Below are positions 1-64,000 of a stretch of DNA of 64,000 nt, piece after piece. Source of the DNA: Deltaproteobacteria bacterium (GTDB lineage: Bacteria > Myxococcota > XYA12-FULL-58-9). A program made the translations under genes and the position numbers. The notes under the pieces were generated by a model that was not told the origin of the DNA, did not search any database, and saw only the letters and a list, made by a program, of their open reading frames with translations. Each line of letters starts with the position of its first letter. Within the stretch, counting starts at the first letter, position 1. Location: contig JACRCV010000025.1 of the NCBI GenBank assembly GCA_016218825.1, positions 1-64,000 of the forward strand. The letters run 5' to 3'.

Positions 1-111
1 ATCAATCCGTTCGCGTACCTCGCCGACGTCATCGCACGCGTGCAAGATCACCCGGCCCGACGCCTTGATGAGCTTCTGCCGACCGCTTGGGCGCTGGCCA
101 AGGCGGCATAG
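1..111 (+). pseudogene. IS66-family transposase, C-terminal end (5' part outside window)
   Basis: Reading frame 1 is open from the first base to a TAG at 109-111 and encodes 36 residues with the pattern NPFAYLADVIARV...HPARRLDELLPTAWA. This matches the conserved C-terminal tail of IS66-family transposases (NP-x-x-YL-x-DVL ... R-x-x-ELLP-x-x-W). The DNA after the stop runs to GGACGGTTAC ending at 139, and IS66 elements usually end in TTAC, so the element's right end is probably at 139. Only this tail is visible, so whether the whole transposase is intact cannot be judged. The typing as a partial feature reflects the window edge, not proven decay. Confidence 0.75.
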
Positions 112-139
112 TTCAAGACGTCGGTGGCCGGACGGTTAC
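1..139 (+). mobile_element. Right end of an IS66-type insertion sequence
   Basis: It comprises the transposase tail (1-111) plus 28 bp of terminal non-coding DNA ending GGACGGTTAC at 139. The boundary is inferred from the usual TTAC end of IS66 elements. Directly after it, at 140-147, lies gttggggg, which would be one copy of the 8-bp target duplication that this family makes; the other copy would be upstream of the window. The RCC1-like coding sequence resumes at 140, so the element appears to have landed inside that gene. Confidence 0.55.
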
Positions 140-537
140 GTTGGGGGATTGAGGGATTGCGGTTCGCCCCGCCATGTCCGATCGGCAGCTTTGTCGATAT
201 CGAGATGGGCTTGAAGCATGCATGCGCCGCCAGTGCTGATGGCAGCATCTGGTGCTGGGGAAAGACCGATTGCGTGGATTCTTCGGACAGCTGTTTTGAA
301 ATGTTCCAACTCAGGGACAAGTACGTGAGCGTGACGACGAACGGGACCTATGGATGCGGGGTCCGCGACGACGGCGGTATAGCCTGTTGGCACGTTGAGG
401 TCAGTCGTGAAGGAATAGTCGACGAATGTGAGGACCCTCCGTTTCCGCCGAAGGGTGCGTTTACCGAGGTTGCAGTGGGCACCCAAGCCTGCGGACTTCG
501 CCCCGACGGGTCAGTGGAATGCTGGGGCGGGCATTGA
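140..537 (+). pseudogene. RCC1-repeat (regulator of chromosome condensation-like) protein, truncated remnant
   Basis: An open frame (GTG possible at 124, ATG at 205) encodes at least two RCC1-type repeat blades: HACAASADGSIWCWG, then GCGVRDDGGIACW, then ACGLRPDGSVECWGG before TGA. These G-x-x-ACA...DG-x-x-x-CWG units are typical of the large secreted RCC1-repeat proteins of Myxococcota. An intact protein would have a signal peptide and more blades; here the 5' side abuts the IS66 end and the 3' side stops inside a blade. I read it as a fragment cut by the insertion. The bacterial RCC1 role is unknown (surface or ligand binding is inferred). Confidence 0.6.
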
Positions 538-651
538 ATTCAAGAGAAGAGGTTCCAACGAAATCCATCGACCACCGGACAATCCCGGGTTTGCGGGGCC
601 CAGCGTCGCCTCCACGACCGGGATCTCGCGCTCGATCGCCGCCACGAAGAC
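538..651 (-). pseudogene. Possible remnant of a DUF5131 / phage Gp37-Gp68-like gene
   Basis: One minus-strand frame in this otherwise gene-free gap has natural-looking composition and reads VFVAAIEREIPVVEATLG, then SGGRWISLEPLLLN. The order (I)P-x-x-x-A-T ... R-W/F-I/L-S-x-EPLL resembles the core of DUF5131 (Gp37/Gp68) proteins, where it reads roughly P-x-L-x-x-T-P-A-x-x-R-F-x-S-x-EPLL-G. There is no start, stop or flanking domain, so it would be a scrap. Recognition rests on a short stretch and may be chance. Confidence 0.25.
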
Positions 652-667
652 GGCCGGCGCACGAAGG

Positions 668-1831
668 CTACGGCCGCGGCAGCACCTTGCCGGCGTAGAG
701 CTCGTCGAGGAAACGCGCGAGCGGCAGAACCCGGACTTGGTCGTGGGCCAAGGTCTGATCTCCGAGGTAGACGACGAGGGCGCGCCGGAGCTTGACCTTG
801 TCGCGCAGCGCGTCGAGCCCCTTGCTGAATTCGGGCCGCCAGCGAGCGCTGGCCTTGACCTCGATGGCGACATGGTCGTCGCCGCGCGACCAGACGAAGT
901 CGACCTCGGTCGCCCCCGGCGTGCTCCAGTACGACAGGTCGCCGCCGAGCTTGCGGTAGTCGTTGTGCGCCCGGAGCTCGTGGAAGACGTAGGTCTCGAG
1001 CAGGCGCCCGCGCTCCTCGGGGTCCACCGGCAGCCGCGTCCGACGGCTCATGGCGCGCGCGACGCCGGCGTCGAACCAATAGAACTTCGGGTGTCGCGTC
1101 TCTTTCACCCGCGCCCGCGGCCGCCACGCGGGCAGCTCGTGACCGACGAGGGTGTCCTTCAAGATCTGGAAGTAGCCTTGAACCGTCGGCCGCTGCACCC
1201 CGGCGTCACGCGCCAGCGCGCTGAGGTTCGTGACCTGGGCGTTGGCGAGCGCCGCCACCTCGAGAAAGCGGGAAAAGGACGCCAGGTTTCTGACCGCCGC
1301 CTCCGCCTGGATCTCCTGCTCGAGGTAGGTGAGGGCGTACGCCTCCAGGATGTCGGCGCGCGTCGCCGAGTCCTCCGCGGTGACCACGAGTGGCAAGGCG
1401 CCATGCTCGACCATGCCCGAGAGCAGGTGCGAGTCGCCCACCTCCTCGAACGTCAGCGGAAACATCGTGCGCAGCAGCGCCCGGCCGCCCAGAAGATTCG
1501 CCTGGCCTCCCTTGAGCCGGCGCGCGCTCGACCCGGACATCGCAAACCGATAGCCGCCGGCCTCGATGAGCGCGTGCACGTCGTTCAAGAGCCCGGGGAC
1601 TTGCTGGACCTCGTCGACCACGATCCAGCGCTTCCGCGGCTCGGCCAGGACGAGCGCACGGAAACGGCCGGGATCGCGCAGCAGCTCGAAGCGCAGCCTG
1701 GAGTCGAGGAGGTCGAAGCTCTGCGCGGCCGCGAAATGCCGGCGCAGCCAGGTGCTCTTCCCCGTCGCTCGCGCTCCAAAGAGGAAGAACGAGCGGCTCG
1801 GGGGCTCTATCACGCGTGTATACATCGACAT
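668..1831 (-). CDS. AAA family ATPase with C-terminal DUF4143 domain
   Basis: The protein has 387 residues. Near the N-terminus is a Walker A motif, GARATGKST (about residues 19-27), then Walker B WIVVDEVQ (about 70) and a sensor-1-like SGSSARRLKGG (about 99). The C-terminal third has the DUF4143 signature with TEVDFVW ... AIEVKAS, an E/D-x-D ... E-x-K arrangement like PD-(D/E)XK nucleases. The family (AAA_14/DUF4143) is common in accessory regions; its biological role is not established. Two starts are possible, ATG at 1831 and ATG at 1825. The best promoter places transcription start at about 1827, favouring a leaderless MYTRVIEPP start at 1825. It lies isolated between degraded genes, suggesting an acquired region. 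Confidence 0.85.
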   Translation of the reverse strand: MSMYTRVIEPPSRSFFLFGARATGKSTWLRRHFAAAQSFDLLDSRLRFELLRDPGRFRALVLAEPRKRWIVVDEVQQVPGLLNDVHALIEAGGYRFAMSGSSARRLKGGQANLLGGRALLRTMFPLTFEEVGDSHLLSGMVEHGALPLVVTAEDSATRADILEAYALTYLEQEIQAEAAVRNLASFSRFLEVAALANAQVTNLSALARDAGVQRPTVQGYFQILKDTLVGHELPAWRPRARVKETRHPKFYWFDAGVARAMSRRTRLPVDPEERGRLLETYVFHELRAHNDYRKLGGDLSYWSTPGATEVDFVWSRGDDHVAIEVKASARWRPEFSKGLDALRDKVKLRRALVVYLGDQTLAHDQVRVLPLARFLDELYAGKVLPRP

Positions 1832-1833
1832 CG

Positions 1834-1862
1834 AATTTACCGTCAGTTTGACGGCGATGCAA
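1834..1862 (-). promoter_or_regulatory. Sigma70-like promoter with a perfect palindrome in the spacer
   Basis: On the minus strand a -35 TTGCAT (1857-1862) and a -10 TAAATT (1834-1839) are 17 bp apart. The spacer contains the perfect 15-bp palindrome CCGTCAGTTTGACGG (1840-1854). An operator between -35 and -10 is a classic repressor position. Predicted transcription start (about 1827) falls within or just before the first codons of the DUF4143 ATPase. Confidence 0.55.
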
Positions 1863-2055
1863 CCATCGGTGCGACGCTGGCGCCGAGCCGACCGCGCCGG
1901 AAGTCGATGGCACTGCTCGCTTCCCCACCCGCTTCGTCCGCGGCTCCAGTGACGTGGCGGCGACCGGACAGATGTCCTCGCAGATCGAGGGCCGCTTGCG
2001 GCATCGTGCGCCTCGCGACTCCGAAGCCGGGGCGCGAATAGCCGTAGGAGGCACC

Positions 2056-2489
2056 ATGAAGACGTTGTCTTTCATCGTTTGCGGGTTGCTCCGGTCTGCA
2101 TCTCGCCGTGCGACAAGGTGATCCCCAACGAGTACCCGAACCAGTACTTCCTCGGCGGCAAGGGCGTCCCCGGCACCGACACCTTCAGCCTCGCGTCCTA
2201 CCGCGGCGCGGCGACGCTCAAGGTGAAGCCCGGCAGCCCGGCGCTGCGCGGCGGCGGCTACGTCTTGAGCGCGCTCGGGCTCACCGGCAGCATCGTCGGC
2301 GGCACCTTCGGCCTGCTGAAGCTCATGGGCTCCGACTCGATGAGCGGCAAGCTCGTCGTCGGCATGACCGGGGCCGGCGTCGCGGCGCTCGCCGCCGGCA
2401 TCGCGATGCTGGTCGCCGGCGGGACCGACTACCAGGTCGAGCAAGGCGCGGCGGCGGCGGTGCGCTCGGGGTCGGATACCAGCTTGTAG
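2056..2489 (+). pseudogene. Secreted PEGA-type lipoprotein-like gene, frameshifted near its 5' end
   Basis: A good start exists at 2056 (ATG, preceded by taggaggcacc) and encodes a signal-peptide-like MKTLSFIVCGLL, but that frame stops after about 21 codons. The adjacent frame, open from about 2079 to a stop at 2487-2489, carries PVCISPCDKVIPNEY, then TM-like segments around GYVLSALGLTGSIVGG and GVAALAAGIAMLVAGG. The C-x-x-PCD-K start followed by two membrane helices is a common myxobacterial envelope architecture. The two halves are in different frames (2056 in frame 1, 2079 in frame 3), so an internal deletion, indel or assembly error is likely. A TTG-started 136-residue product at 2079 is the alternative. 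Confidence 0.55.
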
Positions 2490-2491
2490 CT

Positions 2492-3067
2492 TCAGAAGCT
2501 CTTCGCCAAGGTCTCGAGCATGGCCTGCTCGGGTTTCGAGATCTTGCCGACGCCCAAGAAACCGCCGGAGGCCTCGGCGGCGGCTCTGGTCGCGTGCAAG
2601 AGCTCGTCGCGGAGGATCGTCTTCTCTTGGTCGCTCAGGTGCTCGGCGAGGCCGCGAACGTAGGTCTGCCACGCCTCCAGGAGCTTGGGCTCGGGCCGGT
2701 GCTGCAGCCAGCGCTCCAGCAGGTCGTGCTCGACGGTGCCGGGCTTGATGCCGCGGGTGCTGGCGTGGGCGAGCACCGCCAGGCGCTCCTTGTCGTCGAT
2801 GCTGCCGTCGGCCCAGGCGACCTCGATGAGCGGCACCGTGGTGAGCGCCGCCACGGTCTCGGGCGTGATCCCGAGCTCCACGAGGCGGGTGAGGATGACA
2901 TCGTTGGTGATGCCCGAGATCGCGGCCAACGATTGCTTGTTCTCGGCCATCTTCTTCATGGCGCGGAGCTTCTCGATGAGGATCTTGTCCTGCTCGAGGA
3001 AGAACGCGTCCTGAAGGCTGCGGGCGTTGCTCTGCAACGGCTTTCCAGTGCGTGATACTGTTGTCAT
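2492..3067 (-). CDS. TerB-like protein
   Basis: The protein has 191 residues if started at ATG 3067, behind ggtggggtgacgtc; the frame extends upstream to 3169 but without a convincing start. It is helical and soluble. The centre reads EVAWADGSIDDKERLAVL, which matches the TerB (tellurite resistance B-like) signature A-x-ADG-x-x-D/E-x-E-x-x-x-L. TerB-fold proteins bind divalent metal through these acidic residues and are linked to stress and membrane-associated complexes. No other ter gene is nearby. It converges with the broken lipoprotein gene with a 2-bp gap and is divergent from the FG-GAP gene. Function beyond the fold is unknown. Confidence 0.65.
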   Translation of the reverse strand: MTTVSRTGKPLQSNARSLQDAFFLEQDKILIEKLRAMKKMAENKQSLAAISGITNDVILTRLVELGITPETVAALTTVPLIEVAWADGSIDDKERLAVLAHASTRGIKPGTVEHDLLERWLQHRPEPKLLEAWQTYVRGLAEHLSDQEKTILRDELLHATRAAAEASGGFLGVGKISKPEQAMLETLAKSF

Positions 3068-3192
3068 GACGTCACCCCACCCAAGATAATCACGCCTCGA
3101 GGCATGCCAGGGCGGCGGGCCGCCACTGCTGATAATATTTGCTCGGTGGCAAAGGTACGCCGACAACAAGTATGCTTACAGGAGAGGATAGG

Positions 3193-6100
3193 ATGCGCAG
3201 GCCTTGGGAGATGCGATGGCTCGGGTTGGTCCTCGGGCTCGCCGCGAGTTGCCGGCCCGAGCTCACGGTGCCGATCGATGCGAACATCGTTTGCCGAGGC
3301 GAGCGCGACTGTCCCGAGGGATGGCTGTGCCGCGGCGAGCGCTGTGTCATCCCCGAGGACACGCCGCCGGCCGTGCTCCTCGAGCCGGCCGGGCGGATGC
3401 CGGTCTCGCCGGCAGTGTTGTCGCTGCGCCTCATCGAGGATGACCAGCAGCCGACCGACCTGTGGGTCGAGTACCTGGCGGGCGATTGGCTCCCCGCCAC
3501 GCTGTCGGCCGTGCGCGACGCCTCGGGTGTCGCGATCGGAACCGTCGTCGGCCAACGGGCGACCTCCCTGCCCGCGAGCGCGACCGGCGCGACCTACACG
3601 CTAGAATGGGATTTCGCCGCCGACGGCATCGTTGGCCCGACCGAGGTTCAACTCCGGGTGACGCCCGAAAACTCGCGGCAGGGCGACCCTCAGGCAACCG
3701 ACGTGTTCCTGGCCGGCAATGACCCGCCCACGGCCGCCTTCGACACGCCGGCAAACCAGGGCACGAGCGGCAACATCGTGTTGTCCTTCATGATTGCGGA
3801 CAGCAGCGCCGACTTGACGACGATTGAAGACGGCGCGCCGGGGGGCGCGTCGATCGAGCTCTCCAAGGACAACGGCAGCAGTTGGTCCGCCGCGACCATC
3901 ATCCTCGGTCAGCTCACGGACATCCCAACTTTGGCCGCGCCGGGTGTGCCGCACGGCGTGGTATGGCGGTCGGACGCCGACCTGCCGGGCGAGAGCGCGC
4001 TCGTGAGCGTGCGCGTCACGGCGCGCGACGCCGAGCTGGCCGCGCCGGCGGTCAGCGCTCCCTTTGCGGTCGAGAACAGTGACCGGCCGGTCTTGGTGTG
4101 GATCCGCACCCTGGACGACGACGGCGACGGCACCCTCGACTGGCTGGCCCTCGGCTTCAGCCGGCCGGTGTCTGACGGCTCGTACTCGTACGTGGCCGTT
4201 GATCCGAGCACCACCGACGTGACCCTCAGCCCCAGCGTGTCGCCGACCCCGCCGCGGTCGGTCACCGACGTCGCCGACGACTCGACGGTCTACCTGCAAG
4301 TGCTGTCGGATCACGGCACCGCGTTCACCGGCCGCTTCAACGCGGCCGGCGGTCTGTTCGCCAGCGTCGCCAGTGCGGCGCCGAGCGCGCCGGGCCGCAA
4401 CGTCGACATCGGCGACGGCGCGCCGCCGGCCGTGACCGGCAGCGTGACCGTCGACAGCGACGGCGACGGCCTCCTCGATGCGGTCGTCGTCAGCTTCTCC
4501 GAGCCGCTCGACGTCGGGAGCGTCGGGGCCGCGGGCTTCTCGATCGAGGGCGCCTTCATCGGCTCGGCGACCCTCCAGGGCTCGGCGGTTTCGGTGAACC
4601 TGGGGAGCCCCCTGCTCCTCACGAGCGGCGCGACGCCGCGGCTGCGCTACGATCACACGCTCGGCCAGCTCGCCGACCGGCCCGCCGCCGGCGGCGCCAA
4701 CCGCGTGCCCGCCTTCGAGAGCACCCCGAAAGACGGCGCCGGGCCGGTGATCATTCGAGCGGAGTACGACGCCGGCCTCTTGCCCGCGACCAGCGACGAC
4801 ACCCTCACGCTGACCCTCTCGGAGCCCGTGGACGACCGCAGCATCGTCGGCGCCGGTGCAGCGCTGCACCTCCTGCTCTCGACCGGTTCCTTCGGCGCCG
4901 CCGCGACGCTCGCGACCGCCGGCAGCGCCGACGACGCCGAGCTCCAGGTGGTCATGGGTGCCGGCGCGGTCGCGCCCGTGCTCGCCGGCGGCACGGTCGA
5001 GCTCCTGCCGGCGGGCTTGGTCGATGCCCACAATACCGCGGTGGGGCTCAATGTCCCGGCGGCGTTCGTCGACTCCGGACCCCCTAGGCTTTGGAGCATC
5101 GCCACGCGCGACCTCGATCAGGACGGCAAGGTCGATCACGTCGCCCTCACCTGGTCGCAGGGCATTCGCGATACCTCCTTCAACGCCAACGCCCTGACCC
5201 TGGGGGCGTTCGTGATCGCCCCGGGCGTGGCGGCGACTCCCGCGGGCGACGTGGTCGATGACAATGTCGTGTACGTGGCGCTGGTCGAGAGCGCCGCGGC
5301 CGACACGGGCGTCACCGGGACCGCCCATGGCAGCACGGGGCTCGTCCAGGCTCATGCCGACGGCGACAACAGCGAGGCCTTCGCCGGCGTCGCGGTCGTC
5401 GACGAGGCGCCGCCGATCCCGTTCTCGGCGTTGACCGCCGACCTCGATGTCGGCGGGTCAGGCGGCGGTCAAAACGGCAAGATCGAGCGCCTGGTGGTGT
5501 CGTTCTCGGAGAACGTGGGCGGCGCGACGTCGGTCGCGGCGTGGCGCGTCGACGGCGTGACTCCGCTCGACGCCGTGTTCTCGCCACCGCGGCAGGTGAC
5601 CCTGGTCTTCGCCGAAGCCGGGGCGCCGAGCACCGGCGCCCTGCCGGCGCTGAGCTACGTCGGCGCCGGGTGCCAGAGCCCCGGCGGGCCCGCGACCCCT
5701 CTGCACGACTTCGTGGACCTGTGTCCGCCGGCCTTGGCCTACGCCACGACCGACGGCGCCGCGCCTCGCATCGTGACCGCGACCCTGCGGGACACCGAGC
5801 CCGACGGCAACATCGACGCCGTCGATCTGGTGTTCTCCGAACCGGTGCGCGACACGACGTTCTTGCCCCCCGGCTTCTCGTTGGCCGGCGTCCCGACCGC
5901 GGGCTTCGTGACCCAGACCAGCATCGATGACGCGCAGGGGCGCGTGACCTCGGCGGCCGCAGCGCAGATTCCGGGGACGGCGGGCGCCGGCATCGAGCTC
6001 ACCTACGACGCGGCCGTGGGGCGCGTGGCCGACCTCGCCGGCATTCGCCTCGACGCGGTCGATGCGGCCGGCGTCGCCGAGGTGGACGGCGCCGGGCCCG

Positions 6101-8592
6101 TTCCCGTGGGCGTCGCCGTCTACCGCGACCTCGATCAGAACCGCGTCGACGCCGGAGACGTGATCGACGTCGCCTTCGGGGAGCCGCTCTTGCTCACGTC
6201 GCCCGCTGCCGCCGCCTTCGGCTTGAGCGGCCTTGCCGGGCTCAGCTTGGGCGCCGGGGCCGCGGTCGGCCCGGGGCCGCGGTCGAACGTCGTGCGCATC
6301 ACCCTGGGAACCGGCGCGGAATTGAAGCAGGTGCGCTTTGCGCCCGGCGCGGAAGGGACGCCCACGACCCTCAACCTCCAGAGCGTGAGCGCGGCGATCA
6401 CTGACGCGACCGGCACAGAGGCGGTGCCGTTGCCGCAGGGCCTGGACCTCACGGCGGGCCTCGTCGAGTCGGCGGTCTACGGCGCAGCGAACAGCGCGGG
6501 CGTGGCGCTCGCCGACCTCGGCAGGTTCACGGCGCCCGTTGCCAAGATCGACGGCATGCCGGAGATGATCCTCGCGACCGGTGTCGAGACCCAGATCTTC
6601 GCCAACGACGGCGCGGGCGGCTTCGGCGCCGCGCCCGCCCTGAGCCTCGCTTCGGGTGACAGCCGCGCGGCGGCGGCGGGCGACATCGACCTCGACGGTG
6701 ATCTCGACCTGCTGGTGGCGACGGCCAACGGCGTGGCGCGCTTCGTGAACAACGGCAACGCGACCTTTTCGGCACCGACCTTCCTCGGCGCCGCCGACGC
6801 CCGCAGCCTCGCCGTCGGCGACGTGAACCGCGACGGCAAGCTCGACATCGTGGTGGCCGTGGGCGGCGCCGGCAACGACCAGGTGTGGCTCAACGACGGC
6901 AGCGGGGGCTTTCCGGCCGTCACGACCTTGGCCGACGGCTCCGACGGGCGCGCCGTGGCCTTGGGCGACATCGATAAGGACGGCGACCTGGACGCCGTCG
7001 TCGCCGTGGGCGGCGCCGGTGACGACGAGATCTGGCGCAACGACGGCAGCGGGGGCTTCTCGGGCCCGACCTACCTCGCCGACCCCCTTGGGGCGACCGA
7101 CGGCCGGGCGCTCCTCCTCGCCGACCTGGACCGCGACGGCGACCTCGACATCGTGGTTGCGAACGGCGGCGCCGATCGCTCGAGCCTCTGGCGCAACGAT
7201 CACACCGGCAACTTCCCCGCGCCGCCGGAGCCGCTCGTCGGCGCCGACTGCCGCGGTGTCGCGGCGTTCGACGACGATCTCGACGGCGATCTCGATCTCG
7301 CGTTCGCCGTGGCCGGGGGCCCCATCCAGGTGTGGAACAACGAGGGGCGCTTCGTCGACCGGCAGGAGCGGGCGGGCAACGACGCGCGCGCCCTCGCCGC
7401 CTCTGACCTCGACCGCGACGGTGACGTGGACCTGGTGGCGGCGCAGGTTAACGGCGGGCGGGTGCTCAAGGGCTCGATGGCAAACGCGCTGGGGCCGTTG
7501 GTGCTCTCGAGCGGGCCCTTGTTCACCAACCCGCCCATGCTCACCGCCGGACGCTCCTATGCCGTCGGCGACGTCGACGGCGACGGCGACGCCGACCTCG
7601 TGGTGGCAACGGAGGGCGGGGGCGTCCGCAACGTCGTGCTGCTGTGGGACGGCACGACCTTCATCCCGGGTGGGGACGTGGGGCTTGCTGCCTCGTCAAG
7701 CGTGGCGCTCGCCGATCTTGACCGGGACGGCGATCTCGACGTCGCCATCGGCGATACGGGGGCGGGTGCTACCGCCGACCAGGTTTGGCTCAACCAGGGA
7801 GGCGCCCAGGGGGGCGTGCCGGGCATCTTCAGCGCGACCGCCGCCAACCTCGGCGCCAGCGTTACGTGGGCGTTCGCCGTGGGCGACGTGCAACACGACG
7901 GCGATCTCGATCTGCTCCTCGCCCACAACGGCGCGGTCGAGAAGGAGGAGATCTGGCTCAACGACGGCGCCGCTTCTTTCGGCGGCAGTTCGGGCTTCAC
8001 CTTGGGCACCACGACGACCACGCGAGGCGCGGCCTTCGCCGACATGGACGGGGACGGCGATCTGGACGTGGTGCTGGCCAACGATCTCGGCGTCGCGAGC
8101 GAGATCTGGCTGTTCGACGCCGTGGGCTTCGGCAGCGGCGGGGCGCCGAGCTTCACCTTCAGCTCGACCTCCTCGAAGTGTCTCACCATCGGTGATTGGG
8201 ATCGGGATGGCGCGCCGGACGTGTTCTTGGGCAAGAGCAGCGGCTTCGAGCTCTGGCGGAATCGGGGCGACGGCTCCGGGAACGTCGAAGGCGTGCCCTG
8301 GCAAACGGTGGGCGGCGAAGGGACGGCCTACGCCGCCGCTGCCGCCGATCTCGACTTGGACGGCGATCTGGACATCGTCGCCGCGGCTACCGGCCTGGGC
8401 GTGGACTGGGGGACGGTCTGGATCTACGACAGCCAGGCGACACCCAAGCTCTCGAAGGACGGTTCTTTCCCGCCCTTGAGCAATGGCAGCGCCGCCATGG
8501 CGACCATCGACATCGACCGCGACGGCGACCTCGATATCCTCATCGACGACGGTGTCGACGGGATCCGCCTGGTGCTCAACAGGACGCGTTGA
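3193..8592 (+). CDS. Giant FG-GAP/VCBS repeat surface lipoprotein
   Basis: The protein has 1799 residues from ATG 3193 (RBS ggagagga). A lipoprotein signal peptide ends in LAASC. Just after it is a Cys-rich segment of the C-x-x-x-x-DCPEGWLC-x-x-x-x-C type. Residues about 30-1110 form a series of Ig-like modules that restart with DxDGDGxxDxxxLxFSEPV-like phrases (around 4100, 4440, 5100, 5450, 5780 and 6100), so calcium-binding Asp loops introduce each module. Residues about 1155-1799 are a dozen FG-GAP/VCBS units (D-x-DxDGDLD-x-V-VA), the beta-propeller seen in integrin alpha subunits and bacterial adhesins or lectins. Likely an outer surface, Ca-dependent binding protein. It converges with the next gene with 8 bp between. 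Confidence 0.85.
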   Translation: MRRPWEMRWLGLVLGLAASCRPELTVPIDANIVCRGERDCPEGWLCRGERCVIPEDTPPAVLLEPAGRMPVSPAVLSLRLIEDDQQPTDLWVEYLAGDWLPATLSAVRDASGVAIGTVVGQRATSLPASATGATYTLEWDFAADGIVGPTEVQLRVTPENSRQGDPQATDVFLAGNDPPTAAFDTPANQGTSGNIVLSFMIADSSADLTTIEDGAPGGASIELSKDNGSSWSAATIILGQLTDIPTLAAPGVPHGVVWRSDADLPGESALVSVRVTARDAELAAPAVSAPFAVENSDRPVLVWIRTLDDDGDGTLDWLALGFSRPVSDGSYSYVAVDPSTTDVTLSPSVSPTPPRSVTDVADDSTVYLQVLSDHGTAFTGRFNAAGGLFASVASAAPSAPGRNVDIGDGAPPAVTGSVTVDSDGDGLLDAVVVSFSEPLDVGSVGAAGFSIEGAFIGSATLQGSAVSVNLGSPLLLTSGATPRLRYDHTLGQLADRPAAGGANRVPAFESTPKDGAGPVIIRAEYDAGLLPATSDDTLTLTLSEPVDDRSIVGAGAALHLLLSTGSFGAAATLATAGSADDAELQVVMGAGAVAPVLAGGTVELLPAGLVDAHNTAVGLNVPAAFVDSGPPRLWSIATRDLDQDGKVDHVALTWSQGIRDTSFNANALTLGAFVIAPGVAATPAGDVVDDNVVYVALVESAAADTGVTGTAHGSTGLVQAHADGDNSEAFAGVAVVDEAPPIPFSALTADLDVGGSGGGQNGKIERLVVSFSENVGGATSVAAWRVDGVTPLDAVFSPPRQVTLVFAEAGAPSTGALPALSYVGAGCQSPGGPATPLHDFVDLCPPALAYATTDGAAPRIVTATLRDTEPDGNIDAVDLVFSEPVRDTTFLPPGFSLAGVPTAGFVTQTSIDDAQGRVTSAAAAQIPGTAGAGIELTYDAAVGRVADLAGIRLDAVDAAGVAEVDGAGPVPVGVAVYRDLDQNRVDAGDVIDVAFGEPLLLTSPAAAAFGLSGLAGLSLGAGAAVGPGPRSNVVRITLGTGAELKQVRFAPGAEGTPTTLNLQSVSAAITDATGTEAVPLPQGLDLTAGLVESAVYGAANSAGVALADLGRFTAPVAKIDGMPEMILATGVETQIFANDGAGGFGAAPALSLASGDSRAAAAGDIDLDGDLDLLVATANGVARFVNNGNATFSAPTFLGAADARSLAVGDVNRDGKLDIVVAVGGAGNDQVWLNDGSGGFPAVTTLADGSDGRAVALGDIDKDGDLDAVVAVGGAGDDEIWRNDGSGGFSGPTYLADPLGATDGRALLLADLDRDGDLDIVVANGGADRSSLWRNDHTGNFPAPPEPLVGADCRGVAAFDDDLDGDLDLAFAVAGGPIQVWNNEGRFVDRQERAGNDARALAASDLDRDGDVDLVAAQVNGGRVLKGSMANALGPLVLSSGPLFTNPPMLTAGRSYAVGDVDGDGDADLVVATEGGGVRNVVLLWDGTTFIPGGDVGLAASSSVALADLDRDGDLDVAIGDTGAGATADQVWLNQGGAQGGVPGIFSATAANLGASVTWAFAVGDVQHDGDLDLLLAHNGAVEKEEIWLNDGAASFGGSSGFTLGTTTTTRGAAFADMDGDGDLDVVLANDLGVASEIWLFDAVGFGSGGAPSFTFSSTSSKCLTIGDWDRDGAPDVFLGKSSGFELWRNRGDGSGNVEGVPWQTVGGEGTAYAAAAADLDLDGDLDIVAAATGLGVDWGTVWIYDSQATPKLSKDGSFPPLSNGSAAMATIDIDRDGDLDILIDDGVDGIRLVLNRTR

Positions 8593-8600
8593 GCGCCGGG

Positions 8601-9167
8601 TCAGCCTGCGAGGACGAAGAACGCCAGATCACCAAAGCGCGGCGCGTCCATCGAACTGGGCCGCACCGAGACGAAGTGCTGGTAGCCTTCGAGCACGGTC
8701 GCCGGGACATTCGCTCGTATCGTCTTGCCGTCAGCCGAAACCTCGATGCCGGAGGCGGGCGTGCCCATCGCCGGGTCGGTGCCTTCCTGGTAGAGGATCG
8801 CCAGATCTCCTTGCTGGATACGCGCCTGCGGATCGGTGATGGTGAAGGTCGACCCCGGGATCCCCGACACCGGCTGGATGGTGGGCTCGCCGAGCTCGGG
8901 CGCGAGCACATTGAACGACCCGACGGCGAAGGTGCTGCCGTCCGACCGGCGCACGCTGACCTCGTAGGTGCCACCGCCGAGGGTCGTGGGCAGGCGCCCC
9001 TGCGCGGTCTTGTACGGCGCGTGCGTACGCAGGCCGATGTCGACCACGGCCGGCGACTTGGTGAACAGGGCCACCGAGCCGTCACCGAGGCGGCCCTGGT
9101 CGGTATCGAGAATGGTGAAAGGCTCGCCCGGCTCGGCGCCGTCGGCGGGGACGATCTTGACAGGCAT
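8601..9167 (-). CDS. Protein with two IPT/TIG-like beta-sandwich domains
   Basis: The protein has 188 residues from ATG 9167 (RBS cgaggagacc). No signal peptide is visible. Two similar units are seen: EPFTILDTDQGRLGDGSVAL in the first half and STFTITDPQARIQQGDLAIL in the second. Each is followed by a strand-rich stretch ending in a Y-x-V-S-V-R or FVSVRP phrase, typical of IPT/TIG Ig-like folds. Such domains bind sugars or proteins in secreted multidomain proteins; as a free cytoplasmic-looking protein its role is unknown. The preceding frame extends to 9266 but lacks an RBS. Confidence 0.6.
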   Translation of the reverse strand: MPVKIVPADGAEPGEPFTILDTDQGRLGDGSVALFTKSPAVVDIGLRTHAPYKTAQGRLPTTLGGGTYEVSVRRSDGSTFAVGSFNVLAPELGEPTIQPVSGIPGSTFTITDPQARIQQGDLAILYQEGTDPAMGTPASGIEVSADGKTIRANVPATVLEGYQHFVSVRPSSMDAPRFGDLAFFVLAG

Positions 9168-9302
9168 AGCGGTCTCCTCGATGGAACGGTTCTGTGGGTC
9201 GCGGGCCGGGATCCCCTCCTGAGCAAGGACCGCGGTGACCCTCCCATGCCTCGGGATCTGGCGCAAATCCTTTTCGCGCGGCGCCGGCGGGCGGTCCCCC
9301 CG

Positions 9303-10076
9303 CTAAAACGCCGCCAATCGAACGATGTTCTCGGAGAGCGGCGGCGGGTTCGGCGGCTGGTTGGACTCGAAGAGGACGACGGTCGCCTTGGTGAAGGCGC
9401 GCCGATAGACGTTGGCGTTGGCGTTGTCGGAGTCGAACGCCGCGATGACCGAGCCGTAGTGGCGCAGGTAGTTGGTCATGTTCTGCTTGAAGACCGCGTC
9501 CTGCATCTCGGCGGTCGGCTTCATGATGAGCTCGGTGCCCTGGATGCCGATCGGGAAGCCGTTGTCGCGCAGCGCCTTCACGGTGCCCAAGAGCTGCCGG
9601 CGCTGGTCGCGGCCGGTCACGTAGACGATGCGGGCGCCGTTGGAGTACAGGGTGCGGACGTACTCGACCGCGCCGCGGATGGGTTGGTCGTACTTCAAGT
9701 AGTCGTCGGAGAAGAAGCGCTCGGCCCAGAACGCCGCGGCGTTGTTGACCACCGCCGGATCGACGACGCCCACCGCGGCGAGGGTGTCGGGCAGGCGGTA
9801 TTTCACGAGCGGCACCGTCAGGGTCTGCAGCTGCGCGGCGGCGCCCGGGGTCACGTAGCTCTTGTCGGCGGCGAACTCCTTCAAGATCTGGAGAATGCGC
9901 GGCCGGTTGTCGAGGAGCGTGCCCTCGAGGTCGAACACCACGATCGGCCGCTCCTGCTTGTTGTACGCCGCGGTCACGTCCGCGAGCACCTGCTGCATCA
10001 CCGTCCCGGCCTGCGCCATCGCCGACACCGGCACGAGCAGACACACCACCAGAGCCAAGAGCTTGCGGCAAATCAT
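9303..10076 (-). CDS. Secreted HAD-superfamily protein (acid-phosphatase-like)
   Basis: The protein has 257 residues from ATG 10076 with GGAGGT seven bases upstream; a GTG directly before (10079) is less likely. A Sec signal peptide, MICRKLLALVVCLLVPVSAMA, is followed by VVFDLEGTLLDNRP, the HAD motif I, with YVTGRD as motif II (about residue 145). The second motif I aspartate, the general acid in phosphatases, is glutamate here (D-x-E). The protein should act in the periplasm or outside. HAD secreted phosphatases clear phosphomonoesters, but with this substitution activity is uncertain. Confidence 0.7.
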   Translation of the reverse strand: MICRKLLALVVCLLVPVSAMAQAGTVMQQVLADVTAAYNKQERPIVVFDLEGTLLDNRPRILQILKEFAADKSYVTPGAAAQLQTLTVPLVKYRLPDTLAAVGVVDPAVVNNAAAFWAERFFSDDYLKYDQPIRGAVEYVRTLYSNGARIVYVTGRDQRRQLLGTVKALRDNGFPIGIQGTELIMKPTAEMQDAVFKQNMTNYLRHYGSVIAAFDSDNANANVYRRAFTKATVVLFESNQPPNPPPLSENIVRLAAF

Positions 10077-10115
10077 CACGACACCTCCATTGCTCTAAAC
10101 GCGCCGAACCTGTGG

Positions 10116-10167
10116 CACGCTACACTTGCACGCTACACTTGCACGCTGCACTTGCACGCTGCACTTC
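10116..10167. repeat. Tandem repeat, 13 bp x 4
   Basis: There are four head-to-tail copies of cacgctacacttg: 10116-10128 and 10129-10141 identical, 10142-10154 and 10155-10167 with a to g at position 7, the last ending in c. The unit is not a multiple of 3 and lies upstream of the HAD gene's start on its 5' side, outside any gene. Confidence 0.9.
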
Positions 10168-10170
10168 TTT

Positions 10171-10247
10171 TGATTCCCGCGCCGCGGCTGCCGCGGCGCT
10201 CCCCACCCCCACTCCCCCAACCCCTCGCCCCCGGGTGGGGCGAGGGG
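10171..10247. repeat. REP-like double-hairpin element, copy 1
   Basis: TGATTCCCGCG starts the element. Hairpin 1 pairs GCGCCGCGG (10179-10187) with CCGCGGCGC (10191-10199) around CTG. A linker TCCCCACCCCCACT follows. Hairpin 2 pairs CCCCTCGCCCC (10221-10231) with GGGGCGAGGGG (10237-10247) around the loop CGGGT. The same architecture recurs at 42580-42676 with different but still paired stems. Confidence 0.75.
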
Positions 10248-10322
10248 CGTCGATCTACCCAAGTGCGCCATAGCGCAAGACCGACTGGAATGAAACGGGC
10301 TCACGCAACACCCACCCGGGCC

Positions 10323-10464
10323 GGCAACCGCGGCGGCTTTCGCGGGCGTCGATGGGCAGCGCTCGGCTCTTCGTGCGCTCACGTCGGCAACCGCGGCGGC
10401 TGTCGCGGGCGTCGATGGGCAGCGCTCGGCTCTTCGTGCGCTCACGTCGGCAACCGCGGCGGCT
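10323..10464. repeat. Tandem repeat, 63 bp x 2.25
   Basis: Units are at 10323-10385 and 10386-10448, identical except one base (ggctttcg versus ggctgtcg), with a 16-bp third start at 10449-10464. Each begins ggcaaccgcggcggct. The 63-bp period keeps all frames open, which explains the spurious open frames on both strands here. The near identity suggests recent duplication. Confidence 0.9.
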
Positions 10465-10631
10465 CGGCGGGCGCGTCTCGTCGCGCCACCGCCGCGAGCT
10501 CTCTGGGCCGAGGTTTGCCGCTCGAGCCGCGACTGCCCACCGCACGACACTTCGTATGCCGACTCGCGGCGGACGCGCTCCTCGACGCATCCCGCCTGCG
10601 CCTTGATCCGCGGTTGCCGCGCACAGTGAGC

Positions 10632-10781
10632 AGGCCGCGTGAGCCTACTCCGTCAGGTGTTGCGCGAGGCGGACCGAAAGGTGAGCCCCGCGTGAGCGGG
10701 GCGAAGACGCGGCGCACCAGCGCCGCGGCCGAGGCCGAAGGCCGAGCCTGTAGGGAGGCCGACCCCCGCGCATCGCGGGGG
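10632..10781 (+). ncRNA. Candidate structured RNA: array of six hairpins, two with GNRA loops
   Basis: Stems visible directly: AGGC/GCCT (10632-10646); ACC-GAAA-GGT (10673-10682); GCCCCGC-GTGA-GCGGGGC (10685-10702); CGCGGCGC-ACCA-GCGCCGCG (10708-10727); GGCC-GAA-GGCC (10733-10743); CCCCCGCG-CAT-CGCGGGGG (10763-10781). Two loops are GNRA tetraloops when read on the plus strand, which favours plus-strand RNA. I do not recognise a known RNA family. GC-rich DNA forms hairpins easily, so this stays tentative; a dispersed genomic repeat is the main alternative. Confidence 0.35.
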
Positions 10782-10827
10782 GCGCGCCCAGAAGATCGAC
10801 AACAAACAGCAACAAGGACTCCATTCG

Positions 10828-10856
10828 TTGACAAACAAGGCCGATCTCCACTACGA
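10828..10856 (+). promoter_or_regulatory. Possible promoter upstream of the beta-propeller gene
   Basis: TTGACA (10828-10833) is followed 17-18 bp later by ctacga/tacgaa, a weak -10. It lies in the AT-rich stretch and is directly followed by the palindrome acattaatgt (10857-10866), an operator candidate. A second -10-like TATAAC is at 10878-10883. Confidence 0.35.
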
Positions 10857-10939
10857 ACATTAATGTTTACAGTTACTTATAACCAGTATCGCATGGCACA
10901 TGCCTTGCTCAATCAGAGGCGCGTCGGGAGAGCCGGCGG

Positions 10940-13879
10940 ATGGAGCGCGTCATGCTGAAAGACCGAGAGCTCAAAGAGGCGTTGGGGATGTTCGTAGCGA
11001 CGAGCATGGTGGGGGTGGTGGTCGCGGCGTTCTTGATGGCGACGACGGGGTGCGGGCGCGAGACGACGCAGCCCGCGCGGGCGCCGGGGCGGCCGGTGGT
11101 GGGCGACACCGCCTTCGTGAGCGCCGCGCCGGGCGGCAACGACTTGGCGAACGCCGGCGGTGAGTGCGCCGGCGGCCTCTGTGGGACGCCGGACGCGAGC
11201 GACGGTCGCGACACCGGCGCGGCGCGAGAGATCGAGGAGGCCGACGTCATCCGGGTGGTGGGCGACCGGTTGTTCCTGTTGAACGCCTACCGCGGCCTGG
11301 AGATCATCGACATCAGCGACCCCGACCAGCCGTCGATCTTGGGGAACGTCAAGATCTTCGGCTACCCGGTCGAGATGTACGTCGACGGCGGTCGCGCCTA
11401 CATCATCGTCAGCAACTACTTCACCTACTGGCGCGGCCTCGGCGGCATGGAGGACAGCGCCGTCGAAGAGTGGCGCGGCTCGCAGGTGGTGGTCGCGAAC
11501 ATCGAGAACCCGGCGTTGCCGTCGGTCGTCACCGCGGTGAACATCGACGGCTACATCTCCGACACCCGCAGGGTCGGCGACATCCTCTACGTGGTCTCGA
11601 ACCGGTCGTCGTGGTGGAGCTGCACCGCGAGCGACGACGACGTCGATCTCACCTTCGTCGCCTCCATCGACATCTACGACCCGGCCAACATCCACGAGGT
11701 CGAGCGGCTGAGCTTCCCCGGCAGCTCCAACTTCATCCACGTGACCGAGAACGCGATCTTCGTGGCGCAGTACTTCTGGAGCTGGAGCGAGCCGCAGGCG
11801 ACCACGAGCTACGGCTCCACCGTCACCTACGTCGACATCAGCGACGCCTATGGCCACGTGGCGCCGCGCGGCAAGCTCGCGGTCCCCGGCTACCTGCGCG
11901 ACCGCTACAGCATGGACTGGTTCGCCGACTCCTTCCGCATCGTCACCTACTTCTGGGAAGGCACCGGCCACTCGGAGCTCCGCACCTTCGACACCGCGAA
12001 CCCCGACGCGATGCGCGCCCAGGGCACGCTGGTAATCGCCGACGCCGGCCAGCTGATGGCCACCCGCTTCGCCGGCCTGCGCGCCTACACCATTCACCTG
12101 CCGCGGCAGTCGGTCGACCCGCTCGACGTCATCGATCTCGCCGACCCCTACAACCCGAAGTTGCAGGCGGTGCTCGACATCCCCGGCTGGGTCAACCACA
12201 TCGAGGTGCGCGGCATGCGCCTCGTGGCTCTCGGGGTCGACGACACCGACTGGCAGAACCAGCAGGTGTCGGTGAAGCTCTTCGACGTCACCGACGCCCG
12301 GGCGCCGATCCTCCTCGACGAGGCGCCGGTGGGGGTCGGCCACAGCTGGTCCACCGCCAACTGGGACCCGAAGGCGCTGACCATCGTCGACGAGCTCGGC
12401 CTGGTGCTGGTGCCGTACAGCTCCTGGGATCAGGCGGCGAGCAGTTATGACCAGGGCGTCGCGATCGTCACCTGGAGCGGCGACCGCCTGACGACCCGCA
12501 GCATCGCCGCCACCAAGGGCAGCGTCAACCGCACCCGCGCGACGCCGACCCGCCTGTTCGCCACCTCCACCGACTTCCTCGAGGTCTTTAACACCGAGGA
12601 CCTCGACCAGCCGCTCTCGACCGCGACCTTGGCGCTCGCGTGGAACGTCGCGGACTTCGTCGTCGTCGGCGACTACGGCGTGCAGCTGGTGGGCGACTAC
12701 TGGCGCTACTGGGGCGACACCCCGGTGCGCGAGCTCAGGGTCGTGCCGCTCGCCGAGCCCGACGCCGGGCCGGTCTTGGCGCGGATCTCGCTCGACGCCC
12801 CCTACGGCCGCCTGTTCCAGAACGGTGCCCTGGTGACCGTGGTGTCCTATGACTACGCCGCCGCGGCGACGACGGTCGCGGTGTTCGACTTCGCCGACCC
12901 GCTGCACCCGATCGCCCGCGGCACCGCCAGCGTCCCGATGCCCGGCGGCTTCGACTATTATGGTGGGCTCTACAACCGCTGGGGCTGGTACTACGGCGGC
13001 GGCGAGATCATCGCGCTCGGCGACAAGCTCGCGATCCACCCGTCGGGCTACTACTACCCGATGCTCGGCGACGCGGCGCCGGGGACCGCGGGCGCGAGCG
13101 GGCCGGAGGTCGATCAGCTCTTCATCGTCGACCTCGCGAACCCGGACGCCCTGACCAGCACCCGCGTGCCGCTCGAGCAGTTCGCGACCCAGCTCTCCGG
13201 CCGCGGCGACACCCTGTACTACACCTACTGGGAGCCGGTGCAGGTCGCGGAGTCGCCCTACCCCTTTGCCGCCTACTACCTCGGTCGAGTGCGCCTCGAC
13301 GGCGGCGTCACGGTGCTGCCGGGGGTGAACATCCCGGGCTACTTCGTGGACGCGGCCGAGAGCGGCCTGGTGATCTACACCGTCGATTTGTCCTGGACCG
13401 ACGCCGGCGCGCTGTCGCAGAGCTTCAACGCCCTCGCGCTGCGACCGGCCGAGGCCGAGCTCGTCGGCCGCCTGGACCTCGCGCCCGAGGCCGGCCACTT
13501 GAACGGCGTCACGGTGAAGAGCGGCGTCGCCTACCTGACCCGGCAAACCTGGAGCAACGCCTGCGACGTGCCGCCGCGGATGACGCTCTCCCTGGTGAAC
13601 GCCGCGGCCGCCTCGACCTTGCCGACCTTGGGAGAGCTCACCGCCGACGGCTACGGCTTCATGATGGCGGTCGACTCCGGCCGGGCGTTCTTCAACATGG
13701 GTTGGGGCGAGGGGATGATGGTGGTGGACACCCGCCAGCCGGCGACCCCGCGGCTCTTGAGCACCTTCCGCACCCAGGGCTACCCGGTGGCGGTCCGTGT
13801 CGCCGCGGACACGGCATACCTGCCGTCCGGCTACTACGGGGTCCAAGCGTTCCGGCTCGACGACGGCTTGCCGTTGTAA
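10940..13879 (+). CDS. Secreted beta-propeller domain lipoprotein
   Basis: The protein has 979 residues from ATG 10940; ATG 10952 (MLKDREL) with GGAG upstream is an equal candidate. A membrane segment, MFVATSMVGVVVAAFLMATTGC, ends in a lipobox-like TTGC. After a short linker, EEADVIRVVGDRLFLLNAYRGLEIIDISDPDQP begins the Beta_propel (PF09826-type) fold of proteins that alternate ID-ISDP/FD-TANP/VD-LADP blades. Many further blades follow (for example LIVDLANPDA and VVDTRQPATP) to the end, so two propellers may be present. The likely place is the outer envelope; ligand and activity are unknown. It is followed 77 bp later by the HExxH protein in the same direction. Confidence 0.8.
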   Translation: MERVMLKDRELKEALGMFVATSMVGVVVAAFLMATTGCGRETTQPARAPGRPVVGDTAFVSAAPGGNDLANAGGECAGGLCGTPDASDGRDTGAAREIEEADVIRVVGDRLFLLNAYRGLEIIDISDPDQPSILGNVKIFGYPVEMYVDGGRAYIIVSNYFTYWRGLGGMEDSAVEEWRGSQVVVANIENPALPSVVTAVNIDGYISDTRRVGDILYVVSNRSSWWSCTASDDDVDLTFVASIDIYDPANIHEVERLSFPGSSNFIHVTENAIFVAQYFWSWSEPQATTSYGSTVTYVDISDAYGHVAPRGKLAVPGYLRDRYSMDWFADSFRIVTYFWEGTGHSELRTFDTANPDAMRAQGTLVIADAGQLMATRFAGLRAYTIHLPRQSVDPLDVIDLADPYNPKLQAVLDIPGWVNHIEVRGMRLVALGVDDTDWQNQQVSVKLFDVTDARAPILLDEAPVGVGHSWSTANWDPKALTIVDELGLVLVPYSSWDQAASSYDQGVAIVTWSGDRLTTRSIAATKGSVNRTRATPTRLFATSTDFLEVFNTEDLDQPLSTATLALAWNVADFVVVGDYGVQLVGDYWRYWGDTPVRELRVVPLAEPDAGPVLARISLDAPYGRLFQNGALVTVVSYDYAAAATTVAVFDFADPLHPIARGTASVPMPGGFDYYGGLYNRWGWYYGGGEIIALGDKLAIHPSGYYYPMLGDAAPGTAGASGPEVDQLFIVDLANPDALTSTRVPLEQFATQLSGRGDTLYYTYWEPVQVAESPYPFAAYYLGRVRLDGGVTVLPGVNIPGYFVDAAESGLVIYTVDLSWTDAGALSQSFNALALRPAEAELVGRLDLAPEAGHLNGVTVKSGVAYLTRQTWSNACDVPPRMTLSLVNAAAASTLPTLGELTADGYGFMMAVDSGRAFFNMGWGEGMMVVDTRQPATPRLLSTFRTQGYPVAVRVAADTAYLPSGYYGVQAFRLDDGLPL

Positions 13880-13956
13880 GATGGAATAGATAGTATCCGG
13901 GGCGGTCGCACCACGACCGCCCCGCACGGCTCGCCCGGCCGGCAAGAGGTAATGCG

Positions 13957-15402
13957 ATGCTCGCTCTTCTCGTCCTCAGCGCTACCCTGAGCGCCCCGAA
14001 TCACCTGTGCCATACGATGGAGCGCTTCCCGCTGCCGCCGAAGGTGGCGCTCGCCGACCTGCCGAAGACCCGCCAGGCCACGAAGACCGAGCGTGACGCG
14101 TGGGGCACCTACCCCAACATGATCACCTCGACCAACTTCGTGCTGAAGTGGGGCGACCTGGGCGGCGTGCAGCAGAGCCACGCGCAGCGGCTGATCAACT
14201 CGTTCGAGACCGCGTGGCAGACCGAGGTCGTGACGATGGGCTACCCGGCGCCGGCGAGCGCCGCGAGCTACTACTTCAACGTCTACATCGGCTCGACCGG
14301 CGGTACGACGCCGGAGGCGCTCCAGGACGGCGGCTACTACTACCTGGACGACGCCGGCTACCCGATGATCGTGATGAGCACCTCGGTGGCCGCGGACGCC
14401 GACATGGCCGAGAGCGTCCCGCCGCACGAGTTCTTCCACGCCCTCGAGGACGAGTCGGGAAGCTACAGCGGCTACAACGACGTCGGCGCCTGGTACTGGG
14501 AGGCCTCCTCGGAGTGGGCGGCGGCCGAGGTCGCGCCCTCGAACCCCTACAACGCGTCGTTCCTGTTCGGCTACGGCCTGGTCCCCGACTATCCGGTGGA
14601 CGTCTTCGACTACCCGGACACCGGGGCGTTCTTGGAGTCGCACCAATACGGCGCCTTCATCTTCCCGCGCTATCTCTCGGAGAAGGTCGCCGACCGCAAC
14701 CTGGTCCGCGCCTCGTGGCTGAACGCCGGGTATCAACAAGACCCGCTGATCGTGATCGGCAACCTGCTGGCCGCCGAGGGCCGCGAGATCTATCAGACCT
14801 TCGCCGAGTTCGCGGCCCACAACGCCACCTGGGACTACAGCAACGGCGCCACCTACCGCCAGTGGGTGGACGGTTACGCCGAATACTACCCGGCGTGGGA
14901 CCACCGCATCGCCGCCGAGGTGCCGTCGACCGGGACCGGGCCGGCGTGGGCGGCGCCCGACCAGACGACGCTGCCGCAGCGCTTCGGCTACAACGTGGTG
15001 CACATGAGCGCGCCCATCCCCGGCAACCTGACCGCGAGCTTCCAGGGCGCCTCGACCGGACCGAAAGGCAGCAACGCCGTTTGGAAGGTGATCATCGTCA
15101 AGAAGTACGGCAATCGCCGCGAGTACGTCGACCTGCCGCTCACCGGCACGGTGGGCGAGCTCGTGATCCCGGGCGTCGGCACCGAGAGCGACCTCTACCT
15201 GGTGGCCGCGGTGTTCGCGCCGCGCGCCGCGAGCCTCGAGACCTTCGACTTCCGCTACAAGCTCGCCTACCCGGTGCCCGAGGTCACGCCGCCCGCCGAC
15301 GGCGGCGACGAGGACGGCGGTTGCCACAGCGTGCCGCCGGCGCCGTTCACCGCCGGCCTGCTCGTCCTCGGTTGGCGCTGCTGGCGCCGACGGCGGCGTT
15401 AG
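13957..15402 (+). CDS. Secreted HExxH-motif putative metalloprotease with MYXO-CTERM-like tail
   Basis: The protein has 481 residues from ATG 13957 (RBS agaggt). A short signal peptide, MLALLVLSATLSA, is followed by a mature region containing HEFFHALEDE (His157), a zincin-type HExxH, with WEASSEWAAAE about 25 residues later, where E could be the third ligand of a gluzincin-like site. The C-terminus reads GGCHS, a hydrophobic stretch (APFTAGLLVLGW) and RRRRR, the Cys-TM-Arg layout of MYXO-CTERM sorting signals processed by myxosortase. I infer a surface-sorted or released peptidase. The substrate is unknown and peptidase activity is predicted from motifs only. Confidence 0.7.
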   Translation: MLALLVLSATLSAPNHLCHTMERFPLPPKVALADLPKTRQATKTERDAWGTYPNMITSTNFVLKWGDLGGVQQSHAQRLINSFETAWQTEVVTMGYPAPASAASYYFNVYIGSTGGTTPEALQDGGYYYLDDAGYPMIVMSTSVAADADMAESVPPHEFFHALEDESGSYSGYNDVGAWYWEASSEWAAAEVAPSNPYNASFLFGYGLVPDYPVDVFDYPDTGAFLESHQYGAFIFPRYLSEKVADRNLVRASWLNAGYQQDPLIVIGNLLAAEGREIYQTFAEFAAHNATWDYSNGATYRQWVDGYAEYYPAWDHRIAAEVPSTGTGPAWAAPDQTTLPQRFGYNVVHMSAPIPGNLTASFQGASTGPKGSNAVWKVIIVKKYGNRREYVDLPLTGTVGELVIPGVGTESDLYLVAAVFAPRAASLETFDFRYKLAYPVPEVTPPADGGDEDGGCHSVPPAPFTAGLLVLGWRCWRRRRR

Positions 15403-15413
15403 CTGCGCGCTGC

Positions 15414-15668
15414 CTAGCCCTGATCCTTGAGCTTGCGGCGCAGAGCGCGCAACAGCGCCTGCTCATCGCCGCCGGGTCGCGGCGCTGACACCGCCTGGCG
15501 AACCAGGCCGCGGGTCTTGCGATAGCTCTCGTAGCAGGCACGGCACTTCGGGCTCTCGGCGACCATCTTGCGAACCCGACGGTGAAACTCGGTCGGGGTG
15601 TCGCCGTCCACCAAGTCCACGAAGGCGCGCAGACAGCGCTGGCAGAAGGACTTGGCGTGCTCGGACAT
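15414..15668 (-). CDS. Small zinc-finger protein (anti-sigma-factor-like)
   Basis: The protein has 84 residues from ATG 15668. It carries CQRC near the N-terminus and H ... CRAC further on (EFHRRV, then KCRACYESY), reminiscent of the HxxxCxxC zinc-binding anti-sigma domain (zf-HC2). No membrane segment follows, so it would be a soluble member. No sigma factor gene is adjacent. It is preceded on the minus strand by a 17-bp perfect palindrome, and the membrane-protein gene upstream ends 53 bp away. Confidence 0.5.
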   Translation of the reverse strand: MSEHAKSFCQRCLRAFVDLVDGDTPTEFHRRVRKMVAESPKCRACYESYRKTRGLVRQAVSAPRPGGDEQALLRALRRKLKDQG

Positions 15669-15687
15669 CTACCTTACGGAACCTCAA

Positions 15688-15704
15688 TTGACGGCCGCCG
15701 TCAA
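15688..15704. promoter_or_regulatory. Perfect 17-bp inverted repeat between two minus-strand genes
   Basis: TTGACGGCCGCCGTCAA is symmetric about base 15696. It lies 20 bp upstream of the Zn-finger gene's start and 18 bp past the stop of the membrane-protein gene. On the minus strand, its TTGACG half could be a -35. It has no T-run, so a terminator is unlikely; an operator fits better. Confidence 0.5.
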
Positions 15705-15721
15705 GTCGGCGCCGCCTGCCG

Positions 15722-18163
15722 CTACTCGACCACCAGCGCCTCGGCGAGCGTGAGCGGCGGCGCATCCATGATCCGCGCCACCTGATACGCCCCGAGCCGC
15801 AACACCAGGGTGTAGATCCCGGGGACCACCGGCGCCACCAGGTCGACCGCGACCTCCACGCTCTCGTGCGGCGCGACGTCGTGCGGCAGCGCGACGAAGT
15901 GCTCGAACGGCCTCTGGACCTCCTGCCGCCGTGTGGGGCCCTGCCACACCGCACCCCACACCATCTGACCGGCGTTCGCCGGCAGCACGTCGCCGCTCGT
16001 CGCCAGCCAGACGACCTCGTCCTCGTTCACCAGCCGCAGCCGGAAGCGCACCGCGGCGCCGCGGTAGATGACGGCGGGGCGCGCCAAGAGCGTGGCGGTC
16101 GCTCGCCCGGCCTTCGCGTCGTGCGAGGTCTCGAGGCCGGCTCGGACCTCGACCGGGTGCTGCAAAGCGATCGGATCGGCGCCCCCCGGCCCGCGCGGCC
16201 AACGAACCCGGACCAGGTAGCGTCCCGGCTGCTCCGGGAGCGGCAGCCGGGTTCGATACGGCGCGCCGTCGGCCTCGACCAACATCGGGCTCCAGAGAGG
16301 CGCCGCGTGGACGGCGACCAAACGGCCGTCGGCGTCGGCGAGCTCCACCCCGACCTGGCGCTCGACCACCGGGTCCAGGCGGGCGTGCGGCACCTCGGGC
16401 GACAGCCCGAGCGTCAGCGCCTGACCCGGCGCGGCGACCGCGGGCCCGCAAAGCTCAAAGCGCACCTTGTCGTCGAAGGGCGAGAACCACGGCGCCGCGG
16501 CGCCGTCGAGCTGCCACAGCTGCCAGCCGGCATCGCGCCAATTCAGGCGGGCGCCGGTCGTCGCGAGGCTGGCGAGCGCCTCGCGCTGCCGCGCACCGAG
16601 CACGGCGTCGTGGACCAACAGCAGCGTGGCCCCCGTGGCCCGGGCGGCGCCCTGCGCCCCGGCGTCCGGGAGGCTCGCGAGCCGCCGCGCCAGCGGCCAG
16701 AAGACGTCGGGGATGACGTTGTCGTAGCCGCCGACGAAGCGCCTTTGGCTGGCGATGGCCACCAGATCCATCGGCGGCCGCTCCGGCCAGTTGAGCTCCA
16801 AAGGCACCGGCAACACCACCGCCGCTTCCGGCAACGACGCGACCGCGGCGGCGTACGCCGGCTGCGGCAACGGTCGGGTGGCCTCGGGCGCCGGCGGCGC
16901 CTGCCACCACGCGGCGCCGACGACCACCGCCAGCGCCAGCCCTTCGGGCAGGCGTGCCGGCGCCGGTCTGAGCGATCGGGGTCGCGCCTCCCAGAGCCGA
17001 CGGGCGTGCAGCAGGAGCCAGTGGAGCGCGATGCCGGCCGCGCCGGCGGCGAGGACGACGACGAGGCGCTGGATCCGCTGCGGCACTCTAATGTTGTCGA
17101 ACAGCGGCACCGCCTGCATCCACCAATAGAACGGCAGGCGCACCGGACCGTGGCCGTAGTATGCCGCCGGCCCGAGCGAGAACGTGACGCCGACGAGCAC
17201 CAGCGCGAGCAGGATGCCGAGGTGCGCGGCGCCGGGCAGCGGCACCGGGTCCCGCGGCGCGCGCGCCCGCAGCGCCCAGAGGACGAGCGCGACGCCCAAG
17301 AGCACGGTCACGAGGACGCCGGGCGACAGCCGCCCGATCCAGTCGCCGAGGGTCGCCCGATAGACCGCCATCTCGTCGGTGGAGCGCGTCGTGGTCGCGT
17401 ACTGCCGCGCGCCCCAATACCCCGGCACCCACGGCGCGAACAGCGCCAGGGCGAGCAGCACGACCCCGGCGCCGTGCGCGAGCTCGCGAGCGCGGAGCAC
17501 GAAGCGGGCCCGCGCCCAGAGCGCCAGAAGCCAGAGCGCCGCGAACAACGCCAAGAAGATGAAGAGCTGAATGCTGCAGAGGAACTGACCATAGGCCGCG
17601 AGGGTGCCGAAGACAGCGTGGCGCCGGAGACGGCGCTGGTGCCAACGGACCAAGGCCCAGAAGGTCAGCGGGCAGCAGAACAGCGCCAGGTTGTTCAGGT
17701 GGAACAGGGTGGTCAGCCGCAGCGGGAAGAACGCACACGCGAGCGCCACGAAGACACCGACGAGCCGGGAGCCGGACAGGGCGTTGCCGAACGCGGCGCC
17801 GCACACCGCGGTCAACACGAAGGTCGCGACGAGCACGAGGTTGTAGGCCAGGACCTCGTGGCCGGTGGCCGCGACCGGCAGGCCCAGGAGCGACAACAAC
17901 AGGAGGTTGTCGCCGAACGCGTGGCCGTGCACGAGGGGCGCCATGACCGGGGCGTCGAGGAGTCGCGTCAGGTCAAAGGCCGAGAGCAGGCGCCACTGCC
18001 AGGACAGGATCCCGAAGTGATAGATGACGTCGTTGTGGGTGCCGATGAGCTCCCGATCGAAGAGCGGCAGCTGGGCACGAAACAGCCCGGCGCAGAAGAG
18101 CGCGGCGAGCACACCGACGCCGGCGAGGTAGACGAGGCGAGGCGCAAAGCGCGAGCGACTCAC
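15722..18163 (-). CDS. Polytopic membrane protein, GT-C/YfhO-like glycosyltransferase candidate
   Basis: The protein has 813 residues from GTG 18163, whose start overlaps the stop of the upstream WYL gene (GTGA). About ten to twelve membrane segments occupy residues 1-430. The first large loop has DRELIGTHNDVIYHF, where an Asp after TM1 is the usual catalytic position of GT-C enzymes using polyprenyl-phosphate sugars. Residues about 430-813 form an extramembrane domain. The layout resembles YfhO/DUF6541-like families but I cannot assign one. Translational coupling to two WYL regulators is unusual for such a gene. Confidence 0.55.
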   Translation of the reverse strand: MSRSRFAPRLVYLAGVGVLAALFCAGLFRAQLPLFDRELIGTHNDVIYHFGILSWQWRLLSAFDLTRLLDAPVMAPLVHGHAFGDNLLLLSLLGLPVAATGHEVLAYNLVLVATFVLTAVCGAAFGNALSGSRLVGVFVALACAFFPLRLTTLFHLNNLALFCCPLTFWALVRWHQRRLRRHAVFGTLAAYGQFLCSIQLFIFLALFAALWLLALWARARFVLRARELAHGAGVVLLALALFAPWVPGYWGARQYATTTRSTDEMAVYRATLGDWIGRLSPGVLVTVLLGVALVLWALRARAPRDPVPLPGAAHLGILLALVLVGVTFSLGPAAYYGHGPVRLPFYWWMQAVPLFDNIRVPQRIQRLVVVLAAGAAGIALHWLLLHARRLWEARPRSLRPAPARLPEGLALAVVVGAAWWQAPPAPEATRPLPQPAYAAAVASLPEAAVVLPVPLELNWPERPPMDLVAIASQRRFVGGYDNVIPDVFWPLARRLASLPDAGAQGAARATGATLLLVHDAVLGARQREALASLATTGARLNWRDAGWQLWQLDGAAAPWFSPFDDKVRFELCGPAVAAPGQALTLGLSPEVPHARLDPVVERQVGVELADADGRLVAVHAAPLWSPMLVEADGAPYRTRLPLPEQPGRYLVRVRWPRGPGGADPIALQHPVEVRAGLETSHDAKAGRATATLLARPAVIYRGAAVRFRLRLVNEDEVVWLATSGDVLPANAGQMVWGAVWQGPTRRQEVQRPFEHFVALPHDVAPHESVEVAVDLVAPVVPGIYTLVLRLGAYQVARIMDAPPLTLAEALVVE

Positions 18164-19134
18164 GGCTCGCGGCCGTAGACCTCGGCCGCCGCGCCGCAGA
18201 GCTCCGCGAGGTAGCGGCGGTGCTCTTCCGGACCCAAGACCTCCGCCTGGACGCCGAACGGCAACACCCAGCGCGACAGCCACGCCGGGCTCGAGGTCGA
18301 CAGCCGGACGCGGACGGCGCCGTCGGGCTCGACCTTCGGGGTGGCGTCGACGAAGCGCTCGGTCACCTGCGCGGCGACCGCGGCGTCGAAGCGCACCTCG
18401 CTCATGACGCTCGCGTCTCCGGCGTAGAGGCGTTGGCGGCGAAAGCGCTCCAGATCGAGGTCGGCGGGCGGCTCGAAGGTGGCGGCGAGCAGGCTGATGT
18501 CGGCCATCCGGTCGAGGCGAAAGAGCTTCTCGTGCAGGGCGGCGTCGACGTCGAGCGCGACCAGGTACTCGACGCCGGTGTGGGTGAGGAGCGCCAGCGG
18601 CTGCAGCCGATAGCGTTTCTGGCGGTCGCTGGACGCCGAGTAGTACAGGAGCTCGACCTCGGTGTGATGGGCGATCGCCGAGCGCAGCTTGGCAACCGGC
18701 GCCTCGGAGGGCGCGGCGTCCTGCCACATGCCGACGCGCTCCGAGAGCGAGCGCACGATCTCGCGGTCGACCGGGTTCAGCGCCGCCAGGATCTTGTCGA
18801 GGACCAGGTCGAGCTCGGCGCCGAGGCCGCCCAGGCTGCCGACGAGCTTGGCGCCGAGCACCAGCGCCCGGGCCTCCTCGTGGGTGAGCGTCAGCGGCCG
18901 CGACAGGCTCTGATCGAGATCGACGTAGACGACGTCGTCTTCGACGTAGAGATCGATCAGGTGATCGGGGGTCAGCGGCGGTTGGCCGACCATCGCCAGC
19001 AGATCGAGGTCCGCCTCGATCTGCGCCGGCGACACCCCGGTCTTGTCGGCGAGCTCGGCGAGCGGCACCCCGCCCCGATGCGCGACGTAGGGGACGATGA
19101 ACAGCAGGCGTCCGAGGCGGTCGGTGATGCTCAT
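18160..19134 (-). CDS. WYL-domain transcriptional regulator (PafC-like), second of pair
   Basis: The protein has 324 residues from ATG 19134, overlapping the previous gene's stop by ATGA. An N-terminal winged helix-like region (LADKTGVSPAQIEADLDLL) is followed by a WYL domain (RYRLQPLALLTHTGVEYLVALD) and a C-terminal WCX-like extension (VRVRLSTSSPAWLSRWVLPFG). The Trp-Tyr-Leu signature is degenerate, as in many PafC proteins (L-x-x-x-x-G-x-x-YLVA). WYL proteins sense nucleic acid or nucleotide ligands and control DNA-damage or defence genes. The order and overlap with the next WYL gene mirror pafB-pafC, which act as a heterodimer. Confidence 0.8.
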   Translation of the reverse strand: MSITDRLGRLLFIVPYVAHRGGVPLAELADKTGVSPAQIEADLDLLAMVGQPPLTPDHLIDLYVEDDVVYVDLDQSLSRPLTLTHEEARALVLGAKLVGSLGGLGAELDLVLDKILAALNPVDREIVRSLSERVGMWQDAAPSEAPVAKLRSAIAHHTEVELLYYSASSDRQKRYRLQPLALLTHTGVEYLVALDVDAALHEKLFRLDRMADISLLAATFEPPADLDLERFRRQRLYAGDASVMSEVRFDAAVAAQVTERFVDATPKVEPDGAVRVRLSTSSPAWLSRWVLPFGVQAEVLGPEEHRRYLAELCGAAAEVYGREP

Positions 19135-20198
19135 GGCGACGCGCCGCTCTGCGCGCTTCGCGGCGCCGGGCGCCTGCGGCCGGCGTAACGTCGCGCCAAC
19201 TGCTCGTAGATGCCGCGGATCAGGGCGCGCAACGGCGCGGGCTCCAGGACCTCGGCGGCGGCGCCGTAGGGCAAAACCGCCGCCACCAGCGCGGTCTGGT
19301 GCGTCACTTGAAGACGGACCACCGGCCCGCGCGGGGTGCGCTCGAGCACGGCGCGCCGCCCGAAGATCTCGGGGATCGCGGGGACCAGGCGCTCGGCGAG
19401 GCGGATCACGACCGCGGTCGGCGCCTCGTTCGGGTACTCCCACGGCCGCATCAGCACGTGCGCTTTCAAGTCGAAGGTCGGCGGCACCTCGAACGCCGGG
19501 GTGTGGCGATCGGGGGCCTGCAGCCGGACGTCTTGGATGCGCCCGAGGTGGAAGGTGCGCTCGCCGCGGCGCATGTGGCACCTGCCGACCAGGTACCAGA
19601 TGCCCTGGCGGTAGTAGAGCCCGTAGGGGTCGACGTCGCGCTTGCTGGTCTCGCCGGAGGCGCCCCGGTAGGCGAGGGTCACCGTCTGCCGGCGGGCGAC
19701 GGCCTCGTGCAGCAGCTGCAGGTGGACCGCGATCCGCCCCGGGTCCTTGCCCTCGTGGATCGGCGCGTGCGCGAGGGTCGGCGGCCCGCGGGTCAGGTCG
19801 ACGTCGAAGCCGAGCTTGGCGAGGGCGCGGATCACTGCGGCCCGCCCCGGAAAGCCCTCGATGGCGGCGGCGGCGGCGCCGGCGATCGAGAGCAAGGCGA
19901 GCTCGCCTTTGTCCAGGTTCAGCTCGGGCAAGAAGTAGCGCTCGCGATCGACGAGATAGCCACCGACGCCGTCCTCGTCGTCCTCGAGCTGCTCCGGCGA
20001 CACCCAGATGAGCGGCACCCCGAGCTCGACGAGCGCCGCCTTGTCACGCTCGAAGGCCCGCTCGCCGCTCTTCGGATCTTTGGTGCGATAGGCCGAGAAC
20101 TCCTCGTGCTCGCGCAGCTCGCGCAACGAGATCGGCCGCCTGGTGTTCAGCAGCAAGGTCAGCAGGTTCAGCAGTCGCTCGGTGCGCGCGGCGCTCAT
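19131..20198 (-). CDS. WYL-domain transcriptional regulator (PafB-like), first of pair
   Basis: The protein has 355 residues from ATG 20198 (MSAARTERLLNLLTLLLNTRRPISLREL), the standard PafB/YafY N-terminal winged helix; the frame extends upstream to 20267 without need. The WYL domain reads VDPYGLYYRQGIWYLVGRC, with full W-Y-L, followed by a WCX domain. The last codons overlap the second WYL gene (ATGA), and that gene overlaps the membrane protein (GTGA), so the three are a coupled operon. It is divergent from the cNMP-binding gene with 86 bp between. Confidence 0.85.
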   Translation of the reverse strand: MSAARTERLLNLLTLLLNTRRPISLRELREHEEFSAYRTKDPKSGERAFERDKAALVELGVPLIWVSPEQLEDDEDGVGGYLVDRERYFLPELNLDKGELALLSIAGAAAAAIEGFPGRAAVIRALAKLGFDVDLTRGPPTLAHAPIHEGKDPGRIAVHLQLLHEAVARRQTVTLAYRGASGETSKRDVDPYGLYYRQGIWYLVGRCHMRRGERTFHLGRIQDVRLQAPDRHTPAFEVPPTFDLKAHVLMRPWEYPNEAPTAVVIRLAERLVPAIPEIFGRRAVLERTPRGPVVRLQVTHQTALVAAVLPYGAAAEVLEPAPLRALIRGIYEQLARRYAGRRRPAPRSAQSGASP

Positions 20199-20284
20199 CT
20201 CGGCAGTGCGCGTATCACGCGCGTCGGTGACCTGGCAACGGGGAGGGTCTTGACCGTCGCGCCGCAACCGCTGAAGCTGTGCCC

Positions 20285-21595
20285 ATGGCCACCGACCATG
20301 ACGCCCTGACGACCGAAGTCGACCGCGCCTTGAAGGCGGGCAAGCCCGCCGAGGCGATCTGCTACCTGGCGCAGATCGTCGAGGAGCACCCGAACGACCG
20401 CCACGCGCGGCTGGCGCTCGCGGTGGCGCTCGGTGACGCCGGCAACGGCCAGGGGGCGTTGAAGATCATCCAGGCGTTGGCCGATCGCCTGGCGCACGAC
20501 GGCTACCTGCTGCCGGCGATGGTGGTGGTGCGCCACGGCCTGCAGCACGCCGGTGACGATCAGCGGCTGGTCGGCATCTTGCGCCGCATCCACGTGCGCG
20601 GCGTGCGCGCCAAGGCCGGCAACTTGCCGATGCCGCCGCCGTTGAAGCCGAAGAAGGGCGCGCTGAGCCAGGCCACCGCCGCCGAGCTGTTGGCGCTGCC
20701 GCTGGCGGCGCGCCTCGAGAAGGTGGCGGCGTTGGGGGCCGATCTGCCGGCGGCCGGCGAGGCGGCGATCCCGCTGCCGATGCCGCTGTTCGGCGAGCTC
20801 GAGGAGGACGCCTTCCTCGAGACCGTGAAGCACCTGCACTACCGGCGGGTCGCGGCCGGCACCAAGCTCCTCGAGGAGGGCAAGGTCGGCAACACCCTGT
20901 TGGTGCTCGCCGCCGGGCACGCGGTGGTCTCCAAAGGGGGCACCGAGCTGGCGAAGCTCGGGCCCGGCTCGGTGTTGGGGGAGATGGCGATCATCACCGG
21001 CGCGCCGCGCTCGGCGACCGCGACCGCCGACGGCGAGGTCGAGTACTTCGAGCTCGCACGGGCCGACGTCGCCGAGCTCGCGCAAAAGAAGCCGAAGATC
21101 GCCGAGGAGCTCTTGGAGTATTGTCGCAAGCGCCTGATCGGCAACCTGCTGAGGACCTCACCGTTGTTCGCCCGCTTCGACGAGACCACGCGCTACCTGC
21201 TGCTCGACCGCTTCCAGCGGCGTGGCTACGGCCCGGGGCAGAAGGTCATCGAGCAGGGCAAGCCGGGCACCGGCTTGTTCGTGATCGCCTCCGGCGAGGT
21301 CGAGATCAGCGTCGCCAAAGAAGGCGGCGAGGCGGTGGTGGTCGCGAACCTCGGCCCGGGAGAGGTCGTCGGCGAGATCGCGCTGCTGCAAGACACGCCG
21401 ACCACCGCCAACGTGATCGCCCGCGGTCAGGTCGGGGCGCTGTTCTTGCCGCGCGCCGACTTCCAGAAGGTGCTGGAGGAGAACCCCAAGGCCAAAGAGT
21501 ATCTGCAAACGCTGAGCGCTGACCGCCTGAAGGCGTCCGCCGCCGCGAAGGACGAGAGCGAAGTCCTCGACGCCGACGAGCTGATCGTCCTCTAG
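20285..21595 (+). CDS. Protein with N-terminal helical repeats and two cyclic-nucleotide-binding domains
   Basis: The protein has 436 residues from ATG 20285 (a GTG at 20279 is an alternative). Residues 1-110 look like TPR-type helical pairs (AEAICYLAQIVEEHPNDRHARLALAVALGDAG). Two cNMP-binding jelly rolls follow. The first includes GNTLLVLAAG ... LGPGSVLGEMAIITGAPRSATA, the second GTGLFVIASGEVEIS ... LGPGEVVGEIALLQDTPTTANV. The G-E-x-A-L/I ... R/T-x-A phosphate-binding cassette is nearer consensus in the first domain (PRSATA) than the second (PTTANV, no Arg). There is no DNA-binding domain, so it is a cytoplasmic adaptor or sensor, common in Myxococcota. Its partner is unknown. Confidence 0.75.
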   Translation: MATDHDALTTEVDRALKAGKPAEAICYLAQIVEEHPNDRHARLALAVALGDAGNGQGALKIIQALADRLAHDGYLLPAMVVVRHGLQHAGDDQRLVGILRRIHVRGVRAKAGNLPMPPPLKPKKGALSQATAAELLALPLAARLEKVAALGADLPAAGEAAIPLPMPLFGELEEDAFLETVKHLHYRRVAAGTKLLEEGKVGNTLLVLAAGHAVVSKGGTELAKLGPGSVLGEMAIITGAPRSATATADGEVEYFELARADVAELAQKKPKIAEELLEYCRKRLIGNLLRTSPLFARFDETTRYLLLDRFQRRGYGPGQKVIEQGKPGTGLFVIASGEVEISVAKEGGEAVVVANLGPGEVVGEIALLQDTPTTANVIARGQVGALFLPRADFQKVLEENPKAKEYLQTLSADRLKASAAAKDESEVLDADELIVL

Positions 21596-21659
21596 CGTTC
21601 GCCCGAGTGACTCGGGGGACGACGCACCGCCCGCCCATGCGCAGACAGGCCCTGCCACC

Positions 21660-22346
21660 GTGACGCACCGCGATCCAAGAACCGCCGAGGTCAAAGCGCC
21701 GGCGCCGCGCCACCTGCCGTGGAACGCGATCTTCTGGCTGATCACCGCGGCCTTCTTGGGCGGCGCGGTCTTCTTTGCGGTCGGCACCTACTTCAAGCAG
21801 CAGAACCTGGTCTCGAACGACGTGGCGCAGATCAACGACGGCGACAAGGTGAAGGTCGTCGCGGTGGTCAACGGCGACGAGCTGATCGTGACCAAGGGCA
21901 CCGCGCAAGCGCGGGTGCGGATGCTCGGGATCCGCGCCTTCGACCCGGTGGTCAACGAGCGCGAGGTCACGGCGTTCGGGCACGCCAGCGTGTCGTTCTT
22001 GACCCAATGGACCCTGAACAAGACCGTGACGGTCGTCTTCGACACCCCGATCATGGACGTCCACGGCCGCTACCTGGCGTTCGTCGAGCGCGCCAACATG
22101 GATCTGAACGCGAAGATGCTCGAAGAGGGCATCGTGATGGTCTACACCGAGTTCGAGACCGCGCGCGAAGCCCTGTTCCTCGCCGCCGAGCGCTTGGCGC
22201 GCCGCTCGAGCCGCGGCATCTGGGGGAGCAAGAAGGCCGCGAGCCGCGTGGTGGCGTTGCGCCAGGACTGGGCACACCACCGCCAGGAGCGCACCGGCGG
22301 CCTGCCGCCCGACTATCTGCTCTCGGAGAAGCCGGAGGACCCATGA
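21660..22346 (+). CDS. Membrane-anchored thermonuclease-like (TNase/SNc) protein
   Basis: The protein has 228 residues from GTG 21660. One membrane segment (AIFWLITAAFLGGAVFFAVG, about residues 23-42) is followed by a staphylococcal-nuclease-like OB fold: KVVAVVNGDELIVTKGTAQARVRMLGIRAFD ... AERLARRSSRGIWG. The usual D-G-D ... R-L-x-G-I-D-A-P-E motifs are reduced: the catalytic Glu/Arg set (PE ... R) is only partly visible (IRAFDPVVNERE). The N-terminus probably stays in the cytoplasm with the domain in the periplasm. It overlaps the K+ channel gene by ATGA, so the two are made together. Confidence 0.65.
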   Translation: MTHRDPRTAEVKAPAPRHLPWNAIFWLITAAFLGGAVFFAVGTYFKQQNLVSNDVAQINDGDKVKVVAVVNGDELIVTKGTAQARVRMLGIRAFDPVVNEREVTAFGHASVSFLTQWTLNKTVTVVFDTPIMDVHGRYLAFVERANMDLNAKMLEEGIVMVYTEFETAREALFLAAERLARRSSRGIWGSKKAASRVVALRQDWAHHRQERTGGLPPDYLLSEKPEDP

Positions 22347-23401
22347 CCGGCTGGCGCCATCAGCCGCTGCTGCGGCACCTCCGCCACCCGCCGGCCTCGC
22401 TGAAGGCCGCGATCTTCCTCGCGGTGGTGGTGGCGTACGCCACCGCGGGTTTCATGTACTTCGAGTGGGACGACAAGCCGGAGATCCGATGGCTGGACGC
22501 CTTCTGGTGGACGATCGTCACCATGGCGACGGTCGGCTTCGGCGACTTCTTCCCGGTCACCACCGGCGGCCGGCTCTTGGTCGGCATCCCGGTGATCTTG
22601 GTCGGCGCCGGCATGTTGGGCTACGCGCTGACGCAGTTCGCCTCGTTCATCTTGCGGGCCGAGCGCCTCGGCCGAAGGGGTCTCGCCGTGCAGAAGGTCG
22701 TGGGTCACATCCTGTTGTGCAACTGTCCGCCGCCGGCGCGGCTGCTCGCGGTGCTCTCCGAATTGCAGAGCCTGCCGGAGCGACGCGACGTGCCGGTCAT
22801 CCTGGTGGACGCCGAGATCGAAGAGCTGCCCGAGGAGATCGCGCGCCAGAACGTCCGCTTCGTCCGCGGTCACCCGGCGCGCGAGGAGACCTTGAGCCGC
22901 GCGGCGCTCGGCGGCGCGGCGCGCGCGATCGTGCTGGCGAAAGACCCGCGCGACCCGAAGAGCGACGATCTCACGGTCGCCACCTGCCTGACGATCAAGC
23001 ACCTGTGCCCGGCGTTGAACGTCGTCGCCGAGTGCATCGATCCGGAGAACAAGGAGATCCTGCGCCGCGCCGGCTGCGGCAGCATCGTCTGCGCTCTCGA
23101 GCTGACCCCGGGCTTGCTGGCGCAAGAGACCACCGACCCGGGCATCATCCACGTGCTCCGGGAGATGAGCGCCGCGCGCGCCGACACCAACAGCCTGTTC
23201 ATCGTGCCGATCACGATCCCGACGGCGGCGGCGATCACCGTGGCCGAGCTCCGCCGCTGGACCGCCGACAACAGCGCGACCTTGGTGGGGATCCGCCAAC
23301 AGGGGCGCGTCCATCTGAACCCCGGCGCAAGAGATCCGCTGAAGAACGGTGACGACGCCATCATCCTCAGCGCCCTTCGACCGCAGGGTATTCGCCTCTA
23401 G
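22343..23401 (+). CDS. Two-TM potassium channel with cytoplasmic RCK (TrkA-N-like) domain
   Basis: The protein has 352 residues from ATG 22343. Two membrane helices flank the pore helix and selectivity filter TVGFGD (about residue 71), a TVGYGD variant with Phe for Tyr, a change tolerated in some K+ channels. The rest is an RCK domain: GHILLCNCPPPARLLAVL (Rossmann-like, where the usual GxGxxG is replaced by a CNCPPPA turn), VILVDAE, and VRFVRGHPAREETLSRAAL, as in Kch/MthK proteins. It acts in the inner membrane. It is coupled to the thermonuclease-like gene and followed after 8 bp by an unknown secreted protein. Confidence 0.8.
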   Translation: MTGWRHQPLLRHLRHPPASLKAAIFLAVVVAYATAGFMYFEWDDKPEIRWLDAFWWTIVTMATVGFGDFFPVTTGGRLLVGIPVILVGAGMLGYALTQFASFILRAERLGRRGLAVQKVVGHILLCNCPPPARLLAVLSELQSLPERRDVPVILVDAEIEELPEEIARQNVRFVRGHPAREETLSRAALGGAARAIVLAKDPRDPKSDDLTVATCLTIKHLCPALNVVAECIDPENKEILRRAGCGSIVCALELTPGLLAQETTDPGIIHVLREMSAARADTNSLFIVPITIPTAAAITVAELRRWTADNSATLVGIRQQGRVHLNPGARDPLKNGDDAIILSALRPQGIRL

Positions 23402-23409
23402 GGCCGCCG

Positions 23410-24669
23410 ATGCCGAGCGCGCTCGTTGCTGCCACCCTGTTGTCGGCGCTGCAGACCGCCGACCGCGCCCCTTGGTGCGAAGCGGACGGCGCCGAGCTGC
23501 TCCCGGAGGCGCTGCTGTTGCAGCGGGTGGTGGCCTGCGACGGCGACGCCGTGATCGACGACCGCTGGCGCGACGTCGTCCACGCGCACTGCGAGATCTT
23601 GCGGCCGGTGATCGACGACTACGCGCTCGGCTACGCTTACAACGCCGGCGGCTACTTGCGGGCGTTGCAGCCGCCCGACTTGCCGCCGCACGTCCTCTAC
23701 CCCTTTGGCGGCGCCGATCTGGTGAGCGCCCTCACCGTCTATCCGTTCGCGACCGAGGTCACGACGATCTCGTTGGAGCTGGTCGGCGATCCGCGCCGGC
23801 TCGCGCCCCTCACCGCCGCCGGGGTCGAGAAGGCGTTGGCGAAGCTGCGCCCGAACCTGGTCGCGTTGCTCAACGAAGAGGCCTTCAGCCGCAGCGTCAA
23901 TCTGTCGGCGCTGCAGCGCGGCGCGCTCCCCGGCCAGCTGAGCTTCTTCCTGGTCGCGCTCGCCGCCCACGGCTTCGAGCCGGTGTCGCTGCGCTACTTC
24001 AGCATCGAAGCAGACGGCGGCATCCATTACCTGGCGACCGACGAGATCGAGGCCCTCGAGGCCAAGCACGCCAGGCGCCTGCGCGTCACCTGGGAGGACC
24101 CGGACTTTTCGGTGGCGTTCGCCAACGTCGAGCTGCAGTTCCGCGACCGCGCTGACCCGGCGGCGCCGACTCGCGTCCATCGCCACATCGCCAGCAACCT
24201 CGGCGACCCGTCGCTCAAAGCCGACTCGCGCTTGCTGTCGTTCTTGAACCGCCACGGCCCGTACGTCGGGATGACGAAGGCCGCGAGCTACCTGTTGTGG
24301 ATGGACAGCTTCTCGATCATCCGCGACTACCTGCTCGGCAACGTCGACTACATGGTCTCGGAGAGCTCGGGGATCCCGCCGCGCTTCGCCAACCCCGCCG
24401 GCTTCCTCCAAGATCCCTACGGTCGCTTCGAGCAGGCCTACCTCGCGTACCCGAGCCCCGAGATCACCCTCGAGATGCGCCGCCTCTTTGCGAGCGAGCC
24501 GCACGTCGATCTGCCGTTCCGCTTCGGCTACCCCGACAAGAACGACCACAACCACCTGCTCGTCACCTACCGCATCCGCCCCGATTGGGTGCCCTCGCCC
24601 CAGCCGGTGACCGCGCACGCCCCCGCGGTCGTCGCCACCCCGGCGCACGCGCGTCACCGATCTCGGTAG
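23410..24669 (+). CDS. Conserved hypothetical secreted protein
   Basis: The protein has 419 residues from ATG 23410. The N-terminus (MPSALVAATLLSALQTADRA) is a plausible signal peptide. The segment LYPFGGADLVSALTVYPFATEVTTISLELVG resembles a family of uncharacterised proteins that share a YPF-x-G-x-D-x-x-x-A ... F-P-x-x-x-x-Y-x-L-x-x-L-E-x-V-G core, found in several Gram-negative phyla. I know of no activity for it. The C-terminal PDKNDHNHLLVTYRIRPDW is also distinctive. It follows the K+ channel by 8 bp and probably shares its transcript. Confidence 0.65.
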   Translation: MPSALVAATLLSALQTADRAPWCEADGAELLPEALLLQRVVACDGDAVIDDRWRDVVHAHCEILRPVIDDYALGYAYNAGGYLRALQPPDLPPHVLYPFGGADLVSALTVYPFATEVTTISLELVGDPRRLAPLTAAGVEKALAKLRPNLVALLNEEAFSRSVNLSALQRGALPGQLSFFLVALAAHGFEPVSLRYFSIEADGGIHYLATDEIEALEAKHARRLRVTWEDPDFSVAFANVELQFRDRADPAAPTRVHRHIASNLGDPSLKADSRLLSFLNRHGPYVGMTKAASYLLWMDSFSIIRDYLLGNVDYMVSESSGIPPRFANPAGFLQDPYGRFEQAYLAYPSPEITLEMRRLFASEPHVDLPFRFGYPDKNDHNHLLVTYRIRPDWVPSPQPVTAHAPAVVATPAHARHRSR

Positions 24670-24679
24670 AGAGGACGAG

Positions 24680-24714
24680 TTGACATTTCTACAATACTCG
24701 ATATGATTAGTAGA
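24680..24714 (+). promoter_or_regulatory. Strong sigma70-type promoter of the sulfur operon with overlapping dyad
   Basis: TTGACA (24680-24685) and TATGAT (24702-24707) are 16 bp apart, in a clearly AT-rich island. An imperfect dyad covers the promoter: TCTACAAT (24688-24695) against the reverse complement of 24707-24714 (TCTACTAA). This suggests a repressor site for a sulfur- or Fe-S-responsive regulator (Rrf2/CymR-like is a guess). The predicted leader to the first gene is about 110 nt. Confidence 0.7.
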
Positions 24715-24825
24715 CAATTTGGACCGGCGACTTGCGCTACTGCCCCATAGGGGCGCCCGGAGTCGGATGAGCAGGGAAGAACGGCGCGGGCCTCACGCAG
24801 GTCGCGACCTCCCCTCGGTGCCACG

Positions 24826-25827
24826 ATGGCGACAAGCAAAGCGGCAAAAGAATCGAGCTCCAACCTGACGACCTCGCCGGGCCTGCGCCGGTACGACGAG
24901 CTCTGCGACTTGATCGCGAACGTCGAGAACCCGACGCCGATCGTGCGCCTCGGTCGCGTGGTGCCGGCGCCGGGGGTGTTCTATCTCAAGCTCGAGTGGA
25001 TGAACCCGTTCGGCTCGATCAAAGACCGCACCGCACACTATCTGCTCAAGGGCTTGGAGGAGCGTGGCGCGCTCGACGGCAAAGAGATCGTCGAGCCGAC
25101 CTCCGGCAACACCGGCATCGCGCTGGCGGGGATCGCGGCGCGGATGAAGAAGAAGATCAAGGTGACAGTGCCGTCCGGCGTCCCGGACGAGAAGAAGCTG
25201 TTGTTGCGCATGCTCGGCGCCGAGGTCTGGGAGACCCCCGACGATCTCTGTCCGATCGACCACCCGAAGGACGGCGCCATCGCGCTGGCGCACTCGATGG
25301 CCGAGAGCGCCGACGGCCGCGAGCGCTACGTAATGCCGAACCAGTACGCCAACCCCGACAACGTCAAGGCGCACTTCGAGACCACCGGCCCCGAGATCTG
25401 GCGTCAGACCGAGGGCAAGGTGCAGCGCTTCATCGCCGGCTACGGCACCTGCGGCACGCTCACCGGGGTGGCGCGCTTCCTGAAGTCGAAGAACAAGGAC
25501 ATCGAGATCGTCGCGGTGGAGCCGCAGAAGAACCACCGCATCCCCGGGCTCAAGAACCTGCAGGAGGCCAAGACCCCGGAGATCCTCGACCGCAGCGTGA
25601 TCGACAAGGTCATCCACGTCGAAGACGGTCCGGCGTATGCGATGACCAAGCGCCTGTACCGCGAGGAAGGGCTGATCATCGGCCCGTCGACCGGCGCCAT
25701 CGTGCACGCCGCGGTGGAGCTGGCCGCGGACGGCAAGCTGACCGTCGGCATCTCGCCGGACTCGGGCTTCAAGTACACCAGCTACTTCGCCGACATCCTC
25801 GGTGAAGAAGGCCTCCCCACCACGTAA
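24826..25827 (+). CDS. Cysteine synthase family PLP-dependent enzyme
   Basis: The protein has 333 residues from ATG 24826. PLP fold type II: the Schiff-base Lys is in NPFGSIKDRTA (about residue 67), the substrate-binding loop is EPTSGNTGIALAG, and the PLP phosphate-binding Gly loop is AGYGTCGTLTG. The family makes cysteine from O-acetylserine and sulfide (CysK/CysM) or uses related acceptors such as O-phosphoserine. The C-terminus has GPSTGAIVHAA. It is the first gene of an operon with sulfite reductase and APS/PAPS reductase, so use of the sulfide they produce is likely. Which acceptor is used cannot be told from the motifs. Confidence 0.85.
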   Translation: MATSKAAKESSSNLTTSPGLRRYDELCDLIANVENPTPIVRLGRVVPAPGVFYLKLEWMNPFGSIKDRTAHYLLKGLEERGALDGKEIVEPTSGNTGIALAGIAARMKKKIKVTVPSGVPDEKKLLLRMLGAEVWETPDDLCPIDHPKDGAIALAHSMAESADGRERYVMPNQYANPDNVKAHFETTGPEIWRQTEGKVQRFIAGYGTCGTLTGVARFLKSKNKDIEIVAVEPQKNHRIPGLKNLQEAKTPEILDRSVIDKVIHVEDGPAYAMTKRLYREEGLIIGPSTGAIVHAAVELAADGKLTVGISPDSGFKYTSYFADILGEEGLPTT

Positions 25828-25845
25828 GAGCGCCTGGACGAAATC

Positions 25846-28251
25846 ATGCTGTGGAAAACGCCGACGACGCTGGCCGAGGATCTACACAAGCTCAAGCAGC
25901 AGTGGGAGGCGGTGCTCGCCGGCCGCAGCCCGGCGGCCGAGTTTCGTGCCTTCCGGGTGCCGTTCGGGGTCTACGAGCAGCGCCAGGACGGCACCTATAT
26001 GCTCCGGGTGCGGGTGGCCGCCGGCCTGATCACCGCCGCCCAGGCCAAGGTAGTCGCGGCGGCGGCGCGGCAGTTCGGCAGCGGCCGCCTGCACGTCACC
26101 ACGCGCCAGGACATCCAGATCCACGACGTCAAGATCGAGCAGATCCTGCCGGCGCTCTCGGCGCTGTTCGAGGGCGGCCTGACGACCAAGGGCGGCGGCG
26201 GCAACACGGTGCGCAACGTCACCGCCTGCGACGAGTCGGGGATCTGCGCCGAGGAGCTCTTCGACGTCGCGCCCTACGCGCTGGCGTTGACCGAGTTTCT
26301 CATCGCCCAGCCGACGAGCTTCAAGCTGCCGCGCAAATTCAAGGTCGCGGTGTCGGGCTGCGCCGAGGACTGCACCCACGGCGCGGTCAACGACGTCGGC
26401 CTGATCGCCAAGCGCCGCGGTGACACCAACGGCTTCGCGGTCTACTGCGGCGGCGGCATGGGCGCGAAGAGCCGGATCGCCGACCTGCTCGAGGAGTTCG
26501 TCCCCGGCACCGAGGTGCACCTCACCGTGGCCGCGATCAAGAACGTCTTCGACGTCCGCGGCAACCGCCGCAACCGGCGCCACGCGCGGCTGCGCTTCCT
26601 GGTCGAGGACCTGGGGCTCGAAGCCTTCCGGGCCGCGTATCGCGCCGAGCTCGAAGCGCTCAAGCGCGAGGGCGTCGCGCCGCTGTCGCTGCCCGAGCCG
26701 GTCGCGGCGCGCGCGTTGACGGCCGGGGCGACGGCGAAGGCGCCCGCCGAAGGCGCAGCCAAGACCGAGAAGCGCGGCAAGAACGGCGCGAACGAGAAGG
26801 TCGCGGGCGGCGCTGCCGATCTCTGGCGCGAGCTGAACGTCGCCGGCCAGCGGCAGCCGGGGTTGTTCACGGTCCACGTCCCCCTCGAGCTCGGTGACCT
26901 CAGCGCCGCGGCGCTCTCGGGCTTGGCGGAGGTGGCGGCGCACCACGGCGACGGTCTGATCCGCCTGATGCCGACGCAGAACGCCGCGTTGTTCTCGGTC
27001 CCCGAGGCCGAGCTCGGCGAGGTCGAGCGCGGCCTCGCGCCACACGGGCTCGCGAAGCCGACGCCGGCGTCGCTGCGGCAGATGATCTCCTGCGCCGGCG
27101 CCTCCACCTGCCGCCTGGGCATCACGCTGTCGCGCGGGCTCGCGAAGGCGATCTACGACGAGGTCGAGAACAGCGAGCTCGACCTCAAGACCGCCCGCGC
27201 CGCGACCCTGTGCATCAGCGGTTGCCCGAACGCCTGCGGGGGTCACCCGCTCGCCGCCCTCGGCTTCATGGGGGCCGCGCGGCGGGTCCAGGGCCAGCTG
27301 ATCCCCCACTACGTGGTCCAGCTCAGCGGCCGCGTCGGCGCCGCCGGCGTCCACATCGCCAGCGGCAATCTCGCGATCCCGGCGCGCCGGGTGCCGGCGT
27401 TCGTCGTCGAGCTCCTCACCGAGTTCCGGGCCTCGAAGAGCTACCCCGACTTCAACGCGTTCTTGGACGCCGGCGGCCGGAAGAGCGCCGAGGCGATGCT
27501 CGACGACCTGCACCGCCCGGAGCTGGCGCTGGGCCCGGAGGCCACCGTCGACTGGGGCGCCGACAAGACCTTCAGCCTCGCGGAGCGCGGCCCCGGCGAG
27601 TGCGGCGCCGGCGTGTTCGACCTCATCGTCATGGATCTCGGCACCGCCGCCGAAGCGTTGGCGAGCGGCCAGCTCCTCAAGGCGGTGGTCCACGCGGCGC
27701 GGGCGCTCTTGGTGACACGCGGCCACGACGCGCGCGCGGAGCTCGAGGCGGTCGAGATCTTCGCGCGCGAGTTCGTCGACGCCGGCCTGGTGCCGGAGCG
27801 CTTCCGGCCGCTCGTCGACGCGGCGAAGCACGCCCTCAAGGACAAGACCGCGTTCGCCGGCAGCGGCGCCGAGTCGGCAGAGCTCGTACAGACGGTCAAG
27901 GCGCTGTACGACGGCATGGACGACTCGCTGCAGTTCCACACCGAGAAGCGGCAGGACACCGCCGCGGCACCGAGCGCCGAGCCGGCGCCGAGCCCGGCGG
28001 CAGCCGCGACCACGGCGACGGTGGTCATCAAGGTGGATCGCGAAGCCGACCTGCGCGGCGTCCTTTGCCCGCTCAACTACGTGAAGACCAAGATGCTCCT
28101 CGACCGCCTGAAGAGCGGCCAGGTGCTGTCGGTGCTCCTGAGCCAAGAGGGCGCGAACAACGTCCAGGAGAGCGTGACCCGAGACGGTCATCAGATCTTG
28201 GCTCTGGGCAACGAGCAAAACGCGCTGCGCCTGACCATCCGGCGGGCGTGA
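25846..28251 (+). CDS. Siroheme-[4Fe-4S] nitrite/sulfite reductase fused to a C-terminal TusA domain
   Basis: The protein has 801 residues from ATG 25846. Residues about 1-520 hold two NIR_SIR ferredoxin-like/haem repeats. The cluster and siroheme ligands are SCAGASTC (about 414-421) and CISGCPNAC (about 454-462), the expected C-x5-C/C-x3-C. The first repeat has a similar set, ACDESGIC and SGCAEDC (about 126-176). A Lys/Ala-rich insert occurs near 290-320. Residues about 540-700 are helical and unassigned. A Pro/Ala linker leads to a TusA-like domain (from about 730; DLRGVLCPLNYVKTK with the sulfur-carrying Cys before Pro). Six-electron reduction of sulfite to sulfide, with TusA as persulfide carrier, is inferred; its context with CysH and CysG favours sulfite over nitrite. 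Confidence 0.85.
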   Translation: MLWKTPTTLAEDLHKLKQQWEAVLAGRSPAAEFRAFRVPFGVYEQRQDGTYMLRVRVAAGLITAAQAKVVAAAARQFGSGRLHVTTRQDIQIHDVKIEQILPALSALFEGGLTTKGGGGNTVRNVTACDESGICAEELFDVAPYALALTEFLIAQPTSFKLPRKFKVAVSGCAEDCTHGAVNDVGLIAKRRGDTNGFAVYCGGGMGAKSRIADLLEEFVPGTEVHLTVAAIKNVFDVRGNRRNRRHARLRFLVEDLGLEAFRAAYRAELEALKREGVAPLSLPEPVAARALTAGATAKAPAEGAAKTEKRGKNGANEKVAGGAADLWRELNVAGQRQPGLFTVHVPLELGDLSAAALSGLAEVAAHHGDGLIRLMPTQNAALFSVPEAELGEVERGLAPHGLAKPTPASLRQMISCAGASTCRLGITLSRGLAKAIYDEVENSELDLKTARAATLCISGCPNACGGHPLAALGFMGAARRVQGQLIPHYVVQLSGRVGAAGVHIASGNLAIPARRVPAFVVELLTEFRASKSYPDFNAFLDAGGRKSAEAMLDDLHRPELALGPEATVDWGADKTFSLAERGPGECGAGVFDLIVMDLGTAAEALASGQLLKAVVHAARALLVTRGHDARAELEAVEIFAREFVDAGLVPERFRPLVDAAKHALKDKTAFAGSGAESAELVQTVKALYDGMDDSLQFHTEKRQDTAAAPSAEPAPSPAAAATTATVVIKVDREADLRGVLCPLNYVKTKMLLDRLKSGQVLSVLLSQEGANNVQESVTRDGHQILALGNEQNALRLTIRRA

Positions 28252-28267
28252 GCGTTCGGGAGGTGCT

Positions 28268-29032
28268 ATGGCGAGCGAGGCACCGCTCATGGATGACTTG
28301 AGGGATCTGGACCCGATCCCGGGGATCGACTTGTTTCGTCTGGAACAGCTCTCGGCGGTCGAGCTGTTGCGCTTCGCCGTGGAGCGCTTTGGCGACCGGG
28401 CCGCCATCGGCACCAGCTTCCAACATTCGGGGATCGTCCTCATCGACCTGGCCAAAGAGGCCGGGCTGGCGCTGCGGGTCTTCACGATCGACACCCTGCG
28501 GCTGCACCCCGAGACCTACCGCCACATCGAAGAGGTCGAGCGGCACTTCGGCCTCAGGGTAGAGCGGGTCACCCCGGAGCCCGACGAGGTGGCGCGGATG
28601 GTGGAGCAGCACGGCGAGTTCCTGTTCTTCGACTCGCCGGAGAAGCGCCTCTATTGCTGCAAGGTCCGCAAGGACAAGCCCAATGCCAAGTACATGCAGC
28701 AACTCGATTGTTGGATCACCGGGGTGCGGCGCGACCAGTCCGAGGAGCGGGCGTCGACCGCGCAGGTGCAGATCAGCTCGAAGTACGGCCACGCCATCCT
28801 CAAGCTCAACCCGATGGCGAATTGGACCAACGCCGACGTCCAGGCGCGGATTCAAGAGCGCGGCCTGCCGCAGAACGCCCTCTACGCCAAGGGCTACCCC
28901 TCGATCGGCTGCGCCATTTGCACCACGCCGGTGCGGCCGTGGGAGCCGCCGCGGGCCGGGCGGTGGCGCTGGGAGCTGCAGGGCGAGACCAAGGAGTGCG
29001 GCCTGCACCTGGAGCCGGGCGCCGGGATCTGA
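28268..29032 (+). CDS. cysH: Phosphoadenylyl-/adenylyl-sulfate reductase (CysH family)
   Basis: The protein has 254 residues from ATG 28268 (RBS gggaggtgct). It shows the PP-loop reductase fold with AIGTSFQHSGIVLIDLA and the C-terminal catalytic Cys in KECGLHL. It has the extra YCCKVRK and GCAICTTP cysteines (CC ... CxxC) that bind a [4Fe-4S] cluster, typical of APS-using reductases; enzymes specific for PAPS lack them. It reduces activated sulfate to sulfite for the upstream sulfite reductase. It starts 16 bp after that gene. ATP sulfurylase is not in this window. Confidence 0.92.
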   Translation: MASEAPLMDDLRDLDPIPGIDLFRLEQLSAVELLRFAVERFGDRAAIGTSFQHSGIVLIDLAKEAGLALRVFTIDTLRLHPETYRHIEEVERHFGLRVERVTPEPDEVARMVEQHGEFLFFDSPEKRLYCCKVRKDKPNAKYMQQLDCWITGVRRDQSEERASTAQVQISSKYGHAILKLNPMANWTNADVQARIQERGLPQNALYAKGYPSIGCAICTTPVRPWEPPRAGRWRWELQGETKECGLHLEPGAGI

Positions 29033-29135
29033 GACCTCGCGGGCCCGTCAACGGCGTTCGCGCGCTCGCGCCCGTGGACGCTCGGCGCCGGCCTTTCGGG
29101 TATGATGGCGAGGATCCGGGCGTGAGGTCCAACGC

Positions 29136-29150
29136 GTGGCGCTTCGCCAC
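29136..29150 (+). other. Hairpin at the 5' end of the cysG-like gene
   Basis: GTGGCG (29136-29141) pairs with CGCCAC (29145-29150) around CTT. It starts at the first possible GTG start codon of the siroheme synthase gene and precedes the second (29166), so it could hide one start. There is no T-run after it. Confidence 0.35.
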
Positions 29151-29165
29151 ACGAGGTCGGTTGCG

Positions 29166-30953
29166 GTGAGTCGGTTTCCGGTAACGCTCGACCTGTCCGG
29201 GGTCGCCTGCCTCGTCGTCGGTGGCGGCAGCGTGGCGCTGCGCAAGCTCGAGGCGCTGCTCGCCGCCGGCGCGGTGGTGACCGTGGTGGCCGAGGACCCC
29301 CTCGCCGAGGTCGTGCGGCTCGCCGCCGCCGGCCGCATCACGCTCGAAATCCGGCCGTACCAGGACCAGGAAGCCCGCGACTATCGCCTGGTGTTCGCGA
29401 CCACCGACGACCGGCCGGTCAACGCCGCGGTCTTCGCCGATGCGGCGGCCGCCGGTGCGTGGGTCAACGTCGCCGACGATCCGCAGCGCTGCACGATGGA
29501 GCTGCCGGCGCGAGTCGAGCGCGGTAGCCTGCAGCTCGCGATCTCGACGCAGGGTCGCGCGCCCTTCGTCGCCCGCCGCCTGCGGCAGCTGTGGGACAAT
29601 ACGCTTCAAGGAGAATGGGGCGCCTGGCTGGACGCCGCGGCGACCTTTCGCGCCGCGGTGCGCGACCGAGCCGTGTCCCGCGCGGCCGCGAACGCCTGCT
29701 ACGATCGCTTCTTTGCCGCCACCGTCGACGACGTCCGCCGCCGCGTCCGGGTGCCGGGCGCGGCGGAGCTCGCGTCGTGGCTGCCGTCGCCGGACGAGCC
29801 CGGCTCGAGCCCGGTCGCGAAGGGCGCCGCCGACACCGGCACGCGGACGCCGGCGCTGGTGTCGCTCATCGGCGCCGGGCCCGGAGATCCGGGGCTGTTG
29901 ACCGTGCGCGGCCGGGAGCGCCTGCTCGCGGCCCATGCCGTGGTCTACGATCGCCTCGCGGCGACGGCGCTGCCCACCGACTTGCCGGCAGCCGTCGAGC
30001 TGCACTCGGTCGGCAAGGAGCGCGACCATCACCCGGTGCCGCAGGCCGAGATCAACGCCCTGCTGATCCGCCTCGCGACCGAAGGCAAGCGCACCGCGCG
30101 CTTAAAGGGCGGGGACCCGTACGTGTTCGGCCGCGGCGCCGAGGAGGCCGAGGCGTTGGCCAACGCCGGGATCCCCTTCGAGGTCATCCCGGCCGCGACC
30201 GCCGCCGTCGCCGTGCCCGCGTACGCCGGGCTCGCGGGGACCAAGCGCGCCCAGGCGGCCCGGGGCACCTTCCTCGCCGCCCATCGGGGCGGCGACGCGG
30301 AGCAGGCGCCGATCCGCTGGGACCTGTTGGCCGCCGATCCCCACATGACCCTGGTCGGCTACATGGGCGTCACCACGTTGCCGGAGACCGTCGATGCCCT
30401 GCTGCGCGCCGGCATGGCCCCAGAGACCCCGGCGGCGATGATCGAGCGCGGCACGACCGCGGCGCAGCGCACCGTGCGCTGCACCGTCCGGACGCTCGCC
30501 GCGAGCGCCACGACGGCCAAGATCGCGCCGCCGGCCCTGTTCGTGATCGGCCCGACCGTCGCCACCCTGTCGGCGCTGGAGTGGTACACCCGCCGACCGC
30601 TGTTCGGACGCCGGCTGGCCATGGCTGCCGACACCCACGAGCTCGCGGCCGCGCTTCGCGACGCCGGTGCCGACGTCGTCGAGGTGCCGACACCGGTCAC
30701 CCCGGCGGCGCGCGTCGTCTTGAATGCCCAGCCGCTCTCCGGCTTCGTCTTCTGGTGCGCTGACGAGGTCGCGGCGCTCGCGCCCGAACGGCCACGGCTC
30801 ACCCCCGCCCCCATCGCCTGGTGCCGGGGCCCGGTCGTCGCCGCGGCCGCGGCCGCACAGGGTTTCGCCCCAGTGGTCGAGGTCTCGCCCGACACCGACC
30901 TCGCCGGCTGGGTCGCCGTTCTCGGCGCCCAGGCGACTGAGGACGCCGAATGA
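29166..30953 (+). CDS. cysG: Siroheme synthase CysG (precorrin-2 dehydrogenase + uroporphyrinogen-III methyltransferase) with HemD-like tail
   Basis: The protein has 595 residues from GTG 29166 (VSRFPVTLDLSGVACLVVGGG, which aligns with the family start); GTG 29136 with a better-placed GAGG is the alternative. Domain 1 (about 1-210) has the NAD Rossmann GGGSVALRK and sirohydrochlorin-ferrochelatase/dehydrogenase region. Domain 2 (about 225-465) is the SAM-dependent SUMT: SLIGAGPGDPGLLTVRG, LKGGDPYVFGRGAEEAEAL, and TLVGYMG. The last 110 residues (RPLFGRRLAMAADTHELAAALRDAGADVVEVP) look like a shortened uroporphyrinogen-III synthase (HemD) half. It supplies siroheme to the sulfite reductase three genes up. 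It overlaps the next gene by ATGA. Confidence 0.85.
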   Translation: MSRFPVTLDLSGVACLVVGGGSVALRKLEALLAAGAVVTVVAEDPLAEVVRLAAAGRITLEIRPYQDQEARDYRLVFATTDDRPVNAAVFADAAAAGAWVNVADDPQRCTMELPARVERGSLQLAISTQGRAPFVARRLRQLWDNTLQGEWGAWLDAAATFRAAVRDRAVSRAAANACYDRFFAATVDDVRRRVRVPGAAELASWLPSPDEPGSSPVAKGAADTGTRTPALVSLIGAGPGDPGLLTVRGRERLLAAHAVVYDRLAATALPTDLPAAVELHSVGKERDHHPVPQAEINALLIRLATEGKRTARLKGGDPYVFGRGAEEAEALANAGIPFEVIPAATAAVAVPAYAGLAGTKRAQAARGTFLAAHRGGDAEQAPIRWDLLAADPHMTLVGYMGVTTLPETVDALLRAGMAPETPAAMIERGTTAAQRTVRCTVRTLAASATTAKIAPPALFVIGPTVATLSALEWYTRRPLFGRRLAMAADTHELAAALRDAGADVVEVPTPVTPAARVVLNAQPLSGFVFWCADEVAALAPERPRLTPAPIAWCRGPVVAAAAAAQGFAPVVEVSPDTDLAGWVAVLGAQATEDAE

Positions 30954-32947
30954 CCTTGCACGCGCTCACCGTGTTGCTGTCGGCCTTCCTGCTGTTCCAG
31001 GTGCAGCCGATCGCCGGCAAAATGACGCTCACCTGGTTCGGCGGCTCGGCGTCGGTGTGGAGCGTGTGTATGGTCTTCTTCCAGACCACGCTGCTGTTGG
31101 GCTACCTCTACGCCCACTTCCTGCACGAGCGCTTGGCCCCCAGGAGGCAGGCGCTGCTGCACACCCTGCTGCTGCTCGCGAGCCTCAGCGTGTTGCCGCT
31201 CGCGGCGGACAGCGCCTGGAAGAGCGCGATCCCCGACCAGCCCGGGGGCAACGTCCTCGCGGCGCTCGCGGCGACCGTCGGCCTGCCGTACTTCTTGCTG
31301 TCGACCACCGGGCCGCTGGTGCAAACCTGGTACGCCCGTTCGACCGGCGGCAAGACCCCGTACCGGCTGTACGCGTTGTCCAACCTCGGCTCGATGGTGG
31401 CGCTGCTCTCCTACCCGGTCGTCGTCGAGCCGTTCTTCACCCTCGGCGCCCAGCGCCTGGCCTGGTCCGCCGGCTACGCGCTGTTCGTGACCGTCTGCGT
31501 CCTCACCGGATGGAGGTCCTGCAAGACCACCGAAGCCGCGCCGCCGCCTCGGGAGCGCGAGGCCGCGCCCGTCCGACCGCGGCTCGCGGAGATCTTCTTG
31601 TGGACGGCGCTCGCCGCGTGCGCCTCGACGTTGCTCTCCGCCAGCACCCGCCACATCACCCAGGACGTCGCGCCGACGACGTTCTTGTGGATCTTGCCGC
31701 TCGCCCTCTACCTGTTGAGCTTCATCATCTGTTTCGAGACCCCACGCGGCTACCACCGGCCGACCTTCTTGACGCTGCTGGTGCTGGCGCTCGTGGGCGC
31801 GGCGCTCGCCCTCGACGAGCGCTTCCACACCGTGACCACCGTCGCGGTGCTCTTGTCGTCGACCTTCGTGTGCGCGATGGTCTGTCACGGCGAGCTCGCC
31901 CGCCGCAAGCCGCACCCGCGCTACCTCACCACCTTCTATGTCTCGCTGTCGGTGGGCGGCGCCCTCGGTGGCGCGTTCGTCGGTCTCGCGGCGCCGGCGC
32001 TGTTCAACGCCTACTTCGAGTACCCGCTCGGCCTAGCGCTGTGCGCGGTGCTCGCCGGGGTCGCGGCGTGGGGGAGCGCCGGCCCGGCCATCCGCCGCCT
32101 CGTGGTGGTCGCCGCGCCGTGCTATTGCCTCTGGCTCGCCTGGATCTCGCGCGACTACGTCGATGGCTACCGCAAGGTGGTGCGCAACTTCTACGCCCAG
32201 CTCCGCGTCGACGACGTCGACGTCGACGGCCTCGGGACGAAGCGCAAGCTGTTTCACGGCCGGATCACCCACGGCGAGCAGTTCGTCGCCGCCGGCCTGC
32301 GCGGCGTGCCGACGGCCTACTACTGCCGCGACGGCGGCGTCGGTCAGGTGCTGCTCGGCCTCGACGCCTCGGTGTCGCATCGGATCGGCATCGTCGGCCT
32401 GGGCGTCGGCACGCTGGCGGCCTACGGTAAGGACGGCGACACGCTTCGAATCTACGAGATCAACGACAGCGTCCTCGACCTGGCGCGCACCGAGTTCACC
32501 TACCTCGACGACAGCGCCGCGCACCTGGACACCGTGCTCGGCGACGCGCGCCGCAGCCTCGAAGAAGAGCCGGACCAGCGCTTCGACGTCCTGGTGGTAG
32601 ATGCGTTCTCCGGGGACTCGATCCCGACACACCTGCTGACGCTGGAGGCGTTCGCCTCCTACCTCCGGCATCTGCGGGCGGACGGCGTCCTGGCGATCCA
32701 CATCACCAACCGATCGTTGGACCTCCGGCCGGTGGTGGCGGCCGCGGCGGCGCGCTACAACCGCCTGGCGGTCGTCGATCGCTTCTCCCCCGATGACGAC
32801 GACCCGTTCTGCCGCGCCGCGGACTGGGCGTTCGTCTCCACCCCGGCGCGCGTCGCCTCCCTCCCCGCCCGGGAGCTCTTGGCGCCGACCCCGGGCTTTG
32901 CGCCGTGGACCGACGACTACTCCAACCTGCTGCAGATCTTGAGATGA
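30950..32947 (+). CDS. Membrane protein with C-terminal spermidine-synthase-like domain
   Basis: The protein has 665 residues from ATG 30950. About ten membrane segments (first MTLHALTVLLSAFLLFQVQPIAGK) are followed, from about residue 410, by a SAM-type spermidine-synthase fold: GIVGLGVGTLAAYGKDGDTLRIYEIN, VVDAFSGDSIPTHLLT. These fused MFS-like/SpeE-like proteins are common in bacteria; their substrate is not known and the aminopropyl-acceptor residues of true SpeE are not obvious. It is translationally coupled to cysG. SpeD lies 2.5 kb downstream, which might matter if this enzyme does use decarboxylated SAM. Confidence 0.75.
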   Translation: MTLHALTVLLSAFLLFQVQPIAGKMTLTWFGGSASVWSVCMVFFQTTLLLGYLYAHFLHERLAPRRQALLHTLLLLASLSVLPLAADSAWKSAIPDQPGGNVLAALAATVGLPYFLLSTTGPLVQTWYARSTGGKTPYRLYALSNLGSMVALLSYPVVVEPFFTLGAQRLAWSAGYALFVTVCVLTGWRSCKTTEAAPPPREREAAPVRPRLAEIFLWTALAACASTLLSASTRHITQDVAPTTFLWILPLALYLLSFIICFETPRGYHRPTFLTLLVLALVGAALALDERFHTVTTVAVLLSSTFVCAMVCHGELARRKPHPRYLTTFYVSLSVGGALGGAFVGLAAPALFNAYFEYPLGLALCAVLAGVAAWGSAGPAIRRLVVVAAPCYCLWLAWISRDYVDGYRKVVRNFYAQLRVDDVDVDGLGTKRKLFHGRITHGEQFVAAGLRGVPTAYYCRDGGVGQVLLGLDASVSHRIGIVGLGVGTLAAYGKDGDTLRIYEINDSVLDLARTEFTYLDDSAAHLDTVLGDARRSLEEEPDQRFDVLVVDAFSGDSIPTHLLTLEAFASYLRHLRADGVLAIHITNRSLDLRPVVAAAAARYNRLAVVDRFSPDDDDPFCRAADWAFVSTPARVASLPARELLAPTPGFAPWTDDYSNLLQILR

Positions 32948-32969
32948 GCCGTGCGGCAGCACGTGTTTG

Positions 32970-33440
32970 CTAGAGATCGATCGCGGCGATCGCCGTGACG
33001 ATGTCCTTCTTGCGCTCGTTGAGCTTCAGCACCTCACCGGCCGCCTCGGCGATCACGAGGTGCCGGCCGTCGACGAACACCGCGGTCAGATACGAGTAGT
33101 CGAAGGTCCCCTGCGGCGCGGCCAGGTCCAACAGACAGCCGGGAGCACCGCCGGCCTTGATCTGGCTCTCGGCGACGAAGGTGTAGCCGGCGTCCTGCAT
33201 CCGCTTCTTCAGCGCCTCGCACCAGAACGGCAGGTCGGCCCGCGGCTCGTTTCGCGCCTGCCGCACCCGATACACCACGCCCTCGGGACTGACCGCCTTC
33301 AGCGCCCGCCAGCCGTCGAAGGCCGCGAACCCCGCCGGCGCCCGGGCCGCGAAGGTCGGCCAGGTCCAAACCAACACCGCGCCGACACCGGCGAGCACCG
33401 CGACGACCACCGCGAGAATGACGACGCGAATCTTAGTCAT
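32970..33440 (-). CDS. Hypothetical protein with one N-terminal membrane anchor
   Basis: The protein has 156 residues from ATG 33440; the start overlaps the end of the upstream gene by 8 bp (ATGACTAA). One membrane helix, KIRVVILAVVVAVLAGVGAVLVW, is followed by about 125 residues with two cysteines (FWCEAL and PGCLLDL), which could form a disulfide if periplasmic. I do not recognise the family. It is the last gene of a three-gene operon with two DUF4349 proteins, so a shared envelope role is inferred. Confidence 0.65.
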   Translation of the reverse strand: MTKIRVVILAVVVAVLAGVGAVLVWTWPTFAARAPAGFAAFDGWRALKAVSPEGVVYRVRQARNEPRADLPFWCEALKKRMQDAGYTFVAESQIKAGGAPGCLLDLAAPQGTFDYSYLTAVFVDGRHLVIAEAAGEVLKLNERKKDIVTAIAAIDL

Positions 33441-34035
33441 GGCCAAAGCTCCACAGCAAATCGGCGAGGTTCATCGTGTTCAGCCACTCGAACGACGAGC
33501 TGCCGTCTCTGACCGGCGGCCGGCGATCGCGAAACTGGAAGCTGACGCCGACCTCGGCGAGCCGGAGCTGGTGCTCGCACATCTGCAGCTGGCCCTTGAG
33601 CCCCTCGATCTCCTGCACCAGCTGCGTCATCTGCGATTCCACCTCGACCACGGCGTTGGCGCCGGCGATCCCCAGCACCGCGAAGTAGCGCTGCAGCACC
33701 TCCTGCTTCGAATTCAGACGCGTCCGCTGTTCGTCCATCCGCTCGCCGAGGTCCTGGGCCTCGACGTTGCGCTGGATGACGACGCCGAGGGGCTCGAGCT
33801 GGTGCAGCAGCTCTTTGACCCGCGCCACCGGGACCTTGAACCGCACGTAGTCGTCGGTCCGCTCGACGAAGTAGCCGTCGAGCTTCTCGGCGAGCGCCAC
33901 CGCGGCGTCCGCCGCCTGATCCCGATTGCCGACCTTCAACACCAGCGCATGGCGCACCGCCACCCGCGGCTTGGCGTCCTCTTCGGCGATCGGCGCGCCG
34001 AGCAGCAGCGCCACCACCCAGGCCAAGGCGCTCAT
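33433..34035 (-). CDS. DUF4349-like secreted protein, short form
   Basis: The protein has 200 residues from ATG 34035, overlapping the upstream stop (ATGA). A signal peptide, MSALAWVVALLLGAPIA, is followed by the DUF4349 core: VLKVGNRDQAADAAVALAEKLDGYF, FKVPVARVKELLHQLEPLGVV, then a coiled-coil around KQEVLQRYFAVLG ... VEVESQMTQLVQEIEGLKGQLQMCEHQL. In usual DUF4349 proteins a C-terminal membrane helix follows the coiled coil; none is seen here. The paralogous upstream gene has the same order, so the two may form a heteromer. Confidence 0.7.
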   Translation of the reverse strand: MSALAWVVALLLGAPIAEEDAKPRVAVRHALVLKVGNRDQAADAAVALAEKLDGYFVERTDDYVRFKVPVARVKELLHQLEPLGVVIQRNVEAQDLGERMDEQRTRLNSKQEVLQRYFAVLGIAGANAVVEVESQMTQLVQEIEGLKGQLQMCEHQLRLAEVGVSFQFRDRRPPVRDGSSSFEWLNTMNLADLLWSFGHD

Positions 34036-35330
34036 GATTCGCCTCGCTCGATCACGCCGCGCACCGCGTCGCCGTAGCGTTTCTCTTGCGCGGCGTCGGG
34101 GAAGTAGGTCTCGACCACCTGGAGCTTCTCGCCGTCGGCGCGCACCGCGACCAGGTAGCGGTAACCGCTGTCGCCCTTGTCGTCGACCAGCCGCAAGACC
34201 CTGAACTTCCCGACCTGAGTGACCGCGGCGCTGGCGTACTCCGGCCCCAGCCGGGTCTTGATGGCGGCGATCCAGAAGTCGGTGGTCGCCGCCGGCCCGG
34301 CGTCGTTCTGACTGGCCCAGATGCGGGCGCCGTCGGCGCTCTCGGCCATCCAGCAGTCCCGGCGATCGAGCGCCACCATCCCTTTGGGGGCGTCGAGCTC
34401 GAGCCAGTGGTTGGCGCCCGCGACCCCCTGCGAAAACGGCGACAGATGGTGGATCCAACGAAAGGCGGCGATGGGCTCGGCCGCCCGGCTCTCGACCTGG
34501 ACGTTCTTCACCTCGACCGCGAGCGCGATGCGCGAGAACTGCGCCAGCGACTGGAACTGCGTCATCGCCCGCTCCAGCTGGTCCACCTCCTCGGTGAGGC
34601 GTTGAATCTCCGCGAGCAGCTCGAGCTTGGCCCGCGCCGTCGTCGCCTTCGCCAACAACGCCACCAGGCGATCGCGGCTGGCGCGCAGGATCTTCACCCG
34701 CAGCTCCATCGCAGTGAAGGCGTCGGTCACGTCCTGGGCGCTGATCGAGCGCGCCAGGACCTCGCCGAGACCGACGAGCTTGGCGAACAACGGCCGAAAC
34801 TGGGCCACCGGCACCCGCAGGACGACGGTGTCGACCGTCAGGCTCTCGATGAAGCCGCCGACCTCCTCGCAGAGCTCTGCCGCGTGGTTGAGCACCTCAC
34901 CCGGGTTCGTGACCTTCAAGCGCAAGTTGCCGTTGTAGTGCACCATCCGCTTGGGCTTCGGCGCGCCGGTGGCGCCGGGGCCGGCAACGCCCCCCTTGTC
35001 GTCGCCCTCACCGTCGCCCCGACCGCGGTCCTTGCGCGCCAGGCGTGGCGAAGGTTTGCCCGGGGCGCGCGCGCCGAACGTTCCCTCGGCGTCGCCGATA
35101 GCGCCGCTACTGCCGCCGAGGGCTTGACCGCTCAGGGCCGCGGACAGCGAGCCGGTGGGCGGCGCCATCGCCGGGGGCAAAGCAGGCTCCGCCGGCATGG
35201 CCTTCGCGAAGCGCTCCTCCATCGCCGGTGCCGCCGCCGTCTGCTCCGAGCTCGGTGCGCTCCCCGACATCGAACAGGCGCCGAGCGCCGCAGCCATCGC
35301 TCCCCACGGCAGGACGAAAGTGATCCGCAT
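34032..35330 (-). CDS. DUF4349 lipoprotein
   Basis: The protein has 432 residues from ATG 35330 (RBS agggaggcac). A lipoprotein signal ends in LGAC. A low-complexity linker (residues about 20-115, Ala/Pro/Gly then Lys/Arg-rich) precedes the DUF4349 domain: VHYNGNLRLKVTNPGEVLNHAAELCEEVGGFIESLTVDTVVLRVPV and a coiled coil near AKLELLAEIQRLTEEVDQLERAMTQ. After it come about 130 residues not found in typical members (DFWIAAIKTRLGPEY ... YRYLVAVRADGEK). It is probably anchored in the outer or inner membrane facing the periplasm. First gene of the operon; function unknown. Confidence 0.75.
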   Translation of the reverse strand: MRITFVLPWGAMAAALGACSMSGSAPSSEQTAAAPAMEERFAKAMPAEPALPPAMAPPTGSLSAALSGQALGGSSGAIGDAEGTFGARAPGKPSPRLARKDRGRGDGEGDDKGGVAGPGATGAPKPKRMVHYNGNLRLKVTNPGEVLNHAAELCEEVGGFIESLTVDTVVLRVPVAQFRPLFAKLVGLGEVLARSISAQDVTDAFTAMELRVKILRASRDRLVALLAKATTARAKLELLAEIQRLTEEVDQLERAMTQFQSLAQFSRIALAVEVKNVQVESRAAEPIAAFRWIHHLSPFSQGVAGANHWLELDAPKGMVALDRRDCWMAESADGARIWASQNDAGPAATTDFWIAAIKTRLGPEYASAAVTQVGKFRVLRLVDDKGDSGYRYLVAVRADGEKLQVVETYFPDAAQEKRYGDAVRGVIERGES

Positions 35331-35400
35331 GTGCCTCCCTCGGTGTTCGCCTTCCGAAAGACGGCGGCAGTGTACTCGCACCCGCCCCGCAACAAAACCA

Positions 35401-35426
35401 CCGCGACCGGCGCGTCGCGGGAATCA
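35401..35426 (-). repeat. Half copy of the REP-like element
   Basis: On the minus strand, TGATTCCCGCG (35416-35426) is identical to the start of the two full elements and leads into a hairpin: CCGCGAC (35401-35407 complement pair with 35414-35420), six-base loop, then TGGTTTTGTT on the minus strand. The second hairpin is missing. The T-rich tail would let this half act as a terminator for minus-strand transcripts reaching the DUF4349 lipoprotein gene 70 bp ahead. Confidence 0.5.
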
Positions 35427-35448
35427 AAGGAAGGCGCCGCCCCCGTCG

Positions 35449-35477
35449 TTGACAGCGCCGGAGCGGGTCGTTATGCC
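35449..35477 (+). promoter_or_regulatory. Promoter of speD
   Basis: TTGACA (35449-35454) and TATGCC (35472-35477) are separated by 17 bp. The predicted transcription start is near 35484, leaving a leader of about 14 nt that just holds the gggag RBS of speD. Confidence 0.55.
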
Positions 35478-35497
35478 GGGAGCCGAGGGAGTCGCGG

Positions 35498-35944
35498 GTG
35501 CACACCCTGGGTCGCCACTTGATCGCCGAGCTCTACGGCTGCGACCCGGGTCGCAGCGACGACCTGGCGTGGGTCCGCAGGACGATGCTGACCGCGACCC
35601 GTAAGATCGGTGCCACCATCGTCGGCGAGGTGTTCCATCACTTCGCGCCCCAAGGGGTCACCGGCTCGGTGGTGATCGCCGAGTCGCACCTGTCGGTGCA
35701 CACTTGGCCCGAGAGCGGCTACGTGTCGATCGACATCTTCACCTGCGGCGCCCTCGATCCGCAGCCCGGCTTCGTCTACCTCGCGGCGCGGTTCGAGGCG
35801 GCGCGCTATCGGATCCAGGAGATCGCCCGGGGCACCGACGCCGATCTCGACGCCGGGGCGCGCCTGCTGCCGCGCCACGTGCGCCTGATTTCCCACATCA
35901 CCGGCGTCCGCCGCGTGCCGCGCGTCAGGCGACGCGGATCTTGA
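35498..35944 (+). CDS. speD: S-adenosylmethionine decarboxylase proenzyme
   Basis: The protein has 148 residues from GTG 35498 (VHTLGRHLIAELYGCD aligns with the family start). The self-cleavage motif is AESHLSVHTWPE (about residue 61), where the Glu-Ser bond is cut to give the pyruvoyl group, and CGAL supplies the conserved catalytic Cys (about 83). Length fits the short bacterial SpeH/SpeD class (about 120-140 residues) with an Arg-rich extension at the end. It makes decarboxylated SAM for spermidine synthesis. The end overlaps the convergent GH57 gene by 20 bp. Confidence 0.93.
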   Translation: MHTLGRHLIAELYGCDPGRSDDLAWVRRTMLTATRKIGATIVGEVFHHFAPQGVTGSVVIAESHLSVHTWPESGYVSIDIFTCGALDPQPGFVYLAARFEAARYRIQEIARGTDADLDAGARLLPRHVRLISHITGVRRVPRVRRRGS

Positions 35945-38351
35945 GAACCTCGCCCAGCGCCCGGAAGCGCTCCACCCACCGGCGCGAGCGGTCGTCGCCG
36001 TGGTCGGCGGCCTTGGCGAAATCGGGGTAGGCGCGCTGTGACAGGTCCCAGTACAGCGTCTGCACCCGCCACAGATCGACGTCGAACGCCGCCGCCCGCG
36101 CCAACCCGACCGCGTCGCACAGCTGCTGCAACAGCGCCAGATCCGCCGGCCGCAGGCGCAACAGCGCAATGGCGCGCTCGATGGCCTTGCCGAGCGCGTA
36201 GCTCAGGCCCGCCTTGTCGAGCGGTACCGCCTCGTCCTTGGCCTGGTCCAAGAGGTGCGAGATCTTCTCCAGATCCAACTCGCCCGCCGCCATCGCCGCC
36301 TTCAGCGTCGTGTCGAGCACGTACTCGCCCGCCATCTTGATCGCTTGCGGCACCGGCAGCCCGACGCGCCGCAGGTAGCGCGCCAGCGGCCCGTACTGGT
36401 CGTGCAGCTGCCGATAGGCGTCCTCGGCGCTCGCCAAGGTCGCCGCGAGGAGCGAGTCGAGGATCCAGCGCTGCTGGTCGGCGAACAGCGAGCCCAGCGA
36501 GTAGGCCAGACCGTCGTAGTGCCGGTCGAGGTGGCGGATCACCGCCGCCAGATCGCCCTGGTCAAAGGCCAGCCGCGCCGCCTGCCACATCTCGTCGAAC
36601 TCGCGCTCGCTCTTGAACAGGTGCACGCCGCAGCTCAGGTTGTGGTCGCCGAAGTGCAACACCCCGAAACAGAGCTTGGTCTTCTCTTCGGTGACCTCGG
36701 AGGTCACCGTCACCTGCCCGACCTGCAGTCGCGTCCGCCCGGACTCCAACAGGTGATGGGCGTTGCGGTCGACGTGGTAGCAGTAGACGCGGTCGTGCTC
36801 GCGGTACGGCTCGAAGAGCGAGCGGATCGCGTAGTGCGCACCCACCTGCTCCGCCCGCACGACGTGCGGCTTGATGCTGCGCTCCCAGATCGCCTGACCA
36901 TTGCCCTGCTCTGGACGGTTGCTCTCCGCCGGCGCCAAACGGCTGACGAAGTCCGCCTCCAGGCTGGTCCCGGTGAGCGCGGTCGAGAGCTGCAGCGCCC
37001 GGGCCGCGTAGCTCAACAGCTGCAGGGTCTCGATGCCGGCCAGGTCGTCGAAGAACCAGCCACAGCTGGTGAACATCAACAGCGCCTGCCGCTGCATCTC
37101 CAACAGCGCCAGCGCCTCAGTCCGATCGGCCGTCGCGCCGTCCTTCGCCTCGGCGGTGAGCAGCTTGGTGACCGCCGCCGGGCTACGGTCGAGGATCACG
37201 TCGATGTACGCGTCCCGGGCCCGCCACGGATCGACGAACACGGCTCTTGCCCGGGCCTCGAAGACCGACGCCAGCTCTTGCTGCAGCCAGGTAAGCGCCT
37301 CGCGCAACGGCTTGCGCCACGCCTGGTTCCACTTGGCGTCGGCGCCGGCTCGACAGCCACAGTCGGCGCGCCAACGCTCGACGCCGTGGCTGCAGCTCCA
37401 CGAGGTGCGCTCCCTGATCCGCGCTTCGCGCCTTGGTGGGTGCTTGGCCAGAAACGCGGCGTAGTTGGTCACCCGCGCCTGCCGGCCGCGGTCGACGTGG
37501 TGCAAGGCATACGACAGCGCCATTTCGCCGAAGCGATGATGATGGCCGTAGGTCTCGCCGTCGGTGGCGATGTGGACCAACTGCGCCTGAGCACGCCCGG
37601 CGTCGAAGCAGCCGAGCAACCGGTCGGCAAAGCGCTCACCGTTCTGCAGCAGACCTTCGAACGCCACGGCGCGCGCCGTGGCGCCGTCGTAGAAGAACAC
37701 GGTGATCGTCCTGCCGCTCGGCAACACCACGAGGTAGGGTTCGCGGCTGTCGAGGCTGGCCTCGTTGACCTCTTGCCACGCACCGCCGGCGATCAGGCGC
37801 ACGTGCGACGCCTGATGCGGCGCGAGGATCGTGAAGCGGATGCCGTGCGCCGCCATGATCTCGAGCGACTCGAGATCGACCGCGGTCTCGGCGAGCCACA
37901 TGCCCTCCGGGGCGCGCCCGAAGCGGTGCGTAAAGTCGGTGACCCCCCAGCGCACCTGGGTCACTTTGTCGCGGTGGTTCGCGAGCGGCATGATGACGTG
38001 GTTGTAGACCTGGGCGATCGCCGAGCCGTGACCGTCGAAGTGCGCCTGCGACTCGCGGTCGGCGGCGAGGATCGCGGCGTAGGTCTCGGGGGCCTTGACC
38101 GCCAGCCACGACAACAGCGTCGGGCCGAAGTTGAAGCTCAGGCGGGCGTAGTTGTTGTTGATCCGGGTGATGTGGCCGGTTTGATCCAGGATCCGCGCCG
38201 CGGCGTTCGGGGCGTAGCACTCCGCGGTCACGCGCTCGTTCCAATCGTGGTACGGGTACGCCGACTCCTGCTGCTCGAGGTGCTCGAGCCACGGGTTCTC
38301 CCGCGGCGGCTGATAGAAGTGACCGTGGATGCAGACGTACCGCTCAGACAC
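35925..38351 (-). CDS. Glycoside hydrolase family 57 protein with DUF3536
   Basis: The protein has 808 residues from GTG 38351 (MSERYVCIHGHFYQPP), with GGAGG eight bases upstream; a GTG at 38366 is less likely. The GH57 catalytic half shows HGHFYQPPRENPW, SFNFGPTLLSWL, HGSAIAQVYNHVIMPLA, and GMWLAETAVD, in which Glu is the probable nucleophile, then ATDGETYGHHHRFGEMAL with the Asp. The second half is DUF3536, helical. GH57 enzymes act on alpha-glucans. It sits next to and in line with the MalQ-GlgB fusion (65 bp apart), so a role in storage-glucan turnover is inferred. Confidence 0.88.
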   Translation of the reverse strand: MSERYVCIHGHFYQPPRENPWLEHLEQQESAYPYHDWNERVTAECYAPNAAARILDQTGHITRINNNYARLSFNFGPTLLSWLAVKAPETYAAILAADRESQAHFDGHGSAIAQVYNHVIMPLANHRDKVTQVRWGVTDFTHRFGRAPEGMWLAETAVDLESLEIMAAHGIRFTILAPHQASHVRLIAGGAWQEVNEASLDSREPYLVVLPSGRTITVFFYDGATARAVAFEGLLQNGERFADRLLGCFDAGRAQAQLVHIATDGETYGHHHRFGEMALSYALHHVDRGRQARVTNYAAFLAKHPPRREARIRERTSWSCSHGVERWRADCGCRAGADAKWNQAWRKPLREALTWLQQELASVFEARARAVFVDPWRARDAYIDVILDRSPAAVTKLLTAEAKDGATADRTEALALLEMQRQALLMFTSCGWFFDDLAGIETLQLLSYAARALQLSTALTGTSLEADFVSRLAPAESNRPEQGNGQAIWERSIKPHVVRAEQVGAHYAIRSLFEPYREHDRVYCYHVDRNAHHLLESGRTRLQVGQVTVTSEVTEEKTKLCFGVLHFGDHNLSCGVHLFKSEREFDEMWQAARLAFDQGDLAAVIRHLDRHYDGLAYSLGSLFADQQRWILDSLLAATLASAEDAYRQLHDQYGPLARYLRRVGLPVPQAIKMAGEYVLDTTLKAAMAAGELDLEKISHLLDQAKDEAVPLDKAGLSYALGKAIERAIALLRLRPADLALLQQLCDAVGLARAAAFDVDLWRVQTLYWDLSQRAYPDFAKAADHGDDRSRRWVERFRALGEVLKIRVA

Positions 38352-38416
38352 CGCAATTACCTCCACTCGCGAACCGCGGCCGGCCGCCAGCCATCGCCGA
38401 TCCTAGGCCGCGGCGC

Positions 38417-41400
38417 CTACTCCCCCGGGTGGCGCAGGAACACCGCCGCGAGCGGTGGCAACGTCAGCCGGACCGAGAACGGCCGGTTGTGCCAGCTGAC
38501 CACCTCCGCGTTCACCCCGCCGGCGTTGCCCAAACCGCTGCCACCGTACTCTCTGGCGTCGGTGTTCAGCACCTCGCGCCACAGCCCGGGGTGCGGCACT
38601 CCGATCCGGTAGTCGGCGCGCGGCACCGGCGTCATGTTGAGGGCCACCAGAACCTTGGCGGTGGTCGTGTGACCCTTGCGGATCAGGGTGTAGACGCTGG
38701 TGTCGGCGTCGTTGCAGTCCACCCACTCGAAGCCCTCGGGGCGGGCGTCGTGCTCGTAGAGCGCGCGCTCGTCGCGGTACAGCCGGTTCAGATCGCTGAC
38801 CAGCTGCTTGACCCCGCGGTGCGGCTCCGCCTGCAACAAGTGCCAGTCCAAGCTCGCGTCATGGTACCACTCGTTCCACTGCCCGAGCTCCGCGCCCATG
38901 AACAACAGCTTCTTCCCCGCCTGCGCGAACAGGGTCGCGAACAACAACCGCAGGTTCGCAAACTTCTGCCAGACGTCGCCCGGCATCTTCGACAGCAGCG
39001 AGCCTTTGCCGTGCACCACCTCGTCGTGGGACAGCGGCAGCACGAAGTTTTCGGTGAAGGCGTAGAGCATCCGGAAGGTGATGCCGTTGTGGTGGTAGCG
39101 CCGGTGGATCGGATCCCGGCTCATGTACGCCAGGGTGTCGTGCATCCAGCCCATGTCCCACTTGAAGCCGAACCCCAGGCCGCCGACATAGGTCGGCTTC
39201 GACACCATCGGCCACGCGGTCGACTCCTCGGCGATGTTCTGAATGTCGGGGAACTGCTTGTAGGTGACCTCGTTGAGCTGCCGCAGCAGGCTCATCGCCT
39301 CGAGGTTCTCGCGGCCGCCGAACTGGTTCGGGATCCACTCGCCCTCCTTGCGGGAATAGTCGAGGTAGAGCATCGACGCCACGCCGTCGACCCGCAGACC
39401 GTCGGCGTGAAACAGGTCGAGCCAGAACATCGCGCTCGACAGCAGGAAGCTGCGCACCTCGTTGCGGCCGTAATTGAAGATGTAGCTCTGCCAATCGGGG
39501 TGGAAGCCCTTGCGGCTGTCGGCGTGCTCGAAGAGGTGGGTGCCGTCGAAGTAGCCCAGGCCGTGCTGGTCGCTCGGGAAGTGCGCCGGCACCCAGTCGA
39601 GCAGCACGCCGATGCCGTTTTGGTGCAGGGTGTCGATGAGGAACATCAAGTCTTCGGGCGTGCCGTAGCGACTCGTGGGCGCGAAATACCCGGTCACCTG
39701 GTACCCCCACGAGGCGTAGAACGGGTGCTCCATGACCGGCAACAGCTCGACGTGGGTGAAGCCCATCTCGCGGACGTGGGCCGCGAGCCTTGGCGCGAGC
39801 TCGCGGTACGACAGCCAGCGGTTGTCGGCCTCCGGCACCCGCATCCACGAGCCGAGGTGGACCTCGTAGATCGACATCGGCTTGTCGAGGCCCTGGCGCC
39901 CGCCGCGCTCCTTCATCCAGGCGTCGTCCTTCCACTGGTAGCTGTGTCGCCAGACGCGCGACGCGGTCTTCGGCGGCGTCTCGTGGAAGCGGGCGAAGGG
40001 ATCGGCCTTCTCCACCTGGTAGCCGTTGTAACGCGAGCCGATGTGGTACTTGTACACCTCGCCGTGCCCGACCCCGGGGATGAAGCCCTCCCAAATGCCG
40101 GACGACGCCCGCGGCTTCAGCGGGTGGCTGCTGGTGCTCCAGCCGTTGAAGTCGCCGACGACGCTGACGTAGTTGGCGTCCGGCGCCCAGACCGCGAACG
40201 CCGTGCCGTCGACGCCGTCCGAGGTCGCGACGTGGGAGCCGAGGCGCTCGTAGAGTCGGTAATGGGTCCCTTCGTTGAACAGGAACAGGTCGTTGTCGGT
40301 GATCACCGAGAACGGCAGCACCGCCTGCACCCCGGCCTTGGCCCCCTTGCCCTTGCCTCTGCCTCTCGAACCCTGCGGCGCCGTCAGCTCCCGGCGGCTC
40401 TCGCCCTTCGGTGACTTGGTCTTGCGGGCGGTGTCGATCGCCTGCAGCGCCGCCATGATCTCCGGTCTCTCTCGGATCGCCTCGAGCGCCAGCCGCGCCC
40501 GCCGGCTCCAGTTGGGGCGCTCGTGCAACGTGCCCGGGACGTTCTGCGGCTCGGCCTCGAGCCACAGATCTTCGAGAGTGACCATCAAGCCGGCGGCGTC
40601 GCTCGCCGCCAGCTCCACCAAACACGCGCTGAGCAACGCGTGCAGCTCCGGCTCTTCGTCCACGAGGCGGTCGTGGCGGCGCAAGAACCGCGTCAAGGTC
40701 GCCTTGAGCTTGGCGCGCCGCGTCTTCTCGCGCTCTGCGGTCGCGGCGTCGGTGCCGCCGAGCTCCACCTGATCGTCCAGATCGCGCCCCTGAAAGTAAC
40801 CGGCAAAGGTCGCGGTGTCGTGGGTGTCGAAGCTCGCGAAGCTCGAAGGGGGCGGCGGCGTCAACGCCGCGAACGGCTCGTCGCGGAGCTCGAACTGGCC
40901 GACGTACATCCGTTGAATGCCGTGGCGCGCCATCGTCGGCCGCACCGCCGGCGGCACCGTCCCCAGATCTTCACCGACGATCAGACAGCGGCCGCGGTTC
41001 GACTCCAGGCTGAGCACCGCGTAGAGCTCGTCGGCGGGGTAGCGCACGTAGGCCCCGTCCTTGGCGTCCATTCCGGTCGGGATCAAGAACAGGCGGTGCA
41101 GCCCCATCACGTGGTCGATGCGCAACGCCGCCGCGACCTGGGCGTGTTGGCGGATACAGCTCGCGACGTAACGATAGCCCTGCTGCCGGCATTGCTCCGG
41201 ATGCAGGCCGGGGAACCCCCAGTTCTGTCCGGTCATCGACAACGCGTCCGGGGGCGCGCCGGCCGCGAGGTCGCGGAAGAACACCGCGCGCTCCCGCCAG
41301 ACGTCGTAGCCGTCGGGGTGCACGCCGAGCGGCAGATCGAGGTAGAGCCCGACGCCCTGATCGCGGCGCTTGTGGATCAAGGTCTCGAGCTGCTGGTGCA

Positions 41401-42508
41401 TCAGCCACTGCACGAAGAGGTGGTAGCGATAACCGCCGGCGTCGTAGTCGCGCTCCGTGAGCTCGCCGTCGCGCTGCTTCGTGGTCCAGGCGTGCCAGGT
41501 CTTGCGGGTCAGCTCGACCGCGGCGCGAAACTTGGCGTAGTCGTGCACCTGCGGCCGCGCCACACAGAAGGCGTCGAAGGCCTCACGCCTCTTGGCGCCG
41601 GCAGCGAAGAAGGCCGGCGCGAGGATCTCGAGCACCCGGCGCTTCGCGGCCATCACCCCTTTGTAGTCGACCGCGCGCGCGTCGCCGCCGGCCTCGATCT
41701 TCTCGTAGAGCTCCTTCGCCCTCGCCGACCCTTCGAGCTCCGGGATCAGATCGAGCGCCAGGTAGAGCTCGTTCCAGAACAGCCGGCTCATGGGCGTATA
41801 CGGGCTCGGGGCGCAGGGCTCGTCGAGATACGAGGCGAGGATCGGCAGGGTGCCGACCAGCTCGCCGCCGGCCGCGCGGGTGAAGTCCAAGAGCGCCCCG
41901 AGATCTTCGAGGTCGGCGATGCCGCGGCTGCGCGCGGTGTGCAGTGAATAGAGGGGCATGAACGTACCCCAGGCCCGGCCGTCGTGGACGCTCTGGGGCA
42001 CGAAGGCGCGCGACGCCGCCGCGATCACGTGGGCATCGAAGGTGCCGTGCGGCAGCTCCAGCCGCAGGCGGTGATAGCCGTGCGGGATCTCGCCGGCGAG
42101 CGACAACGTCCGCGCCACGTACTTGGTGCCCTCGACCTCGGCGCTCGCGGTCACCGGCAGACTGGCGATGGTCCCGGCGGCACGGCGCTTCTCGCCGCCC
42201 TCGGTCTCCAGGGTCGCGACCCACCGCCCGGTGCTGACCGACGCCGGCAGGCGCACCGAGATCTCCGGCGCCTGACCGTCCCAGGCGACCGCGACCGGCT
42301 CGATCACCCGCCGCCAGAGCTCCTCGCGGCGCTCGCGGATCGCCTTCGGCACGTCGTCGAGGCTCGCGACCGCGGCCCCCAGGCTCCGGAGCACGGCGAG
42401 CAGCGACTCCACCTTCACCTGGCGGTTGCCGCGGATCACATCTTCATAGGACGTTTGCACGCCGTACAGCTCGGCGAGCTCGGCCAACATCGGCTGCGCG
42501 TCAGACAT
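38417..42508 (-). CDS. Fused 4-alpha-glucanotransferase (MalQ, GH77) and 1,4-alpha-glucan branching enzyme (GlgB, GH13)
   Basis: The protein has 1363 residues from ATG 42508. Residues about 1-690 are MalQ with its usual N-terminal region (ELAELYGVQTSYEDV): nucleophile in LRIDHVMGLHR (about 462), acid/base in VGEDLGTVP (about 511), and FDTHDTATF (about 561). A Lys/Ser/Gly-rich linker spans about 693-730. GlgB follows with CBM48 (AFAVWAPDANYVSVVGDFNGW), nucleophile Asp in LRVDGVASM (about 1037), acid Glu in NIAEESTAWP (about 1091) and LSHDEVVHG (about 1159). All catalytic residues of both halves look present. One chain would elongate or disproportionate and branch glucan. Confidence 0.92.
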   Translation of the reverse strand: MSDAQPMLAELAELYGVQTSYEDVIRGNRQVKVESLLAVLRSLGAAVASLDDVPKAIRERREELWRRVIEPVAVAWDGQAPEISVRLPASVSTGRWVATLETEGGEKRRAAGTIASLPVTASAEVEGTKYVARTLSLAGEIPHGYHRLRLELPHGTFDAHVIAAASRAFVPQSVHDGRAWGTFMPLYSLHTARSRGIADLEDLGALLDFTRAAGGELVGTLPILASYLDEPCAPSPYTPMSRLFWNELYLALDLIPELEGSARAKELYEKIEAGGDARAVDYKGVMAAKRRVLEILAPAFFAAGAKRREAFDAFCVARPQVHDYAKFRAAVELTRKTWHAWTTKQRDGELTERDYDAGGYRYHLFVQWLMHQQLETLIHKRRDQGVGLYLDLPLGVHPDGYDVWRERAVFFRDLAAGAPPDALSMTGQNWGFPGLHPEQCRQQGYRYVASCIRQHAQVAAALRIDHVMGLHRLFLIPTGMDAKDGAYVRYPADELYAVLSLESNRGRCLIVGEDLGTVPPAVRPTMARHGIQRMYVGQFELRDEPFAALTPPPPSSFASFDTHDTATFAGYFQGRDLDDQVELGGTDAATAEREKTRRAKLKATLTRFLRRHDRLVDEEPELHALLSACLVELAASDAAGLMVTLEDLWLEAEPQNVPGTLHERPNWSRRARLALEAIRERPEIMAALQAIDTARKTKSPKGESRRELTAPQGSRGRGKGKGAKAGVQAVLPFSVITDNDLFLFNEGTHYRLYERLGSHVATSDGVDGTAFAVWAPDANYVSVVGDFNGWSTSSHPLKPRASSGIWEGFIPGVGHGEVYKYHIGSRYNGYQVEKADPFARFHETPPKTASRVWRHSYQWKDDAWMKERGGRQGLDKPMSIYEVHLGSWMRVPEADNRWLSYRELAPRLAAHVREMGFTHVELLPVMEHPFYASWGYQVTGYFAPTSRYGTPEDLMFLIDTLHQNGIGVLLDWVPAHFPSDQHGLGYFDGTHLFEHADSRKGFHPDWQSYIFNYGRNEVRSFLLSSAMFWLDLFHADGLRVDGVASMLYLDYSRKEGEWIPNQFGGRENLEAMSLLRQLNEVTYKQFPDIQNIAEESTAWPMVSKPTYVGGLGFGFKWDMGWMHDTLAYMSRDPIHRRYHHNGITFRMLYAFTENFVLPLSHDEVVHGKGSLLSKMPGDVWQKFANLRLLFATLFAQAGKKLLFMGAELGQWNEWYHDASLDWHLLQAEPHRGVKQLVSDLNRLYRDERALYEHDARPEGFEWVDCNDADTSVYTLIRKGHTTTAKVLVALNMTPVPRADYRIGVPHPGLWREVLNTDAREYGGSGLGNAGGVNAEVVSWHNRPFSVRLTLPPLAAVFLRHPGE

Positions 42509-42579
42509 GCGGCCTTGTACCCCAAAAACCCGGCCGCACCAAAACGTGCCCGACCAGAGCAATCGGCTTCTCGCCTTCT

Positions 42580-42676
42580 TGATTCCCGCGCGGCCGCAGC
42601 GGCCGCGCTCCCCACCCCCACCCCGGAGCGTCGCGCGGCAGGCGCCGCTCTCGGCCCGCCCCCGGGTGGGGCGGGC
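42580..42676. repeat. REP-like double-hairpin element, copy 2
   Basis: TGATTCCCGCG (42580-42590) opens the element. Hairpin 1: GCGCGGCCGC (42588-42597) with GCGGCCGCGC (42599-42608). The linker again begins TCCCCACCCCCAC and has an extra insert (45 bp against 21). Hairpin 2: GCCCGCCCC (42654-42662) with GGGGCGGGC (42668-42676) and the same loop CGGGT. It lies in the 272-bp divergent region between the MalQ-GlgB fusion and the second malQ. Confidence 0.75.
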
Positions 42677-42780
42677 AATATCGGTCCAGCCCGAACTCGA
42701 TCGCCCTGCGTGCCCGACCGGTGCCCCTCGCGTTGGCGCGGGCTCTCGCGTAGGCTCGGCGTGCAACCCGCGGGTGAATC

Positions 42781-44724
42781 ATGCACAAGCTCCTTGGCTC
42801 CGGGTATCGGGCTGACGTCGACGCGGCGCTCGACCTGCTCGGCAAACGCAAGCTCGTGCTCGCGATCCACGACCAGAGCTTTCCGAGCCTGCCGGGCGAG
42901 GACCTCGGCCGCGGCTCGCCGTACCAGCGGGGGGGCGCGGAGTTCCTCGAGACCGTCGCGGCGCTGGGCTTCACCGGGGTCTTGCTCGGCCCCCAGGGCC
43001 AGACGAGCAGGATCAACCCCTCTCCCTATGACGGCACGCTGTTCTCGCGCAGCACCTTGGCCGTTGCCTGCCACGAGCTGACGACCCCAACCTGGCTCGG
43101 GCTCATCAGTCCGCAGCGCTTCCAGGCGGCGGTCGACGCCAAGCCGCCGGCGCCGAAGAACCGCGCCACCTACGACTACGCCTTCGGCGCGGCGCGCGAC
43201 CTGTTGCTCGACGCCTTCGACGCGCTCTGCGGTCGCCGCCGGCAGAACGACCCGGACGCCACCCGCCTGATGGCCGAGCTCGACCTGTTCTCGGTGAGCG
43301 AGCGCGCCTGGCTCGCCGCCGACACGCTGTTCTATGCGCTCTGCCTCGAGCACGGCACCGACGCCGTCGGCGAGTGGCCGCAGGAGGGCGAGGCGAGCAT
43401 CGATCGCCACCTCGCCGCGCCCCCCGAGAGCCTCGCCGCCGCGGCCGCGGCACGAGCTCGGCACCTGCGCGAGCGCCACGCGAGCGCCATCGAGTTCTAC
43501 ACCTTCGGTCAGCTGATCGCGCATCGCCAGCACGCGGCGCTGCGGCGTCGCGCCGGCGCCCTCGGCCTCAAGCTCTACGGTGATCTCCAGATCGGCATCG
43601 GCGCCCCGGACCGCTTCGCCGCCGGCGAGATCTTTCTCGACGGCTACTTGATGGGCGCACCACCGTCACGCACCAACCCCGAAGGCCAGCCGTGGAGCTA
43701 CGCGGTGCTCGACCCGCGAAAGTACCGTGGCCAAGGAGGGGCGCCGGGCCCGGCGCTCGGCTTCGTGTTGCGTCGCTTCCACAAGATGCTCGCCGAGTAC
43801 GACGGCATCCGCCTCGACCATCCGCACGGCCTGGTCTGTCCGTGGGTCTACGACGCCCTCCAGGCCGACCCGCTGTACGCGGTGCAGCACGGCGCTCGGC
43901 TCTTCGAATCGCCGGGCCTCGCCGACCATCCGCGGCTGGCGCCTTTGGCGATCGCGCGGGCCGCGCAACTGAACCCCGATCCACACACGCCGCGCTACGC
44001 CGACCAATGGGTCACGAGCCTCGACGACACCCAGGTCGAGCGCTACGCCGTCCTCGTCGATGCGATCATGGGGGCGGCGAGCGCATGCGGCCGGGCGCCC
44101 GACGACATCATCTGCGAGGTGCTCAGCACTCGCCCCTATCCCCTCGAGCGGGTGATGGCGCGGCACCACCTCGGCCGCTTCCGAGTGACGCAGAAGGCCA
44201 ACCTCGACGATCCGAGCGACGTCTACCGCACCGAGAACGCCGCGGCCGAAGACTGGGTCATGGTCGGCACCCACGACACCGCGCCGTTGTGGGCCCTCCT
44301 CGAGACCTGGGCGAAGAACGGCAACCTCAGGCGTCAGGCGGACTACCTGGCCTGGCGTCTGGTGCCGGGACCGGATCGGCAGGGGACCGCGGCGCGCTGG
44401 GCCGCGACGCCGGCGGCGCTCGCCAACGCCAAGCTCGCCGACCTGTTCGCCTGCGCCGCCCGACAGGTGATGGTCTTCATGTCGGATCTGCTGGGCTATG
44501 ACGAGATCTACAACGCCCCCGGCACGGTCTCCGCCGCCAACTGGTCACTGCGGATCCCGCCCGACTATTGGAACGACTACACCGCGAAGCTTAGCGCCGG
44601 CATGGCCTTCGACATCCCGCGGGCGCTGGCCCTGGCGCTCACGAGCCGGGGAGCCGAGATCGCCTCGACGCACCGCGAGCTGATCTCTCGCCTGGAGCGC
44701 GGGATGCTGGCATACCGTGCGTGA
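42781..44724 (+). CDS. malQ: 4-alpha-glucanotransferase (GH77), second copy
   Basis: The protein has 647 residues from ATG 42781, preceded by a weak RBS. GH77 landmarks: GPQGQTSRINPSPYDGTLFS (substrate loop), IRLDHPHGLVC (nucleophile Asp), IICEVLSTRP (acid/base Glu; here EVLS rather than EDLG), and VGTHDTAPLWAL. It lacks the MalQ N-terminal extension of the fused copy and is a divergent paralogue, closer in layout to amylomaltases that open with GSPYQ. It transfers glucan chains between maltodextrins. It is transcribed away from the fusion gene, toward the HAD and amidotransferase genes. Confidence 0.85.
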   Translation: MHKLLGSGYRADVDAALDLLGKRKLVLAIHDQSFPSLPGEDLGRGSPYQRGGAEFLETVAALGFTGVLLGPQGQTSRINPSPYDGTLFSRSTLAVACHELTTPTWLGLISPQRFQAAVDAKPPAPKNRATYDYAFGAARDLLLDAFDALCGRRRQNDPDATRLMAELDLFSVSERAWLAADTLFYALCLEHGTDAVGEWPQEGEASIDRHLAAPPESLAAAAAARARHLRERHASAIEFYTFGQLIAHRQHAALRRRAGALGLKLYGDLQIGIGAPDRFAAGEIFLDGYLMGAPPSRTNPEGQPWSYAVLDPRKYRGQGGAPGPALGFVLRRFHKMLAEYDGIRLDHPHGLVCPWVYDALQADPLYAVQHGARLFESPGLADHPRLAPLAIARAAQLNPDPHTPRYADQWVTSLDDTQVERYAVLVDAIMGAASACGRAPDDIICEVLSTRPYPLERVMARHHLGRFRVTQKANLDDPSDVYRTENAAAEDWVMVGTHDTAPLWALLETWAKNGNLRRQADYLAWRLVPGPDRQGTAARWAATPAALANAKLADLFACAARQVMVFMSDLLGYDEIYNAPGTVSAANWSLRIPPDYWNDYTAKLSAGMAFDIPRALALALTSRGAEIASTHRELISRLERGMLAYRA

Positions 44725-44784
44725 CGGCGGCCACAAATCGCCGCAGGCCGCGAGCGGTCGGCGCCGGTCGAGGAGAGATCACGG

Positions 44785-45549
44785 ATGACCATCAAAGCGG
44801 TGAGCTTCGATCTCTGGGACACGTTGGTGATCGACGACTCCGACGAGATCGAGCGCGGCAAGCGCGGCCTACGCACCAAGAAGGAGGAGCGCCGCCACCT
44901 GGTGTGGGAGGCCTTATCCCGCCACGGCGAGATCGAGCTCGACAGCGTGCGCTTGGCGTACAACGTCGCCGACGCCGCCTTCAACAAGGTCTGGCACGAT
45001 CAACACGTCACCTGGCCGATCGAGGACCGGCTCCGGGTGCTGCTCGCCGGGCTCGGCCAGACCCTGCCCGCCGACGAGCTCGCGGCCGTGGTGCGCGCCC
45101 ACCAGGTGATGGAGGTCGAGATCCCGCCGGCGCCGATGCCGGCGGTCGCGGCGACCCTCGCGACCTTGCGGCAACGCTACAAGCTCTGCGTGACCTCGGA
45201 CGCGGTGGTGACGCCGGGCACCGAGCTGCGCCGCCTGCTCGCCAAGCACCAGCTCGACCGCCACTTCGACGCCTTCGTGTTCTCCGACGAGGTCGGTCAC
45301 TCCAAGCCCCATCCGTCGGTGTTCGAGGCGGTCGCCAAGGCGCTGAACGTCGCCCTGCCCGAGATCGTCCACGTCGGTGACCGGCAGCACAACGACGTCG
45401 CCGGACCGCAGCGACTGGGGATGAAGACCGTGCTCTTCGTCGGCTCGCGCGCCGTCGACCGCGACCAGAGCACCGCCGACGCCATCTGCGCCCATCTGTC
45501 CGAGCTGCCGGCCGCGATCCGTCGCATCGCCGAACAACCAACCGTGTGA
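44785..45549 (+). CDS. HAD-superfamily hydrolase
   Basis: The protein has 254 residues from ATG 44785 (RBS aggagag). HAD motif I is SFDLWDTLV; the second Asp of the usual D-x-D is Trp, as in some haloacid-dehalogenase-like members, so a phosphatase mechanism is uncertain. Motif II is VTSDA (about 135), Lys is in HSKPHPSVFE (about 173), and the acidic motif is HVGDRQHNDVAG. The cap is helical (C1 type). The downstream amidotransferase starts 15 bp later, so they are probably cotranscribed. Substrate unknown. Confidence 0.8.
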   Translation: MTIKAVSFDLWDTLVIDDSDEIERGKRGLRTKKEERRHLVWEALSRHGEIELDSVRLAYNVADAAFNKVWHDQHVTWPIEDRLRVLLAGLGQTLPADELAAVVRAHQVMEVEIPPAPMPAVAATLATLRQRYKLCVTSDAVVTPGTELRRLLAKHQLDRHFDAFVFSDEVGHSKPHPSVFEAVAKALNVALPEIVHVGDRQHNDVAGPQRLGMKTVLFVGSRAVDRDQSTADAICAHLSELPAAIRRIAEQPTV

Positions 45550-45564
45550 GAGGAGAGTCTGCCG

Positions 45565-46425
45565 ATGGCCAATCCGGTTCGTTTTCTCATCATCGACGGC
45601 TACGCCAAGGAAGGCCGCGACGAGCTCATCGTCAACAAGGCCGGCTGCGCCGGCGAGCTCTACGCCGACATGTTCCGCTACAACCTGCCGGGCTGCGAGT
45701 GTGACATCCTGTTCCCCTCCGATCCGGGCGCGACGCTAGAGCCCGGCGTCAGCCTCGAGCAGTACGACGGCATCGGCTGGACCGGCTGCTCGCTCACGGT
45801 CTACGACGACAAGGACGAGCGCGTAACGCGGCAGCTCGAGCTCGCGCGCCAAGCCTACGAGAAGGGGGTGCCGAGCTTCGGCACCTGCTGGGGCGCGCAA
45901 GTGGCCATCGTCGCCGCCGGCGGCATCGTCCGCGCCAATCCCCGCGGCCGCGAGATGGGCCTGGCGCGCAAGATCATGCTGACCCCCGAAGGTCGCGCCC
46001 ACCCGTTCTACGTCGGGCGGTCGTCGGTGTTCGACGGCTTCACCAGTCACCTGGACGAAGTCACCCACCTGCCTCCCGGGGCGCTGCGCCTGTCGACCAA
46101 CGCCTTCACCAACGTCCAGTCGGTGGCGGTCGACCACAAGCGCGGGAGCTTCTGGGCGCTGCAGTACCACCCGGAGTATTCGCTCTACAACATGGCGCGC
46201 CTGGTGTTCTGCCGCATCGACAAGCTCATCACCGGCGGCTTCTTCAAGACCCGCGACGACGCCCTCGACTACGTCGCCAAGCTCGAGACCCTGCACGCCC
46301 ATCCGGAGCGCAAGGACCTCGCGTGGCTCTTGGGCATCGACCAGGACATCCTCGATCAGAACGTGCGTCAGACCGAGGTGAAGAACTGGATCGAGCGCCT
46401 GGTGCTGCCGCACATCCGCCGCTGA
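45565..46425 (+). CDS. Class I glutamine amidotransferase-like protein
   Basis: The protein has 286 residues from ATG 45565 (RBS gagaggagag). The catalytic triad is visible: Cys in SFGTCWGAQ (about 110), His in LQYHPEYS and Glu two residues on. It resembles free-standing GuaA-type GATase domains but extends about 70 residues further (KLETLHAHPERKDLAWLLGI). No synthetase partner is nearby, so either it hydrolyses another gamma-glutamyl compound or it serves a distant partner. Confidence 0.82.
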   Translation: MANPVRFLIIDGYAKEGRDELIVNKAGCAGELYADMFRYNLPGCECDILFPSDPGATLEPGVSLEQYDGIGWTGCSLTVYDDKDERVTRQLELARQAYEKGVPSFGTCWGAQVAIVAAGGIVRANPRGREMGLARKIMLTPEGRAHPFYVGRSSVFDGFTSHLDEVTHLPPGALRLSTNAFTNVQSVAVDHKRGSFWALQYHPEYSLYNMARLVFCRIDKLITGGFFKTRDDALDYVAKLETLHAHPERKDLAWLLGIDQDILDQNVRQTEVKNWIERLVLPHIRR

Positions 46426-46431
46426 GGCGAG

Positions 46432-46626
46432 CTACTCGCGGCTCGCGGCCACGAGCTTACGATACTGCTCGTCGATGTAGGCGCTGACGTAACGGTCGAG
46501 GTCGTCGTCGCTCATCGTCGAGGACGGCTCGAAGGCGACGGGCGCGGCGGTGGCGAACGCCACGATTCCGCTCGTCACCAGCATCGACACGCAGGCGGCC
46601 AGGATTGCGATCACGGTGCTTTTCAT
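46432..46626 (-). CDS. Small membrane-anchored or secreted protein
   Basis: The protein has 64 residues from ATG 46626 with a strong RBS (cggaggaattgca). The N-terminus KSTVIAILAACVSMLVTSGIVAFATA is one membrane helix or signal; the rest is acidic (SDDDLDRYVSAYIDEQYRKL). I do not recognise a family. It is convergent with the amidotransferase gene (6 bp) and divergent from the porin gene. Confidence 0.6.
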   Translation of the reverse strand: MKSTVIAILAACVSMLVTSGIVAFATAAPVAFEPSSTMSDDDLDRYVSAYIDEQYRKLVAASRE

Positions 46627-46661
46627 TGCAATTCCTCCGAGTGAGTCGTATGTCGCGCAAT

Positions 46662-46689
46662 CGACTCCCCTCGAAGCTTAGGGGCGTCG
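46662..46689. promoter_or_regulatory. 28-bp dyad in the divergent region before the porin gene
   Basis: CGAC-t-CCCCT (46662-46671) pairs with AGGGG-c-GTCG (46680-46689) around cgaagctt. It lies 36-63 bp upstream of the small protein's start and about 100 bp before the porin gene, so it could be an operator for either. No clear promoter consensus is seen around it. Confidence 0.45.
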
Positions 46690-46792
46690 ATCAACGGCGT
46701 CAAAATTCTGGCCGGCTGGAGACCAGGGCGCGTCGCGGCGCTGAGCCGAAGCACGTGAGCGGCGCGGCGCGCCTCGACGACAAGGAGCAGCG

Positions 46793-48145
46793 ATGATCTC
46801 TCTGTTCACGATGATGTTGGCGTTGACCCCGGTCTCGGACCCGGAAGGCGCTCCGGCCGGCGCGACGCCGAGCGCTCCTGACGCCGCGGCTACGAGCAGC
46901 GACACGCCGGCCCCGAGCGCCGCTCCGGCCGAGACCAAGCCGCAGCCGACGCCGGCCGAGACGACGCCGGCCGTGCCGACCACCGGCACCGCGCCGGTCG
47001 TGAGCTGGGGCGCCCAGATCCGACCTCGGGTCGAGAAGTCATTCGGCGGCAACCTCGGCGTGCCGCGCTCCACCGAGACCCTCGACGAGCTCGGCAACTA
47101 CCGCGTCAGCCAGCGCAGCCGCGCCACCCTCGCGATCACGGCCGACCTGTTGCGCGCTCGCCTCACGCTCCAAGACGTTCGCGTCTGGGCGACCGAGCGC
47201 AGCACCCAGGGCGACTACACCGCCGACGGCCTCGACCTGCACGAGGGCTACGTGCAGCTCGGCGTCGACGACGCGCTGCGCGTCGGGCGCCAGGAGATCG
47301 TGTTCGGCCGCGGCCGACTCCTCGGCAACAGCGACTGGATCCAACAGGCGCGCACCTTCGACGCTCTGGTGCTGTGGCACCAGACGCCGAACGCCAAGCT
47401 GACCTTCGTCGCCACCCGGGTGAAAGAGAGCGCGGGCGCGCATCCGTTCTTCGACGTGCTCGCGGGCGAATTGCAGACGACGCGCGCCGGGCTGCGGCTC
47501 AGCGTGCCGGTGATCTGCATGACCAACCAGTGGCTGAAGTCGACCGACCGCGGCCCGTCGACCGAGGGCTGGTCGCTCGCCACCGGCGGCGCCGACTTGA
47601 GCTTCGACGGCCCGTGGTTCGGGCGCGCCGAGGTCTACGGCCAGACGGGCACCAACCACTTCGCGTACCTGTTCGCCGCGAGCGCCGGCTACACCCTCTC
47701 CGAGCTCTGGGCGCCGATGCTGGGCATCGAATACCTGAGCGGCGACAAGGACCACACCAACCGCCAGAGCGGCACCTTCGACACCTTGTTCCAGTCGAGC
47801 CGGGCGTTCTACGGGCTGATGGACCGGTTCGCCAACATCGCCGCCGACACCAACGACGGCGGCCTCGTCGACATCCTGGCGCAGAACCATGCCCGCCTCG
47901 GCGCCGGCACCCTCGACGTCGCGGTGCACCACTTCCGCCTGGCGCGGCCCGACCGCCTCGGCAACGACGGTGCGCTCGGGATCGAGGCCGACGCGGTCTA
48001 CAGCGTTCCGGTCGTCGACCACGTCACCTTGAGCATCGGCGGCGGTCTGTTCGTCGACCAGGGCGACATCGCCAGCGCCCGCAAGACGGCGAGCATCAGG
48101 ACCTGGCACGACTGGGTCTACGCCGGCCTCGACCTCAGCCTGTAA
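46793..48145 (+). CDS. Alginate-export-family outer-membrane porin
   Basis: The protein has 450 residues from ATG 46793 (RBS aaggag). A weak signal peptide is followed by a Pro/Thr/Ala-rich spacer (about 20-70). The barrel then begins VVSWGAQIRPRVEKSF, with NYRVSQRSRATLAI, VGRQEIVFGRGRLLGNSDW and many later beta strands ending in DLSL. The R-x-G-RQ-x-x-x-x-G-x-R-L ... QGRTFD pattern is that of AlgE-like alginate_exp (PF13372) proteins. It should sit in the outer membrane; the true solute is unknown. Its end overlaps the convergent gene by 11 bp. Confidence 0.75.
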   Translation: MISLFTMMLALTPVSDPEGAPAGATPSAPDAAATSSDTPAPSAAPAETKPQPTPAETTPAVPTTGTAPVVSWGAQIRPRVEKSFGGNLGVPRSTETLDELGNYRVSQRSRATLAITADLLRARLTLQDVRVWATERSTQGDYTADGLDLHEGYVQLGVDDALRVGRQEIVFGRGRLLGNSDWIQQARTFDALVLWHQTPNAKLTFVATRVKESAGAHPFFDVLAGELQTTRAGLRLSVPVICMTNQWLKSTDRGPSTEGWSLATGGADLSFDGPWFGRAEVYGQTGTNHFAYLFAASAGYTLSELWAPMLGIEYLSGDKDHTNRQSGTFDTLFQSSRAFYGLMDRFANIAADTNDGGLVDILAQNHARLGAGTLDVAVHHFRLARPDRLGNDGALGIEADAVYSVPVVDHVTLSIGGGLFVDQGDIASARKTASIRTWHDWVYAGLDLSL

Positions 48146-50678
48146 TCGACCGGCGTCGCCGGACGAACACCCACCCCACCGGGGCCGCGAGCCCGGCGAC
48201 GACGGCGAGCGGCCAAAGCCAGAAGCCGAGCCAGACGTCCAGCGGCCGGGCGGCGTAGCGCAGCCGCGTCAGCACCCGCGGCAACGCGGAGACCTCTTCT
48301 CGCATCGCTGCCTCGAGCTCGGCGCCGCTCTGGTCGAAGTGTCGCAGCGCCAGCACCCCGGCCAGCGCCCGCGCCTCGAGACCGCTCGGCAGCTCGCGCC
48401 AGCCGTCCTCGAGGAAGGCCCGTTGCTCGACCGCGGAGCGCTGTTGCCAGTCGGGCCAGCGAATGGCCAACTGCTCGTCCGCCGGCAGGGTCGACAGCCA
48501 CTCGCTCGCCGCCTCGCGCCGCGCCGCCTCCGGGATGGCCTGCCACCATTCGTCGAGCCGCAGGCGCTCGTTCGGGTCCCGCGACGCGAGCCACGCCGCG
48601 AGCCGCGCCGGTCGCAGGCTAGACCACTCGAGCCCGGCCTCACCGCGCGCCCGCGCCGCCTCCAGGCTTTCACGCGCCCGGGTGTTCATGCGCCGTTCGT
48701 AGGCCGCGATCTGGGTGGCGCGCGCGACGCTGTCGAGCAGCGCCCACCAGCGGTCGACCTCTTCCTGCACCTCGGGGGGTTGGGTGCTCAACCACAGCTC
48801 CGCCGCGATGCGGGGCAGGTCGCGGCTGCCGGGGGCGGTCGCCGCCTGCAGCAACCATCCGGCGCGCTCGGCCTCGGAGACCAAGGTCGGCCACTGCCGC
48901 GCCCAGCCGATCCGCCTCGCCGCCGGCTGGGCGTGCCACCACGTCGCGAGCCGACGCTGCCGCTCCGGTTCGGACCAGCCGGCCACGGTCTCTTTGGCCT
49001 CGGCGAGGGCGGCCGCGGCGCTCAGACCCGCCAGGGTTTCGGCCTCGAACGCGGTCGGGCTCGACAACCACCCGACCCCGGCGGTGGCGAGCTCCAGGCG
49101 ACGGCCGACGTCGAGGGTCACCGGCTTCGTCAGGGCGCAGGCGGACGGCGGCCGGGCGACGCCCTCGGCGCCGCTCTGCGCTTCGACGGCGTAGCGCACC
49201 CCGACCGTGCTCAAGATCCGCGACGGCACCCGATCGACGAAGCGTGAGACGCCGGCCGCCACCCGCCCGACCACCTTCGGCACCCCTTCGCTGAACCGCA
49301 GGATGCGGTAGCCGGTGACCAACGGTCGCCTGAGCTCCGCGGCCCGCGCCCGGAGAGGCGCGGCGGCGTGGGTCACGTCGCTCTCGGGCAGCTCCCAGCT
49401 CACCTCCACCTGGTCGTGGTCGTAATAGAAGTCGGAGCTCTGCGGCTCCGACCCGAGCGCGCGCGCCCGGGACAAGGGTGGTCCCTCGAGGCCGGCGGGC
49501 ACGAGCAGCGCGGTGGCCTCGGCCGCACCGCTCTTGGCGCCGAGCGCCGACAGCGCCGTCACCTGATAGATGGGGGCGACGAGCGGCGCCTCGGCGAGCA
49601 CGTCGGTGTAGCTGCCACGCCCCGGGGCGAGCTCGGCCACCACCACCGGCTTCGGATCGATCCCCTCGGTCGCGGTCCGCACCAGCGCCTCGATGCTGTC
49701 GGCGCTCTTGCCGTCGCAGACAAACGCCAGGCGCAAGCGCGCTTGCAGCGCCGCGACGTCGGGGCGTCGTTCGATGCGGACCACCGCCGGCCCGGGCACG
49801 CCGAGCGGTGGATCCCAGACGAGACGCGCCTCGGCGCTCTTGCCGGGCTCGGGCAGGGCGAGCACCGCGGTCAAGTGCGCCGGCGCGCCGGCGCTCGGGG
49901 TCTCGATGCCGCGCAGCACGCCGCTGAGCAGCTCGAGCTCGATTCGCACCCGGTCGCGAAGCGCAGCGAAGGCCTCGGTGGCGCGCGACGCCTCGAAGCC
50001 GATGTGCAACCCGGCCTCGTCGGCGGCGGCGATCAGGTCGAGCGCGTGCGCGAGCGCCACCTCGAGGCGGAGGAAAGCGTCGAGCTGGTCGCCGACGGCG
50101 GCGTCCTTGGCGCGGAGGCGGGCGATGTTGGTCTCGGCCGCGGCGACCTCGTCGAGGGCCTCGCCGATGTCTTGCAGCGCGGCGCTCGAGTCGATGACCC
50201 GCACCTGGATCGGCCGTTGGCGCGAGAACAGATCGACGATGTCGTCGGCGGCGTCGCAGATCTTGGCGATCGCGTGATGCAAGCGCCGCAGCGGCGCCCC
50301 GACCTCGGCGATGCGCGCCGCGGCGGCGAGCTCCTCGAGCGCTTCGGTGACCTCGGCGTGGTACGCTCGGCTGACGACCGGCAGCGCGGTGGCAGACACC
50401 CGGCTCGGGACGCTCAACGACAGGCGGCGAAACACCTCGAGGGCGGGCTCGGGGATCGGCGTCGCGGTCGTGGCCTCCGGCGCTTGCCCGGCGGCAAACA
50501 CCTTGGTCGCCGCGGGCACGAGCTCGACCAACGCCAGGCGATAGACGTCGAGCACGATCTCGAGGCTCGCGGCGGCCCGATGCAGCCCACCGGTCTCCGC
50601 GGGCGGGCGCTCGTCGTGCGCCGCCGACGCAGCTCCCGGCCAGGAGCTGATCGCGACCAACACCGCGACCAAAGCCAC
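48135..50678 (-). CDS. Large secreted hypothetical protein with C-terminal membrane helix
   Basis: The protein has 847 residues from GTG 50678. A signal peptide (ALVAVLVAISSWPGAASA) and a C-terminal helix (GFWLWPLAVVAGLAAPVGWVFV) followed by RRRR suggest a periplasm- or surface-facing protein held at its end. It looks like MYXO-CTERM but lacks the Cys. The centre has two fibronectin-III-like stretches (ARLVWDPPLGVPGPAVVRIERRPD and QVEVSWELPE). Residues about 560-790 hold Trp-rich repeats: ERQRRLATWWHAQP, EAERAGWLLQAA, ERLRLDEWWQAIP, VEQRAFLEDGWRELP. I know of no family. It lies 19 bp downstream of the Fe-S carrier gene. Confidence 0.6.
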   Translation of the reverse strand: MALVAVLVAISSWPGAASAAHDERPPAETGGLHRAAASLEIVLDVYRLALVELVPAATKVFAAGQAPEATTATPIPEPALEVFRRLSLSVPSRVSATALPVVSRAYHAEVTEALEELAAAARIAEVGAPLRRLHHAIAKICDAADDIVDLFSRQRPIQVRVIDSSAALQDIGEALDEVAAAETNIARLRAKDAAVGDQLDAFLRLEVALAHALDLIAAADEAGLHIGFEASRATEAFAALRDRVRIELELLSGVLRGIETPSAGAPAHLTAVLALPEPGKSAEARLVWDPPLGVPGPAVVRIERRPDVAALQARLRLAFVCDGKSADSIEALVRTATEGIDPKPVVVAELAPGRGSYTDVLAEAPLVAPIYQVTALSALGAKSGAAEATALLVPAGLEGPPLSRARALGSEPQSSDFYYDHDQVEVSWELPESDVTHAAAPLRARAAELRRPLVTGYRILRFSEGVPKVVGRVAAGVSRFVDRVPSRILSTVGVRYAVEAQSGAEGVARPPSACALTKPVTLDVGRRLELATAGVGWLSSPTAFEAETLAGLSAAAALAEAKETVAGWSEPERQRRLATWWHAQPAARRIGWARQWPTLVSEAERAGWLLQAATAPGSRDLPRIAAELWLSTQPPEVQEEVDRWWALLDSVARATQIAAYERRMNTRARESLEAARARGEAGLEWSSLRPARLAAWLASRDPNERLRLDEWWQAIPEAARREAASEWLSTLPADEQLAIRWPDWQQRSAVEQRAFLEDGWRELPSGLEARALAGVLALRHFDQSGAELEAAMREEVSALPRVLTRLRYAARPLDVWLGFWLWPLAVVAGLAAPVGWVFVRRRRSITG

Positions 50679-50697
50679 GCGGGTCTTCGTCCCCGGC

Positions 50698-51078
50698 CTA
50701 GGTCGCGAACGAGCTGCCGCAGCCGCAGGCGCGCACGATGTTCGGGTTGTTGAACTTGAAGCCGGAGCCGTTCAGATCGTCGATGTAGTCGATCACCGTG
50801 CCCTCGAGGTGCGCGGCGCTGAACGGGTCGACGAACACCTTGACGCCGTGCTGCTCCGACACGAAGTCATCCTCGGTCGACTCTTTCGCGAAGTCGAGAA
50901 GATACTGCAGGCCCGAGCACCCGCCCCCCATCACCCCGACCCTGAGGCCGTGACCGGTCAGGTTCTCCTGCTTCATCGCTTCCTTGACCATCATCGCGGC
51001 CTTGTCGGTCAGCGTCACCGGCGTCGGCGTCTCGGGCACCACGGCCTCGGCACCGCTCGCTTGGGGTCCGGTCTGCAT
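50698..51078 (-). CDS. IscA/ErpA-type iron-sulfur cluster carrier
   Basis: The protein has 126 residues from ATG 51078 (AGGAG nine bases upstream). An N-terminal Thr/Pro/Ala-rich tail of about 22 residues precedes the HesB-like domain: RVGVMGGGCSGLQYLLDF and CGCGSSF, giving the three cluster-binding cysteines (C-x ... C-G-C). It delivers or scaffolds [2Fe-2S] or [4Fe-4S] clusters. Possible clients in the window are the sulfite reductase and APS reductase. No isc or suf operon is nearby. Confidence 0.9.
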   Translation of the reverse strand: MQTGPQASGAEAVVPETPTPVTLTDKAAMMVKEAMKQENLTGHGLRVGVMGGGCSGLQYLLDFAKESTEDDFVSEQHGVKVFVDPFSAAHLEGTVIDYIDDLNGSGFKFNNPNIVRACGCGSSFAT

Positions 51079-51153
51079 CTCGCTCACTCCTGTCGCACGC
51101 CCGAAACCAGGCATCCTCCTCAACTCAGGGCGGCGTACCCACCACCTTGGCCA

Positions 51154-51181
51154 ATATAAGGATACCGCCTCTGAGGCGCAA
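51154..51181 (-). promoter_or_regulatory. Promoter and palindrome upstream of the Fe-S carrier gene
   Basis: On the minus strand TTGCGC (51176-51181) and TTATAT (51154-51159) are 16 bp apart. The perfect palindrome CGCCTCTGAGGCG (51166-51178) overlaps the -35 and spacer. Repression at this site by a regulator is inferred. Confidence 0.45.
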
Positions 51182-51275
51182 TGGGAGTTTTCGGTCGCTT
51201 TCCCAAGATGTTGCGCCGAGTTGGCGGGATTCGTCGTCGACGCGGCGAAAGGACCGACTCGCCTCGAAGCGCGCG

Positions 51276-52553
51276 TCAGGCCGAGATGATGCAACACCCG
51301 GTGATACAAACGTAGGCGAAGTCGGTCGGACAGTCGGACCAGACCTGACACGGCGTCACCCCGCCCGGGCAGGTCGCGAAGCAACAGCCGTTCGTGCACT
51401 GCTCGTTCGCCGCCGCGTCGCAGTCGCTGTTCCCGTTCGGGCACGCCGTGGCGCCGCTCGGGCACGACGGCGTCACTCCGCCGCCCCCACAGACGCTCGC
51501 CGGCTGCTCGAAGCCGCCGAAGCAGGTCTCGCCGCAGCCGCAGGGGTTCTCGCAAGCGGCGCTCGGCGTGCACCCCTCGCAGGTCGAGCAGAAGCCGGCG
51601 CCGCTGTCGTCGTCGGGCACGCAGAACTGCCCCGGGTCGCACTCGCCCGGCGCCCCGCAGGGACACCCGTCGGTGCCGGCGGCGCCGCAGGGAGGCGCGA
51701 AGCTGCAGCTGCCGCCGATGATCGCGTGCTCGCCGGTGCCGTTGCCGTTCAGGTCGACCTCGCAGCAGCCGACGTTGTCGCAGCCGTTCGGGGTCACGTT
51801 CTGAGTCGGATCCGCGGGGTTGCAGCACACCCAGTCGTTGCCGACGCCGCTGTTGCCGTCGAACGGGCACTCGGTCGAGCCCTTCGAGCCCTTGTTGTCG
51901 CCGGGGATCCCGGTCGCGTAGTCGGACTCGTCGTCATCGAAGGGGCCGAAACACTTGAGGTCCAGCGCGTCGGCCAAGCCGTCGGCGTCATTGTCGCCGC
52001 CGTCGGCGCACTGACAGACGTGCGGCGTCACCCCGCCATACGCGCACATCGTGCCGTCGGGACCGACGCCGCCACCGCACGGCGGGATCACCGCGAAGCA
52101 GTCCGAATCCTGACAATCGAAGACGCCGTCCTGGTCGTTGTCCAGACCGTCGCCGCAGACCTCGCCACAACGCGGGTCGATCCCCTTGCAGACCGGATCG
52201 GCACAGTCGACGAGCGTGTCACCGTTGTCGTCGAGCCCGTTGCCGCAGTCCTCGCTGCACAGCGGGTTCACGGCACAATCGGGGTCGGCGCAGTCGGGAA
52301 GACCGTCGAGGTCATTGTCGAGACCGTCGCTGCAGTCCTCGACCACACCCTGGCAGAGGACCAGGTCCCGGCAGTCGACGTCGACGCAGTCGACGACGCC
52401 GTCACTGTCATCGTCGATGTGGTTGTCGCAGATCTCGGTCAGGCCTGCGGGAACCGACGAGGCCACCGTCGACCCACCACATGCGAACGCCACGACGATC
52501 ACGAGCACCGAGCCAAGACCCCCAGCCACACCCACCCCGAGCCGCGTCCGCAT
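51276..52553 (-). CDS. Cys-rich lipoprotein with MopE-like metal-binding repeats
   Basis: The protein has 425 residues from ATG 52553. The lipoprotein signal ends in VVAFAC. Residues about 38-145 hold four D-x-x-DNDxDGxxDCxDxDC units (for example [18 protein letters not shown]), the putative metal-binding motif of MopE-type proteins common in Myxococcota. The C-terminal half is rich in Cys pairs (CCNPAD, GCCEVD, GCCFATC) and ends GCCIISA. Multiple disulfides and Ca binding would make a rigid surface protein. Isolated gene, divergent from the ABC exporter genes. Function unknown. Confidence 0.7.
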
Positions 52554-52635
52554 CGAAACCCTCCAGGCTCACCAAGGATACCATACCGCTGAACGGCTTT
52601 TGTGCCCCGCGGCCGCGTGATACGCACGGCGGGCG

Positions 52636-53529
52636 ATGTGGCACAGCGTCCTCCTGATCACCCGGCACGAGCTCGCGGTCGCGGTCCGCACCCGGCGCGC
52701 CCTGTTCGTCAGCGCCCTCTACCTCGGCGCCGCGATCCTGGGCGGCCTGGCGTTCGTCGTGCTGGTGCGCTTCTTCGAGCACGAGGTCGTGGCGCGCCTG
52801 AGCGCCCAAGGCATGGGCGGCCCCGCGGCCAACCTCGACGTGCTCGGCGCCGAGGCCTACCAGAAGCTGGCGGCGTTCTTCGCCGGCGTCGAGCCGGAGG
52901 CGGTCGCGGCGTCGTTCAAGAACGCCGTCGTCGTCCCGTTCTTCTTCTGGGGCTCGTTGGTCTTCCTGCCGTTCTTGATCGTGCTGTCGAGCTTCGACCA
53001 GGTCGCCGGCGACCTGCAGTCGCGCGCCATCCTCTACCCGACGCTGCGCGCCCGCCGCCTCGCGATCCTCCTCGGCAAGGTCGCGGCCCAGCTCGTGCTG
53101 CTGGTCGCGGTCAGCATCGCCGGTGCGGTGGCGCTGGTCGCGATCGCGGCCCTGATGTTGCGGGGCTTCTCGGTGGTCCAGGCGTTGCCCGCGGTGGCGC
53201 GGATGGTCGTGCTCCTCGTGCCCTTCGGGCTCAGCTACCTCGCGATCACCGCGTTCGCCTCGGTCAGCACCAAGCAACCGTTCGCGGCGCTCTTCGGCGC
53301 GTTCGCGATCATGGTGGCGCTCCGGGTCCTGGGGTTCATGAGCGTGATCCCCGAGGACCACCCGGCGGCGTGGCTGCGCCCTCTCACCTGGCTGAGCCCG
53401 TCCACCTACCAGAGCGGCCTCTGGCTCGACGACCTCTCCGGGCCGCTGTCGAGCGTCGCCGCCTACCTCGGCTTCGCCGCGGTGTTCCTCACCCTCGCGG
53501 CGCTGGTGCTCGAGAGGCGGGACCTATGA
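52636..53529 (+). CDS. ABC-2 type transporter permease
   Basis: The protein has 297 residues from ATG 52636. One N-terminal helix, a large extracytoplasmic loop (residues about 45-95), then about five further membrane segments (for example FFWGSLVFLPFLIVLSSF and LVLLVAVSIAGAVALVAIAALML). SSFDQVAGDLQSRAILYPTLRARRLAILLGK is the coupling-helix-like region of ABC-2 permeases. The ATPase gene starts inside its stop codon (ATGA). Substrate unknown; such pairs export drugs, lipids or heavy-metal complexes, or help gliding and copper systems. Confidence 0.8.
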   Translation: MWHSVLLITRHELAVAVRTRRALFVSALYLGAAILGGLAFVVLVRFFEHEVVARLSAQGMGGPAANLDVLGAEAYQKLAAFFAGVEPEAVAASFKNAVVVPFFFWGSLVFLPFLIVLSSFDQVAGDLQSRAILYPTLRARRLAILLGKVAAQLVLLVAVSIAGAVALVAIAALMLRGFSVVQALPAVARMVVLLVPFGLSYLAITAFASVSTKQPFAALFGAFAIMVALRVLGFMSVIPEDHPAAWLRPLTWLSPSTYQSGLWLDDLSGPLSSVAAYLGFAAVFLTLAALVLERRDL

Positions 53530-54446
53530 CGGCCGCGGTGGTGCAGGTTCGAGCGCTCTGCAAGACATACGGCGCCAAGGTCGCGCTCGACGCCGTCGAT
53601 CTGCAAGTCGAGCGCGGCGCAGTCTTCGGCCTGCTCGGCCCGAACGGCGCCGGCAAGAGCACGACCTTCGGCGTCCTGACGGGCTGGCTGGGCGCCGACG
53701 CCGGGGTCGCGACCGTCCTCGACGTGCCGTGCCGTCATCTCTATCGCCTCGCGGGCAAGGTGGGCGCGATGCCGCAAGACGCGGCGTTCCCGCGCATGAT
53801 GCCGGTCGAGGAGACCCTCGTCCACCTCGCGCGCCTGGGCGGTTGCAGCGCCGCCGCGAGCCGCACCGAGGCGGCGCGCGTCCTCGAGCTCGTGGGGCTC
53901 GGCGACGTCGCCCGCTCGCGGGGCTTCGAGCTGTCGCACGGCATGCTGAAGCGGGTGGCGTTGGCGCAGGCGCTGCTCGGCGCTCCGGAGCTGGTGTTCC
54001 TGGACGAGCCCACCGCCGGTCTCGATCCGGCCGCCGCCAAGCGAGTCAAGGACATCGTCCGCGCCCTCGCGCCCCGGACCACCGTGGTGATCTCGAGCCA
54101 CAACCTGGCCGAGATCCAGGAGGTCTGCACCCACGGCGCCATCCTCGACCACGGCCGCCTGGTGACCGCGGGGAGCATCGAGACCCTGACGCGGCGAGGC
54201 GCCGAGGTCCGGCTGGAAGTACGCGAGGGCCTGCCGCTGCCGACCGCGGCGCTCGAGGCGGCGGTGCCCGGCGCAAAGCTACGGGTGGAGCGCGGCGTGA
54301 TCGAGGTGAGCTTCCCGAGCACCACGGACCCGGCAGAGATCATCGCGGCGTTACTGCGGGTGCTCCTCGAGCACCGCGTCCCGATCCTCGGGGTGCAGCG
54401 CGGCAAGAGCCTGGAGAGCGCGTTTCTCGAAGCGACGAAGCGTTAG
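53526..54446 (+). CDS. ABC transporter ATP-binding protein
   Basis: The protein has 306 residues from ATG 53526. Walker A is GPNGAGKST (about 40), the Q-loop MPQD (about 81), Walker B ELVFLDEPTAGLD (about 155) and H-loop SSHN. The signature is ELSHGMLKR rather than LSGGQ-x-x-R: the Gly-Gly-Gln core is changed to His-Gly-Met. After residue 220 there is the C-terminal domain of ABC-2 exporter ATPases. It is coupled to the permease. Its end overlaps the convergent beta-barrel gene by 4 bp. Confidence 0.88.
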   Translation: MTAAVVQVRALCKTYGAKVALDAVDLQVERGAVFGLLGPNGAGKSTTFGVLTGWLGADAGVATVLDVPCRHLYRLAGKVGAMPQDAAFPRMMPVEETLVHLARLGGCSAAASRTEAARVLELVGLGDVARSRGFELSHGMLKRVALAQALLGAPELVFLDEPTAGLDPAAAKRVKDIVRALAPRTTVVISSHNLAEIQEVCTHGAILDHGRLVTAGSIETLTRRGAEVRLEVREGLPLPTAALEAAVPGAKLRVERGVIEVSFPSTTDPAEIIAALLRVLLEHRVPILGVQRGKSLESAFLEATKR

Positions 54447-55975
54447 AACGCGATGCCCGCGGTCGCCCAGCCGCCGAAGTACCGGTCCTCGAGGGTGACG
54501 TCGCTGTACTGGGTCTGCGAGGCGAGCGTCGTGCCGCCCTTGAACTTGGACGTCAGCTGCTCGAAGCGCCCGAAGACCATCACCTCGACCGGATCGATAT
54601 AGAGCCGCAGGCCGCCGTCGGCGCGGAACCCCATCTGGCTCGACACCGTGCCGAGCTCGGTGTCCTTCTTGAGCCCGGCGGCGAGGCGCTGCTCGAAGGC
54701 GCCGCCCAGGACCAAGGCGAACTGCTTGACGAACGGGATCGTGAACGCGCCGCCGGCGGTCAGGTTGCCGTAGCGCGTGGTCGGAAACGCCCCCGCCTTG
54801 AGCGGGAAGGCGAACGAGCCGTAGCCGACCTTCAAGGTGAAGTCGGGCGCGACGTCCGAGTCCCAGAACACCAGGCGAAACGCCAGGCCGCCGTTCATGC
54901 CGACGACGTCGCTCGACACCGTCTGCTTGGTGACATCGTCGACCACGGTCTCCACCCGCATGAAGTGACCCTCGGCGAATACGCCGATGCCTTCGTGCAT
55001 CCCGCCGTTGCCGCCGATCGCCAGCGGGAAGAACGACAGCTGCATGAACGCCCCCGGCAGCGGCCCCTCGTAGCCCGGGGGCTTGGCGCCCTCCGCCTTG
55101 ATCGCCGCCTTGCGCTGCAGCCCGATGCCGCCGATGCCGACGTGGAGCGCCGGACGCCAGCGCTTGCCGCGCGTCGCCGTATCGCTCACCGTGATCGCCG
55201 GTGGCTCGCCCGACATCGGCTGCGACAGCGCCGCCAGCACCGGGGCGCTCTCGGTCGCGGGGGTCTCGGCGGCGGGGGGGGGGGTGCTCGGCGCCGGCTC
55301 AGCCGGCACCTCGGTCGGCGCGGCCGCGAGCGTGGCACCTTCCGGGGGCGGCGGCGGCGCGTCCGGCGGCGGCAGCGCGCCGGCGTCGGCGACCGGCGTG
55401 CCCTCGGGTGGGGGCGGCGGTGCGACCGGCGGTTCGGGGGTAGCCTCGGCCTCCGGGGCGGGGGGCGGGGCGGCCGCCGGCTTGGTGAGCGCGCCGCCGA
55501 TCTCGGTGACCATGGTGGCGGCGACCTTGGCGTCGATCTTCTTGCCCTTGAGCTCGTAGCGCGTCTTCAGGATCTGGTCGCCGGTCGCGACGTCGACGAG
55601 GATGACGCCGGCGAAGAACGTCTGCTTGGTCTTCTTGCCGACCTTCTCCTTCTCGACCTGGCCTTCGACGAAGAGAACGTGGGTCGCCCCGGCGCCGCCG
55701 CCGACGCTGACCGCCGACGCCGGCGTCAGTGCGTCCTTCGGTTTGACCCCGGCCTTCTTGGCCGCCTTTTGATAGGCGGGGAGCGGCAGCACCTTGAACT
55801 GCTTGCCGAGCGGCTTCTCGACCAGGGTCTTGACCTGCGGCGCGAGCGCCGGCCCGCCTTTGCCCTTGGTGGCGATCACCACGACCGTCGCTTGACCGCC
55901 GGCCTCTGCGGCCCGCGACAAGGCGGGCGTGACCAACGCGGCGATAAACACCGAACGCAGTGCCAGGGATGCCAT
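54443..55975 (-). CDS. Outer-membrane beta-barrel protein with N-terminal periplasmic domain and Pro-rich linker
   Basis: The protein has 510 residues from ATG 55975. A signal peptide (MASLALRSVFIAALVTPALSRA) is followed by about 140 residues with a KGGPALAPQVKTLVEKPLG start, resembling periplasmic alpha/beta domains of unknown role. A Pro/Ala linker (about 165-260) follows. The last 245 residues alternate beta strands and end in GGWATAGIAF, with a terminal Phe as in barrel proteins recognised by BamA. The linker contains a C11 tract (55274-55284 read on the minus strand), which could slip and change frame. Confidence 0.6.
   Translation of the reverse strand: MASLALRSVFIAALVTPALSRAAEAGGQATVVVIATKGKGGPALAPQVKTLVEKPLGKQFKVLPLPAYQKAAKKAGVKPKDALTPASAVSVGGGAGATHVLFVEGQVEKEKVGKKTKQTFFAGVILVDVATGDQILKTRYELKGKKIDAKVAATMVTEIGGALTKPAAAPPPAPEAEATPEPPVAPPPPPEGTPVADAGALPPPDAPPPPPEGATLAAAPTEVPAEPAPSTPPPAAETPATESAPVLAALSQPMSGEPPAITVSDTATRGKRWRPALHVGIGGIGLQRKAAIKAEGAKPPGYEGPLPGAFMQLSFFPLAIGGNGGMHEGIGVFAEGHFMRVETVVDDVTKQTVSSDVVGMNGGLAFRLVFWDSDVAPDFTLKVGYGSFAFPLKAGAFPTTRYGNLTAGGAFTIPFVKQFALVLGGAFEQRLAAGLKKDTELGTVSSQMGFRADGGLRLYIDPVEVMVFGRFEQLTSKFKGGTTLASQTQYSDVTLEDRYFGGWATAGIAF
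55274..55284. repeat. Homopolymer G11 (C11 in the coding strand)
   Basis: Eleven G on the plus strand; in the minus-strand gene it is ACC-CCC-CCC-CCC (Thr-Pro-Pro-Pro) in the linker before the beta-barrel. A change by one base would remove the whole barrel from the protein. Confidence 0.95.
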
Positions 55976-56121
55976 GTCTTCCCTCCAGGGAGCTCAGCTC
56001 TGATGCCACTATACCGACCCGGGCGCCAGAGGTGCAAAGAACCGGCGCACTTTTCCCGAGCCGCGGTCGGACCCTTCACGGCGGTGCCGCGAGCTCCCGG
56101 CCCGGGCGGCCTCATGAAAAG

Positions 56122-56150
56122 TTGCCAACGTGTGGTCCGTGTGCTACACC
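56122..56150 (+). promoter_or_regulatory. Promoter candidate of rpsB
   Basis: TTGCCA (56122-56127) and TACACC (56145-56150) are separated by 17 bp. It would give a leader of about 160 nt before rpsB. The wider 339-bp gap (55976-56314) holds nothing else except the leader hairpin. Confidence 0.4.
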
Positions 56151-56231
56151 GCGCGATCCCGTCACCAGGTTGAGGCGGATCTTCGACCTGGCCGGGAAAT
56201 TCACACGCCCCACCGGCTCGTCTGGGCGGTG

Positions 56232-56248
56232 CCTACCATAGGGGTAGG
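56232..56248 (+). promoter_or_regulatory. Hairpin in the rpsB leader
   Basis: CCTACC (56232-56237) pairs with GGTAGG (56243-56248) around ATAGG, about 65 nt before the rpsB start. S2 autoregulates its operon through its leader in other bacteria, and this is the clearest stem in the leader. No T-run follows. Confidence 0.4.
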
Positions 56249-56314
56249 TAGACAGACGACTAGAAGGTGAGGCGGCGGGCTGTGTTCGTCAGCGAACCGC
56301 AAGGAGAGGGAGTC

Positions 56315-57169
56315 ATGAGCGAGATCACGATGCGAGAGATGCTCGAAGCCGGCGTGCACTTCGGGCACCAGACCAACCGCTGGAACCCGAAGATGAAGCC
56401 GTACATCTTCGGCGCGCGCAACGGCATCTACATCATCGACCTGCAGAAGACCGTGCCGCTGTTCAACCGCGCGTTCCATTTCCTCGTCGACGCGGTGGGG
56501 AACGGCGAGAAGATCCTCTTCGTCGGCACCAAGAAGCAGGCCGCCGAGGTCATCCAGGAGCAGGCGAGCCGCGCCAGCCAATACTTCGTCAACAACCGCT
56601 GGCTGGGCGGCACGCTGACCAACTACCGCACCATCAAGGCCTCGATCGACCGGCTGCGCACCATCGAGAAGATGGCGACCGACGGCACCTTCGAGAAGCT
56701 GCCGAAGAAGGAAGTGCTGCAGCTGACCCGCGAGAAGGCGAAGCTCGAGAAGAACCTGGGCGGCATCAAGGACATGAACAAGCTGCCCGGCGCGATCTTC
56801 GTGATCGACACCAAGAAGGAGCACATCGCGGTGGCCGAAGCCCAGAAGCTCGGCATCCCGGTGGTCGCGATCGTCGACACCAACTGTGACCCCGACGAGA
56901 TCGACTTCTTGATCCCCGGCAACGACGACGCCATCCGCTCGATCCGCATCTTCGTCACCAAGGCGGCCGACGCCTGCGCCGAGGGCAACTCCATCTGGGA
57001 GAAGAAGCTCGCCAGCCAGAAGGACGACGACAAGTCGCGGCGCGACAGCGGCCCGGCCCCCGGCACGCCGAGAGAGTCGCCGGCCGGCGGCCCCGGCCCG
57101 AAGGTCGAGATCGTGCGCGCCCCGGGCAAGGACGACGGCGACAAGTCGGCGGTCCCGGTTGCGCCGTAG
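56315..57169 (+). CDS. rpsB: 30S ribosomal protein S2
   Basis: The protein has 284 residues from ATG 56315 (RBS aaggagagggag). Hallmarks: [54 protein letters not shown], and [22 protein letters not shown]. The core ends near residue 235, and a charged Gly/Pro/Lys-rich tail of about 50 residues ([12 protein letters not shown]...) follows, longer than in E. coli (241 residues). It is followed by tsf, the usual order. Confidence 0.98.
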
Positions 57170-57190
57170 CCGCGGATCCACGTGATTGTT

Positions 57191-57218
57191 CGGCCGGCAT
57201 CGTGACGGTGCCCGGCCG
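57191..57218 (+). other. Hairpin between rpsB and tsf
   Basis: CGGCCGGCA (57191-57199) pairs with TGCCCGGCCG (57209-57218), one bulge, loop of nine bases. No T-run follows, so it may be an attenuator, mRNA processing or stability site rather than a full terminator. Confidence 0.45.
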
Positions 57219-57250
57219 CCGAATTCATTCTCAAAGTAGAGGGTAGGGTC

Positions 57251-57904
57251 ATGGAAGTGAATGCTCAGATGGTGCAGGAGCTGCGCGCCAAAACCGGCGC
57301 CGGGATCATGGACTGCAAGAAGGCGCTCGCCGAGGGCGGCGGCGACATGGACAAGGCCATCGACTGGTTGCGCAAGAAGGGCCTGTCGGCGGCGGCGAAG
57401 AAGGCCAGCCGCATCGCCAGCGAAGGCACGGTGGCGAGCTACATCCACATGGGCGGCAAGATCGGCGTCCTCCTCGAGGTCAACGCCGAGACCGACTTCG
57501 TGGCCCGCAACGACGAGTTCCAGCGCTTCGTCAAGGACGTCGCGATGCACATCGCGGCGTCGGCGCCGTCCTACGTCGGCCGCGACGAGGTGCCGAAGAG
57601 CGTGGTCGAGCACGAGATGGAGATCGGCCGCGCCCAGGCGCTGGAGCAGAAGAAGCCGGCGGCGGTGGTCGAGAAGATCGCGACCGGCAAGCTCGAGAAG
57701 TACTACAAAGAGTTCTGCCTCCTGGAGCAGCCCTTCGTCAAAGACCAGGAGAAGTCGGTGGAGCAGGTGCTGAACGAGCTCGTCGCCAAGATCGGCGAGA
57801 AGATCGTCATCCGCCGCTTCGCCCGCTACCAGCTCGGCGAAGGCCTGCAGAAGCGCAACGAAGACTTCGCCGCCGAGGTCGCCAAGACCGCGAAGAGCAA
57901 CTAG
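57251..57904 (+). CDS. tsf: Translation elongation factor Ts
   Basis: The protein has 217 residues from ATG 57251 (RBS agaggg). The N-terminal UBA-like region VQELRAKTGAGIMDCKKALAE is followed by the core: GKIGVLLEVNAETDFVARNDEF, and IAASAPSYV. The form is the short one-core class (about 200 residues; E. coli has 283), as in Thermus and many other bacteria. It exchanges nucleotide on EF-Tu. The pyrH and frr genes that often follow are absent: a minus-strand nucleotidyltransferase follows instead, with a 148-bp gap. Confidence 0.98.
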   Translation: MEVNAQMVQELRAKTGAGIMDCKKALAEGGGDMDKAIDWLRKKGLSAAAKKASRIASEGTVASYIHMGGKIGVLLEVNAETDFVARNDEFQRFVKDVAMHIAASAPSYVGRDEVPKSVVEHEMEIGRAQALEQKKPAAVVEKIATGKLEKYYKEFCLLEQPFVKDQEKSVEQVLNELVAKIGEKIVIRRFARYQLGEGLQKRNEDFAAEVAKTAKSN

Positions 57905-58052
57905 AGCCTTTTCGCCTCGATTCGACCACACGGTCGCGCCCGCCGGTGCTGCAGCGGAGGCGAAGCCGCGAGCGCGAGGAACGCAAGAAAGGGCGCGGAA
58001 CGATCGGCCCAAGGCGAAACCGGTCTAGCAGCTCGATTTGGACAGAGGCGCG

Positions 58053-59123
58053 CTACGCTCGCTCTGATGCGGGCGCCGGCGTTGCGGCCGTGAGGGTCGC
58101 CTTCTTGCCGACGATCACCCGGTCGAGCCGCTCGCCGGCCTCGACCTTGGCGCCTTCGAGCAGCACCGCGCTCGAGACCCGGGCCTCTTTGCCGATCTGC
58201 GCCCGCGCCGCGAGCACGCAGTACGGCCCGACCACCGCCCGATCTCCGACCTTGCAGTCGTCGCCCATCAGCACCGGCGCCACGATCTCCACCGCGTCGC
58301 CGAGGTGAACGTCGGTGCCCATCCGCACCACGTCCGCCACCGCCCGCTTCGGCCCGACCGCGTAGCCGGCCAAGGGATCGGCGTGCTTGAGCTTCATCTT
58401 CTGCGACAGCGCGTCGCGGTTCGCCTCCAGGTAGCGCTCCGGGGTGCCGGCGTCGTTCCAGTAGCCGTCGGCCACCACCCCGTAGATCGGCTCGCCGTTG
58501 TCTAGCGCCTTGGTGTAGCCGTAGCGCATGATGCAGGTGTTGACGTCCGGCGGCACGTACTCGAGGAGGCGCGGCTCGGCCACGTGCACCCCGGCGAACA
58601 TGTACGGCGTCAGTCGCCCGCGCGCCTCGCCGTGCCCCAAGATCCGCCGCACCCGGCCGCCGGCGTCGACCTCGATCTGGCCGAACTCCCCCTGGCGGGC
58701 GTCGGCGCGCAACACCAGGGTCGCGAGCGCCCGCCGCTTGCGGTGCGAGGCGATGACCGCCTTCAGGTCGAGGTCGATGATGGTATCGGAGTTGAGGACG
58801 ACGAAGGTCTCGCCGGCGAGCGCCGCGTCCATCTTCTTCAGGCCGCCGCCGGTGCCCAAGATCTCTTCCTCTTCACTGTAGGTGAGCGTCACCCCGAACT
58901 CGTGCCCGTCCCCGAGGCGCTCTTTGATGACCTTGCCCAGGTAGTGCAGGTTCACGATGACGTCGGTGATGCCGTGCTTCTGGCAGAGCTTCAGGGCGTA
59001 GCCGATGAGCGGCAGGTTGCCGACCGGCAGCAGGGGCTTGGGGACCGACTCGGTGATCGGTCGCAACCGCTCGCCGAACCCCGCCGCTAGGACAAAGGCT
59101 TTCACGCCGGCGATACGTAGCAC
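58053..59123 (-). CDS. Sugar-1-phosphate nucleotidyltransferase with left-handed beta-helix tail
   Basis: The protein has 356 residues from GTG 59123; GTG 59105 (KAFVLAAG) is an alternative. The N-terminal nucleotidyltransferase has VLAAGFGERLRPITESVPKPLLPVGN (the G-x-G-x-R-L-x-P-x-T ... K-P signature), YSEEEEILGTGGGLKK, and NSDTIIDLDL. The C-terminal quarter has hexapeptide-like repeats (VGPKRAVADVVRMG and APVLMGDDCKVGDRAVVGPYCVLAARAQIG). The family includes mannose-1-phosphate guanylyl- and glucose-1-phosphate thymidylyl/uridylyl transferases; the sugar cannot be told. It is convergent with tsf. Confidence 0.85.
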   Translation of the reverse strand: MLRIAGVKAFVLAAGFGERLRPITESVPKPLLPVGNLPLIGYALKLCQKHGITDVIVNLHYLGKVIKERLGDGHEFGVTLTYSEEEEILGTGGGLKKMDAALAGETFVVLNSDTIIDLDLKAVIASHRKRRALATLVLRADARQGEFGQIEVDAGGRVRRILGHGEARGRLTPYMFAGVHVAEPRLLEYVPPDVNTCIMRYGYTKALDNGEPIYGVVADGYWNDAGTPERYLEANRDALSQKMKLKHADPLAGYAVGPKRAVADVVRMGTDVHLGDAVEIVAPVLMGDDCKVGDRAVVGPYCVLAARAQIGKEARVSSAVLLEGAKVEAGERLDRVIVGKKATLTAATPAPASERA

Positions 59124-59165
59124 CAGGATCTCACGCAGGTCAAAGGGCGGCGACGCTCCCTCGGG

Positions 59166-59978
59166 CTACGGCTCACAAACCATCGCGGCCCGCGGCTCCT
59201 GGCGGCAGACGCACGGCGCCGCGGCGCCGAGACGCTCGAGACAGGCGCGATAGCCGATCGGCTCGCGCCCCGGCGGGTCCGGCGGGTACCAGGGGTCGCC
59301 GAACAGCCGCCCGAAGGGCGCCCGAAACCAGTACAGCGCGATCGAGCCCGGTCGATCCGGCCCGCCCCGACGGCGGCGCTCCGCCTCGAACGCGTCGACC
59401 CGGAGCCACACCGCCTCCGGCAGCGGCGGCACCTTCACCGCGTCCAGCCGGGCGCGGACCTGCGGGTCGTCCAAACGCCCGGAGACCAGCGCCGTGTCCA
59501 TCCCGGCCTGCAGGCAGGGTTGGCCCCAGCCGCTGAGGAAGGAGCAGCCGCCCGCGGCCTGACCGCCGTCGGAGGCGACCGCGATGCTCGTCGCCCCGAG
59601 CCGCAGCGCCAGGAGCAGCGCGTAGAACACGTTCTCGTCGGTGTGGCGGGCGTCGGGCTCCAACCAGATCCGCTCCGGCGGCACCCCCAGGGCAACGAGC
59701 CCGGCCGCCAGCGCCTCGGCCTCAAAGTAGCGGTTGTAGGTCGCGGCGCCCGAGGTGATGATCTCTTTGGCGAGACCCTCGTGAAACAGGAGCTCGGCCC
59801 ACACGATCCGCCGCCGCAGACACCCCGACAGGCTGCCGTCCGCCTCGGTGGGACAGCCCGGCACGATGATCACGTCCGCCGGCCGCGCCCGGGAACGGGC
59901 GCGCCCGAGCTCGTTCGTGGCACAGCCGACCACGGCCGGCGCCAACACCACGAGGCAGCGAAGGGCGGCGCGACTCAC
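59166..59978 (-). CDS. YdcF/DUF218-like lipoprotein
   Basis: The protein has 270 residues from GTG 59978, overlapping the stop of the upstream sensor gene (GTGA). A lipoprotein signal ends in AVVGC. The domain begins PADVIIVPGCPTEADGSLSGCLRRRI, then ITSGAATYNRYFEAEALAAGLVALGVPPERIWLEPDARHTDENV, the DUF218 core (S-G ... E-A ... G-V-P-x-x-I-x-x-E-x-x-S-x-x-T-x-E-N). In usual members the acidic and Ser residues bind SAM-like ligands; some act in cell-wall sugar transfer. It has extra cysteines (CLRRR, GGCSF, QPCLQ, CVCRQ). Confidence 0.7.
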   Translation of the reverse strand: MSRAALRCLVVLAPAVVGCATNELGRARSRARPADVIIVPGCPTEADGSLSGCLRRRIVWAELLFHEGLAKEIITSGAATYNRYFEAEALAAGLVALGVPPERIWLEPDARHTDENVFYALLLALRLGATSIAVASDGGQAAGGCSFLSGWGQPCLQAGMDTALVSGRLDDPQVRARLDAVKVPPLPEAVWLRVDAFEAERRRRGGPDRPGSIALYWFRAPFGRLFGDPWYPPDPPGREPIGYRACLERLGAAAPCVCRQEPRAAMVCEP

Positions 59979-60931
59979 GTGCCGTGGCTGCCGCCGCCGG
60001 GACCCAGGATCTCCGGGTAGAGGGTTCGGGCGCAGTCCGGGCACAGGCCGTGGCTGAACTCCGCCTGGCTGTGGTCGCGGATGTAGGACTCGATCTGCTG
60101 CCAGTAACCCTGGTCGCTGCGGATCTTCTTGCAGCTGGAGCAGATCGGCAAGAAGCCGCGCAAGGTCTTCACCTCGCCGAGCGTCCGGCGCAGCTCCTCG
60201 ATCAACACCTCGCGCTCCTCCTCGACGCTCAGCCGACTCGCCACCATCGCGTTGAACACGCCGGCGAGCTTGCCGACCTCGTCCTGCGAATCGATCACCA
60301 CCGGCTGGCTGGTGTCGCCGCGCCCGAAGGCCTCCGCCGCTCGGGTGAGGCTCAACAGCGGCCGGGTGATGACGCGCGCGAAGCCGACCGCCGCCGCGAC
60401 GCCGACCGCGAAAGTCGCCGCCGCGAACAGCACGATCAACAGCACGATGCCGTTGACTTGGTGGCGGATGCGCGCCGTCGACAGCCCGAGGCGGAGCCAG
60501 CCTATCTGGCCGTGCAACAACGGCACGCTGATGTCGAGCACCGGCCCGCGGTCGGTCTGGAGCTCGATCGTCCTGGTGCCGTTCGCCGCGCGCCTCGGCT
60601 GCGCCCCCTTGAGCTCCGTCGACAGACCGCCGGCGAAGGTGTGCACCAGCTCGCGGCCGTTCTCGTCCAAGACGAAGGCGTACAGCACGTCTTCCTCGGC
60701 CTCGCGCAGGTCATGAAACGCCATCGCCACCTCGAAGTAGTGCTCGGTGATGATCGGGTTCACCGAGTCGGCGGCCACGGTGCGGGCGATGGCCAGGCCC
60801 TTCTCCTGCAGGTGGGTGACGAGCATGCGGCGGATGACGGTCTCGGCGAACACGATCATCGCCAACGCGAAGAACGAGGTCGCGGCCACGAGGCTGACGA
60901 GGAACTTCCTGCGGATGCTACGAAAGGGCAT
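59975..60931 (-). CDS. Membrane HAMP-domain sensor with C-terminal Cys motif
   Basis: The protein has 318 residues from ATG 60931. TM1 (KFLVSLVAATSFFALAMIVFAE) and TM2 (VLLIVLFAAATFAVGVAAAVGFA) flank a periplasmic region of about 135 residues resembling a Cache sensor (LREAEEDVLYAFVLDENGRELVHTF). A HAMP domain follows (RVITRPLLSLTRAAEAFGRGD), then a coiled coil, then GFLPICSSCKKIRSDQGYW ... HGLCPDCARTLYPE. This CxxC ... CxxC ending is common in two-component proteins (metal or Fe-S binding not proven). It is coupled to the YdcF-like gene (GTGA). No kinase domain is present. Confidence 0.78.
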   Translation of the reverse strand: MPFRSIRRKFLVSLVAATSFFALAMIVFAETVIRRMLVTHLQEKGLAIARTVAADSVNPIITEHYFEVAMAFHDLREAEEDVLYAFVLDENGRELVHTFAGGLSTELKGAQPRRAANGTRTIELQTDRGPVLDISVPLLHGQIGWLRLGLSTARIRHQVNGIVLLIVLFAAATFAVGVAAAVGFARVITRPLLSLTRAAEAFGRGDTSQPVVIDSQDEVGKLAGVFNAMVASRLSVEEEREVLIEELRRTLGEVKTLRGFLPICSSCKKIRSDQGYWQQIESYIRDHSQAEFSHGLCPDCARTLYPEILGPGGGSHGT

Positions 60932-60946
60932 CGGCCGGCCTCACCC

Positions 60947-61861
60947 TCACCGTGGTTGCTTGGCGATCCAGGCCTGCATCTCGCGCACCGAGTCGTAGGC
61001 CCGGTCGTCGATGCTGACGAAGCGGTCGATCTTCATCTTCGCGAGCACCGCGCGGCCCTTCGGATCGAGGTGCGCCCCGAGGACGACCTCGCGGACCTTG
61101 GTCTTGAGCTCTGCGGCCAGGCCGGGCGCGACCACGATCGGCGGGATGGCGTAGGGCGGCGACTTCTCCAGGATCCGGGTCTTCGCGGTGCGCTCCGGAT
61201 CCACCGCGTTCAGGTATTCCCAGATCAGGCTGTCGACCGCGGCGCCGTCGACCACCTCCTGCGCCACCGCCTTGATCGATCGGTCGTGGGCCCGGGTGAA
61301 GACGAACTCCTTGAAGAACGACTCCGGCGTCTCGCCCATCTTCGCCAACATGTAGGTGGGGACCAGCTTGCCGCTGTTGGAGAGCGGATCGGCGAAGGCG
61401 AAGCGCTTGCCCCGCAAGTCGGCGAAGGTCACGGCCGGGCTCGCCTTCGGGACGATGATGTAGGAGTGGTAGACGGTCACCCCATAGGCCTGCGGCGCCG
61501 CCAACAGCTCGAGGCCGAACTCCCGGTGGCCGTCGACGTACGGGCCGCTGCAGACGAACGCCACCTCCAGCTGGCCGGTGCGCAACATCTCGTTGATCTC
61601 CGCGTAGCCTTCGCGGTCCACGTAGGCGACCTTGACCCCCGTCTTCTCCTGGATGTAACGCAAGAAGTCACGGTAGTAGGCCATCCCCTCCTTCGGCGTG
61701 ATCATCCCACCGACCGCGAACCGCAACACCCCCGTCTCCGGGGCCGCCTCCCCGGACGACGCCGCGTCGGTCTCGAGCGTGATCGTCGCCTCCGGCCGCG
61801 CGCATCCGGCCGAGAAGAGGATCAGAGCGACCCACCACCCAAGATGACGCCTGGAAGCCAT
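60947..61861 (-). CDS. PhnD-like phosphate/phosphonate-type substrate-binding lipoprotein
   Basis: The protein has 304 residues from ATG 61861 (RBS gagggggg). The lipoprotein signal ends in FSAGC. The domain (PhnD/TauT-like periplasmic binding fold II) has GMAYYRDFLRYIQEKTGVKVAYVDR, ADLRGKRFAFADPLSNSGKLVPTYML, and AVAQEVVDGAAVDSLIWEYL. It ends 15 bp before the HAMP sensor, so it may act as the ligand receptor for that sensor; no ABC ATPase or permease is beside it. Which ligand is bound is unknown; the signature is also seen in phosphite, phosphonate and thiamine-like binders. Confidence 0.8.
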   Translation of the reverse strand: MASRRHLGWWVALILFSAGCARPEATITLETDAASSGEAAPETGVLRFAVGGMITPKEGMAYYRDFLRYIQEKTGVKVAYVDREGYAEINEMLRTGQLEVAFVCSGPYVDGHREFGLELLAAPQAYGVTVYHSYIIVPKASPAVTFADLRGKRFAFADPLSNSGKLVPTYMLAKMGETPESFFKEFVFTRAHDRSIKAVAQEVVDGAAVDSLIWEYLNAVDPERTAKTRILEKSPPYAIPPIVVAPGLAAELKTKVREVVLGAHLDPKGRAVLAKMKIDRFVSIDDRAYDSVREMQAWIAKQPR

Positions 61862-62022
61862 GACGCCCCCCTCGCCAAAACACGCCCCCCCCGAATAGCC
61901 CAACAACTCGCCCCATAGGCCGCGCGCCTCCCCTTTGGCAAGCCCCCACGACCGCGAGACGGAGACCACGCGCGCGGAAGAAACCAGCGCCCGCCCCAGA
62001 TCGCGCCCCCCCGCCGCCGCGC

Positions 62023-62050
62023 TTGACAACCCGGCCCAATCCCGGATAAT
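62023..62050 (+). promoter_or_regulatory. Promoter of the fur-feoAB operon
   Basis: TTGACA (62023-62028) and GATAAT (62045-62050) are 16 bp apart. Immediately downstream lies the AT-rich tgcaattcatatgcaa (62051-62066), which has two direct TGCAA repeats. A Fur/Zur-like operator is possible but does not fit the 7-1-7 consensus well. Transcription start is predicted at about 62057. Confidence 0.6.
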
Positions 62051-62140
62051 GCAATTCATATGCAACAAGCGCCGCTGAAGACCTGCCGGGAAACCTGCCG
62101 CGAGGTGGGGTGGTGCACAGAAACACTGGAGAAATACCTG

Positions 62141-62581
62141 ATGAATGAGGGCGGACGCCTAACAGGCGACCGGGAGGCTTTGCTGCAAGTGAGTTGCATG
62201 CTTGGGGCACATTTCACGCCGGAGGACATGCGGCGGACGTTGGCGGCGGGTGGATCGCAGATGGCGATGACGACGATCTATCGCAATCTGCCGGCGCTCA
62301 CCGGGGCGGGGATCATTCGGCGGACGACGTTTTGCGAAGAGGACGACAACGGCGCGGCGACCTACGAGCACGTGTGGGGTCGCCCGCACCACGACCACCT
62401 GTTGTGTCAGCGCTGCGGCAAGAAGGTCGAGTTCAGCTACGACGCGCTCGAGGTGTTGCAGGAGGAGGTGGCGCGGCGGCACGGCTTCCGGCTGCTCTCC
62501 CACCACCTCGAGCTGATCGGGGTGTGTCTGGACTGCGCTCGCGGCGGGCCGGCGGGCGAGACCGGAGGAGCGCCGACGTGA
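62141..62581 (+). CDS. fur: Fur-family metalloregulator
   Basis: The protein has 146 residues from ATG 62141, behind ggagaaatacctg, a typical Fur length; the frame extends to an ATG at 62060, which would be almost leaderless on the predicted promoter and adds 27 unusual residues. The winged helix includes LTGDREALLQVSCMLGAHFTPEDMRRTL and TTIYRNLPALTGAGIIR. The metal-binding region has HVWGRPHHDHLLCQRCGKKVEF and a second CxxC pair in GVCLDC, giving the structural Zn site. It overlaps feoA by GTGA, so it is in a ferrous iron uptake operon and probably controls it. Fe, Zn or Mn cannot be told by sequence alone. Confidence 0.88.
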   Translation: MNEGGRLTGDREALLQVSCMLGAHFTPEDMRRTLAAGGSQMAMTTIYRNLPALTGAGIIRRTTFCEEDDNGAATYEHVWGRPHHDHLLCQRCGKKVEFSYDALEVLQEEVARRHGFRLLSHHLELIGVCLDCARGGPAGETGGAPT

Positions 62582-62823
62582 CGCTGCTCGATCTGAGTGA
62601 GGACGAGGTCGTCGAGATCAGGAGCCTGCCCGCCGACGCCAACATGGCCAGGCGCATGTCGTCTTTGGGGCTGTTCGCCGGCCGGCGGATCCGGTTCGTG
62701 AAGGCGGCGCCGTTCGCCGGGCCGCTGCTCGTCGAAGACCAGGCGACCGGCGCGCGGCTGATGATCGCGCGCGCCATGGCGGGTGAGGTCGAGGTCACAC
62801 GTGGCCGCACGCCGAAGCCCTGA
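62578..62823 (+). CDS. feoA: Ferrous iron transport protein A
   Basis: The protein has 81 residues from GTG 62578, overlapping the stop of fur (GTGA). The SH3-like FeoA fold has MTLLDLSEDEVVEIRSLPADANMARRMSSLGLFAGRRIRFVKAAPFAGPLLVE ... GEVEVTR with the L-x-x-x-G-L-x-x-G motif. It is a small cytoplasmic partner that binds FeoB. The feoB start lies inside this gene. Confidence 0.9.
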   Translation: MTLLDLSEDEVVEIRSLPADANMARRMSSLGLFAGRRIRFVKAAPFAGPLLVEDQATGARLMIARAMAGEVEVTRGRTPKP

Positions 62824-64000
62824 CGAGCTGGTCGTCGCGCTCACCGGCCAGCCGAACTGCGGCAAGTCGACGCTGTTCAACGCCGTCGCCGGGTTCAGGG
62901 TCGACACCGGCAACTTCGCCGGCACCACGGTGAGCTACGCCGAGACCGCGCTGCGCTTCGAAGGCCGAGACATCCGCCTGATCGACCTGCCGGGGATCTA
63001 CTCGATCTCGTCCTTCGACCCGGCGGAGCGGGTCGCCCGCGACTTCTTGCTGTCGGGCGAGGTCGACGTGGTCGTCAACGTCGTCGACGCGTCGATCTTG
63101 TCGCGGTCGCTGGAGCTGACGCTGCAGCTCATCGAGATGAAGATCCCGATGGTGCTCTGCCTCAACATGATGGACGAGGCGCAGCACAAGGGCGTCCTGA
63201 TCGACCTCGAGCGCCTGGCGACGCTCGCCGGGGTCCCCGCCCGGTCGACGGTGGCGGTGCTCGGCACCGGGATCGACGCGGTGTTCGCGGCGGCCACGAA
63301 GATGAGCCGCACCGCCTATCAACCCCGCGACCCGTGCTACGACCGCGACGTCGAGGACTGCATCGCCGGCATCCTCGCCCGCTACCCGGAGGCGTTGCGG
63401 CAGGCGTTGCCGGTGCCGGAGCGCTTCGTCACCCTCCGCCTCCTCGAGATGGACCAGGAGTTCGAGCGCCGCGCCTCGCAGGTGGACGCCGAGTTCGTGC
63501 GCAGCGTGCAACAGGACCGGCGCCGTCTCGCGACGCTGCACGGCTGGCCGGAGTCGGGGGTGCTCGCCTCGCATCGCCACGCGCTGGTGCTCGATCTCTA
63601 CGAACAGGTCGCGACCCATCACCGCGGCGCGATCGCCGGGATGCGGGAGAAGATCGATCGGATCATCACCAACCCGGTGGGCGGCCTCTTGACCGTCGTC
63701 CTGTCGCTGCTCTTGACCTTCTCGCTGGCGTTCTTCCTCGGCGACCTGGTCGCCAAGCTCGTCGACCAGCCGTTCGCGGCGCTGCGCACCGCGATCCAGG
63801 CCCTGCCGCCCTCCCTGGCGGTGGCATTGTTGTCGGGGCTCGTCGAAGGGGTGGTCGCCGGCGCCGGCATCGTGCTGCCCTACCTGGTGCCGCTGTTGCT
63901 GTTGCTCGCGGTCTACGAGGACGCCGGGCTGTTGCCGCGGATCGCCTTCATGGTGGACGGGCTGTTGCACCGCGTCGGCCTGCACGGCAAGTCGGTGGTG
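62801..64000 (+). CDS. feoB: Ferrous iron transport protein B (3' end outside window)
   Basis: The first 400 residues are visible from GTG 62801, which overlaps feoA by 23 bp. The GTPase domain has G1 GQPNCGKST (16-24), G2 GNFAGTT with YAET, G3 DLPGIYSISS, and G4 LNMMDEA. Residues about 285 on are membrane helices: GGLLTVVLSLLLTFSLAFFLG, and LVEGVVAGAGIVLPYLVPLLLLLAVYEDAGLLPRIAFMVDG, the conserved FeoB core with GLLPR. The frame is open at the window edge. It is the ferrous permease of the operon. Confidence 0.96.
   Translation, partial: MAARRSPDELVVALTGQPNCGKSTLFNAVAGFRVDTGNFAGTTVSYAETALRFEGRDIRLIDLPGIYSISSFDPAERVARDFLLSGEVDVVVNVVDASILSRSLELTLQLIEMKIPMVLCLNMMDEAQHKGVLIDLERLATLAGVPARSTVAVLGTGIDAVFAAATKMSRTAYQPRDPCYDRDVEDCIAGILARYPEALRQALPVPERFVTLRLLEMDQEFERRASQVDAEFVRSVQQDRRRLATLHGWPESGVLASHRHALVLDLYEQVATHHRGAIAGMREKIDRIITNPVGGLLTVVLSLLLTFSLAFFLGDLVAKLVDQPFAALRTAIQALPPSLAVALLSGLVEGVVAGAGIVLPYLVPLLLLLAVYEDAGLLPRIAFMVDGLLHRVGLHGKSVV

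Follow-up and report, generated by a model that had tools for sequence, protein, structure and literature searches.

A composite intergenic block in a Myxococcota genome carries an apparently undescribed family of folded repeats

The block at positions 10077-10939 of the window (the 64,000-nucleotide stretch of DNA analysed here, from a Myxococcota host genome of 6.54 Mb in 121 contigs) separates two divergent genes, encoding a HAD/acid phosphatase protein on the minus strand and a beta-propeller protein on the plus strand, and raises the question as to whether its ~860 bp of stacked repeats constitute one mobile or regulatory locus or a composite of several insertions, both of which were offered in the initial annotation. 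The block had also been described as non-coding, and we concur: the codon-usage caller finds no gene between the two flanking genes, and a coding region is ruled out as there is no open reading frame with codon bias. No part of the window matches an Rfam 15 family at the gathering threshold. The features are listed in Table 1. A very long open reading frame (1817 aa, window positions 3139-8592), two genes away from the block on its left side, has repeated DxDxDGxxD-type motifs that look FG-GAP/VCBS-like by eye.

Table 1. Features of the intergenic block and its flanking genes, in window coordinates.
Feature	Position	Strand	Basis and remarks
Left gene, HAD-superfamily / acid phosphatase B-like	9303..10079	-	PF03767, E 9.8e-10; codon-usage call; GTG start at 10079 or ATG at 10076
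13-bp unit GCACGCTRCACTT, four copies	10115..10166	+	Read as a probable local tandem expansion of the element A leader
Element A, REP-like dispersed repeat with two GC-rich hairpins	~10167..10268	+	Genome matches, aligned copies
63-bp unit, two copies with one mismatch	10322..10447	+	First 17 bp are the first 17 bp of element C
Element C, 172-bp palindromic, with perfect 12-bp terminal inverted repeats CGGCAACCGCGG / CCGCGGTTGCCG	10448..10619	+	Sequence comparison, fold
Spacer between C and D	10620..10655	+	Partly common to the C66, C103 and window copies, where C (or its right end) joins D
Element D, multibranched structured repeat	10656..10798	+	Closing helix 10662-10666 with 10788-10792, hairpins within
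AT-richer leader of right gene, holding the palindrome ACATTAATGT	10799..10939	+	Sequence reading, GC profile
Right gene, beta-propeller domain protein	10940..13879	+	PF09826, E 1.6e-55

The block is a composite in which three unrelated families of dispersed repeats (A, C and D) are combined with two probable local tandem duplications, and not a single element. A genome search with the block finds no second place that matches its full length, and searches with the block and with its parts show that A, C and D each have their own separate distribution; because they recur apart at unrelated sites, this is not a single, cleanly bordered element. It is hardly credible that the entire 860 bp form one mobile or regulatory element, for although the parts adjoin and C and D are also joined on contigs C66 and C30, there is no second copy of the full block and A, C and D recur apart. 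A regulatory role for the locus as a whole is likewise unsupported, and it is the alternative suggestion of several insertions that the genome search bears out under a preset test, with A, C and D separate at unrelated sites and C and D also joined at several. The four repeat types originally listed are all present, but they are not independent types, as the 13-bp unit resembles the leader of A and the 63-bp unit opens with 17 bp of C.

Both tandem arrays are found as first described. The four 13-bp units (97% match) resemble the leader that precedes A elsewhere, as with GAGCGCTCTGCACCTGC ahead of TTTGATTCCCGCG, and the array is most simply viewed as a local duplication that expanded a short A leader. 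The 63-bp repeat comprises two copies with a single mismatch followed by the 17-bp beginning of a third, and its 46-bp interior has no match outside the block in the sequence examined. The near identity of these units had been taken to indicate recent activity, and a recent origin is retained here, most simply as local tandem duplication at the edge of C.

At the right end of the block the AT-rich character noted earlier is evident, with the GC profile falling to 0.42 at 10800-10899 and the palindrome lying inside this stretch, but the promoter-like site is not substantiated, as no sigma-70-like promoter (and no intrinsic terminator) passes a consensus scan of 10050-10960. The leader matches none of the other loci examined, and the orthologue of the right flanking gene in the congener G001 runs off its contig.

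Element A, correctly recognized at first reading as a REP-like GC-rich double hairpin, has at least 46 matches in the host genome (40 of 361 candidates were scored), and A-like sequence is present in the congener too. In all but two of the 28 loci scored among the copies L044-L073 it begins 5-44 bp past the stop codon of a same-strand gene, the window copy being one of the exceptions, and such a preference for one strand points to a possible function at mRNA 3′ ends. Aligned copies show compensatory-looking changes in the first hairpin. No intrinsic terminator, in the sense of a GC stem with a T run after it, is found for A or D in 10050-10960, and we regard A as a candidate mRNA 3′-end or terminator-like repeat that lacks the T run.

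Element C occurs as four copies of 172-173 bp (in the window and on contigs C66, C30 and C28), all with perfect 12-bp terminal inverted repeats, and is predicted to fold as one long hairpin; fragments are present on contigs C25 and C103, and copies are few overall. The arrangement of C relative to D is variable, with the two joined in the window and at C66 and C30, D preceded by no more than the right end of C at C25 and C103, C without D at C28, and D without C at seven sites. The terminal inverted repeats and the single long hairpin are MITE-like traits, and the elements described here resemble ERIC and MITE-like sequences (PMC2229807, PMC10969869) in being short, non-coding and dispersed. 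Unlike MITEs, however, no target-site duplication is visible by eye beside the terminal inverted repeats of the four C copies, no parent transposon was found in a search for Y1 transposases, and in D terminal inverted sequence is limited to the 5-bp closing helix. One locus in the host genome (L104, G000:C103:58850-61000) contains several partial copies of C, a copy of D and, by eye, an apparent toxin-antitoxin pair, as if it were an insertion hot spot.

Element D had been described as an array of six hairpins. The hairpin-rich segment is real, and the window copy folds better than all 200 of its shuffles (z -3.45), but there are four hairpins, not six, and three of these lie inside nested long-range helices; what was overlooked is that the array is a conserved folded family represented in several genomes. 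The host genome contains exactly 12 clean copies, below which matches fall to background, together with an interrupted piece at the contig end of C35. These copies, which are 79-98% identical, yield a consensus fold of 42 pairs in which the 5-bp helix 1 closes the element and helices 2, 3 and 4 are nested within, separated by the internal loops GGA/GAG and GNA/GNA; helix 4 surrounds three hairpins, and the fourth is situated between helices 2 and 1. Standard pairs occupy 99.2% of the 504 cells in the 12 copies, compared to 90.2% in shuffled and 37-51% in slid alignments, and double changes occur in 11 pairs, giving 44 double-changed cells versus 15.8 in shuffles, although the shuffles in both comparisons ignore kinship among the copies. 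Within the host genome 26 of the 30 internal-loop and junction columns are invariant, while the hairpin loops and flanks vary; the GNA/GNA loop has its middle positions among the few loop columns that change. When the window copy is folded by itself, the long-range helices of its minimum-energy structure differ from the consensus, and the consensus long-range helices thus rest on covariation and not on energy.

D is also present in other genomes. The congener contains a single diverged copy (C268:7175-7377), which agrees in coordinates and score with L134 on contig JAKLEG010000034 of Myxococcota bacterium RA.bin128 and so gives the phylum as Myxococcota, and motif or model searches place 17, 3 and at least two copies in three further genomes. 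Scanning GTDB species genomes with a one-strand pattern gave at least nine places, three of which were confirmed by the model and the partner strand: the congener copy, one in MAG LJ-7-9m_bin-1278 (G195), and one in a MAG labelled Klebsiella pneumoniae. Model searches of the genomes holding these three places gave additional copies, and searching with the 3′-strand motif gave 17 places in G195 and 3 in G306, with reversed-pattern controls giving none in the host genome, G195 or G306. All 28 full copies, from five genomes, have a 5′ partner strand that forms 7-8 of the 8 core pairs; the corresponding figure for the 19 chance matches to the 3′ motif elsewhere never exceeds 5. Single 3′-motif matches in the remaining genomes of the phylum, and in G260, G285 and others, are set aside as chance matches to one strand, and one model hit (L140) was judged false by eye. 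Among 195 genomes of the phylum, D is found only in the host genome and the congener, and we provisionally describe its occurrence as patchy, the broad searches having been strict and capped. G195 probably belongs to another GTDB phylum, as the 284 genomes sampled around it had not been met among these 195. The contigs of the MAG labelled Klebsiella pneumoniae (CAMCWU01; L129, L138) have 69% GC and predicted proteins unlike those of Klebsiella, and the label is almost certainly wrong. A viral origin for D was considered and rejected, as two pattern scans found nothing and a third gave 20 matches to a short 5′ motif, none of them supported by the model; matches in plasmids and phages are short hairpin pieces only, and an origin there was rejected as well.

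One multibranched fold is common to the 28 copies from five genomes, with the cross-genome core intact in every one. Double changes across the five genomes are seen in helices 1-4 and in hairpin 3: helix 2 changes in step between GGC/GCC and GCC/GGC, helix 3 between CC/GG and CT/AG, and helix 4 between GGG/CCC and GCG/CGC, with hairpin 3 behaving likewise. Because the helix 2 and helix 3 switches each appear in more than one genome, they do not reflect a single inherited event. The innermost pair of helix 4 is unsupported (21 of 28), and the helix 1 partner, taken as the best complement within a window, was misplaced by the parser in a few copies. Parts of the loops are specified by the parsing motifs, and the invariance of loops across genomes is thus partly imposed by the search; the 12 host-genome copies came from a different core pattern. 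As judged from the aligned sequences, the D fold is kept by compensatory changes across genomes. It is true that the genome is GC-rich, that chance hairpins are common at such composition, and that copies within a genome are related, but it is very improbable that high GC and similarity among the repeats produced the fold artefactually, since neither shuffle nor slide controls reproduce the pairing, reversed-pattern controls gave no matches, and the same architecture recurs in other genomes. In G195 (L171-L189) hairpin 1 has a loop of ~30 nt, in which copies diverge far more than they do elsewhere in the element; the notion that this loop is a guide-like sequence was discarded, as the loops look degenerate but related by eye.

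What then is D? No description of the family was found in a literature search that left many journals outside its coverage, and it is apparently undescribed. REP and REPIN sequences with their RAYTs (PMC3116915, PMC3733652, PMC8266576) resemble A and D in forming within-genome families of intergenic hairpin repeats, and many dispersed intergenic hairpin copies, the hallmark of the REP type, are indeed found for both A (at least 46 matches) and D (12 copies). A may nonetheless depart from REP, in that no consistent GTAG/CGTC tag is seen by eye at the palindrome foot in 30 aligned copies, and D departs from REP and REPIN in being 145-200 nt long, branched, and present in 1-17 copies. Y1 transposase genes occur in four of the five genomes that host D (none was found in G196), yet neither A nor D adjoins them: the Y1 genes examined in these genomes are not flanked by D, and the 1.5-kb flanks of the three Y1 genes in the host genome contain no A, C or D motif. 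BOX elements of Streptococcus pneumoniae (PMC3049150) are similar to D in size, and are likewise dispersed intergenic repeats that need no open reading frame. They are modular, with modules joined or apart and with tandem inner units, and here too C with D, C alone and D alone all occur; they are predicted to fold if transcribed and are regarded as parasitic and non-autonomous (PMC3049150). D differs from BOX, however, in its GC-richness, in its branched core with symmetric purine loops, in its other host lineages, and in that no BOX-like IS partner was found; we see no sequence relation between the two, which are likened and set apart here by description. Covarying helices and conserved loops are features that D shares with the structured RNAs of Rfam 15, but D is dispersed and multi-copy, and its loci match no Rfam family at the gathering threshold and give only chance hits at relaxed E-values.

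The explanation that we favour, and consider somewhat better than even, is that the block is an intergenic landing zone for A, C and D with local tandem expansion at the edges of A and C, and that D is a new family of non-autonomous structured repeats of ~145-200 nt. The copy number, scatter, likeness within genomes, lack of an open reading frame, lack of strand bias (13 of 28 copies are co-oriented and 15 convergent with the downstream gene) and patchiness of D all fit a non-autonomous repeat spreading in trans, and the constant purine loops suggest that the fold itself is recognized. D would then probably be copied and spread by an enzyme encoded elsewhere, for which its folded single strand, either RNA or single-stranded DNA, may be the substrate; the fold would be needed for both copying and spreading, and D would behave as a REPIN- or BOX-like sequence population. 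Counting against a mobile repeat, no mobilizer was found for D, and by eye no target-site duplication was seen in the aligned copies. Near-fixed loops and few broken pairs per copy could equally fit selection on each D for a host function.

The main alternative, to which we give roughly one chance in four, is that D is a structured non-coding RNA, either a trans-acting sRNA or the RNA of a ribonucleoprotein, present in several copies that are each functional and selected by the host. The covarying helices fit such an RNA, as do the invariant G/A loops on one strand, which as RNA could form sheared G.A pairs, and so does the single copy in the congener; the variation in copy number from 1 to 17 by genome and the patchy occurrence do not, and the window copy shows no promoter or terminator pattern and D has no Rfam relative. 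Improbable, though not to the degree of an artefactual fold, is a cis-acting role for D, as a riboswitch-like leader or an mRNA 3′-end element of its neighbours. Eight of the 12 host-genome copies are followed, 59-172 bp downstream, by a co-oriented gene, and six of the ten full copies in G195 end within ~15 nt of a convergent stop codon, placements that would suit such a role, but the 15 convergent copies weaken the case, and the genes beside the copies are unrelated to one another. It is also possible, though less likely than not, that D represents a new class of structured RNA that Rfam lacks and that several bacterial lineages share. Its branched core would be defined by two purine internal loops, both symmetric, and the dispersed element carrying it would rely on the folded RNA either for its spread or for a function in the host.

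Most of the small folded repeats described from intergenic DNA come from enterobacteria, pseudomonads, neisseriae and streptococci. D is a family in Myxococcota-like bacteria whose core is conserved to an RNA-grade degree, with matched mutations and G/A internal loops that hardly vary, and it offers a clear handle on whether repeats of this type are propagated as folded RNA or single-stranded DNA, or are instead kept for function. Its motif is directly searchable, and the example illustrates that GC-rich hairpin arrays in MAGs can conceal RNA-like families absent from Rfam.

Two D copies in the host genome have an unusual structure. At G000:C120:68060-68260 and G000:C54:83270-83500 an intact D lies between two stray pieces, the first resembling a D 5′ end and the second being a D 3′ end (GGCACGCCCAGAAGATC), as would be seen if one D had inserted into another or displaced its interior.
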